Shown: positions 1 to 44,632, counted from the first letter of the stretch. The stretch is 44,632 nucleotides of DNA from Gammaproteobacteria bacterium (GCA_011052215.1 DRJK01000027.1:1-44632), one strand, 5' to 3'. The notes: generated from the sequence alone by a model not told the origin. A program made the numbers and translations.

Positions 1-179
1 GTCATGTCGACCTCCGATCCTGTTTATGAAGTGTTACAGTTTCATATTATGGCACTGGCTGCTTTGTAGCTAACCCACGTAGGACGGAGGTCGGCACCCT
101 TCAGGGGAAATCATTATGTCTAGCCATCCAAACAACCACCTGATGCCAATAGGCATACATTTGTGCTATACTGCGCACC

Positions 180-455
180 ATGAAACCAATAAATTGGAAT
201 TCGACGAAAAACCAACAGCTTATTGCTGAGCGTGGCGTTTCTTTCGAAGATGTTGTTTTCTATTTACAACAAGGTTCGTTATTGGACGATATTGAACATC
301 CGAATGGAGATAAATACCCAAACCAACGAGTATTTGTTATCAACATCGATGGCTATGTACATCTTGTGCCTTATGTCGAAAATCGAAAAGAAATATTTTT
401 GAAAACGGTGATCCCTAGCAGAAAAGCGACAAAGCAGTATCTTGGAGAAAAATGA
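180..455 (+). CDS. BrnT-like type II toxin (cassette ORF)
   Basis: 91 aa; W..K..Q.L...GVSFEDV... pattern like BrnT/DUF4258-type toxins; overlaps the following RHH-type antitoxin ORF by 4 nt. Confidence 0.7.
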   Translation: MKPINWNSTKNQQLIAERGVSFEDVVFYLQQGSLLDDIEHPNGDKYPNQRVFVINIDGYVHLVPYVENRKEIFLKTVIPSRKATKQYLGEK

Positions 456-769
456 TGAGCGATCTTAAACTTAGTAAAGAGGAAAAAGAAATCCTTAAAG
501 ATTTCGAGGCGGGTGAGTTTAAATCTGTACTCACGCCCAAGCGTAGAAAAATGCTTCAGGCTGTCGCCGAAGAAACGTTCAAAAAAGACAAACGCATTAA
601 CATTAGAATTTCTAGTCGTGATTTAGAGTCTCTTCAGAGGCGAGCGCTTGAAGAAGGTATTCCATATCAAACATTAGTATCCAGTGTACTTCACAAATAT
701 GTCTCAGGTGGTCTACATGATCTAATGGCTAACAAGGCATTCCAGCGGTCGCAAAAAACGCGCCGCTGA
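452..769 (+). CDS. BrnA/CopG-like antitoxin
   Basis: C-terminal INIRISSRDLESLQRRALEEGIPYQTLVSSVLHKYVSG is a ribbon-helix-helix-like segment typical of partners of BrnT toxins; ATGA overlap with toxin. Confidence 0.7.
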   Translation: MMSDLKLSKEEKEILKDFEAGEFKSVLTPKRRKMLQAVAEETFKKDKRINIRISSRDLESLQRRALEEGIPYQTLVSSVLHKYVSGGLHDLMANKAFQRSQKTRR

Positions 770-784
770 ATTTTATCGTTAGGC
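728..784 (+). repeat. attC-like site 1
   Basis: gctaacaaggc...CCAGCGG tcgcaaaaaacg CGCCGCTG...tcgttaggc; ends fit RYYYAAC / GTTRRRY; overlaps 3' end of antitoxin ORF. Confidence 0.7.
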
Positions 785-823
785 TCATGCAGTGAATAAC
801 TTTAACCAAAAGGAGAAATATAA

Positions 824-1312
824 ATGTCGTTAGTAATCAAAAAATGGTACGCGAGTGATGATGCGAATGAGAATAGTGACTTTGTCCATCTTGTTGGTCG
901 GGAATCTGGCATTCTTTCATGGCTTCTATCCATATTTAAAATTGACCCAACCAGCGAGATAGAGATAAAAGACAATCTTATCAAGTTCACATCATCCTCA
1001 CTTGCAGGTCAAGAGAAGAGGATCATCCCCTTGAATTCTATTTCCTCTGCATATTACGGGTATGAAAAACCATGGAAGATGGCATTAGTATTGACCGTAC
1101 TATTAACGCCAATATTCTTTATTGGCCTCATCGTTGGTCCGCTCTATTATTTTCTAAATAAAAATCTGACAGTTGGTGTGGTTGAGGCATCAGGGTGGGT
1201 TGGGTCATTTTCTTTCAAAAGATCAATTATAGAAGGGCAAAATATTAATGAAGAAGAAGCCTATAAAGTTATTGAAATAATAAGATCACTAATTGAAGCT
1301 AAAACAGCCTAA
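824..1312 (+). CDS. hypothetical cassette-borne membrane protein
   Basis: 162 aa with a strongly hydrophobic central segment (MALVLTVLLTPIFFIGLIVGPLYYFL); sits alone between two attC-like sites. Confidence 0.65.
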   Translation: MSLVIKKWYASDDANENSDFVHLVGRESGILSWLLSIFKIDPTSEIEIKDNLIKFTSSSLAGQEKRIIPLNSISSAYYGYEKPWKMALVLTVLLTPIFFIGLIVGPLYYFLNKNLTVGVVEASGWVGSFSFKRSIIEGQNINEEEAYKVIEIIRSLIEAKTA

Positions 1313-1396
1313 CAAGTGTACCAACCCGACCATTTTATACGCCGCGCCGTTTCACTCTGCTCTGTATAAAATGGCCGGTTATGCGAGACGTTAGGC
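1307..1396 (+). repeat. attC-like site 2
   Basis: gcctaacaag...CCGACCATTTTATAC...GTATAAAATGGCCGG...gacgttaggc; long imperfect stem and canonical ends. Confidence 0.85.
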
Positions 1397-1427
1397 TTAA
1401 AAAAACCATATTTGACAAATTAGAAAT

Positions 1428-1448
1428 CATATGTACACTGTACATATG
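1428..1448. promoter_or_regulatory. palindromic operator candidate of BrnTA module
   Basis: CATATGTACA-C-TGTACATATG perfect 21-bp palindrome overlapping the likely brnT start codon (ATG 1446). Confidence 0.6.
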
Positions 1449-1739
1449 AAGCATCTTAAATTCGAATGGGATAAGAAAAAAGATAAAACGAACACTAAAA
1501 AGCATGGGGTTTCTTTTGAAGAGGCTCGCACAACTTTTTATGATGAATATGCCCTTCAATTTTATGACCCCGAACATTCCGAGGACGAGGATCGTTTTTT
1601 GCTTCTTGGTTCAAGTTTTACTTTAAATACACTTATTGTTTGCCATTGCTTCAGGGTGGAAGAAACCATCATCAGAATCATATCTGCAAGAAAAGCAGAT
1701 AAAGATGAAGAACAATTTTACTGGAGTGAACAAAAATGA
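1446..1739 (+). CDS. brnT: BrnT family toxin
   Basis: MKHLKFEWDKKKDKTNTKKHGVSFEEARTTFYDE...RIISARKA is classic BrnT; ORF track starts at 1431, internal ATG at 1446 preferred. Confidence 0.88.
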   Translation: MKHLKFEWDKKKDKTNTKKHGVSFEEARTTFYDEYALQFYDPEHSEDEDRFLLLGSSFTLNTLIVCHCFRVEETIIRIISARKADKDEEQFYWSEQK

Positions 1740-1954
1740 AAGCTCATTATGACTTCTCTAAAATGAAGGGTAAAAAAAACCCATATATTAAATTCCTTAA
1801 GCAGCCAATTACTATGAGGCTTGATTGTGATTCCGTTGAATACTTCAAATCCTTATCTGAAGAAAGCGGTATCCCTTATCAAACTCTAATAAATCTTTAT
1901 TTACGTGATTGTGCTATTAACCATCGTAAATTGAAAATGAAATGGGCATCTTAA
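1736..1954 (+). CDS. brnA: BrnA family antitoxin
   Basis: ITMRLDCDSVEYFKSLSEESGIPYQTLINLYLRDCA; ATGA overlap with BrnT. Confidence 0.85.
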   Translation: MKAHYDFSKMKGKKNPYIKFLKQPITMRLDCDSVEYFKSLSEESGIPYQTLINLYLRDCAINHRKLKMKWAS

Positions 1955-1958
1955 AAAG

Positions 1959-2057
1959 GCCTAACTATTGCGTCAACCGAACAAGCAAAAACGTCACACC
2001 TTTTGCTGCCGCAAAAGCTGCGCCATTTTTTGCATACCGGTTACGGCGGGCGTTATG
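1959..2057 (+). repeat. attC-like site 3
   Basis: gcctaactattgcg...ttttgctgccgcaaaagctgcg...cggcgggcgttatgc; canonical ends, imperfect stem. Confidence 0.8.
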
Positions 2058-2087
2058 CTTTAAAAACACAAACATTGACATTTCACT

Positions 2088-2106
2088 GGTATCACATATA
2101 ATACCA
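2088..2106. promoter_or_regulatory. inverted repeat upstream of PIN/RHH TA module
   Basis: TGGTAT-cacatat-ATACCA immediately upstream of ATG 2109. Confidence 0.45.
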
Positions 2107-2108
2107 AT

Positions 2109-2534
2109 ATGGCTCGCTCAATTATCATAGATACATGTGTATTTATATCAGCTTTACGCTCACGTAACGGTGCGTCATTTAAATTGCTATCATTAATTGA
2201 TAGCAATAAATTTACTTACAATTTATCAGTACCCTTGGTTTTAGAGTATGAAGCTGTAGCAAAGCGTATATCCCGCTCTATAGGACTTACACACTCGGAT
2301 ATCGATGGTATTATTAATTATTTATGCACTATGGGGCGGCATAGGCAAGTTCATTACTTATGGCGTCCTAATCTAAAAGACCCAGGTGATGACTTTGTTC
2401 TTGAATTGGCGGTAGAGTCAGAAAGTGATTATATAGTCACTCACAACCTACGCGATTTTTCAAATATAAGTAAATTTAATATTAAGGCAATAACCCCAAA
2501 AGAATTACTTCAAATAATAGGTGAACTATCATGA
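2109..2534 (+). CDS. putative TA toxin component, PIN family
   Basis: IIIDTCVFISALRSRNGASFKLL...DYIVTHNLRDFSN; PIN-domain acidic residues. Confidence 0.85.
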   Translation: MARSIIIDTCVFISALRSRNGASFKLLSLIDSNKFTYNLSVPLVLEYEAVAKRISRSIGLTHSDIDGIINYLCTMGRHRQVHYLWRPNLKDPGDDFVLELAVESESDYIVTHNLRDFSNISKFNIKAITPKELLQIIGELS

Positions 2535-2767
2535 GCACAATAAGTTTAAGGCTTCCTGACTCACTTCATGAAAGTGTTAGGGAGTTAGCCAAGCAAGACA
2601 ATATCTCAATCAATCAGTTTGTTGCAACTGCTTTAGCAGAAAAAATGTCTGCACTTGTAACGGAAAAATACCTGTCTGAACGAGCTAATAAAGGCACTAA
2701 AAGTAAATTTAAAACCGCCCTTTCTAAAATAAAAAATATTGCTCCCGATGAAAATGATGCTCTATAA
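2531..2767 (+). CDS. HicB/RHH-type antitoxin
   Basis: ISLRLPDSLHESVRELAKQDNISINQFVATALAEKM; ATGA overlap with PIN toxin. Confidence 0.8.
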   Translation: MSTISLRLPDSLHESVRELAKQDNISINQFVATALAEKMSALVTEKYLSERANKGTKSKFKTALSKIKNIAPDENDAL

Positions 2768-2772
2768 AAAAT

Positions 2773-2818
2773 GCAAAACAAGTGCCACTTTAAATCGTCC
2801 GTGAGCAAGGCGTTATGT
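2773..2818 (+). repeat. short/degenerate attC-like site 4
   Basis: gcaaaacaagtgcc...gcaaggcgttatgtg; shorter than the other sites and weak stem. Confidence 0.45.
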
Positions 2819-2880
2819 GTTGACAAGCCGAATCGATGCCACTAAAGTAATACCATTACCTTATCGATGAGGCGTGAATA

Positions 2881-3087
2881 ATGAGAGCCGTAACAGTTTC
2901 CCCTAAATTTCAAGTAGTTATCCCTAAAGAAGTAAGAGATTCAATGGGGATAGTTTCAGGACAAAAAATACAAATGCTTACCTATCGCAACCGTATAGAA
3001 CTGATTCCCATCAAGCCAATGAACAAAATGAAAGGATTCTTAAAGGGAATTGATACCGAAGTGAAGCGAGAAAAAGATCGTATATGA
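2881..3087 (+). CDS. AbrB/MazE-like antitoxin
   Basis: MRAVTVSPKFQVVIPKEVRDSMGIVSGQKIQML = SpoVT/AbrB fold. Confidence 0.88.
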   Translation: MRAVTVSPKFQVVIPKEVRDSMGIVSGQKIQMLTYRNRIELIPIKPMNKMKGFLKGIDTEVKREKDRI

Positions 3088-3467
3088 ATGTCATAGATTC
3101 CTCAGCATGGCTATCTTATTTTGCTGGTGATGCTAATGCGAAAATATTTTCACGTCCGATAGAAGATATTGAAAAATTAATTGTTCCTAGCATTACCATA
3201 ACCGAAGTTTTTAAATGTATTATTCGACAGCGTGGTGAGGACATGGCATTAGAAGCAATTGCCCATATGGAACAAGGTCAGGTTATTGCTTTAGATGGAT
3301 CTTTGGCTATTGATGCAGCCCAGTATGGAATTGAATACAAATTGCCATTGGCAGATAGCATAATCTACGCAACAGCAAAAAAATTTGATGCGTTAATATG
3401 GACTCAAGATATTGATTTTAAGCCACTGGAAGGTATTAAGTATTATTCAAAGAAAAAAATCACATAA
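3084..3467 (+). CDS. vapC: VapC-like PIN-domain toxin
   Basis: MNVIDSSAWLSYFAGD...LPLADSIIYATAKKFDALIWTQDIDF. Confidence 0.88.
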   Translation: MNVIDSSAWLSYFAGDANAKIFSRPIEDIEKLIVPSITITEVFKCIIRQRGEDMALEAIAHMEQGQVIALDGSLAIDAAQYGIEYKLPLADSIIYATAKKFDALIWTQDIDFKPLEGIKYYSKKKIT

Positions 3468-3565
3468 CAAACTCATCCAGAGGACTTTCAAACCTGTCGC
3501 GTCTTTTGCAAAAAAAACCGCAAAATTCCCGCCAGCTTTGAAAGCCCCTGATGAAAGCGTTAGCA
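3464..3565 (+). repeat. attC-like site 5
   Basis: ataacaaactcatcCAGAGGactTTCAAA...TTTGAAAgccCCTGatgaaagcgttagc; canonical ends and long imperfect stem. Confidence 0.8.
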
Positions 3566-3568
3566 ACG

Positions 3569-3588
3569 GTATGGCTATTTAGCCATAC
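3569..3588. promoter_or_regulatory. palindromic operator candidate of BrnTA module
   Basis: GTATGGCTA-TT-TAGCCATAC perfect palindrome ~20 bp upstream of brnT start. Confidence 0.6.
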
Positions 3589-3606
3589 ATAGTCTATACT
3601 TATCTC

Positions 3607-3897
3607 ATGAATGAACAGAGTTTTGAGTGGGGTGAAGCCAAAAATCTAGAAAACAAGCAAAAACATAGCGTTACGTTCTATGAGGCACAATACGCCTTTT
3701 TAGATCCTAATCGTGTTATTGCTGAAGATTTAAATCATAGTCAGGAAGAGCAGCGCTACTATTGCTTTGGCATAAATGAGGAAGGAAATGGAATTCTGAC
3801 TGTTCGCTTTACATGTCGATCTGGCAACATTCGAATTTTCGGTGCAGGTTATTGGCGAAAAGGTAAAAAAATCTATGAACAAGCAAATTCAATATAG
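3607..3897 (+). CDS. brnT: BrnT family toxin
   Basis: FEWGEAKNLENKQKHSVTFYEAQYAFLDPNRVIAEDLNHSQEEQRYYCFG; BrnT pattern. Confidence 0.87.
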   Translation: MNEQSFEWGEAKNLENKQKHSVTFYEAQYAFLDPNRVIAEDLNHSQEEQRYYCFGINEEGNGILTVRFTCRSGNIRIFGAGYWRKGKKIYEQANSI

Positions 3898-4117
3898 TGA
3901 AGAGCCTATTGGTGAAATTAAATTAATTTCTGATTTTCTACCATCACCAGAGGAACTTGCACTTAAAACAAAAAATACAAAAGTTACAATATCACTCAGC
4001 ACGGAAAGTGTTGCCTATTTTAAAGCAACAGCAAAAAAGCATCACATGCAGTATCAAAAAATGATACGACAATTACTTGATGATTATGTGGAACATCAAA
4101 AAAGTGCTAACAAGTAA
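3875..4117 (+). CDS. BrnA-like antitoxin
   Basis: VTISLSTESVAYFKATAKKHHMQYQKMIRQLLDDYV; ORF track starts 3842 but ATG at 3875 gives a short overlap with brnT. Confidence 0.8.
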   Translation: MNKQIQYSEEPIGEIKLISDFLPSPEELALKTKNTKVTISLSTESVAYFKATAKKHHMQYQKMIRQLLDDYVEHQKSANK

Positions 4118-4192
4118 ATCAACCGGGCAATTATTTCAGTGGGCAGCTTTTTGCCCGCTGAAATAATTGCCCGGTTATTAGATCGTTATGCG
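4106..4192 (+). repeat. attC-like site 6
   Basis: gctaacaag...CCGGGCAATTATTTCAGTGGGCAgctttTTGCCCGCTGAAATAATTGCCCGG...gatcgttatgc; very long near-perfect stem. Confidence 0.85.
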
Positions 4193-4197
4193 TAAAA

Positions 4198-4590
4198 TTA
4201 GCACACTGAGTGCAACCTTAAATGCTTAACGAATGGTAAAAAATCCTTATCTGTAAATAACAAAGGGATTTTATTTTCAATACAATATGTAGCAATTATT
4301 ACATCGGCCGTTTTTCTAATTGTGATGCCTTTTTTTCTCAATTTTCGAAAATTATTTGCGCTTTTAATAGCTAATTCGACACCAAGTAATTCAAAAATAG
4401 TCAATGAAGTTAAAACTTCTTTGGCAATCCTAAATTCTTTATCAACCTTAAAACCTTGTAATACTTCTGTTAATATCAAGTCGCCAATTACTACTTCTTC
4501 AAGCCCTAGCGTGGTATCAAGTTTGTTGGTTTCTTCATTCTCTGTACCATTGAAATAGTCAATCCATACACTAGAGTCAACTAATATCAT
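4198..4590 (-). CDS. vapC: VapC-like PIN-domain toxin
   Basis: MILVDSSVWIDYFNGTENEETNKLD...TADVIIATYCIENKIPLLFTDKDF. Confidence 0.9.
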   Translation of the reverse strand: MILVDSSVWIDYFNGTENEETNKLDTTLGLEEVVIGDLILTEVLQGFKVDKEFRIAKEVLTSLTIFELLGVELAIKSANNFRKLRKKGITIRKTADVIIATYCIENKIPLLFTDKDFLPFVKHLRLHSVC

Positions 4591-4781
4591 TTTATAGATC
4601 TCATATCGTCAAGGTCACCATTCCATTTTAACTTTCCTCTAAGCGATCTGATAGAACCTTGTTTATTTAGCTTAATCAATGCCTTAAGTCCCAATTCTAC
4701 CGCTTCCTTTTTTGTACCAAGCCCCGTTACTTTTAAAGCATCTGCCATTAAACTATCATCTATTTCAATATTTGTTCTCAT
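4587..4781 (-). CDS. vapB: VapB family antitoxin
   Basis: MRTNIEIDDSLMADALKVTGLGTKKEAVELGLKALIKLNKQGSIRSLRGKLKWNGDLDDMR. Confidence 0.9.
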   Translation of the reverse strand: MRTNIEIDDSLMADALKVTGLGTKKEAVELGLKALIKLNKQGSIRSLRGKLKWNGDLDDMRSIK

Positions 4782-4794
4782 TGCAATACCTCAA

Positions 4795-4822
4795 TGTGTA
4801 TAATATTATCAATATATACACA
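4795..4822. promoter_or_regulatory. inverted repeat upstream of vapBC (minus strand)
   Basis: TGTGTATA...TATACACA. Confidence 0.5.
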
Positions 4823-4836
4823 CTGTAGCAACAGAA

Positions 4837-4922
4837 CACATAACAAGCAAATAAACACGGACAATTATTTCAGCGGGCAAAAATCACCCACTGAAATAAT
4901 CGCCGGTTATTAAAAACGTGAC
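4837..4922 (+). repeat. attC-like site 7 (degenerate right end)
   Basis: acataacaagcaaataaacaCGGACAATTATTTCAGCGGGCAaaaatcacCCACTGAAATAATCGCCGGttattaaaaacgtg; same core as site 6. Confidence 0.65.
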
Positions 4923-4947
4923 TACCTAAATAGCAATTATCTCTTCT

Positions 4948-4968
4948 ATAGCATGGAAGCCGTGCTAT
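4948..4968. promoter_or_regulatory. inverted repeat upstream of higBA
   Basis: ATAGCA-tggaagccg-TGCTAT just before the higB start. Confidence 0.45.
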
Positions 4969-4969
4969 C

Positions 4970-5272
4970 ATGTTAAATATGATTGCTTCTTTCAAAAATC
5001 AAGCAAGTGAAGATATATTTAATGGCAAAAACACAAAAAGTGCTAGAAAGCTTTGTCCCCAGTCACTTTGGAATGTAGCAACGAGAAAACTTGATCAACT
5101 GGATTCAGTTTTAAATATAGAGGAACTAAAAGTGCCACCTGGTAATCGTATTGAGAGTCTGTCAGGTAATAGAAAATGAGAATTCAGCATCAGGATCAAT
5201 CAACAGTACAGAATATGTTTTAAGTGGAGCGAATCAGGCCCATCAGAAGTTGAAATTACTGATTATCACTAA
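4970..5272 (+). pseudogene. higB: HigB-like toxin interrupted by in-frame TGA (5177-5179)
   Basis: Before stop: MIASFKNQASEDIFNGKNTKSARKLCPQSLWNVATRKLDQLDSVLNIEELKVPPGNRIESLSGNRK; same frame after stop: [30 protein letters not shown], the conserved HigB C-terminus. Confidence 0.85.
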
Positions 5273-5283
5273 GAGATATCAAT

Positions 5284-5598
5284 ATGCGTATCCCGACACA
5301 CAGAGAACCCATGCATCCTGGCGAAATGCTTAGAGAAGAATTTCTTATTCCAATGAAGATTAGTCAGCGTGACTTAGCTGATGCAATTCATGTTCCCTAT
5401 CAGCGTGTAAATGAACTTATAAATAAAAAAAGAGGGCTTACACCAAGCACAGCCTTGCGTTTAGCCAAGTTTTTTGGTGTGTCTGCTGATTACTGGTTAA
5501 ATTTACAAATACGTTGTGATTTATATCGAGCACAAGAAGCTGAAAAAAAGGATATTAGTTCGATAAAAGGTTTTCGTAAATTTAAAAAGATGGTATAA
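5284..5598 (+). CDS. higA: HigA family addiction-module antitoxin
   Basis: MRIPTHREPMHPGEMLREEFLIPMKISQRDLADAIHVPYQRVNELINKKRGLTPSTALRLAKFFGVSADYWLNLQ. Confidence 0.93.
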   Translation: MRIPTHREPMHPGEMLREEFLIPMKISQRDLADAIHVPYQRVNELINKKRGLTPSTALRLAKFFGVSADYWLNLQIRCDLYRAQEAEKKDISSIKGFRKFKKMV

Positions 5599-5758
5599 GT
5601 GGGTCAACATGGACGGGCAATTCTGCTATGGTAAATGGGGTCATATATAATTTATACTTGTTCTGGCTATCCCTTCGGTAGGTGCCATTGGGGTCAGGAC
5701 ACAGTTGTTGCTGATAATAGCGGAAACTGTGCCCCGGGAGGTTAAGCAGAATGACGGA

Positions 5759-7708
5759 TTACTGATTGGCCCGGTTTTCCACCAGATCTTGAACCACTCC
5801 CGGGTCTGCCAGGGTGGATGTGTCGCCGAGGTTATCGACATCATTTTCTGCTATCTTTCGCAGTATGCGCCGCATAATTTTGCCTGAACGTGTCTTGGGT
5901 AGCCCAGGTGCCCACTGGATGATATCGGGTTTGGCAATCGAGCCGATTTCAGAACGAACCAGATTAATCAGTTCCTGCCGGAGTTCCTCACTGGGATCGA
6001 CGCCGATGATCGGGGTAACATAGGCATAAATTCCCTGTCCCTTGATTTCATGCGGGTAGCCGACTACTGCGGCTTCGGCAATGGATTCATGCAGTACCAG
6101 TGCACTTTCGATTTCGGCGGTTCCCATGCGATGCCCCGAGACATTGAGAACATCGTCCATACGCCCTGTAATCCAGTAATAGCCGTCCTTGTCACGTTTC
6201 GCGCCATCACCACTGAAGTAATAACCGGGATAGGTTTTGAAGTAGGTATCGAAGAAGCGCTGGTGATCACCGTAGATAGATCGCATCTGGCCGGGCCAGG
6301 GGGTGGTTATGACCAGTGCGCCGCTTGCCTCACCCTCACCTTCGATAAGTTTATTGGTGTTGGTATCAATAATACCCGGAGTAACACCAAAGAAGGGCCG
6401 TGCTGCCGAACCGGGTTTCAGTTTTGTAGCGCCGGGAAATGGCGTCAGCAGGTGTCCACCGGTTTCGGTTTGCCACCATGTATCGACAATGGGACAGCGT
6501 GAGTCGCCTACCACCTTGTGGTACCACTGCCAGGCTTCCGGGTTAATGGGTTCGCCTACGGTGCCCAGAATACGAAGGCTTTTTCTTGATGTTGCTTTTA
6601 CCGGCCCATTGCCTTCACGCATCAATGCCCGGATGGCAGTGGGCGCAGTATAGAAAACCGTGACCTGATGTTTGTCTACCGATTTCCAGAAACGTGAGGC
6701 ATCGGGGTAGTTCGGTACACCTTCAAAAAATACCGTTGTTAATCCGTTCGCCAGCGGGCCGTACATCAGGTAGCTGTGGCCGGTTACCCAGCCGACATCG
6801 GCAGTGCACCAGAAAATATCATCGTCATGCAGGTCAAAGGTATATCTGGTTGTGATGGCTGCATAGAGCAGATAACCCCCGGTTGTGTGTAATATCCCTT
6901 TTGGCTTCCCGGTTGACCCTGAAGTGTAAAGTATAAACATCGGGTCTTCTGCATCCATTTCCTCGGGCGGGCAATCGGCTGATGCCCCGGTCATGGCATT
7001 GTGATACCAGACATCACGTTCGTCATGCCAGTCAATCTCGCCTCCGGTTCTTTTTACAGTCAGCACAGTGTGAACATTCGGGCAGCCCTTCATGGCCATG
7101 TCTGTATTGGACTTCAGTGGCACAGTTTTGCCGCCACGTACCCCTTCATCGGCAGTGATGACAACCCGGCAGTCGGAGTCGAGGATACGGTCCTTTAATG
7201 ATTCAGGCGAGAAACCGCCGAACACAACCGAGTGTACGGCTCCGATGCGGGTACAGGCCAGCATCGCATAACCGGCCTCCGGGATCATCGGCATGTAGAT
7301 GCAAACACGATCTCCCTTTTTTACACCGCGTGATTTTAAAACGTTGGCAAGTTTGCTGACATGCTGATGCAGTTCCCTGTAAGTAATGTTCCGGTCATCA
7401 TTGATGTCATCACCTTCCCATATGATGGCAACCTTGTCGGCATTTTTTTCCAGATGGCGATCTATACAGTTATAACTGACATTCAGTTTGCCGCCCTCAA
7501 ACCATTTGATGTGCAGGTCACCGGCGTTAAAACTCCAGTCCAGAGTCGTATCCCAGGGTTTGAACCAGGTCAGAAATTCATTCGCCTGTTCAGACCAGAA
7601 AGATTCAGGATCATCAATCGAATGTTGATACATTTGCTGATACGTCTTTTCATTAATGAAGGCGTTGTCAGCGATATTGGAAGGGATGTCATAGAGTTTT
7701 TCAGACAT
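5759..7708 (-). CDS. acs: acetyl-CoA synthetase (AMP-forming)
   Basis: MSEKLYDIP...; [77 protein letters not shown] track extends to 7795, ATG at 7708 preferred. Confidence 0.96.
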
Positions 7709-7855
7709 GGATGACTCCTGGAATTTATTATTGTGAATCTGTGAAATGATATCATTTTGCTTGATTACGGGCCTGTGATCAATCTCTATATTCAAGGAAC
7801 CCTGATTTATATTTTACTGGACGGGATGTGCCAATGATTGTGAAGCTCCCCGGAT

Positions 7856-8296
7856 TTATTTCCCGAAAAGTTTTTTCCACCATCGGCGTCTGTTGCCAGG
7901 TGGAGGCAGGGCGGCAGGTAGATCGACAGGTTTTATGCGCGATAAAATCCACCCGGGAAGGGGCGGGTTATCACTGAAACCGCAGGTAACACCCAGGTTG
8001 TTTGGGTCAAATATCTTAATAAAATCAGGATGTTGCACATCATTTGTATAGACAACACCACAGTAATCCTCGTTGTGTTCCTTGCGAAGATAGGTATCAA
8101 TTTCGGTGATGAATTTTTTTGTCTGTTCTGTGTCGGATGACCTTTCCGGTGGTGGTTCACCAATGGCATATATATACCATCCATCAGTGAGCGAGCCTGT
8201 CATGACCGACCAGAACTCATCCAGTTGGGGCCATCTCAGGATACCGATGAAGCTTCCCCTGAATGCCTTGATAAACGGAGGTGTGGTTTCTTCCAA
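7856..8296 (-). CDS. conserved hypothetical protein
   Basis: 146-aa ORF between acs and gluQ; no recognised domain. Confidence 0.6.
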   Translation of the reverse strand: MEETTPPFIKAFRGSFIGILRWPQLDEFWSVMTGSLTDGWYIYAIGEPPPERSSDTEQTKKFITEIDTYLRKEHNEDYCGVVYTNDVQHPDFIKIFDPNNLGVTCGFSDNPPLPGWILSRIKPVDLPAALPPPGNRRRWWKKLFGK

Positions 8297-8301
8297 TTTA
8301 T

Positions 8302-9198
8302 TTATACCTTCTGTTCTGTAATACTTGTTTGTTTGACAACATTATTCAGGTTCCAGTTCCCGATCGCCCATGCCCATATCTCTCCGATACTGGCATGGGC
8401 CAGAGAACGGGGTGGATCCTGACCAAGATACTGAAGTGATCTGTGCAGGGACTGGCATGCCTTTTCAGTATTAACCGGCGCTGCCCCGGTTTGTTTGCTC
8501 AGCTTTTCTCCCGATGCGTTAACGATAACAGGTATGTGAGTATATTGCGGTGGCGTGAAAGACAGTAATTCCTGCAAATAGATCTGTCTGGGTGTTGATT
8601 CAAGCAGGTCACTTCCGCGTACAATTTCGGTTACATGCTGTATTGCATCATCGACCACGGTAGCCAGGTGGTAGGCGATATAGTTATCGGCACGTCGAAG
8701 AATAAAATCACCGACGTCATTTTGCAGGTTCTGTGCATAGTATCCCTGAATCAGGTCATCAATACTGTAGTCATGGTCCGGCGTTTTCAGTCTGATGGAC
8801 CGGCCTGTTTTACCTTCAGGAAGACCATTACGGCAGGTGCCGGAGTATCGTACTCCATAAGGTGTCTGTATACCTGAAGCATGAATATCGGCCCGGCTGC
8901 ATGCGCATGAATAAAGATAATTTTCCTTGTCCAGTTGTGCAAGCGTCTGCATGTAAATATCGGTTCGTTTGCCTTGATACAGGATTTCATCATCCCATTC
9001 AAAACCAAATTGATCCAGTACACTGATTATTGCATCCGTTGCGCCGGGCACTTCACGTGGCGGATCCAGGTCTTCTATCCGTAGTAGCCATTTGCCTTGT
9101 TGTGATTTTGCATTCAGGTAACTGGCGACCGCAGTGACCAGCGAGCCTGCATGTAACGGGCCGGTGGGGGAGGGTGCAAAGCGTCCAATAACCGACAT
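8302..9198 (-). CDS. gluQ: glutamyl-Q tRNA(Asp) synthetase
   Basis: IGRFAPSPTGPLHAGSLVTAVASYLNAK...LLRIEDLDPPREV...EKLSKQTGA; adjacent to dksA. Confidence 0.95.
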   Translation of the reverse strand: MSVIGRFAPSPTGPLHAGSLVTAVASYLNAKSQQGKWLLRIEDLDPPREVPGATDAIISVLDQFGFEWDDEILYQGKRTDIYMQTLAQLDKENYLYSCACSRADIHASGIQTPYGVRYSGTCRNGLPEGKTGRSIRLKTPDHDYSIDDLIQGYYAQNLQNDVGDFILRRADNYIAYHLATVVDDAIQHVTEIVRGSDLLESTPRQIYLQELLSFTPPQYTHIPVIVNASGEKLSKQTGAAPVNTEKACQSLHRSLQYLGQDPPRSLAHASIGEIWAWAIGNWNLNNVVKQTSITEQKV

Positions 9199-9215
9199 TG
9201 ATTACTTCCGTTCAA

Positions 9216-9254
9216 TAAAAAAGGCATTCATGAAAGATCCTGAATGCCTTTTTG
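9216..9254 (-). terminator. Rho-independent terminator of dksA
   Basis: AAAAAAGGCATTCA-tgaaagatcc-TGAATGCCTTTTT; symmetric, so possibly bidirectional. Confidence 0.75.
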
Positions 9255-9270
9255 TAACAGAATGGGAGTG

Positions 9271-10071
9271 TTAACCGCGTTGTTTTTCGCGTATCTCATC
9301 CAGTGTCTTGCAGTCAATACATTGAGTTGCGGTAGGGCGTGCCTCCAGACGGCGTACACCGATTTCGACTCCGCATGATTCACAGTAACCGAACTCATCG
9401 GTATCCAGTAGCCCGATGGACTCATCGATTTTCTTGATCAGTTTACGTTCACGGTCACGGGTTCTCAATTCCAGACTGAATTCCGATTCCTGTGTTGCAC
9501 GATCATTCGGGTCAGGGAAATTGGCAGCTTCATCCTGCATGTGATGAACGGTGCGATCTACTTCCTGCATGAGGTCCATTTTCCATGCCCGTAAAAGCTG
9601 TCTGAAATGTTTGTTCTGCTCCTCGTTCATGTATTCTTCGCCCTTCCTTAATTTATAGGTGGCAAATCCTTCAACGGGAGTGGAATGGTCGGAAGAACTC
9701 TTGACTGCCTTGGCCAGGGTGCCTTTGGGTTTGGCCTTGCTGGTGACTTTTTTGACCGGAGTCTTTTTGCCGGCCGCGGTTTTTTTGGCAGTGGCCTTCT
9801 TTACCGGGGCCTTCTTTTTGGCCGCAGTTTTTTTGGCGGTGGCCTTTTTGGCCGGAGCCTTCTTTTTGATCGCAGTTTTTTTGGCAGTGGTTTTCTTTAC
9901 CGGGGCCTTCTTTTTGGCCACAGTTTTTTTAGCGGTGGCCTTTTTGGCCGAGGCCTTCTTGCTGGCGGTTTTCTTTACCGGGGCCTTCTTTCTGGCCGCA
10001 GTTTTTTTGGCCGCTGCCTTTTTGACCGGGGCCTTCTTTTTGGTGCTTGACTTCTTTTTAACAGTGGGCAT
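9271..10071 (-). CDS. dksA: DksA-type RNA polymerase-binding regulator with Lys/Ala-rich N-terminal extension
   Basis: C-terminal [118 protein letters not shown] = DksA; N-terminal ~110 aa of KK(T)[15 protein letters not shown] repeats. Confidence 0.93.
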
Positions 10072-10338
10072 TGACGACCTTCCTGAGTCCATATATACAA
10101 GAAACATGGTTTATTACCAGAAAGAACAAGTGCCTGCAAGGATTTAGTGATTAATTTTCAAATAGAATTAAATGAAAATACATTAAAATATTATATTAAT
10201 CAATGATATATGTTATTTTTATAGTATTTTCATGGTAAGGTGTCCGCAATACACCCTTTGATATTTCACTGATTCACCATTAAGGTGCGACATTGAAATT
10301 TAATCCGGTTTTAATGATTTTTCAGACACAGGATTTTT

Positions 10339-11106
10339 ATGGTTGAATTGAAGGCGTTGATTTTTGATGTCGATGGCACCCTGGCTGATACCGAACGAGA
10401 CGGTCATCGGGTTGCATTTAATCGTGCATTTGAGCAAGCAGGTCTTGACTGGAACTGGTCGGACGCGCTTTATGGAAAGTTGTTAAAGGTGGCTGGAGGT
10501 AAGGAACGCATTCGTTATTATCTGGACGAATTCAACCAGGCATTCAAACGACCGGAAATGCTCGATGAATTTATTGCCGGCTTGCACAACAGCAAGACAG
10601 ATTATTACACGCAACTTTTATCAGAAGGTGGCATCCCGCTCAGAACGGGGGTCAAGAGATTGATTGATGAAGCCCGGCAGTCGGGGTTGAGGCTTGCGAT
10701 TGCCACCACCACCACACCGGCCAATGTTTCTGCCTTGTTGCGATATTCATTGCATGAGGATTCTGAACAATGGTTCGATATCATTGCCGCAGGTGATGTT
10801 GTTCCGGCCAAGAAACCTGCCCCGGATATTTATCATTATGCTTTGGAACAACTGGGGCTTGAAGCCGGGGAGTGTCTTGCGTTCGAGGATTCCCGTAATG
10901 GTATCCTTTCATCGGTGGGGGCAGGTCTCGCTACCATTATCACCATAAATGGATACACAAAAGACCATGACTTCAAGGATGCACTTATCGTACTGGATAA
11001 TATGGGTGAGCCAGACAGGCCATTCAAGGTTATCCAGGGTGATGCGGAACAAAGCACTTACCTGGATGTTGATACCTTGAAACAATTGTTTAGCAGGCCT
11101 GAATAA
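10339..11106 (+). CDS. cbbY: HAD-IA hydrolase, CbbY-like
   Basis: ALIFDVDGTLADTERDGHRVAFNRAFEQAGLDWNWS...LRLAIATTTTPANV...KKPAPDIYHYALEQLGL...AFEDSRNGILSSVGAGL. Confidence 0.88.
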   Translation: MVELKALIFDVDGTLADTERDGHRVAFNRAFEQAGLDWNWSDALYGKLLKVAGGKERIRYYLDEFNQAFKRPEMLDEFIAGLHNSKTDYYTQLLSEGGIPLRTGVKRLIDEARQSGLRLAIATTTTPANVSALLRYSLHEDSEQWFDIIAAGDVVPAKKPAPDIYHYALEQLGLEAGECLAFEDSRNGILSSVGAGLATIITINGYTKDHDFKDALIVLDNMGEPDRPFKVIQGDAEQSTYLDVDTLKQLFSRPE

Positions 11107-11107
11107 A

Positions 11108-12277
11108 TTGACCGGGCCATTGATTCGTGCAAGACACATGCAGGCCATTCAGCCTTTTCGGGTTATGGAGTTGTTGGCAAGGGCGAAAAAAATGGAGGCC
11201 GATGGCCGCTCGGTGATACATATGGAAGTGGGCGAACCGGATTTTGAAACACCCCGGCCTGTTATCGATGCAGGCATTCAGGCGCTCAGGGAAGGACGAA
11301 CACATTACACGCCTGCCGTGGGCGACATGTCCCTGAGGAATACCATCAGTCAGTATTACCTCGACCGGTTTGATACACACGTAGACGCTGACCGTATCCT
11401 GATTACACCGGGTGCATCGGGTGCCTTGCAGCTCGCATTAAGTGTGCTGGTCAATCCCGGTGATGAAGTTGTGCTGGCAGACCCGGGATATCCCTGTAAC
11501 CGTAATTTGTTGTATTTACTCGGGGCAATCCCGGTGGCGGTGAATGTATGCCCGGATACCGGTTTTCAGATAACCGTCGAACTTTTGAAACAGGTATGGA
11601 CAGACTCAATACGGGTAGTGCTGCTGGCATCGCCTTCAAACCCGACCGGCACGCTGATCAGCAAGGCCGGGATGGCCTCTATTATTGAGTTTGCCCGTGG
11701 AAAAGGTGCCATTGTTATTATTGATGAAATCTATCAGGGGCTGGTATATGACGTCGAAGGGTTTACGGCACTTGAGTTGTCTGGAGATATCTTTGTCATA
11801 AACAGTTTTTCAAAATACTTTGGAATGACAGGCTGGCGTGTTGGCTGGGTTATCATGCCTAGGCAATATGTCGACGATATGGACAAGCTTGCACAAAATC
11901 TGTACCTGGCGGCATCGACACCTGCACAGGTCGCCGCGCTTGCAGCATTCAAGCCCGGGACCTTGGAGATTCTGGAGGAAAGAAGGGGGATATTTCAGCA
12001 CAGAAGAGACTACCTCGTTCCCGCCTTGCAGGGGCTTGGTTTTGGTATTCCACAAATACCTCGGGGGGCCTTTTACATCTATGCCGATTGTAGCGGGCTT
12101 ACCGATAACAGTTTTCAATTCTGTCAGGATGTACTTGAGCAAACCGGGGTTGCCATTACGCCGGGGCTGGACTTTGGTGATAACCGGCCGGAGAGGTATG
12201 TAAGGTTTGCGTATACAACCGGGCAATCGCAACTGGAGGAGGCAGTGGACAGATTAAGGACCTTTATCCAATCCTGA
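11108..12277 (+). CDS. PLP-dependent class I/II aminotransferase
   Basis: MEVGEPDFETPRPV, HYTPAVGDMSLR, SNPTGTL, NSFSKYFGMTGWRVGW. Confidence 0.93.
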   Translation: MTGPLIRARHMQAIQPFRVMELLARAKKMEADGRSVIHMEVGEPDFETPRPVIDAGIQALREGRTHYTPAVGDMSLRNTISQYYLDRFDTHVDADRILITPGASGALQLALSVLVNPGDEVVLADPGYPCNRNLLYLLGAIPVAVNVCPDTGFQITVELLKQVWTDSIRVVLLASPSNPTGTLISKAGMASIIEFARGKGAIVIIDEIYQGLVYDVEGFTALELSGDIFVINSFSKYFGMTGWRVGWVIMPRQYVDDMDKLAQNLYLAASTPAQVAALAAFKPGTLEILEERRGIFQHRRDYLVPALQGLGFGIPQIPRGAFYIYADCSGLTDNSFQFCQDVLEQTGVAITPGLDFGDNRPERYVRFAYTTGQSQLEEAVDRLRTFIQS

Positions 12278-12291
12278 CAATATTCAAAAAA

Positions 12292-12327
12292 AGGCTGTCG
12301 GGTAGCGCAGAGTCTACCCGGAAAGCC
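12292..12327 (-). terminator. Rho-independent terminator candidate (minus strand)
   Basis: aaaaaaaGGCTgtCGGGTAGcgcagagtCTACCCGgaAAGCC. Confidence 0.55.
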
Positions 12328-12344
12328 ATCATCGATCTATACTG

Positions 12345-12572
12345 TCAGCTCTCGTCCCCGGCCATGGACTGCGGGTTATTGAGGTTGACAGAAAAGTCAT
12401 TACCCGGATGTTCTACAGCGATATCCAGATAAGCCTGTTTATTCTCTTCAGATTCAAAATAAATATCAATGGCACCATCCCCTTCACCTTCGATAAGGTG
12501 CGGGGCATGACTGATATCCTTGACATCATGTAATGAGATCGGGTCTGTAGTTGAAGTACGCATGGTTGTCAC
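12345..12572 (-). CDS. hypothetical protein
   Basis: 75-aa ORF with downstream terminator-like hairpin. Confidence 0.5.
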   Translation of the reverse strand: MTTMRTSTTDPISLHDVKDISHAPHLIEGEGDGAIDIYFESEENKQAYLDIAVEHPGNDFSVNLNNPQSMAGDES

Positions 12573-12712
12573 CCCTCACATAAATCGTTAATTACATAGT
12601 TACACTATAAATATAGTACACAGGGTGGCTACGTGATTGATTCAGGTCAAAAACACGCTAAACTTCCTGATTACCCACCTTCTACACTGGATAATCAGCA
12701 GGGATTGTTACC

Positions 12713-13996
12713 TCAATTTGCACCCTGTTTTGCAAGCAGGGCCGTACCGTAAGATGCCTGATGATGCGCAGGTACAATAACGGGCACCTGAAGCAGATTT
12801 TGCCTGATCTTGTTCCATGCCGGGTTGGCAGACCCGCCACCCACGGTCAGTACCCGTTTTGGGCAGGGGGCACCGAGTTCAGCCAGCAACTGGTAACCCC
12901 GGCCTTCAATGCGACTGATGCCTTCAAGCAGGCCTTGAAAAATCCGGCTGCGTTCTGCCGCATTATCCGGGATACCGTTCGGAAGCCGGGGTTGAAATCC
13001 GGGGTCAGACACAGGGAAACGCTCACCAACCCCCGGCAATGGGTAATAGTCAAGGCCGGTTTCCTGCTCCGGCTTCAGTGTGTGCATCATGCCATTCATT
13101 TCGTTGACCGTGAAAAACCGGAGTAATGCTGCACCACCACTGTTGGAGGCACCTCCGCATAGCCATTTTCCTGAAATTCGATGACTGTAGACCCCGTGCT
13201 TCCTTGAGAACACGGGTTTGTCCGAGATAACTTTCAGTACCAGGGTTGATCCCAGCGAAGTGACGGCATCGCCGGTCTCATGGGCGCCTGTTGCCAGAAA
13301 GGCCGCCGTGCTGTCGGTTGTACCGGCTACGACCCGGGTATGGTGTGAAAGACCTAGCAGGTCTGCCACTTCCGGTTTTATCAGCGCGATGGGTGTACCC
13401 GGTTCATGCACCTGTGGGAGCATACCGGTATTGATGCCGGACTGCTTTATCCAGTCCGGCCAGCACCCCGCGCCCGGGACATAGCCGAGTTTTAAACAAT
13501 TGTTTTCATCACTGTGCCCGTACTGCCCGGACAGTTTTCCAGTCAGCCAGTCGGCCTGGTGCAGGGCGTATGTCGCATCAGGGTATTTTTTACCCAGATA
13601 CATCAGCCTGGCAAGGCTTGAGCCTGCACCATAGGCGGCCGAGTCTTGCGGGATGAGGTGATCAAGATTGTCTGATTCTGCCTTGCAGCGCGTATCGTTA
13701 TACATCAGCGCAGACCCAAGCGGGTTACCAGTACGGTCTGCAAGCAACAGGGTCGAAGAGGTGCCGTCAACACAGATAGACACGACATCCCCGGCAGGGA
13801 TGCCGGACAGCGCATTCTGAAGAACCTCAATCATGGTGTCCCACCAGGTCGCCGCTTCCTGTTCGTGTCGTCCCGGCTGGTCTGGCAGCGGTGTATCGAT
13901 TTGCCCGGACGCCGCTGAAACAACCTGGTTGTCATCATTAATCACGGTGACCCTGCAGCCCGATGTTCCCAGATCGATACCTGTAAATAATGCCAC
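12713..13996 (-). CDS. FGGY-family carbohydrate (xylulose/ribulose-type) kinase
   Basis: MALFTGIDLGTSGCRVTVINDD...VVAGTTDSTAAFLATGAHETGDAVTSLGSTLVLK...RVLTVGGGSANPAWNKIRQNLL. Confidence 0.9.
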   Translation of the reverse strand: MALFTGIDLGTSGCRVTVINDDNQVVSAASGQIDTPLPDQPGRHEQEAATWWDTMIEVLQNALSGIPAGDVVSICVDGTSSTLLLADRTGNPLGSALMYNDTRCKAESDNLDHLIPQDSAAYGAGSSLARLMYLGKKYPDATYALHQADWLTGKLSGQYGHSDENNCLKLGYVPGAGCWPDWIKQSGINTGMLPQVHEPGTPIALIKPEVADLLGLSHHTRVVAGTTDSTAAFLATGAHETGDAVTSLGSTLVLKVISDKPVFSRKHGVYSHRISGKWLCGGASNSGGAALLRFFTVNEMNGMMHTLKPEQETGLDYYPLPGVGERFPVSDPGFQPRLPNGIPDNAAERSRIFQGLLEGISRIEGRGYQLLAELGAPCPKRVLTVGGGSANPAWNKIRQNLLQVPVIVPAHHQASYGTALLAKQGAN

Positions 13997-14035
13997 GGGT
14001 GTTAGTCAGCTCGCATTTCCTGCCAGGACCGTGGG

Positions 14036-14425
14036 CTATGGCAGGCTCACCGGCTCGGCCGGTACCCAGCCTTCTGAGCGGTGTTCTGTGACGATACTGG
14101 TATAGATGCCACCACGGACGTTAAAATCGGCGGTAATGCGCATAAACCGGGGTGAGCAGGCATCGACGAGATCTTTTAAAATCTGATTGGTGACCGCTTC
14201 ATGGAAAGTGCCGTCGTTTCTAAATGACCAGATATACATTTTCAAGGACTTAAGTTCTATGCAGCGACTGTCAGGGATATATTCCACATTAATAGTAGCA
14301 AAGTCAGGCTGTCCTGTTTTGGGGCAAAGGCAGGTAAATTCCGGGATGTCGATCCTGATCGTGTAATCGGGTTCAAGTTTAGGATTTTCAAAGGTTTCCA
14401 GTTCTTTAGCGGGTTGTGTACTCAT
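14036..14425 (-). CDS. queF: preQ0 reductase (NADPH-dependent 7-cyano-7-deazaguanine reductase)
   Basis: [52 protein letters not shown]. Confidence 0.96.
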
Positions 14426-14564
14426 TGATGTAGCATTCCTGTGTAAATAAGTCTTAGTCTTGTGGTGAAAATACTTTACACTAAACCCGTTTCATCCGAC
14501 ACTATGCGACTTAATGCAATCTTCTCCATGAACTGTAACATTAACCTGAAAACATAATAAATTC

Positions 14565-17500
14565 ATGCGTTTAAATAAAATAAAGTTAGCCGGATTCAAA
14601 TCATTTGTCGACCCGACCACGGTACACATTACCAGTAACCTGACAGGTGTTGTAGGCCCGAACGGCTGTGGAAAATCAAATATTATCGATGCAGTGCGCT
14701 GGGTTATGGGTGAAAGCTCGGCCAAGCATTTACGTGGTGAATCCATGGCAGATGTCATATTCAATGGTTCCAGCAGCAGAAAACCGGTAGGGCAGGCAAC
14801 GATAGAGCTGCTTTTTGATAATTCGGAAGGTAGCCTGGGTGGTCAATATGCCGGCTTTAATGAGATATCAATCAAAAGGCAGGTGACGCGGGATGGTCTT
14901 TCGCAGTATTACCTCAATGGTGCGCGCTGCCGCCGCCGCGATGTAACGGGTATTTTTCTGGGAACCGGGCTGGGGCCCAGAAGTTACTCGATCATCGAAC
15001 AGGGTATGATCTCGCGTCTGATCGAGGCAAAGCCTGAAGAGTTGAGAGTATTCTTTGAAGAAGCAGCTGGTATTTCGAAGTACAAGGAACGCAGGCGTGA
15101 GACAGAGACCCGGATCAGGCATACACGCGAGAACCTTGATCGACTGAATGATTTGCGTGAGGAGCTCGACAAACAGTTACAACACCTGAACCGTCAGGCA
15201 AGAACGGCTGAAAAATACAAGCATCTGAAAAAGGAAGAACGTTTAAGCAAGGCAGAACTCATTGCATTGCGATTGAAATCACTGGATGAAGAGGCAATCA
15301 AGCAACAGAAAGAGATCAGCGAGCGGGAAACAGCCCTTGAAGCTGCCAGGGCCGGGCAGCAGTCTATAGAAACCGCCATGGTTAAAGAGCGCGATACATA
15401 TACTGATGCGACCGACGTGTTTAACCAGATTCAAACCCGGTACTATGGTCTGGGCAGTGATATTGCCCGCGATGAGCAGGCCATCCAGTATGCGCGTGAA
15501 ATGCGTCGTAACCAACAGAGTAATCTGGAACAGATCGACAGTAGCTGGAAGGATATCAGGCAACATATCGAAGTAGATGAAAAACAGATCGCTGATCTGA
15601 ATGAAGAGCTCAGGCAACTGGGCCCACAACTGGATGAGACAAGAAGTGAAAGCGGCCAGTCCAGTGAAGCCTTGTCCAATGCAGATGAGTTAATGCTTCG
15701 ATGGCAAAAGGAATGGGATGAATTTAATCAGAAATCATCCGTACCTTCGGAAGAGGCACAGGTTCAGCGAACCAGAATCGAACATCTGGAGAGTCAGATT
15801 GTTCAGGGTCAGCAACGACAGGAACGCATACTGGCACAATTAAAGGAAGTGGATGTCGAGCAATTCAATGATGATATCTCGGAACTTGAAAAGGAAAATA
15901 CGGAAAGATCCGGAAACCTCGAGCAACAACAGGCTCGCCTGGATAATACAAAAGAGCAGATCTTTCAGTTGCGCACACACAATGAGGGCCTGGCACAGGA
16001 TACAGATGATGTCAGAGGCAGATTACAAAACCTTCAGGGAAGATTGAGTTCACTTGAAGCCTTGCAGCAGTCAGCGCTGGGACAGTCTGATGACAAAGTC
16101 ACACAATGGCTGGAAGATCATAACCTGAAGGATGCCCCAAGACTCGTTCAGAAACTGGAAGTCGAGAATGGATGGGAGACAGCAGTTGAAACCGTAATGG
16201 GTCTGAACCTTGAGGCCGTTTGTATTGATGATTTCAATTCTGTAGCAGATTTGCTGGATAATCTTGATGAAGGATCGGTTGCTTTCTTTGATAAACAGAC
16301 AGCCCGGGGCGCAGGAGCTGGAAACAGTTTTGCCAATCCGCTGTCAGACTACGTCAAGTCTCCCTGGCCACTGGAGTCACTCCTGTCGGGTGTTTATGCC
16401 GTTGCAGACATAACACAGGCACTCACGGTCAGGGACAGGTTGAAGGAACACGAGTCAGTGATTACCCCAAAAGGGGTATGGCTTGGCAAGTCCTGGGCCA
16501 GATTAATCAGAGGGGATGGTGAACGGTCAGGGGTCATTGCCAGAGAACAGGAAATCAAAAATCTGGTTGTCGAGACCGGCGGGCTTGAATCCAGCCTCGC
16601 TGAACTGCAAGCTCGTCTGGATAATGACGTAAAAAGACAACGCGAATTTGAAGAAGACAGAGAAGTTCAGCAGCAGGAATTGAATCAGGCACTCCGTGAG
16701 CAATCTGATACCCAGTCCAGATTGAATACAATGTTGTCCAGGCTGGAACATGTTAAAACAAGACGGCAGACACTCCTGAGTGAACAGCAGGAAATCCAGA
16801 AACAGATAAGTGCAGACGGTGAAATTCTGAAGGCCGCACGCCGCCAGCTAAACACGGCACTGGAGAGTATTAATCTGTTTTCAGTTGAAAGAGAATCGCT
16901 TGCCAGCAAACGGGATACCCTGAAGCAGGAACTGGAAATCCTGCGACAAAAAGCAAAAGAAAATCAGGACAAGGTACATGGACTCGAGCTTCAACACCAG
17001 GCCAGGAGTAACCAGCTATCATCAACCGAACAAAACCTGTCGCGCATGCAGACACAGATAGAGACACTTGGGCACAAACGGGAAGAATTGTTGTCAACAC
17101 TTGAAAACAGTCTTGAACCAATACGTGAGCAGGAAGCGCGCCTCGAAAAATTATTGGGTCAGCGGGTTCAGGTTGAAGAAGAACTCTCGGCTGCACGTAA
17201 ACGCCTGGAAGATATTGATTCATTAATCCGCAAGCTTGAAGGCGATCGACATGAAGCGGAAGACAGGGTACAGGATGTGCGTGGTACTCTTGAGCAGGCG
17301 AAAATGGTCTGGCAGGAATTCAATATCAGGGCAAAAACGCTCAAGGAACAACTGGATGAAACCGGATTTGAACTGAAGTCCTTGCTTGATGCTCTTGATG
17401 AAAATGCATCTGTCGAAAGCTGGCAGGAGCAAGTGGACAAACTGGAACGCAGGATCCAGCGTCTGGGTCCAATCAACCTTGCAGCAATAGATGAATTTGC

Positions 17501-18077
17501 CGAACAGTCAGAACGCAAGGAATATCTGGATACACAATATGTTGACGTCACCTCGGCCCTGGATACGCTTGAAAATGCAATTCGTAGAATCGACAAGGAA
17601 ACCAGAACACGATTCAAGGAAACATATGACAAGGTTAACAGTGGGCTGCAAAAGCTTTTCCCTCGCGTCTTCGGGGGTGGTCATGCCTATCTTGAATTGA
17701 CCGGTGATGACTTGCTCGATACCGGTGTCACTGTCATGGCACGTCCCCCCGGCAAGCGCAACAGTTCTATTCATATGTTATCCGGTGGTGAGAAAGCATT
17801 AACCGCAGTTGCACTTGTTTTTGCAATATTCGAACTGAACCCGGCCCCTTTCTGTATGCTGGATGAGGTGGATGCACCACTGGACGATGCCAATGTGGGC
17901 CGGTTTTGTGAGCTGGTGAAAGAAATGTCTGAAACAATCCAGTTTATTTTTATTACGCATAATAAAGTGACCATGGCCATGTCCAACCAGCTCTCCGGTG
18001 TCACTATGCATGAACCCGGTGTGTCACGAATGGTGTCGGTGGATGTTGAAGAGGCAGTCAAGCTGGCCGCCATGTAA
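14565..18077 (+). CDS. smc: chromosome segregation protein SMC
   Basis: MRLNKIKLAGFKSFVDPTTVHI...GVVGPNGCGKSNIIDAVRWVMGESSAKHLRG...LSGGEKALTAVALVFAIFELNPAPFCMLDEVDAPLDDANVGRF. Confidence 0.98.
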   Translation: MRLNKIKLAGFKSFVDPTTVHITSNLTGVVGPNGCGKSNIIDAVRWVMGESSAKHLRGESMADVIFNGSSSRKPVGQATIELLFDNSEGSLGGQYAGFNEISIKRQVTRDGLSQYYLNGARCRRRDVTGIFLGTGLGPRSYSIIEQGMISRLIEAKPEELRVFFEEAAGISKYKERRRETETRIRHTRENLDRLNDLREELDKQLQHLNRQARTAEKYKHLKKEERLSKAELIALRLKSLDEEAIKQQKEISERETALEAARAGQQSIETAMVKERDTYTDATDVFNQIQTRYYGLGSDIARDEQAIQYAREMRRNQQSNLEQIDSSWKDIRQHIEVDEKQIADLNEELRQLGPQLDETRSESGQSSEALSNADELMLRWQKEWDEFNQKSSVPSEEAQVQRTRIEHLESQIVQGQQRQERILAQLKEVDVEQFNDDISELEKENTERSGNLEQQQARLDNTKEQIFQLRTHNEGLAQDTDDVRGRLQNLQGRLSSLEALQQSALGQSDDKVTQWLEDHNLKDAPRLVQKLEVENGWETAVETVMGLNLEAVCIDDFNSVADLLDNLDEGSVAFFDKQTARGAGAGNSFANPLSDYVKSPWPLESLLSGVYAVADITQALTVRDRLKEHESVITPKGVWLGKSWARLIRGDGERSGVIAREQEIKNLVVETGGLESSLAELQARLDNDVKRQREFEEDREVQQQELNQALREQSDTQSRLNTMLSRLEHVKTRRQTLLSEQQEIQKQISADGEILKAARRQLNTALESINLFSVERESLASKRDTLKQELEILRQKAKENQDKVHGLELQHQARSNQLSSTEQNLSRMQTQIETLGHKREELLSTLENSLEPIREQEARLEKLLGQRVQVEEELSAARKRLEDIDSLIRKLEGDRHEAEDRVQDVRGTLEQAKMVWQEFNIRAKTLKEQLDETGFELKSLLDALDENASVESWQEQVDKLERRIQRLGPINLAAIDEFAEQSERKEYLDTQYVDVTSALDTLENAIRRIDKETRTRFKETYDKVNSGLQKLFPRVFGGGHAYLELTGDDLLDTGVTVMARPPGKRNSSIHMLSGGEKALTAVALVFAIFELNPAPFCMLDEVDAPLDDANVGRFCELVKEMSETIQFIFITHNKVTMAMSNQLSGVTMHEPGVSRMVSVDVEEAVKLAAM

Positions 18078-18121
18078 AAGAGAAGCATGGGCAGGTTGGC
18101 AGATAATGGAAGAGTAAACTC

Positions 18122-18832
18122 ATGGATACCTTGAGATGGGGGTTGCTGCTGACCGGAGTAATAGTATTTTTACTGATATACCTGTTCAGTCGTAGTAAAT
18201 TTTCCGCAAAAAGAGAACGCCCGGTAGACCGGTTTTCATCCGACGTTGTTATAGACGAGGAATTCGGGGTTGCCAATGTTGATGACGATCCACGTACACT
18301 CGATACACTTGCCAGAAACATACAGCTGGATGCCGGTAATCAGGTGGATGACAGGTTATCTGACAAGCAGTCAGACAATATAACCGGTTCCGATAAAGAA
18401 AAGCTGATCGGTTTCTATCTGGTTGAAAAAGAAGGCAACATGTTGAACGGGGCAGACATTATCGATGCGCTGGAGAAGGTCGGCCTCAGGTATGGAGATA
18501 TGAAAATATTTCATTACTACGGAGTTGATCAACAGAAAACAACCCGGCCTGTTTTCAGTGTAGCCAGCCTTGTAGAACCGGGCTGGTTTGACCTCATATC
18601 AATCAACAGCATGACAACGCCAGGTTTGACACTATTTATGAACCTGCCAGGCCCGCTTGGTTCGGTGGCGGCCTTTGATGGACTGCTGTCAGTTATTAGC
18701 CAGTTGAAGAGCCTGTTACCCGTAACGCTGAAGGACAGACAGCACAATAATGTATCCAATCAGATACTGACTCATATGCGTGAAGAGGTTGTTGAATTTG
18801 ATCGTATGAGAGCTATTCAGGGAAAGGGGTGA
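18122..18832 (+). CDS. zipA: cell division protein ZipA
   Basis: N-terminal TM plus C-terminal FtsZ-binding domain (LIGFYLVEKEGNMLNGADIIDALEKVGLRYGDMKIFHYYG); lies between smc and ligA. Confidence 0.9.
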   Translation: MDTLRWGLLLTGVIVFLLIYLFSRSKFSAKRERPVDRFSSDVVIDEEFGVANVDDDPRTLDTLARNIQLDAGNQVDDRLSDKQSDNITGSDKEKLIGFYLVEKEGNMLNGADIIDALEKVGLRYGDMKIFHYYGVDQQKTTRPVFSVASLVEPGWFDLISINSMTTPGLTLFMNLPGPLGSVAAFDGLLSVISQLKSLLPVTLKDRQHNNVSNQILTHMREEVVEFDRMRAIQGKG

Positions 18833-19162
18833 TCCCGTCGACCCGTCGGATTCGGGATGGTCTTGATGTGGTAAAATGTTAGCCCGTTTTATTACTTTTT
18901 ATTCTTGATATAATTATAACCAGGTAAACCATCGCCACAGGCGGTGAGGTACAAAGAGGCTCTGCCGTTACGGCATGTAAAGAGATAGCTGCAAATGGAC
19001 GCAAATATTGATAATGTTTATTTGTGTTCATACGTGGCCAATCAAGGTTTTAAGAAATATAATAATGGCAAGTATTTGCGGCTAATGAGTTTTAATGGTT
19101 TTTAATATTTACTTTCATCTGCGGCTGGATTATGGGTTTGAACAGTATAATGAGATACATAA

Positions 19163-21241
<2,079 letters not shown>

Positions 21242-21242
21242 T

Positions 21243-22193
21243 ATGGTTGGCACGATAAAATATCTGTGTCTGGCTATTTTATTCGTTTTGCCGAATGTGA
21301 CTCATGCGGCAAAGTGCCTTTATGTTTCATCCTACCATCAAGGCTATGAGTGGAATGATGGAATAGAAAAGGGCCTGGAAAAAGAGTTGGCCGGGCGATG
21401 CGAGCTAAAAAAGATTTATCTTGATACCAAACGAAACCCGAAAAAAGAATGGGCGAGATGGAAGGCCAAACAGGCATACCAGGTTATTACAGAATATAAA
21501 CCTGATGTTGTTATCGTTTCTGATGATAATGCATCGCGTTATCTTGTTATGCCTTATTTAAAAAACAAGGATATTCCTGTTGTCTTTTGCGGGCTGAACT
21601 GGAGCATGAAAGAATATGGATATCCATACAAAAATATAACCGGTATGATTGAGATAGCACCGATCAAACCACTTATCAAGGAACTAAAATTATTAAGTCG
21701 AAAACCCGGGAGAGGTCTGTATTTATCCAGTGATGTTATAACCGAACACAAGGATTACAGTTATTATAAAAAAGTTTTTTCCAAAAATGGCATCAAGCTC
21801 GATGCGGTTTTCGTCAGAAGCTTCAGGCGATGGATTAGCGAATTCAGAAAGGCCCAGCGTTACGATTTTGTTTTTCTCGGCAACAATGCGGGGATTAACG
21901 ACTGGTATAAACCCGAAGCAATCAGAATTGTAAATAAATATACAAAAAAGGTGGGGGTAACAACCTATAAATGGATGCTTCCTTATGTTTCTCTGGCCCT
22001 GACCAAAATACCCGAGGAACAGGGAGAATGGTCAGCCAGGGCGGCATTGTCTATTCTGGATGGAATGAGCCCGTCACAAATTCCGATCGTTTACAACAGG
22101 TACTGGGATATATGGATTAACCTGTCATTAATCAGAAGAATAAAACTGAAACTCCCTTATGCCTTATATAAAAGGGCCAAGCAGTATCGTTAG
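21243..22193 (+). CDS. periplasmic ABC-type substrate-binding-like protein
   Basis: Signal peptide; AAKCLYVSSYHQGYEWNDGIEKGLEKELAG...PDVVIVSDDNASRYLVMPYLKNKDIPVVFCGLNW; type-1 periplasmic binding fold. Confidence 0.8.
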   Translation: MVGTIKYLCLAILFVLPNVTHAAKCLYVSSYHQGYEWNDGIEKGLEKELAGRCELKKIYLDTKRNPKKEWARWKAKQAYQVITEYKPDVVIVSDDNASRYLVMPYLKNKDIPVVFCGLNWSMKEYGYPYKNITGMIEIAPIKPLIKELKLLSRKPGRGLYLSSDVITEHKDYSYYKKVFSKNGIKLDAVFVRSFRRWISEFRKAQRYDFVFLGNNAGINDWYKPEAIRIVNKYTKKVGVTTYKWMLPYVSLALTKIPEEQGEWSARAALSILDGMSPSQIPIVYNRYWDIWINLSLIRRIKLKLPYALYKRAKQYR

Positions 22194-22195
22194 GA

Positions 22196-24940
22196 ATGGT
22201 TATGAAAGCGATAAAAATTCCATTGAAAGTATTTCTGTTGACGTTGTCAGTAACCATTCTGATGCTGGGCATAGCGGTGGGATTGCTGGTGTGGAAGGAT
22301 TACCAGTCGGCTGAATTTAATTTCAGAAAAGAGTCAGGTAGAATTCATGAGACATTATCACGAAATATTATTAACATTGATTCTGTATTAAGTGGTTTTG
22401 CTGCTTTACATAATGCCATAGAGCTGGTTGATGCTGACCAGTTTTCACAGTATGCACGACATATTCTGAAACATTATCCACTTATTTATTCAATCAAGCT
22501 TCTTGGTAAGGTGGAAAAAAACTTCAGGGAGCAGTTTACCGAGAAAATACGTGAAGAAGGATTTCCGACATTTGAAATAAAGGAAGGAAAACGGAGTGAT
22601 CCTTCAGGCTGGAAGCTGGCTACTTCACGGCCTGTGTATTTCCCAATTACGGCTATTGAGCCGATGTTACCAAGCAGAATAGCGGAAATAGGTTTCGACC
22701 TGAATTCAGATGTAAAGTATCGAGATGTAATCAGATCGGCCATTGAGTCGGGTAATGCATCCTCAGTCTCAACCTATTTACCGGGTAGAGGTGATGGTTA
22801 TATGGTTTTTATGCCTATTTATGCAGGCCGCATACCGCCAGAGAACACTTATGACAGAAAGTCACAGATTCTTTATCTGATTTCAGTGGAGATATTGGCC
22901 AGGGATTTGTTGGCAGGGGTAAAAATTACACCAGGCTTCAATGTTGTTATCTACAAAAAAAATGAGAAACTGCGTGGTTTGAACCGGATAATTCATTTAT
23001 TCCATAATAAAAATATAAAAGAAGGTAAACCTGAAAAAGATGAGTTCAGGTATGACAAGGTTGTTAACATAAATGGTCAGTCAATTCTGCTCTCAATTTC
23101 TTATCCTGTAAGCTATGAGATATTTGGCTCAAAAAAAATAGTTACGACATTCCTGATTTGGGGTGCTTTTGTAATACTTATTCTCTATATATTCAACACA
23201 CATTATGCGAGGCTGGCAGAACGTGAAGAATCACTGTATGCATGGCAGCGGGAGAAGGAGCGGGCCGACGTTACATTGCATTCACTTGCGGACGCAGTTA
23301 TAACAACAAATCTTAATGGTGTTGTTGAATACATGAATCCGGTCGCAGAGAGGCTGACTGGCTGGAAGGCAGCTGATGCGAAAGGCCATGGTATTGAAGA
23401 TGTATTTGTTCTGGTCGATGAGGCAAGCGAAAAGAAAATAACCAGTCCGGCCATCGAGTGTATACAGCGTGGTGTCATGAAGAAATCGGATGCAGATATT
23501 TCGCTTGTCCAAAAAGATGGTGAGTATTGTTCTGTCGATTATTCTATCGCTCCTATGTATGGAAACCAGAATATGGTGTTGGGTGCAGTTCTTATTTTTC
23601 AGGATGTAGGTGCATCACGCATGATGTCAAAGTTACTTGAATACCAGGCAACACATGATGACCTGACTGGCCTTTATAACAGGAGAGAATTTGAGAAGAG
23701 GATGTCCAGGGCGATGGAAAGGGCGTTCAAGCATAATGATCACTACATCCTGATGTACATGGATCTTGATCAGTTTAAGGTAATCAATGATACCTGTGGT
23801 CATGTGGCGGGGGATGTGGTGCTGAGACAAATTACAGAGCTGACCAAACCCCATTTGATGAGCAGAGAGATCATGGCGCGGCTGGGCGGTGATGAATTTG
23901 GTTTGCTACTGGAGGGATATTCACTGAAAGAAGCAAATAAACTTGCAAACAAACTTCTGAAGACAATCCGGAAATACCGCTTCCAGTGGACCGACAAGAT
24001 ATTCGAGATTGGTGTGAGTATCGGGATTGTTGACATTGATTCTGATATGCAGTCAATCAGTAATGTCATGAGCTATGCCGATGCGGCTTGCTACATGGCA
24101 AAAGAAATGGGCGGTAACCATATCCAGGTTTATCAGATGGATGATGATGATTACAAGCATCGGAAAGATCAGATGAACTGGGTACAGCGTATTACCCAGG
24201 CATTTACTGATAACAGGTTTATTTTGTATGCCCAGAAAATTGTTCCATTGCAGGTAGCATCTGATGAAGAGCATTACGAGATTTTGATGAGAATGATTGA
24301 TGACAATGGAGATATCATTGTACCACAGGATTATATTATTGCTGCCGAGCGGTACAGGACGATGAAAGACATTGACAGGTGGGTTATACGTAATTCCTTT
24401 ATTAAAATTAACAAGTACCTTGGCCTTATGAGCGGAGACCCGTCCCTGCCCGTAAAAATGTTTTCCATTAATATTTCAGGTCAGACCTTGAGCAGTCAAA
24501 AGGAACTTGAGTATGTAAGGGAACAATTGCTGGAGTACACGGGGATCAGTCAATATATTATTTTTGAAATAACGGAAACCGCTGCCATCTCCAATCTTGT
24601 CAGTGCCCAGAAGTTTATCGATGAATTCAGGGGAATGGGGGTTAGATTCTCACTTGACGATTTCGGCACGGGTGTAAGTTCATTTAATTATCTTAAAAAT
24701 CTGAAAGTTGACTACCTTAAAATAGATGGAGGCTTTGTCAGGGAGATGATGGAAGATACTGTCGACTATGCTATGGTCAAGTCGATTGCACATATAGGCA
24801 GTGTTATGGGAATAAAAACAATTGCGGAGCATGCCGAAAAAGAGATTATATGTGATAATTTACGTGAAATGGGTGTTGACTATGCGCAAGGGTTCTATCT
24901 GCATGAACCTGAGGACCTGAAAAATATAATCAGTTCGTAG
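22196..24940 (+). CDS. CHASE-like/PAS/GGDEF/EAL c-di-GMP signalling protein
   Basis: TM-bounded sensor N-terminus; PAS (ITTNLNGVVEYMNPVAERLTGW); GGDEF (MARLGGDEFGLLLEG); EAL-type (HYEILMRM, NISG, EITE, DDFGTG, KTIAEHAE). Confidence 0.94.
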   Translation: MVMKAIKIPLKVFLLTLSVTILMLGIAVGLLVWKDYQSAEFNFRKESGRIHETLSRNIINIDSVLSGFAALHNAIELVDADQFSQYARHILKHYPLIYSIKLLGKVEKNFREQFTEKIREEGFPTFEIKEGKRSDPSGWKLATSRPVYFPITAIEPMLPSRIAEIGFDLNSDVKYRDVIRSAIESGNASSVSTYLPGRGDGYMVFMPIYAGRIPPENTYDRKSQILYLISVEILARDLLAGVKITPGFNVVIYKKNEKLRGLNRIIHLFHNKNIKEGKPEKDEFRYDKVVNINGQSILLSISYPVSYEIFGSKKIVTTFLIWGAFVILILYIFNTHYARLAEREESLYAWQREKERADVTLHSLADAVITTNLNGVVEYMNPVAERLTGWKAADAKGHGIEDVFVLVDEASEKKITSPAIECIQRGVMKKSDADISLVQKDGEYCSVDYSIAPMYGNQNMVLGAVLIFQDVGASRMMSKLLEYQATHDDLTGLYNRREFEKRMSRAMERAFKHNDHYILMYMDLDQFKVINDTCGHVAGDVVLRQITELTKPHLMSREIMARLGGDEFGLLLEGYSLKEANKLANKLLKTIRKYRFQWTDKIFEIGVSIGIVDIDSDMQSISNVMSYADAACYMAKEMGGNHIQVYQMDDDDYKHRKDQMNWVQRITQAFTDNRFILYAQKIVPLQVASDEEHYEILMRMIDDNGDIIVPQDYIIAAERYRTMKDIDRWVIRNSFIKINKYLGLMSGDPSLPVKMFSINISGQTLSSQKELEYVREQLLEYTGISQYIIFEITETAAISNLVSAQKFIDEFRGMGVRFSLDDFGTGVSSFNYLKNLKVDYLKIDGGFVREMMEDTVDYAMVKSIAHIGSVMGIKTIAEHAEKEIICDNLREMGVDYAQGFYLHEPEDLKNIISS

Positions 24941-25045
24941 ATGTCAACAAAGCAATGCATGCCATGGGAGCGGCTTTGTACATAGAATCTTCCACTCCCA
25001 CAATGATAAAAATTTTCCCTGGACAGAAAACAGTTGTTCACTTTT

Positions 25046-25348
25046 TTAACAGGGAAAAACCTTTTTAAATGGCTTGACTGTAACTGATTCAAATACGCCA
25101 TGAGTTGCATATGGGTCGTTATTTGCCCATTCGGTGGCATCCGCCAGTGAGTTGAATTCTGCCACGATCAGGCTGCCGCTGAACCCGGCTTCGCCAGGTT
25201 CTTCTGCATCAATAACCGGGAATGGCCCGGCGATGAGCAGTCTGCCTTCATCCTGTAGTTGTTTCAGGCGTTCAATATGTGATTCCCTCACTGACAGACG
25301 TTTCTCCAGGCTATTCTGACCATCCTGCCCGATTATTGAATAGAGCAT
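25046..25348 (-). CDS. yciI: YciI-like protein
   Basis: [44 protein letters not shown]. Confidence 0.92.
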
Positions 25349-25351
25349 CGT

Positions 25352-25924
25352 TTACTCCTCGTCTGGTGTTTCTTCGTTTGTTATATGACGGGACAGAAAA
25401 ACCCCCTGGATAACAACGAACAGGAAGGTAAGGCCAAGTAAACCGTATACTTTAAATCCGACCCAGGTTTCTTCATCGAAATTTCTGAATACATAGACAT
25501 TCAGAAATCCCATGCCGATAAAAAATAAGGCCCAGCTGGAATTCAGGCGGCCCCAGATATTTTTTGGTACAGTGATGGCGCTCGACATCATCCTTTCTAC
25601 GATCGTTTTTTCACCAATAAAATGGCTCGAGAGGAAGGCAAGACCAAATAGCCAGTTAACGACACTGACTTTCCACTTTATATAGATGGGATCATGCAAG
25701 AGTATGGTCGCGCCGCCAAATATTGTTACCAGTACAACGGTGATGACATGCATTTTTTCTATTTTGTTATGTCTTATCCAGTTGTAGGCAAGCTGGATAA
25801 TGGTGGCGACAATAATTGCCCCCGTTGCTGCAAAAATTGCATCTTCACTATCAAAATAGGCCTTGTAAATCTGGTATACGGCATAGAAGGAAATGAGTGG
25901 GAAAAAATCAAATAAAAATTTCAT
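25352..25924 (-). CDS. yciB: inner-membrane septation protein A family
   Basis: MKFLFDFFPLISFYAVYQIYKAY...LLHDPIYIKWKVSVVNWLFGLAFLSSHFIGEKTIVERMM. Confidence 0.95.
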   Translation of the reverse strand: MKFLFDFFPLISFYAVYQIYKAYFDSEDAIFAATGAIIVATIIQLAYNWIRHNKIEKMHVITVVLVTIFGGATILLHDPIYIKWKVSVVNWLFGLAFLSSHFIGEKTIVERMMSSAITVPKNIWGRLNSSWALFFIGMGFLNVYVFRNFDEETWVGFKVYGLLGLTFLFVVIQGVFLSRHITNEETPDEE

Positions 25925-26107
25925 AATTAAGGGTCTTGTAAATATTATTTTTGGTGTATTAAGGGTATAATCAGCGCCACTTCATTTCGGGCTTGTTTAT
26001 TGCTAGAGCCATTCTATCATTAAATCAGGTGTTACAAACGATAAAACCCTGGCCGGATGCAATCATTCGGTTACGGGTCTTATATTACAGCCAGTTTAAC
26101 ATTATAT

Positions 26108-26935
26108 ATGCAATACGATTTACATACTCATTCCACTGTTTCAGATGGCACCATGACCCCGACCGAGCTGGTTCAGCATGCCGGTAAAAATGGCGTGGAT
26201 GTGCTTGCGTTAACTGACCACGATTCAACCGGCGGGATTAACGAGGCCATGGATGCCGCCAGGGCAACAGGAATATCGCTGATTGGTGGGGTTGAGATAT
26301 CAGTAAAATGGGAGCGTATGACTGTCCATATTCTCGGGTTGGACATTGATCCCGGTGGCGCAACCTTACAGGAAGGCCTGGCCAGGCTGAGGGTATCCCG
26401 TCAATGGAGGGCGGAGGAAATTGGCAGAAAACTGGATAAAGCGGGGTTTCAAAATGCCTATGAGGGTGCAAAAAAATATGCCAGCGGGCAGTTGATCGGC
26501 AGGGCGCATTTTGCCCGGTATATTGTTGAATGCGGGAAGGCATCAACGGTTTCCGATGTGTTCAGGAAATACCTTGTTAAAAACAAACCCGGGCATGTAA
26601 CAGGACAATGGGCCACTCTTGAAGACGCGGTAGGGTGGATCACGGATGCCGGTGGTTATGCTGTTATTGCTCACCCGGGCCGCTACAAGATGTCGGCAAC
26701 CAAATTCCGTCGGTTTATAGAGCAATTCAGGGAAAATGGCGGTGTGGGTATTGAGGTTGTCTCCGGCAGCCATAGCCCGAGTGACCGGCATAATATGGCC
26801 CAGTATGCCAAGCGCTACGGGTTATATGCATCCCAGGGTTCGGATTACCATGGCCCTGAAAATCCCTGGATAGAGATCGGGCGTCTTCAGGATCTTCCTG
26901 AAGGTTGCAAGCCGGTCTGGGCACTCTGGTCATAA
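26108..26935 (+). CDS. rnm: PHP-domain phosphoesterase (Rnm/YciV-like 5'-3' exonuclease)
   Basis: MQYDLHTHSTVSDGTMTPTELVQHAGKNGVDVLALTDHDSTGGI. Confidence 0.9.
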   Translation: MQYDLHTHSTVSDGTMTPTELVQHAGKNGVDVLALTDHDSTGGINEAMDAARATGISLIGGVEISVKWERMTVHILGLDIDPGGATLQEGLARLRVSRQWRAEEIGRKLDKAGFQNAYEGAKKYASGQLIGRAHFARYIVECGKASTVSDVFRKYLVKNKPGHVTGQWATLEDAVGWITDAGGYAVIAHPGRYKMSATKFRRFIEQFRENGGVGIEVVSGSHSPSDRHNMAQYAKRYGLYASQGSDYHGPENPWIEIGRLQDLPEGCKPVWALWS

Positions 26936-26940
26936 TCGCA

Positions 26941-27561
26941 ATGAGCCAATTTTTCCAGGTCCATCCCGATAACCCGCAGTTACGCCTGATACGCAGCAGT
27001 GTTGAAATACTGGGGCAAGGGGGAGTGATTGTCTATCCAACAGACTCCAGTTATGCCATCGGGTGCCTGATAGGGGATAAGGCCGCGATGGACAGGATAA
27101 GGAAAATTCGACAATTGACCAAAAACCATAATTTCACCCTGGTGTGCAGGGATTTATCCGAGATTTCCAAATATGCAAAGGTTGATAACAGCGCATACAG
27201 GATAATCCGCAAGCTTGCCCCGGGTCCTTATACGTTTATTTTCAAGGCAACGCATGGTGTCCCGAAAAGATTACAGCATCCGAAGAAAAAAACGATTGGT
27301 ATTCGTGTCCCGAATAATCCGATAGTAGATGCCCTGTTGAATGAGCTGGGTGAGCCGATAATGAGTTCAACGTTGATTTTACCGGGCGAGGGACTTCCGA
27401 TGAACGATCCATTTGAGATACGAGAGCGTATGCAGCATGATGTAGACCTTGTAATTGACGGGGGGCATTGCGGGCTGGAGGCAACGTCCGTTATTGATTT
27501 CCTTGATGATACCCCACATGTTACAAGGGCAGGATGCGGTGATGTTTTCATGTTTAGCTAG
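26941..27561 (+). CDS. yciO: L-threonylcarbamoyladenylate synthase-type protein (YciO/Sua5 family)
   Basis: MSQFFQVHPDNPQLRLIRSSVEILGQGGVIVYPTDSSYAIGCLIGDKAAMDRIRKIRQL. Confidence 0.93.
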   Translation: MSQFFQVHPDNPQLRLIRSSVEILGQGGVIVYPTDSSYAIGCLIGDKAAMDRIRKIRQLTKNHNFTLVCRDLSEISKYAKVDNSAYRIIRKLAPGPYTFIFKATHGVPKRLQHPKKKTIGIRVPNNPIVDALLNELGEPIMSSTLILPGEGLPMNDPFEIRERMQHDVDLVIDGGHCGLEATSVIDFLDDTPHVTRAGCGDVFMFS

Positions 27562-27574
27562 TGCCACCTGAATT

Positions 27575-27838
27575 GTGAATACCTTTATGTTGATATTCCT
27601 GTTTCCAGCAATTGCCGGTATGATATATGCGGGTTTTATCATTCGTGATGTTGTATTCAGCTCACAGAAAAAACCTGTTTGTAACAAGGCATTTTTTCGG
27701 GCATGGCTGAGGCATGTGCTGATCATCAAGACACCAAAGCGCCACAAGCCATTCGCTATTCTGTTTTGTGTATCACTGCTTGCCATTATCCTGATATTAT
27801 TAAATATAAATTATCACTGTTGTCCCGTTAAGCCATGA
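27575..27838 (+). CDS. small hydrophobic ORF, C-terminus read from MITE
   Basis: 87-aa ORF with hydrophobic N- and C-terminal segments; last codons and stop lie in the repeat starting at 27815. Confidence 0.35.
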   Translation: MNTFMLIFLFPAIAGMIYAGFIIRDVVFSSQKKPVCNKAFFRAWLRHVLIIKTPKRHKPFAILFCVSLLAIILILLNINYHCCPVKP

Positions 27839-28046
27839 CGAATGTAGCTGAAATGTAAGCGGCAAGTGCGTTTCGGGCCAATCTGCAATCCGGACATGAA
27901 ACCGGCAAGCCGGATCAAGACACGCAAAACATGCCATCCATGGCGGCCCGGCAGCCGCATCCGTGCGGCAGACGGTCTTGATCAGGCATAACGATTCCAT
28001 GTCCTCACATTGTCATGTGCTTCATTAAGTTAGCGGGACAGCAATG
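27815..28046 (+). mobile_element. MITE-like element family 1, copy 1
   Basis: Ends CACTGTTGTCCCGTTAA / TTAGCGGGACAGCAATG (inverted); flanked by direct repeat ATAAATTAT (27806-27814 and 28047-28055); no ORF. Confidence 0.85.
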
Positions 28047-28153
28047 ATAAATTATATAAAACAATAAGATAAACAATAAACCTCTAATGATTCTCATAAA
28101 AAACCGGTACATGTTTTTACAGAATCCCGAACTTGCGAGTGTATAATCCGGTG

Positions 28154-28849
28154 ATGGAAGAACTCAGTACCCTGCAAAAAATAGCCGTCAGTATATTGCC
28201 CATATTGTTCGCCATTACTGTTCATGAAACAGCACATGGCTGGGTGGCAAGTCGTCTTGGTGATTCTACCGCAAAGATGATGGGGCGTTTGACCCTTAAC
28301 CCGATCAAGCATATTGATCTGATCGGTACAGTTTTAATACCCATCCTGACCATCGTGACGGCGGGTTTTATTTTCGGCTATGCCAAACCGGTCCCTGTCA
28401 ATTACCAGAACCTGAGGCATCCAAAAAGGGATATGGCCCTGGTGGCATTGGCAGGGCCCGTATCCAACCTGCTGATGGCCCTGTTATGGGTTATCTGGAT
28501 TCGCCTTGCCACGTTTATCCCTGATCAATACCTCTCGGCAAGCCTGTTTGCCCTGGCTACCGGGGTGATTGGTATACTGATCAATCTGGTTCTGATGATC
28601 CTCAATATGCTGCCCCTGCCGCCGCTGGATGGAGGCCGGGTATTGATCGGTGTATTACCTGAACCCTATTCAACGGTTGTCGGCAGGATAGAGCCTTACG
28701 GGTTTATAATCTTGATCCTGCTACTGGTAATGGGAGTACTGGGCAGCATAATGTGGCCGGCAATTATCTATTTTCTGGCGTGGTTTTCTGATCTTGCTGG
28801 CTTGTCAGTAGATCAACTCCGCTATATTTTGCATGTAATCGGGTTCTAA
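28154..28849 (+). CDS. site-2 protease family (M50) membrane protein
   Basis: ITVHETAHGWVASRLGDSTAKMMGRLTLNPIKHIDLIGT; NMLPLPPLDGGRV; start ATG 28154 preferred over 28133. Confidence 0.93.
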   Translation: MEELSTLQKIAVSILPILFAITVHETAHGWVASRLGDSTAKMMGRLTLNPIKHIDLIGTVLIPILTIVTAGFIFGYAKPVPVNYQNLRHPKRDMALVALAGPVSNLLMALLWVIWIRLATFIPDQYLSASLFALATGVIGILINLVLMILNMLPLPPLDGGRVLIGVLPEPYSTVVGRIEPYGFIILILLLVMGVLGSIMWPAIIYFLAWFSDLAGLSVDQLRYILHVIGF

Positions 28850-28870
28850 AACCGAATCAAGGAGGTATCA

Positions 28871-30088
28871 TTGAATTCTGTCGTTACGCAACAGCGGGTA
28901 CTCTCGGGTATGCGTCCCACGGGAGGGTTACATCTGGGGCACTATCACGGGGTATTGAAAAACTGGATCAAGCTACAGCATGAATACGAGTGTTTTTTCT
29001 TTGTTGCTGACTGGCATGCATTGACCACCCATTATGAAGAGGCCTCGACGATAGACGGCCATGTGTGGGATATGGTCATAGACTGGCTGGCAGCCGGGGT
29101 CAATCCCGGCTCTGCGAAATTATTCATCCAGTCACGTGTGCCGGAACATGCAGAATTACATTTATTATTGTCAATGGTAACGCCGCTTGGATGGCTTGAG
29201 CGTGTACCGTCATATAAGGATCAGCAGGAAAAATTAAAGGAAAAAGACCTGTCTACCTATGGTTTTCTCGGTTATCCATTATTGCAGAGCGCGGATATTC
29301 TGATGTACAAGGCCGGGCTGGTACCGGTCGGAGACGATCAGGTTGCCCATGTCGAGCTGACACGTGAGGTTGCCAGACGGTTTAACCATTTATACGGTCG
29401 TGAGGCGGGTTTTGAAGAAAAGGCGGAAGCGGCGATAAAAAAAATGGGTAAAAAAAATGGCAGGCTTTACAAGTCCCTGCAAACCCGATATCGGGAAAAA
29501 GGTGATCACGATGCACTGGATACGGGCCGCGCCCTGCTGGACGCACAACAGAACCTGACAATCGGAGACAAGGAACGGCTGTTTGGTTACCTTGAGGGCA
29601 GTGGAAGGATGATCCTGGTAGAGCCTGAATCCATGCTGACCATGGCATCCAGGATGCCGGGTCTGGACGGGCAAAAGATGTCGAAATCCTATAACAACAC
29701 GATCCCCCTGAGGGAGGATCCTGCGGTGATAGAGCAAAAACTCCGTACAATGCCGACGGATCCGGCGCGCGTCAGGCGCACCGATGCCGGTAACCCGGCT
29801 AAATGTCCGGTTTGGCAGTTGCATGAAGTATACACAGATGATGAGGTCAGAAAGTGGGTCCAGGAGGGCTGTACCACGGCCGGTATTGGCTGTGTCGATT
29901 GCAAACAGCCGGTTATCGATGCCGTATTGAAGGAGCTGGAACCGATCAGGGATCGGGCAAAACAATTTATTGAGGATCCCAATACGCTACGTGCTATCAT
30001 TGCTGAAGGTTGTGAGGCGGCCAGGGATGTAGCCCGTGACACCATGGAAGAGGTCAGGGAAGCGATAGGATTATCATATAAAAATTAA
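28871..30088 (+). CDS. trpS: tryptophanyl-tRNA synthetase (TTG start)
   Basis: RVLSGMRPTGGLHLGHYHGVLKNW; GLDGQKMSKSYNNTI. Confidence 0.96.
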   Translation: MNSVVTQQRVLSGMRPTGGLHLGHYHGVLKNWIKLQHEYECFFFVADWHALTTHYEEASTIDGHVWDMVIDWLAAGVNPGSAKLFIQSRVPEHAELHLLLSMVTPLGWLERVPSYKDQQEKLKEKDLSTYGFLGYPLLQSADILMYKAGLVPVGDDQVAHVELTREVARRFNHLYGREAGFEEKAEAAIKKMGKKNGRLYKSLQTRYREKGDHDALDTGRALLDAQQNLTIGDKERLFGYLEGSGRMILVEPESMLTMASRMPGLDGQKMSKSYNNTIPLREDPAVIEQKLRTMPTDPARVRRTDAGNPAKCPVWQLHEVYTDDEVRKWVQEGCTTAGIGCVDCKQPVIDAVLKELEPIRDRAKQFIEDPNTLRAIIAEGCEAARDVARDTMEEVREAIGLSYKN

Positions 30089-30092
30089 CTGG

Positions 30093-30259
30093 CTAGGAGT
30101 CTGTCGGATTCAGGATGAATCTACTGCGAAAAATCCATTTTGGCCAGATTTCCCGATCATTTTCGTTAAATAGGCCGGCTATTCGCCTCAAATGATCGAA
30201 AAATCTGACTCAAAATGGCTTTCTCTCACTACGATCACCTAAACCCGACAGGCCCCTAG
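30093..30259. mobile_element. MITE-like element family 2, copy A
   Basis: CTAG-GAGTCTGTCGGATTCAGG ... CCTAAACCCGACAGGCCC-CTAG; interior also self-complementary (CCATTTTGGCCAGATTTCCCGATCATTT / AAATGATCGAAAAATCTGACTCAAAATGG). Confidence 0.75.
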
Positions 30260-30299
30260 AATATTTATAAATAACATTAAATATAAAACGCAAACACTG

Positions 30300-31214
30300 A
30301 TGAGCGAAGAAGAAAAGGCAAAGCTGTCCCTGGTTCCAGGCTCCGGTATCAAACCAGACCCGGAAGAGGGCAATCCAGCTAGAGGTGTGCCGGTGCAAAA
30401 AGAGATGCCCTTTGCCGTTGTTCAGGGTGAGGCGATAACGGTACTCCCGCAGGATCTCTACATACCCCCCGACGCACTGGAAATTTTCCTGGAGGCCTTC
30501 GAAGGTCCGCTTGATCTGTTGCTTTACATGATCAAGCGCCAGAACCTCGATATACTGGATATTCCGATTGCTGAAATCACCCGGCAATATATGGAATATA
30601 TCGAGTTGATGAAGGAAATGAGGCTGGAACTGGCAGCCGAATACCTCGTTATGGCGGCCATGCTGGCAGAAATCAAATCCAGGATGTTGCTGCCCCGGGT
30701 CGTAGAATCAGATGTCGATGATAATGACCCCAGGGCTGAGCTGGTCAGGCGCTTGCAGGAATACGAGCGCTTCAAGCAGGTAGCAGAAGATATAGACAGA
30801 TTGGCCAGAATGGGGCGTGAGCTGCATCCGGTCAGGGTGAGTTTTGTTGAAAAGACTGTTGTAAAAATGGAGCCGGAAGTAGACCTGAAAGAACTGCTTC
30901 TTGCATTCAAGGATGTACTTCATCGCGCAGAATTATTTTCAAATCATCACATAAAAATGGAACCCCTGTCTGTCCGCGAAAGGATGTCTGCGGTATTGAG
31001 TTCGGTTGAAGCAGGAAAATTTACAAAATTCACATCACTGTTTGATGTACAGGAAGGGAAAATGGGCGTGGTGGTTACCTTGCTGGCCATTCTTGAGCTT
31101 ATCAAGGAGTCGTTGATTGAATTGGTACAGACGGAGCCGTTTAGCCCTATACACGTAAAAGCGGTGGCGTCCAGTGAACAGAAACCGGTGCTTGTTGAAA
31201 ACGAGTCAAATTAA
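30300..31214 (+). CDS. scpA: segregation and condensation protein A
   Basis: LEIFLEAFEGPLDLLLYMIKRQNLDILDIPIAEITRQYMEYIE. Confidence 0.96.
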   Translation: MSEEEKAKLSLVPGSGIKPDPEEGNPARGVPVQKEMPFAVVQGEAITVLPQDLYIPPDALEIFLEAFEGPLDLLLYMIKRQNLDILDIPIAEITRQYMEYIELMKEMRLELAAEYLVMAAMLAEIKSRMLLPRVVESDVDDNDPRAELVRRLQEYERFKQVAEDIDRLARMGRELHPVRVSFVEKTVVKMEPEVDLKELLLAFKDVLHRAELFSNHHIKMEPLSVRERMSAVLSSVEAGKFTKFTSLFDVQEGKMGVVVTLLAILELIKESLIELVQTEPFSPIHVKAVASSEQKPVLVENESN

Positions 31215-31226
31215 ATAGCAGGGTTA

Positions 31227-31916
31227 TTGGGAATGAGTGAAAAGCCATTAAAATATATTCTGGAAGCCGCATTGCTGGCAGCTGGCAGGCCATTGTCGAT
31301 TGACCGGTGTCTTTCATTGTTTCCGGAAAGTGAGCAGCCGGCAAGAGATGATATTCGTTCAGCATTAAATGAACTGACTGAAGACTATCAGGATCGTTCC
31401 GTAGAGATAAAACAGGTTGCCAGTGGTTATCGAATCCAGGTCAGGGAAGATTATTCTAAATGGGTTTCGCGCCTGTGGACCGAGCGACCCGCACGCTACA
31501 CACGCGCCTTGCTGGAAACGTTGTCACTGATGGCATACCGGCAACCGATAACCCGAGGTGAAATAGAAAATATTCGGGGTGTCAGTGTTAGCAGCTCTAT
31601 CATCAAAACATTGCTGGAGAGAGAGTGGATAAAGGTTCTAGGTTATCGCGATGTGCCGGGGAAGCCAGCCATGTATGGTACAACAAAGGCGTTTCTGGAT
31701 TACTTTAACCTGAAAACACTGGATGATCTGCCCGCGTTATCCGAACTGCGCGACATCGACAGTATCAATGCGGAGCTGGATCTGGAAATACCGGGAGTAC
31801 CGGTACAGCAGGGCGTGGAGCCAGCAGTCGGGCCTGATCCGGAAAATGCCATGCCTGAGATACCGCCCGGCGCGTCACAGGAACTGCCAGAGAACAGTCC
31901 GGCCATAGAAATTTAG
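31227..31916 (+). CDS. scpB: segregation and condensation protein B
   Basis: ILEAALLAAGRPLSIDRCLSLF...LETLSLMAYRQPITRGEIENIRGVSVSSSIIKTLLEREWIKVLGYRDVPGKPAMYGTTKAFLDYF. Confidence 0.96.
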   Translation: MGMSEKPLKYILEAALLAAGRPLSIDRCLSLFPESEQPARDDIRSALNELTEDYQDRSVEIKQVASGYRIQVREDYSKWVSRLWTERPARYTRALLETLSLMAYRQPITRGEIENIRGVSVSSSIIKTLLEREWIKVLGYRDVPGKPAMYGTTKAFLDYFNLKTLDDLPALSELRDIDSINAELDLEIPGVPVQQGVEPAVGPDPENAMPEIPPGASQELPENSPAIEI

Positions 31917-32015
31917 CCCGTATTTCTCACCAGACGGCGGAAGGCAACGGGAAATAAATGAACACCATGGAAAAAATGCACAATGCCCGGGATACAGAGT
32001 GTTTCTTCAGGCTGC

Positions 32016-32140
32016 CTGTCGCGGTTCAGGCTGGTCTTCGTGTCCGTATGCTTGCTCTTCGCTCAAATCGTAGCGACAGCTGCACTTTTCGCTCCAGAGG
32101 GGCGCCTGCGGACACGAATTCCCAGCCTGATGCCACGATT
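32016..32140. repeat. long imperfect inverted repeat (hairpin) between scpB and rluB
   Basis: CTGTCGCGGTTCAGGCTGGTCTTCGTGTCCGTATGC opposed to GCAGGCGCC..CGGACACGAATTCCCAGCCTGATGCCACGAT in inverse orientation. Confidence 0.55.
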
Positions 32141-32174
32141 CCGGTAAAAAACGCGGGCCAGGTCTGATTTAATT

Positions 32175-33008
32175 GTGTCTGAACGAATCCAGAAGGTACT
32201 GTCGCGCGTAGGCACGGGTTCAAGACGTCAGATTGAAGACTGGATTCGGCAAGGTAAAATCCAGGTCAATAAAAAAACCGCCCGGATCGGCGATCACATC
32301 TCCCCTGATGATCGCGTCTATATTGATGGTAAAAAAATAGATCTGTCAGGCTCGTCAGAGGTTGAACGCAGGGTTATTGCCTACTATAAAAATGAAGGCG
32401 AGATATGCAGTCGGAATGACCCGGAACATCCTGATTCAGTCTTTGATCATTTACCCCGATTAACCAGTGGCAGATGGATTTCAGTCGGTCGTCTCGACCT
32501 TAATACCTGCGGTTTGTTGATATTCACAACAGACGGTGAACTGGCAAACCGGCTTATGCACCCCTCATATAAGATTGAGCGCGAATATGCTTCACGTGTC
32601 CTGGGCGATGTGCCGGCCGGCGCACTCGAAAATATGTTGTCAGGTGTGGAATGTGAAGATGGGGTTCTGAAGTTTGACAGCATCAGGGATGCGGGTGGCG
32701 AAGGTGCAAATCACTGGTATCACGTCATCCTGCATCAGGGTCGTTATCGTGAAGTGCGGCGTCTTTGGGAGTCGCAAGGTATCAAGGTAAGCCGGCTGAA
32801 ACGGGTACGTTACGGGCCGGTCACATTACCCCGGTCACTAAGGCAGGGTAAATGGATGGAACTGGATCATGCGCAGATTAACCACCTGCTGTCGATGACC
32901 GGCATGAAAACAGAAACAGGGAAAAAGACTGCTGGCCGGTCATCAGCAATCCGCAAGAAACGATATTCACCCAGAAAAAGGAAGAGCGGGGCAAGACCAA
33001 AGGGCTGA
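32175..33008 (+). CDS. rluB: 23S rRNA pseudouridine synthase RluB
   Basis: S4 N-terminus ERIQKVLSRVGTGSRRQIEDWIRQGKIQVN; GRLDLNTCGLLIFTTDGELANRLMHPSYKIEREYASRV. Confidence 0.96.
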   Translation: MSERIQKVLSRVGTGSRRQIEDWIRQGKIQVNKKTARIGDHISPDDRVYIDGKKIDLSGSSEVERRVIAYYKNEGEICSRNDPEHPDSVFDHLPRLTSGRWISVGRLDLNTCGLLIFTTDGELANRLMHPSYKIEREYASRVLGDVPAGALENMLSGVECEDGVLKFDSIRDAGGEGANHWYHVILHQGRYREVRRLWESQGIKVSRLKRVRYGPVTLPRSLRQGKWMELDHAQINHLLSMTGMKTETGKKTAGRSSAIRKKRYSPRKRKSGARPKG

Positions 33009-33649
33009 TGTTATGTGTCAAAAATGCCAGTATAAAAGGGTTGTACAAGTCGCTGTACAAACAATATGGCAAGCAATCCTGGTGGCCCGCAGAAGCTCCT
33101 TTTGAGGTCATGGTCGGTGCCATCCTGACTCAAAACACGGCCTGGTCAAATGTCGAAAAGGCCATTGCCAATTTACGAAGGGCAGGTGTTCTCGAGCCGT
33201 TACTTCTGGATGAAATCTCGCAACCCGAGCTGGCTGAACTGATAAGGCCCTCCGGGTATTTCAATATCAAGGCCAGACGGCTTAAGGAATTTTGTTGCTG
33301 GTTCGTAGCGCGAGGCGGGCTGGAAGGCCTGTCAAAAGCAGACACGCTGACATTACGAAATGATTTGCTGGCTGTGCATGGTATCGGACCTGAAACGGCA
33401 GATGATATTTTACTCTATGCCTTCAAGCGCCCTGTTTTTGTTATTGACACATATACACGCCGACTGTTTACAAGAACCGGACTGGCCACAGGCGAGGAAA
33501 AGTATGATATTTTACGGATAATGGTTGAGGAAGCACTGGACTGCAATGTTGATGATATGAATGAATTTCATGGGCTGATTGTGAAACACGCAAAAGAGCA
33601 TTGCCGCGTTAAACCGCTATGTGAATGCTGCCCGGTAAGTCTGCCATAA
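33008..33649 (+). CDS. endonuclease III domain (HhH-GPD) protein
   Basis: WWPAEAPFEVMVGAILTQNTAWSNVEKAIANLR; LLAVHGIGPETADDILLYAFKRPVFVIDTYTRRL; C-terminal Cys cluster. Confidence 0.9.
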   Translation: MLCVKNASIKGLYKSLYKQYGKQSWWPAEAPFEVMVGAILTQNTAWSNVEKAIANLRRAGVLEPLLLDEISQPELAELIRPSGYFNIKARRLKEFCCWFVARGGLEGLSKADTLTLRNDLLAVHGIGPETADDILLYAFKRPVFVIDTYTRRLFTRTGLATGEEKYDILRIMVEEALDCNVDDMNEFHGLIVKHAKEHCRVKPLCECCPVSLP

Positions 33650-33687
33650 AATTATATCAGCCATGCTAAATCAGAGCAGGTAAAGAG

Positions 33688-33900
33688 ATGAAACTGGATT
33701 TTATACTCAGGGATAGCGAGTTCATCGAGTTGAACAATGTATTGAAGGTAACCGGTTTATGTGAAAGTGGCGGCAGGGCGAACAGGCTGATAACTGCCGG
33801 GCAGGTGAAAGTGGATGGTAAAGTAGAGCTGCGTAAGCGCCGGAAAATAAGAAAAGGCCAGAATATAGAATTATCAGGGACGATGATCACAGTAAAATAA
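33688..33900 (+). CDS. RNA-binding S4 domain protein (YbcJ-like)
   Basis: FIELNNVLKVTGLCESGGRANRLITAGQVKVDGKVELRKRRKIRKGQNIEL. Confidence 0.92.
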   Translation: MKLDFILRDSEFIELNNVLKVTGLCESGGRANRLITAGQVKVDGKVELRKRRKIRKGQNIELSGTMITVK

Positions 33901-33909
33901 TTGATCTAT

Positions 33910-34156
33910 CACTGCTAATGGCCCATCTATGTCCCGTTAACTTTATGTAGCACATATCAATGTGAGGACATGAAACCGGCAAGCCTGATCAAGGCCGTCT
34001 GCCGCATGGATGCGGCAGCCGAACCGCCATGGATGGCATGTTTTGTGTGCCTTGATCAGGCTTGCCGGTTTCATGTCCGGATTCCAAATTTAGCCCAAAA
34101 TGCACTTGTCGCTTACATTCCAACTGCATTCGTTATCGGTTAACGGGATAGCAATG
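33910..34156 (-). mobile_element. MITE-like element family 1, copy 2
   Basis: Opposite orientation to copy 1 and alignable over most of its length; 9-bp direct repeat TTGATCTAT at 33901-33909 and 34157-34165; internal palindrome GACATGAAACCGGCAAGCCTGATCAAGG. Confidence 0.85.
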
Positions 34157-34215
34157 TTGATCTATATGCTTTTTAGGTTATTCTTTATCCAGGCAGCATA
34201 ACAAAAACCGGGTTG

Positions 34216-35034
34216 ATGAAGATGGCGAGAATTATCTGGGTCGAAGATCAGTTGCACTGGATAGACAAGTTTCAGGACATTCTGAAAAATGCTGACCTTG
34301 ATGGCAACCCGAATAAACTTGAAATTTACAAGTACAGTGAAGCGGCGCGCCAGCAGATAGCATTAATGGACAGGAATGAAGGGCCGGACATCGCCTTGCT
34401 GGATGCTAAAATGAATGGTAACGACCAGGCCGGGTTTGCTGTTTCTGAAGCGCTACTGAACAAATGGCCGGGGTTGCCGATTATTTTCTTTTCTGAATAC
34501 AGCGGAACTGAAATCGAGAAGGACGCCTTGACAGAATACAGCGTTACGGATTTTATTGCCAAACACCAGAAAAATGTTGAAGAAGTTCTTTGCTGGCGCA
34601 TGCGTGCCGCCTTGAGGCAAAGGGCCATCAGTGAAGGCTCGATGCCCGGGCAGAAAGGAAATATCCTGTCGAATGGTGATCTGAAAATGGATCTTGATAC
34701 CTGGGAAGTTTACTGGAAGGGCGTAAAACTGATGAACCCGGACAACCCCAAACGTCCACTGGCGCCCACCCCAAGAAAAATATTGCGTTGCCTGGTTGAG
34801 CGATCACCAAGACCAGTAAGCACATGGCAACTGGCAGATTATCTGGAAGTTGAGCCTGAAAAATATTCGTACGCAACATACAGGCAACACATAAAAACAC
34901 TGCGCCGATCATTTGAGTCAGCCGATGGCGGTCACGGTGAATTTATCAAGCTATGCCAGCAAGGTTCGGGTATCATCAGTTGTGGTGAGAAAGGTTCGTA
35001 TTGCTGGAAAAAAATAAGTAATAACAGGGGGTAG
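34216..35034 (+). CDS. response regulator with C-terminal winged-helix domain
   Basis: Receiver IIWVEDQ...IALLDAKM...IIFFSEYSG...DFIAKHQK; wHTH RKILRCLVERSPRPVSTWQLADYLEVEPEKYSYATYRQHIKTLRR; ORF track uses TTG 34213. Confidence 0.87.
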   Translation: MKMARIIWVEDQLHWIDKFQDILKNADLDGNPNKLEIYKYSEAARQQIALMDRNEGPDIALLDAKMNGNDQAGFAVSEALLNKWPGLPIIFFSEYSGTEIEKDALTEYSVTDFIAKHQKNVEEVLCWRMRAALRQRAISEGSMPGQKGNILSNGDLKMDLDTWEVYWKGVKLMNPDNPKRPLAPTPRKILRCLVERSPRPVSTWQLADYLEVEPEKYSYATYRQHIKTLRRSFESADGGHGEFIKLCQQGSGIISCGEKGSYCWKKISNNRG

Positions 35035-35037
35035 AGA

Positions 35038-36618
35038 TTGCATAAAACCATTATCAAGTTTCCCTGGTTTGGCGTGCTGTCAAGTTCCAGTTTTATTGCA
35101 TTACTGATCCTGATATCAATTCCACAGGCAGAAACCGTAGTGGATAAATCTGTTCTTGGTTTTCTGGAAAGCTACACAGCAAAACTCATATTTTCTGTTT
35201 TTGTTATAATTTCCTTTGTAATTGATTTTTTACGCTGCAAAAAAATGGGTCGTAAGCTTGATGAGAGACTGCAAACCCAGAATGAGCAGATTGACGAACT
35301 GTTCAGGGGCAAGTACGCACTTCAGAACAAGGTGCATCGGTATTCCGGTCATGCCGACAAACTGAAGCTCTTTATCAGTGACAAGCTTCTCGAATACATT
35401 GAGTATGATGAAAAATTTCTGCACTTCAAGAATATCGCATCTGAAATACGACATAATGGTGTGATCAGTTATGATCGTGTCGTATCCATTCTTAAACATT
35501 CGCTTGAGCAAGAGCTTCCTGAAGATGATCGTAAGGCATATCAGGATGCGCTTACCAGCATGGTGTATCTATGGGATCTGCTGGATCTTTCGACCACTGA
35601 CAATATCAGTTTGTATATCGCCAATAAATTATATGAGTGTGAGGAACTGTATTTTCGCCAGGTTCTTGAAGAAGGGCAGGATTCACCATTCACCCCGTCT
35701 TTTTCTGTACGTGAAGCAATTCTTAAATCACTTTACGGGTTTGTCGAGGATGTTAATGGCGTGAGATCAGACAGGCTGATTCAGGATGAGAGCTTTTTAT
35801 ATGAAGATTCACAATACAGGATACGACTTGATGACGTTGGTGAGTTTCTTGGTAATGAAAATTATATTGTGTTGATAATGGAGAATCTGGTTAACAATGG
35901 TTTATATTATATGGGCCAGAAGAAATATAAAAACCAGTATGCCAAGTTATCGGTACGAACCTGTCTGGAAAACAGAAATGCTGTGATAAAAGTATACAAT
36001 CCCGGGCCGGAAATAGCAGGTGAGGGTCGGGATAAAATATACCAGTTGGGATATTCAGCAAAAAAGACCAGAGGGACCCAGGGCAAGGGGCTGGGGTTGT
36101 ATTTTGTCAAACAGATTGTAAATGGTTATGAAGGTAGTATTGATTTTAACAATATCAGGAACAACGAAGGAAAATATGTCATACGCGTTGCCTGTGAAAG
36201 CGGGACAATAATTAACGAGATCATTGAAACGGTAATCAGTATCAATGGTAAACCTTCATGCAAAAATGATGAAGAGACCATTACCAAGTCGTTTAAATTC
36301 AAGGTAAACGAGCGTATACATAATATTGAAGTCTCGACGCAAACCAGCAAACAGACGCATATATTTGATCGTTTTGACCCAAGTGGGGAAAGCCGCTTTC
36401 TGGATCCCGAACAGGTGGACCGCCCGGCCTGGTTTATTGATGTGAAGGAGGCCCGATCCTCTGCCGAGATATCTTTTAAACCACTAGACACCATGGGTGT
36501 GGAGTTCATTATCAAGATACCCACAGTCGAGTCAAGGCTGGATCCGGACTACCATGGCGATGATATTTCCGAGCTTGATGAATCTGATCAGAACTATGTA
36601 GATGAAGACGAGATATAG
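35038..36618 (+). CDS. membrane-anchored sensor kinase-like HATPase protein (TTG start)
   Basis: Two N-terminal TM segments; N-box IVLIMENLVNNGLYYM; G-box GKGLGLYFVKQIVNGYEGSI; ~130-aa C-terminal extension. Confidence 0.82.
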   Translation: MHKTIIKFPWFGVLSSSSFIALLILISIPQAETVVDKSVLGFLESYTAKLIFSVFVIISFVIDFLRCKKMGRKLDERLQTQNEQIDELFRGKYALQNKVHRYSGHADKLKLFISDKLLEYIEYDEKFLHFKNIASEIRHNGVISYDRVVSILKHSLEQELPEDDRKAYQDALTSMVYLWDLLDLSTTDNISLYIANKLYECEELYFRQVLEEGQDSPFTPSFSVREAILKSLYGFVEDVNGVRSDRLIQDESFLYEDSQYRIRLDDVGEFLGNENYIVLIMENLVNNGLYYMGQKKYKNQYAKLSVRTCLENRNAVIKVYNPGPEIAGEGRDKIYQLGYSAKKTRGTQGKGLGLYFVKQIVNGYEGSIDFNNIRNNEGKYVIRVACESGTIINEIIETVISINGKPSCKNDEETITKSFKFKVNERIHNIEVSTQTSKQTHIFDRFDPSGESRFLDPEQVDRPAWFIDVKEARSSAEISFKPLDTMGVEFIIKIPTVESRLDPDYHGDDISELDESDQNYVDEDEI

Positions 36619-36876
36619 TGGTCTAACAACTTCAGCATGGTTTACCAGATTCTATTTTATCCACTGCCTGGCCAGGCCAGCAGTTTCACACATTATGCTT
36701 ATGGAATTGAGATTTCCAGCATATTCAAATCAACTACTTGCATGGTATTTTAATTTTTTTCCTCATTCGAATAAATTTTTCACAGGATTTTTACAGCCCC
36801 CTGATACAAATAGGGTAAGCCGGCCAGGTTATCCCTGAACGCGTTGTTTATACATAAATGTAAATGAGGTGAGAAA

Positions 36877-38334
36877 ATGAAACTATCTGAATTATTAATG
36901 ATCTGGTCGGATACCCCGGCGGTTTCAACACTGATATGGCTGATATTGATTCTGGTGGCCATGTATCTGGGTCGCAGCTCTGCCCATAAACTGATCAATG
37001 CAGCTACCGGGCTACTGAATTCTGTGATGAAGTTCACATCAGAGTCTCTGGTATCGCTTGAACAAAGAATTGCAAAACGTAACAAGCAGGTCATCCTTCA
37101 TGAAGGATCGGAAGCCACAGAGCGTGCAATAGAACGTGAGTTTTACCGCGTTAGTTCTATTGTTGCTCAGGATCTAAGTGCTTATCCGACAGTTCAGCGA
37201 AAAATTACGGATGCAATTAATCAGATTGAAGCAGATTATCAGGCATCCAATGAAACCCCGCCATCACCACCTGAGTGGCTGGAAGCCGTCGAGGCAATTT
37301 CAAATATTCAGGGGAATGGTGACAGTGCTGTAGACAGGATTCTTGAAAGCATCAAGGACTCACTTGAACAGGCCCATAAAGATACCTTGAGGGCATTTCG
37401 TAAAAGCAGCCTTGTCCGATTGCAGGTAATGAAAAAAATGTTGCCATCATGGAGAGGCTTGTCACAGACAGTATCGCATATGAATAAATCTGTTACCGAT
37501 CTGGGTGAGCGGGCTGATTTTATTGATACCCAGATGCAGCAGTATGAAAAAATCAGGGCAGAGGACGACAAGGTCGCCCGATTGCTGACATCGTCTTCAT
37601 TGACCCAGTTTTTTGTTGCAGGCCTGGTGTTGGTGATAGCGATACTGGGTGGCGTGATTAATTTTCAGTTAATAGCACTGCCGATGTCAGAGATGGTGGG
37701 CGGTACCAGCGAGATAGGTGGCTGGAGAACGGCCGATATAGCGGCCATGGTCATTATCATGGTTGAAGTGGCCATGGGCCTGTTTCTGCTGGAATCCTTA
37801 CGCATAACCCATCTGTTTCCCCTCATTGGCAGCATGGATGACAAAATGCGTAGACGAATGATGATAGTCGCCCTGTCAATACTAACCATACTGGCAACGG
37901 TCGAGGCGTCGTTGGCTTATATGCGTGACCTGTTGGCAATGGATCGGGAGGTACTCACCCAGTCACTGGCGGGTGTTGTGGTTACTAACGCAGAGTTTCG
38001 ATGGATTCCATCTATAGGGCAAATGGTAATGGGGTTCATTCTACCGTTTGCACTCGCATTCGTCGCTATCCCGCTTGAATCATTTGTGCATTCAAGCAGG
38101 ACAGTGATTGGACTGGTGGTTGCAGGGGTTATCCGGACACTGGCATATATCGTGAGTATGGCAGGCCAGGCCACTGAACAGGCCGGGAATATTATCGGCT
38201 ATGCGTATGACATGATAATTTTCCTGCCTCTGGCGATGGAGCAATGGGCACGCCAGATAAAGGATGTCAGGAAAACAGATTCTGTTGAAGATGTTTATGA
38301 TGTTGATGAAACTGTGGGAGGTAGCAAGTTATGA
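36877..38334 (+). CDS. polytopic membrane protein with coiled-coil region, unknown function
   Basis: 485 aa; N-terminal TM, charged helical middle, ~5 hydrophobic segments in C-terminal half. Confidence 0.8.
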   Translation: MKLSELLMIWSDTPAVSTLIWLILILVAMYLGRSSAHKLINAATGLLNSVMKFTSESLVSLEQRIAKRNKQVILHEGSEATERAIEREFYRVSSIVAQDLSAYPTVQRKITDAINQIEADYQASNETPPSPPEWLEAVEAISNIQGNGDSAVDRILESIKDSLEQAHKDTLRAFRKSSLVRLQVMKKMLPSWRGLSQTVSHMNKSVTDLGERADFIDTQMQQYEKIRAEDDKVARLLTSSSLTQFFVAGLVLVIAILGGVINFQLIALPMSEMVGGTSEIGGWRTADIAAMVIIMVEVAMGLFLLESLRITHLFPLIGSMDDKMRRRMMIVALSILTILATVEASLAYMRDLLAMDREVLTQSLAGVVVTNAEFRWIPSIGQMVMGFILPFALAFVAIPLESFVHSSRTVIGLVVAGVIRTLAYIVSMAGQATEQAGNIIGYAYDMIIFLPLAMEQWARQIKDVRKTDSVEDVYDVDETVGGSKL

Positions 38335-38981
38335 AACAGTTGCGTAATTTAATTGTAGTCGTACTGGCGCTGGGTCTGGCGGCCTGTGGCGAAAAGGTAC
38401 CAAAGACAAAAGGCGTGTATATGCTGATTGATACTTCGGGAACGTACACCATGGAACTGGACAAGGCCCGGAAAATAGCAAACTACTTGCTCGGTAATCT
38501 CAATAGCGGGGATTCCCTGGCAATGGCAAAGATAGACAGCGCCAGCTTTAGTGAGAAGGATATTATCGCCAAAGTCACCTTTGATTCAAGGCCAAGCACG
38601 ACAACATCCCAGAAGCATATGTTCAAGCGCAAGCTGGATGAGTTTGTATCAACGGCAAAACCCAGTGCGCATACCGATATTACCGGTGCTGTATTACAGG
38701 CATCTGAATATCTGAATGAAACCAATGCAAAGGAGAAATATATACTGATATTTTCCGACCTGGAAGAAGACCTTGCAAAAGGATATATCAGGGATTTCAC
38801 CATACCGTTGGTCAGCATCAAGGTTGTTGCACTGAATGTAACCAAGCTCAGGAGCGATAACGTTGATCCAAGGGATTATTTAAATCGTCTCGATGCCTGG
38901 GAAAAACGTGTTTACGCGGGCGGCGGCGAATGGAAGGTTTTGAACGACCTTGATCACCTCAATAAATTACTGGGTAGCTAG
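38331..38981 (+). CDS. VWA-like lipoprotein
   Basis: Lipobox LGLAAC; MLIDTSGTYTMELDKAR (DxSGT MIDAS-like), AHTDITGAV, LIFSDLEED; ATGA overlap with upstream gene. Confidence 0.8.
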   Translation: MKQLRNLIVVVLALGLAACGEKVPKTKGVYMLIDTSGTYTMELDKARKIANYLLGNLNSGDSLAMAKIDSASFSEKDIIAKVTFDSRPSTTTSQKHMFKRKLDEFVSTAKPSAHTDITGAVLQASEYLNETNAKEKYILIFSDLEEDLAKGYIRDFTIPLVSIKVVALNVTKLRSDNVDPRDYLNRLDAWEKRVYAGGGEWKVLNDLDHLNKLLGS

Positions 38982-39125
38982 CCTGTCGGATTCAGGTGTT
39001 CGTAGCGAGGCGAGTGGGAAAATGGGTCGATTTCCCGCCGCCGCAGTACGACTGCATGGACGCAGGAGGCAGGGCAACGCATGGAGCAGTTGCCGGGAAT
39101 CATCCTGAATCCGACAGACCCCTAG
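38978..39125. mobile_element. MITE-like element family 2, copy B
   Basis: CTAG-CCTGTCGGATTCAGG ... CCTGAATCCGACAGACCC-CTAG. Confidence 0.75.
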
Positions 39126-39163
39126 AATACAGATGAGTCAATAGCGGGCAGTGCCGGCTCCGG
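39120..39163 (-). repeat. duplicated 3' end of mltF (copy 1)
   Basis: ccctagaatacagatgagtcaatagcgggcagtgccggctccgg, 43/44 identical to 40483-40526. Confidence 0.92.
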
Positions 39164-39256
39164 TAACTCAGAAAAAAATAATGCAGATAAGCATATGGTT
39201 CCAGATTGTTGGCTTTAATCGTCTCGATCAGCGAGTAAAGATTTGCCGACGCCTTT
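39164..39256 (-). pseudogene. IS66-type transposase C-terminal fragment
   Basis: Minus-strand reading GVKASANLYSLIETIKANNLEPYAYLHYFF, typical of IS66 TnpC C-terminal region. Confidence 0.75.
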
Positions 39257-39479
39257 ACACCTTTAACCGAAGCACGGCAGTGCCGCCTCCAGCGGCCTTG
39301 TTTTTCTTACATACGGCGGGACTAGTGCCGATCGAAATGTGACGGGCACGCCTGTCCTGGCGCGCACCCTGGGGATCTGTACCGTCACCGGGCCTATTCC
39401 GGTTTGCAGTTCTCGTGCAGGTAAATAGCCATTGCGTACGACTCCCGTATTGCCATCCGTTGTACAGCATTCTGCGTGT
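39257..39479 (-). pseudogene. IS256/Mutator-type transposase N-terminal fragment
   Basis: Minus-strand reading VVRNGYLPARELQTGIGPVTVQIPRVRARTGVPVTFRSALVPPYVRKTRPLEAALPCFG*. Confidence 0.75.
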
Positions 39480-39659
39480 TCTGCTAGCAGGCTATCGATA
39501 GAACCCGGGTTAACAAAGAGTTCTCAACCGGTCAACGGTTTGTGGATTTTCAGGGAAAAGGGTGTTTATACTTACTATACTCCATCTGGTAAAATAGACC
39601 CTGGCCTGCTTTTTCATGTAATATCACAATAATGTTACTTTGATAGGTATTTAATAAAT

Positions 39660-40226
39660 ATGAATTTTGCACTCCCGTTTGTCTTTGGTGGATTCGTTAT
39701 CCTTATTGCTATTATCCTTACGCGGCTAAAAAACTCCAAAGATATAAAGGAAGCTCGAAGGCGCGCCAAAGAACTCGGGGTAACAATTGCCAGAACCACA
39801 AGAGATGTTCCCTACTGGGAATCAGAAGATTTGACCAAGCCACCAAAGTTTAAAAAAAGAAATTGGCCTTCATATTGTCTTAACTATAGCAAGGCGCCAA
39901 CATGCCAATGGGAGCTACAACAACGAGAAACCGATCCTGATTCAGATTTTCCTCCTGGCTGGAGGCTTGTTGTGGAACAAGGCGAAATAAATGAAGAGCT
40001 TAATACGATTCTGCACAAAATTGCTGACATTTGGAAAAATGACTATCTTGAGGTGACATCAGATGTCGACCGGGTTTGTATTCACTGGAAAGAATGGGGC
40101 GGTAAAAATATGGCTAATATAATTCATGGTTATCTTGCTGATATCATAAAAACTAGCACGCCGGGCCTTGATGAGTTGGGCGCAATGCCTCAAGCGGGTA
40201 TTCAATATCGACATCGAGATGTGTAG
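39660..40226 (+). CDS. hypothetical protein with N-terminal TM segment
   Basis: 188-aa ORF located between the two mltF 3'-end copies. Confidence 0.5.
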   Translation: MNFALPFVFGGFVILIAIILTRLKNSKDIKEARRRAKELGVTIARTTRDVPYWESEDLTKPPKFKKRNWPSYCLNYSKAPTCQWELQQRETDPDSDFPPGWRLVVEQGEINEELNTILHKIADIWKNDYLEVTSDVDRVCIHWKEWGGKNMANIIHGYLADIIKTSTPGLDELGAMPQAGIQYRHRDV

Positions 40227-40482
40227 TGAATGCATTAAATTGCTGCACTTGCCGGAAGCGGTAGGGTAGCTGTTGGCCTGTGGGCAAGAATTGGCAGGAA
40301 ATAGGCGTAAATTAGGGAAATATTCAAGCAAGGTCGGTAGAAATCAGCAGGACTTGCTGCGATCAGGGCGAAAAATGGCACGCTCAGCTGCCCAATATAA
40401 CCGTTGATTTTCGGGGGAAAGGCCTTTTATTCTTCTTATAAGCCTGAGTGCAAGATGCGAGTTCATGAATTGATCAGAGGTT

Positions 40483-40526
40483 CCCTAGAATACAGATGAG
40501 TCAATAGCGGGCAGTGCCGGCTTCGG
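40483..40526 (-). repeat. 3' end of mltF (copy 2, intact gene)
   Basis: 44-bp direct repeat partner of 39120-39163. Confidence 0.92.
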
Positions 40527-41888
40527 GGTGTCCAGAAGTGATTTTTCATTGTTGTTACTCCATACCAGCAAGTCATGATAGATGCGAATATTCTCAACAT
40601 ATTTCACTGCTTCGTAACCTCTGGCAAAGCCGTACTTTGTTTTTTTGTACCACTTTTTTCTGCTTAGAAGGGGCAGGTGTTTTTTTACATCTATCCATTT
40701 ATCCGGGTCGCCACCGGCTTCACTGGTCAGTATGCGCGCATCCTCGAGGTGGTAAAAGCCAACATTGTAGGCCGCCAGTGCCATCCAGGTTCGGTCCGGT
40801 TTATCTATTCTTTCGGGTATACGGTTGAGGATATAGCGGAAGTACTTTGCACCGCCTTCAATACTTTGTCCAGGGTCCAGCCGGTTAGTGACCTTCAGTT
40901 GCTCTGCCGTTATTTGGGTCAGCATCATGATTCCACGTACACCTGTTGGCGATATTGCTCCGGGTTTCCAGTGTGATTCCTGATATCCAATCGCGGCAAG
41001 AAGGCGCCAGTCCATATCGTACTTTTCTGCCGCGCGAATAAACTGGCCCTGATAACGCGGTAATTTTGTTTTGACGTGTCTCAGGTACAATCGTGTCCCG
41101 ACAAAGTTAAGCTGATCAGCATGCCCATAGTAACGCTCTATCAGTTGTTCCAGTTCGCCATTTTTTTTCAGTTCATTAAAGAATTTTATTGTCTCCAGAT
41201 AAAGAGTCTGATCGGAATGGTAAGGCATGGCCCATGCAAGAGACTGTGGTTCGGTGAGGCTAAAGGCGGCATTTACCTCCTTGTTGTAGCGTTTAAACAG
41301 TTTCAGTTCATTGGAGTCTGCAACGGTGTAGTCAATAACCTGCTCAAACACCAGGCTCATTAAATCCTGGCTTGTTAGCCCACGACTTTCCTTCCAGCGC
41401 AGGTCGGGGTGTATCCGCGAAAGTTCCACGAGTCTTTCAGCGTGGCTACTGCCTGCGACCACTTCCAGTTGTCCATCGAGCAGATCTTCAATACTTTGCG
41501 GACGCCTTGATCCGAGCCGGTAGACGAGTTGTTGTGATATTTTCTGGTAGACGGGGCCGAATTTGACCACCTTTTTTCTGTTCTCTGTGATGGTCAGGCC
41601 TGCTGCGGCCAGGTGGGCCTCGCCACGAATAATCATGGGTATAATATCGTCAAAATTTTTCGGTACGATTAATTTCAGCTTAACACCCAGGCGGCGTGCA
41701 AAACGACTGGCCAGTTCGTATTCCAGCCCCGTTTTCCCGTGTGTACCCTTGTAATAGGTTGTTGGGCTTAGTCGCGTAATAACAATCAGCTCACCCTCGT
41801 TTTGTATTTTTTTCAGCTGGCTGAGTGTCTTGTCCTCGGAGCAACCCGTATAAAAACAGAGTATCAGGATAAGAAAAAGTAGGCGCAT
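40485..41888 (-). CDS. mltF: membrane-bound lytic murein transglycosylase F
   Basis: SBP-like N-terminus (GELIVITRLSPTTYYKGTHGKTGLEYELASRFARRLGVKL) plus SLT domain (AAIGYQESHWKPGAISPTGVRGIMMLTQITAEQL). Confidence 0.95.
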   Translation of the reverse strand: MRLLFLILILCFYTGCSEDKTLSQLKKIQNEGELIVITRLSPTTYYKGTHGKTGLEYELASRFARRLGVKLKLIVPKNFDDIIPMIIRGEAHLAAAGLTITENRKKVVKFGPVYQKISQQLVYRLGSRRPQSIEDLLDGQLEVVAGSSHAERLVELSRIHPDLRWKESRGLTSQDLMSLVFEQVIDYTVADSNELKLFKRYNKEVNAAFSLTEPQSLAWAMPYHSDQTLYLETIKFFNELKKNGELEQLIERYYGHADQLNFVGTRLYLRHVKTKLPRYQGQFIRAAEKYDMDWRLLAAIGYQESHWKPGAISPTGVRGIMMLTQITAEQLKVTNRLDPGQSIEGGAKYFRYILNRIPERIDKPDRTWMALAAYNVGFYHLEDARILTSEAGGDPDKWIDVKKHLPLLSRKKWYKKTKYGFARGYEAVKYVENIRIYHDLLVWSNNNEKSLLDTPKPALPAIDSSVF

Positions 41889-42075
41889 GGGTTATCTTGG
41901 GAGCCTCGTGCTCGTTAGTTAACCTGATTATCGGGCATTATGAGCCAAACTTAAAAGCTGTCTAACATGCCCGAATGATAGGTAATTAACATGTTTGTTA
42001 TAATTATCATATAGATATAGATTATTATTCATTTGTTTTCAAGTAGATGGAATAAATGAAGTTTAACAATCTACT

Positions 42076-43434
42076 TTAAAAGTTGGAGGTCACTTCCTGC
42101 ACAATCGAGAAATTCTGTTTCCAGCGCCGGTAGGCCAGCACCAGGACAATAAGAAATTGTATGCCTGCCCCGGTTATTGAAGTGTATATTTGTGACCCGG
42201 AGAATGGAACGAAAAAGGCGGCTATTGACGACAGACCTGATTTGCCGAGTATGCCCGGAACCAGGAAATACAGAATGGCAAGGTAGATGAAAGCCGTCAT
42301 ATCGGCCCTCTGTCGCTTTTTGTCCAGGTTAAAATACAATACCAGCGCGATATCCCTGTAGGCAAACAGAATGGCACTGATTAAATAGGGATGCATTTCC
42401 AGTCCTTTGAACAGGAGATTGATGCCGGGGTAATCGCGCGCCAACAACACCAGACCGAAGAGTGTGGCCAGGAATATGCTTGCCAGCCACCCGGGTATGG
42501 TCTGTATTAATAATTTCCATTGACTGTTTTTTGCCAAAAAGGTCAGTTTACGTATGAACATAGGGTCTTTCTGCTCGGAAAAAATCAGCAGGTAGGCGGA
42601 AATCAGTGAAATTCCAAATGCAACAAACAATCGTGCTGATAAAATTTCCTCATCCGAGGCATAGGCCGAATTGATAAAACCGGCCGAATAAAAAGCTGCA
42701 AAAAAGATGAAGAGTATCCAGACAAGCGGACTGTTGGCAAACTGAAATTCAGATCGCAGCAAACGGTATATCCCCAGAATGGACCATATACAAAACACAA
42801 AGACCGATAGCAGGATGAAATCTATCGCGTGGTAGTATTGGCCATACCATTCATAACTGGTTTCATTTGACAGTCCTGGCCCCAGCAGGCTGGCGGAAAA
42901 AATAATGGCTAACAGCATCGATGCAGATGCAGTAGAGCGGGTATACCCTCTGTTTTTCCGGATCGAAATCATACTCGCCAGCATTGCGACAGACTGGGAC
43001 AGAATGCCGGCACCAACCAGTAATAAAATATTTTTAATAACGAAAGCAGGATTATTTCCAGCCACACCATACAGATAGGCCGCCAGTGTAAACACTGCCC
43101 CGTACCAGACAAATACAGTACTGCCAAAAAGTTTCCCCCATGTCATTTCCCATGGACTGATTGAGGTCATACGTTGCAGATCCCACGTATTATCTTTTAT
43201 TTCAGTGGCAACGCATTCACTGGCAAGTTTTGTACCCCAGAGGATTGTGAGCAATGTAAAGAGAGATATACCTACTGTTCTAAAGGCATTGCCTGCCAGT
43301 CCCAGACTGTTTTCAGAGACAAGGTAAGTAAGAAAAAAGATGCCGCCAAGAATAGCAGGCATGCCAATCATGCGGTGTGGCGTCATTTCGATCCAGGAAT
43401 TTCTCAGGAATTCAGGGCTTATTTTCATGTTCAA
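42076..43434 (-). CDS. ABC-2 type transporter permease
   Basis: Multiple TM segments; NTWDLQRMTSISPWEMTWGKLFGS motif of ABC-2 permeases; adjacent to ATPase. Confidence 0.82.
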   Translation of the reverse strand: MNMKISPEFLRNSWIEMTPHRMIGMPAILGGIFFLTYLVSENSLGLAGNAFRTVGISLFTLLTILWGTKLASECVATEIKDNTWDLQRMTSISPWEMTWGKLFGSTVFVWYGAVFTLAAYLYGVAGNNPAFVIKNILLLVGAGILSQSVAMLASMISIRKNRGYTRSTASASMLLAIIFSASLLGPGLSNETSYEWYGQYYHAIDFILLSVFVFCIWSILGIYRLLRSEFQFANSPLVWILFIFFAAFYSAGFINSAYASDEEILSARLFVAFGISLISAYLLIFSEQKDPMFIRKLTFLAKNSQWKLLIQTIPGWLASIFLATLFGLVLLARDYPGINLLFKGLEMHPYLISAILFAYRDIALVLYFNLDKKRQRADMTAFIYLAILYFLVPGILGKSGLSSIAAFFVPFSGSQIYTSITGAGIQFLIVLVLAYRRWKQNFSIVQEVTSNF

Positions 43435-44349
43435 TCATCCGAGTTTACCAACCTGTTCCAGGTAGGCATCCTGCATATTTTTCTTTTCGGTTGTGAAACT
43501 GTAAATATTTATCCCCTGTTCCATCAGTTGTCTGAGTAACCGGCCTTGCAACTGCCTGTCGCCAGGGTACCTGAAGCTGACACCCTCTCTTGCAGGCGTA
43601 ACACATGATACCTGGTCAGTCTTTTTGAGTATCTGTATTATTTCTGTTTGCTCATTTATGGCTTGCAGAATAATGGTTATCAGGTTTTCATTTTCACGCT
43701 CTATGAGTTTGTGCTCAACGATTTTTCCATCGCGTACAATGATCATATTGGTACAATAATCTTCAAGTTCAGAAAGAATGTGGGATGAAACAACCAGTGT
43801 CATGCCCTGATCCCTGAGTTCCAGGAATAGTTCGGATAAGGATTTTCTGGCCTCCGGATCCAGTCCTGATGCCGGTTCATCGAGAAGTAATATTTCGGGT
43901 TCATGTACAATAGACTGCGCAATGGCCAGTCTTTGTTTCAGACCACGTGAGAGTGTACCGGCCTTGTCCTCAAGCCGGTCGTCTATTTTTAATCGTCGTG
44001 CCGCCCTGATGACAGACTGATTTATATTTGTGGGCTGAATTTTATGTGCCATGGCCATGTAGGTCAGGCACTGTCTGATGGTCAGTTCAGTATAAAGGCC
44101 GAAAAAATCAGGCAGGTAGCCGATTTTTTGATGACAGGCCCTGGGGTCATCAAGCACATTCCTGCCTTCAAGCAGAATAGTCCCTGACAACGGTGCGTCG
44201 AGTGCGGCCATGCAGTGGAGTAATGTGGTTTTGCCCGCACCATTCGGGCCCACCAGTGCCATGATGTCGCCCTTGTTGATGCCCAGGCTGATATTATCCA
44301 ATGCACGTATACCAGGATACTCGAATGTCAGATTCTCAACTTTAATCAT
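43435..44349 (-). CDS. ABC transporter ATP-binding protein
   Basis: Walker A GPNGAGKTT; signature LSRGLKQRLAIAQ; Walker B ILLLDEPASGLDPEA. Confidence 0.95.
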   Translation of the reverse strand: MIKVENLTFEYPGIRALDNISLGINKGDIMALVGPNGAGKTTLLHCMAALDAPLSGTILLEGRNVLDDPRACHQKIGYLPDFFGLYTELTIRQCLTYMAMAHKIQPTNINQSVIRAARRLKIDDRLEDKAGTLSRGLKQRLAIAQSIVHEPEILLLDEPASGLDPEARKSLSELFLELRDQGMTLVVSSHILSELEDYCTNMIIVRDGKIVEHKLIERENENLITIILQAINEQTEIIQILKKTDQVSCVTPAREGVSFRYPGDRQLQGRLLRQLMEQGINIYSFTTEKKNMQDAYLEQVGKLG

Positions 44350-44491
44350 TCATGCATGTCTTGATTGGTTTCTAATGTGATGTCTGGCCAAGTTAGCATA
44401 TTTTCCCTTACAAATGTAGCTGGCCTTTGCCGCAGGAATAATAACAACCAACACATGAATACTCATGCCACGCTTTGACGTATAATCGATA

Positions 44492-44632
44492 TTATCAATA
44501 ATGTAAGTGGCAAGTGTGTTTCGGGCCAATCCGCAATGCGGACATGAAACCGGCAAGCCTGATCAAGACACGCAAAACATGCCATCCATGGCGGCTCGGC
44601 TGCCGCATCCGTGCGGCAGACGGTCTTGATCA
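44492..44632 (+). mobile_element. MITE-like element family 1, copy 3 (left part diverged, right end beyond window)
   Basis: aatgtaagtggcaagtgtgtttcgggccaatccgcaatgcggacatgaaaccggcaagcctgatcaagacacgcaaaacatgccatccatggcggc... matches copies 1 and 2. Confidence 0.8.

Follow-up and report, generated by a model that had tools for sequence, protein, structure and literature searches.

A chromosomal integron cassette array made up almost entirely of toxin-antitoxin pairs in a gammaproteobacterial draft genome

One contig of Gammaproteobacteria bacterium begins with a run of small toxin-antitoxin (TA) operons separated by imperfect stems, which raises the question of whether these operons are integron cassettes, which integrase would have moved them, and why toxins account for nearly all of the content. 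The window, meaning the whole stretch of 44,632 nt that was analyzed (GCA_011052215.1 DRJK01000027.1:1-44632; G000:C27:1-44632 in our numbering), is part or all of contig C27 of a draft genome, G000, of 2.61 Mb in 183 contigs, and it was compared with three congeners (G001, G002, and G003), giving four species of one genus. Because the contig itself begins at the left edge of the window, the array extends beyond view. GC content was 0.35-0.38 in the array vs. 0.41-0.51 in the remainder. An earlier note on this DNA was confirmed in part as to what it observed and supported in part as to how it interpreted it. We conclude that the window starts inside a genuine integron cassette array consisting almost wholly of TA pairs, with the following genes and promoter-like sites:

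180-769, plus strand: cassette 1, BrnT-like toxin (180-455) and CopG/BrnA-like antitoxin (452-769); PF04365 E 1.3e-7, PF12441 29 bits
824-1312, plus strand: cassette 2, 162-aa protein with membrane-type hydrophobic stretches, belonging to no known family
1412-1439, plus strand: promoter-like TTGACA-16-TACACT, before the cassette 3 TA operon
1431-1954, plus strand: cassette 3, BrnT toxin (1431-1739) and BrnA antitoxin (1736-1954); PF04365 92.7 bits, PF14384 35.4 bits
2075-2102, plus strand: promoter-like TTGACA-16-TATAAT, before the cassette 4 TA operon
2109-2767, plus strand: cassette 4, PIN_3 toxin (2109-2534) and RHH/HicB-like antitoxin (2531-2767); PF13470 71.2 bits, PF05534 31.8 bits
2820-2848, plus strand: promoter-like site with a perfect TTGACA, before the cassette 5 TA operon
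2881-3467, plus strand: cassette 5, AbrB/MazE-type antitoxin (2881-3087) and VapC PIN toxin (3084-3467); PF04014 33.6 bits, PF01850 56 bits
3607-4117, plus strand: cassette 6, BrnT toxin (3607-3897) and BrnA antitoxin (about 3842-4117); Pfam
4198-4781, minus strand: cassette 7, VapB antitoxin (4587-4781) and VapC toxin (4198-4590); PF09957 61.9 bits, PF01850 42.8 bits
4970-5179, plus strand: terminal HigB toxin, shortened by an in-frame stop; PF05015 30.1 bits
5284-5598, plus strand: terminal HigA antitoxin, intact; PF01381 43.9 bits
5759-7795, minus strand: acs (acetyl-CoA synthetase), the first chromosomal gene past the array; PF00501

Pfam searches bore out the gene content given in the earlier note, namely three BrnTA pairs, a PIN_3/RHH pair, an AbrB-type/VapC pair, VapBC, and a terminal HigBA. 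These are type II TA modules in which a toxin and an antitoxin of known families lie side by side, and as operons they are recognizable by Pfam, but the toxin of cassette 1 fell just below the BrnT cutoff (32.3 bits vs. a curated 34.5 for PF04365) and HigBA qualifies in part, its toxin being truncated. The HigB frame stops after 69 aa and HigB-like sequence resumes behind the stop, which marks either a pseudogene or an assembly error. VapBC is oriented against the direction of the array. The cassette 2 protein had no match in Pfam, NCBIfam, or PADLOC, and PADLOC found no defense match among ten array proteins. TA genes are common in integrons, and both BrnTA and HigBA are listed among those that integrons carry (PMC7370490).

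An Rfam search of the window returned nothing at gathering scores, and we therefore built our own attC covariance model, R1, with a training set drawn partly from the window's own sites. Searched against the whole 2.6-Mb genome, R1 matched six sites in the window, all on the plus strand; its matches elsewhere at E<0.01 were confined to contigs C53 and C78, where three further attC sites lie. Since the training of R1 had included window sites, a separate two-arm PWM was made from 17 congener attCs only. This independent scorer recovered four sites, giving 31.9-42.3 to those at 728, 1308, 4106, and 4839, whereas the top score among 30 shuffled strands was 21.7. The sites at 1960 and 3463 scored 16-20, within the null tail; their fold z values were -2.6 and -7.1, and they were 76-86% alike in DNA to other attCs. 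The bottom strands of all six folded better than dinucleotide shuffles (z -2.6 to -9.5). The sites are:

1-139, plus strand: tail of an earlier cassette or attC, cut by the contig end; read from the sequence, no model match
727-784, plus strand: attC 1; R1 39.9 bits, congener PWM 33.6, fold z -2.8
1307-1396, plus strand: attC 2; R1 56.7 bits, PWM 40.9, fold z -2.6
1959-2058, plus strand: attC 3; R1 69.3 bits, fold z -2.6, 86% DNA match to an attC-like site in G002 C137
2773-2819, plus strand: claimed attC 4, unsupported; no R1 match, fold z +1.0, R'-like GTTATGT but no stem
3462-3565, plus strand: attC 5; R1 70.5 bits, fold z -7.1, 76-86% DNA matches to C53 and C78 attCs
4105-4191, plus strand: attC 6; R1 59.8 bits, PWM 42.3, fold z -9.5
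4838-4924, plus strand: attC 7, R' degenerate (GTGAC); R1 46.1 bits, PWM 31.9, fold z -6.1, 85% DNA match to an attC in G003 C20
5596-5625, plus strand: possible truncated attC, GGTCAACATGGACGGGCAATT, resembling the L'' arm of attC 6 and 7; read by eye only

When the claimed and further sites were aligned, their elements fell into the order that is canonical for attC: R'' (CTAACAA) and L'' (TCAACC) come first, a variable stem follows, and L' (CGGTTA) and R' (CGTTAGGC) close the site. These boxes recur between the units and are common to the genus. Attachment sites 6 and 7 are 83% alike, and the other window attCs are diverse. Six of the seven attC-like sites in the earlier note thus held up, and the covariance search it had proposed as a check, with an empty result to count against it, returned several matches in the window. 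The exception, at 2773, had neither a model match nor a stem, so it was excluded from the attC count; it is at best a stemless remnant. Upstream of cassette 1, an inverted repeat (near 8-22 / 81-95) can be read in the cut tail, along with ATTATGT, an R'-like sequence, near 113-119. At the other end, the L''-arm-like stretch that follows HigA suggests that HigBA, too, was probably once a cassette.

Although the earlier note was right that no integrase is visible within the window, which begins at a contig end, the genome does encode one. An apparently intact IntI on contig C119 scored 441.9 bits against TIGR02249 (cutoff 265), a model match that includes the IntI-specific insertion, and aligned over its full length with 2a3v (V. 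cholerae IntI4; E 9e-92), with the catalytic positions R, K, H, R, H, and Y conserved. Its nearest named relatives are from MAGs labeled Thiotrichales, Chromatiales, and Pseudomonadota. In all four species uvrD follows intI directly, which gives intI, as distinct from the window's array, a conserved chromosomal position in the genus. On the other side of intI a contig end lies close by in four of four species, C119 breaking inside the gene itself; in G001 a cassette with an attC was found on this side, away from uvrD. An attI-like core lies beside intI in G001, G003, L042, and L043, and palindromes occur upstream of intI in most of L042-L044, G001, and G003. The IntIs of this last set carry about 150 extra N-terminal residues (in G001 and G003 the protein is about 465 aa, with ~150 residues before the usual core-binding domain). 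The G000 IntI has the same domain order and extension, but its copy is cut by the contig end and the extension is not seen whole. An AlphaFold model of IntI (three sequences) was poor overall (pLDDT 57.6) and was used for the N-terminal helices only. In this low-confidence model, the L044 extension has helices at 5-19, 24-40, 51-63, and 69-86, and the core-binding helices, at 146-158, 163-179, 190-202, and 208-225, are spaced in the same way; the equal spacing suggests that the extension is a duplicated core-binding domain.

Signs of cassette movement were found within G000 and among its relatives. The VapBC cassette occurs twice in G000, in the window and as a partial copy on C53 that is 90% identical and has a different upstream attC. 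Homology between the two begins at window position 4184 (C53 position 182), at the CGTTATGC core box (R'), and this is the one clear case of a cassette breakpoint at that box. A partial copy of cassette 6, 89% identical, lies on contig C89. Cassette 1 has an 81% identical copy at another locus, G002 C137, with different neighbors and with homology starting at 139. No DNA match was found for the other array genes in the three congeners; attC families are shared. Gene order is not conserved among relatives, and the second condition that the earlier note had set against its claim, identical order in all of them, thus did not hold either; the acs-cupin-pnp position is empty in all three congeners. 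Contigs C27, C53, C78, and C89 each lead out of cassettes into chromosomal genes that differ from contig to contig; G000 therefore has more than one array. Taken with the attC matches, their folding, and the IntI in the genome, the shuffling upholds the claim of an integron array with TA cassettes, and we consider it very likely that the resident IntI acts or has acted on it.

The position of the array was approached through the congeners. In G001, G002, and G003, acs is followed by cupin-pnp-rpsO without integron cassettes. In G000, acs lies on C27 and pnp on C127, and the two contigs end facing each other. Using an attI-like motif compiled from intI-adjacent sites of relatives, we found TCTGCCAAATAAACTGTTG within the first 150 bases of C127 (C127:90-108), one mismatch from the motif and its best match in the genome. 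The surroundings of this site resembled intI upstream regions somewhat more than shuffled sequence did, though the motif is short and the local alignments scored modestly. No intI or decayed remnant of it was found in C127 by tblastn, nor any intI on C27. G003 has two more attI-like heads without intI, one on C20 and one on C30, and attC cassettes come after both. Two-mismatch matches in G000 C36, G002 C63, and G003 C6 were dismissed, being at the level of a reversed-pattern control. The literature searched contained no paper on attI sites without intI. An fbp-like gene of G003, when searched for in G000, had no match, a result that carries no weight. Since contig ends interrupt the array towards attI, the putative physical linkage of C27 to C127 rests on congener synteny. 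From this arrangement we infer that the array was inserted between cupin and acs, with an attI-like head and no intI. With six attC and no intI on C27 or C127 (the gap between the two contigs being unseen), it would belong to the integrase-less clusters (CALIN; at least two attC and no nearby intI).

The favored reading, to which we assign a probability of roughly three in four, takes positions 1 to about 5600 as the distal end of an integron array on the chromosome. Under it, the array is most likely a CALIN-type cluster between acs and cupin-pnp; each unit is one or two genes followed by an attC, the uvrD-linked IntI would serve the array in trans, and TA cassettes would have been retained. 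The CALIN-type assignment is suggested by the presence of intI at uvrD in four species and of the array at a second site; the attI-like start of C127 without intI would make the window its distal end. That the array is separate from the intI locus, taken on its own, we hold to be probable. The characterization as a typical sedentary chromosomal integron accordingly fits the conserved position of intI but not quite the array at acs/cupin-pnp, where synteny points to the CALIN type. A single sedentary integron, with its C119 and C27 ends split by the assembly, is a rather unlikely alternative: C119 breaks within intI and C27 starts inside an array, as drafts split integrons (PMC9024848), and congener contigs also end near intI, integron repeats being prone to break assemblies, but acs lies beside cupin-pnp in three congeners with intI beside uvrD on another contig, the expected partner of C27 is the attI-like-bearing C127 rather than C119, and at least four contigs leave cassettes for different chromosomal genes. 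It is highly improbable that the region is a TA-rich defense or genomic island lacking integron recombination, with terminators or unrelated palindromes as its inverted repeats. TA genes do cluster in islands, and the minus strand has two terminator-like calls across attC 7; yet the four boxes stand in canonical order between units throughout the genus, a cassette breakpoint sits at the core box, the genome has a full-strength IntI, and PADLOC had no match. Against the favored reading itself stand the partial self-training of R1, the failure of one claimed attC, and the decayed R' of attC 7.

The TA share is a question of its own, and sampling is a rival that concerns this share alone and is compatible with any array reading. 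TA modules make up six of the seven attC-bounded units in the window (one boundary being the unsupported 2773 site), vs. 2 of about 22-23 units in congener arrays (BrnTA in G002 and ParDE in G003). These counts omit a BrnTA relative on C63, a pair without attC. Fisher's test of 6/7 vs. ~2/23 gave p of about 3e-4, a figure that is indicative given that units were delimited by hand and are non-independent and that unknown ORFs were scored as non-TA. TA richness is peculiar to G000 within the genus sample. That the high share merely reflects a few units at one array end, and not selective retention, has somewhat less than an even chance: just ~12-15 cassettes are visible in G000, array interiors being absent from the assembly, but both the Fisher figure and the other visible units (C53, C78, and C89), which are mostly TA as well, speak against it.

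In the favored reading of a CALIN-type array, IntI from the uvrD locus would recognize each attC by its bottom strand in folded form and would cut it at the R' box; cassettes could in this way be excised, duplicated, and re-inserted. Three or four TA cassettes appear to carry their own promoter-like site directly after the upstream attC. The sites with a perfect TTGACA at 1412, 2075, and 2820 each follow an attC (or the 2773 remnant) and precede the next TA operon, and a weaker one at 143 lies ahead of cassette 1; promoter-like matches across the region numbered 28 vs. 19.5 expected, and the count is thus weak by itself. In V. cholerae, TA cassettes have their own promoters and "cassette loss killing" has been described (PMC11023631). 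By analogy, a cell that lost a TA cassette would still contain toxin but make no new antitoxin; TA cassettes would therefore resist loss as others drop out, and an old array would become enriched in them. Not every TA cassette can hold the array, as HigB is broken and a RelE on C53 is frameshifted. A more tentative extension, which we think doubtful, is a distributed integron in which one uvrD-linked IntI, its N-terminal core-binding domain apparently duplicated, serves several distant arrays, each with an attI-like head lacking intI (C127 in G000, C20 and C30 in G003), and in which ageing arrays keep TA and lose ordinary cassettes.

The element is of a known kind; least ordinary are its high proportion of TA modules and the attI-like heads of arrays that lack intI. 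In Xanthomonas, CALINs lie at several loci off the ilvD integron, and like the G000 array they consist of attC-bounded cassettes away from an intI that keeps one conserved locus, ilvD there and uvrD in the genus of G000 (PMC12444791). The G000 array differs from them in its nearly all-TA content and in the attI-like site at its opposite flank; in Xanthomonas, competitive-exclusion functions, TA among them, account for 4.9% of cassette proteins (PMC12444791). With the chromosomal superintegron of V. cholerae the G000 array shares attC-bounded cassettes, TA modules with their own promoters, and the IntI family (2a3v), but there TA make up 19 of 179 cassettes (PMC11023631) as opposed to six of the seven visible here, in a visible array that is short. 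For the idea that TA cassettes withstand excision and therefore persist in integrons, this array offers an extreme example from nature, and the TA-poor arrays of the same genus can serve as its comparison. If the attI-like heads without intI are real, cassette capture would not be limited to the intI locus.

Beyond the cassette array, positions 14565-24940 of the window consist of ordinary chromosomal genes, including those for SMC, an NAD-dependent DNA ligase and a CHASE-GGDEF-EAL protein. On other contigs of the source genome (G000), the final attC of C78 (L019, 1225-1345) is split by a MITE-like insert of ~110 bp bounded by terminal inverted repeats GGGGACGTAACTATTTTAT, and on C89 (L018, 1-406) the attC of a BrnTA cassette is broken off ~13 bases in and directly abutted by chromosomal sequence. 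Cassettes of the congener G003 are dispersed over many chromosomal sites (loci L097, L099, L100, L101), with mnmE among the adjoining genes; these scattered cassettes carry GFA, GNAT, MAPEG and cupin genes, with few TA modules.

attI-like sites were also found at array heads with no adjoining intI (loci L062, L096, L108):
G000 C127:90-108, on the contig with the pnp-cupin flank
G003 C20:1524-1542
G003 C30:23639-23657
The two G003 sites share ~100 bp of mutually similar sequence.

The IntI proteins of L042-L044, L045 and L047 possess ~150 extra N-terminal residues, which are covered by no Pfam family and whose helix spacing resembles that of a second core-binding domain.

Palindromes of the TTAGGCAGAATTCTGTCTAA type adjoin the attI-like core, both 5′ of intI and on C127:
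G003 L047, from 12475, upstream of intI
L042 141-158, upstream of intI
L043 367-382, upstream of intI
L044 ~7670, upstream of intI
G000 C127 128-147
At the same position in the congener G001 and in the intI-less G003 copies, palindromes of other sequence were observed. The palindromes near the attI-like core are possibly IntI accessory sites or operators of a regulator.
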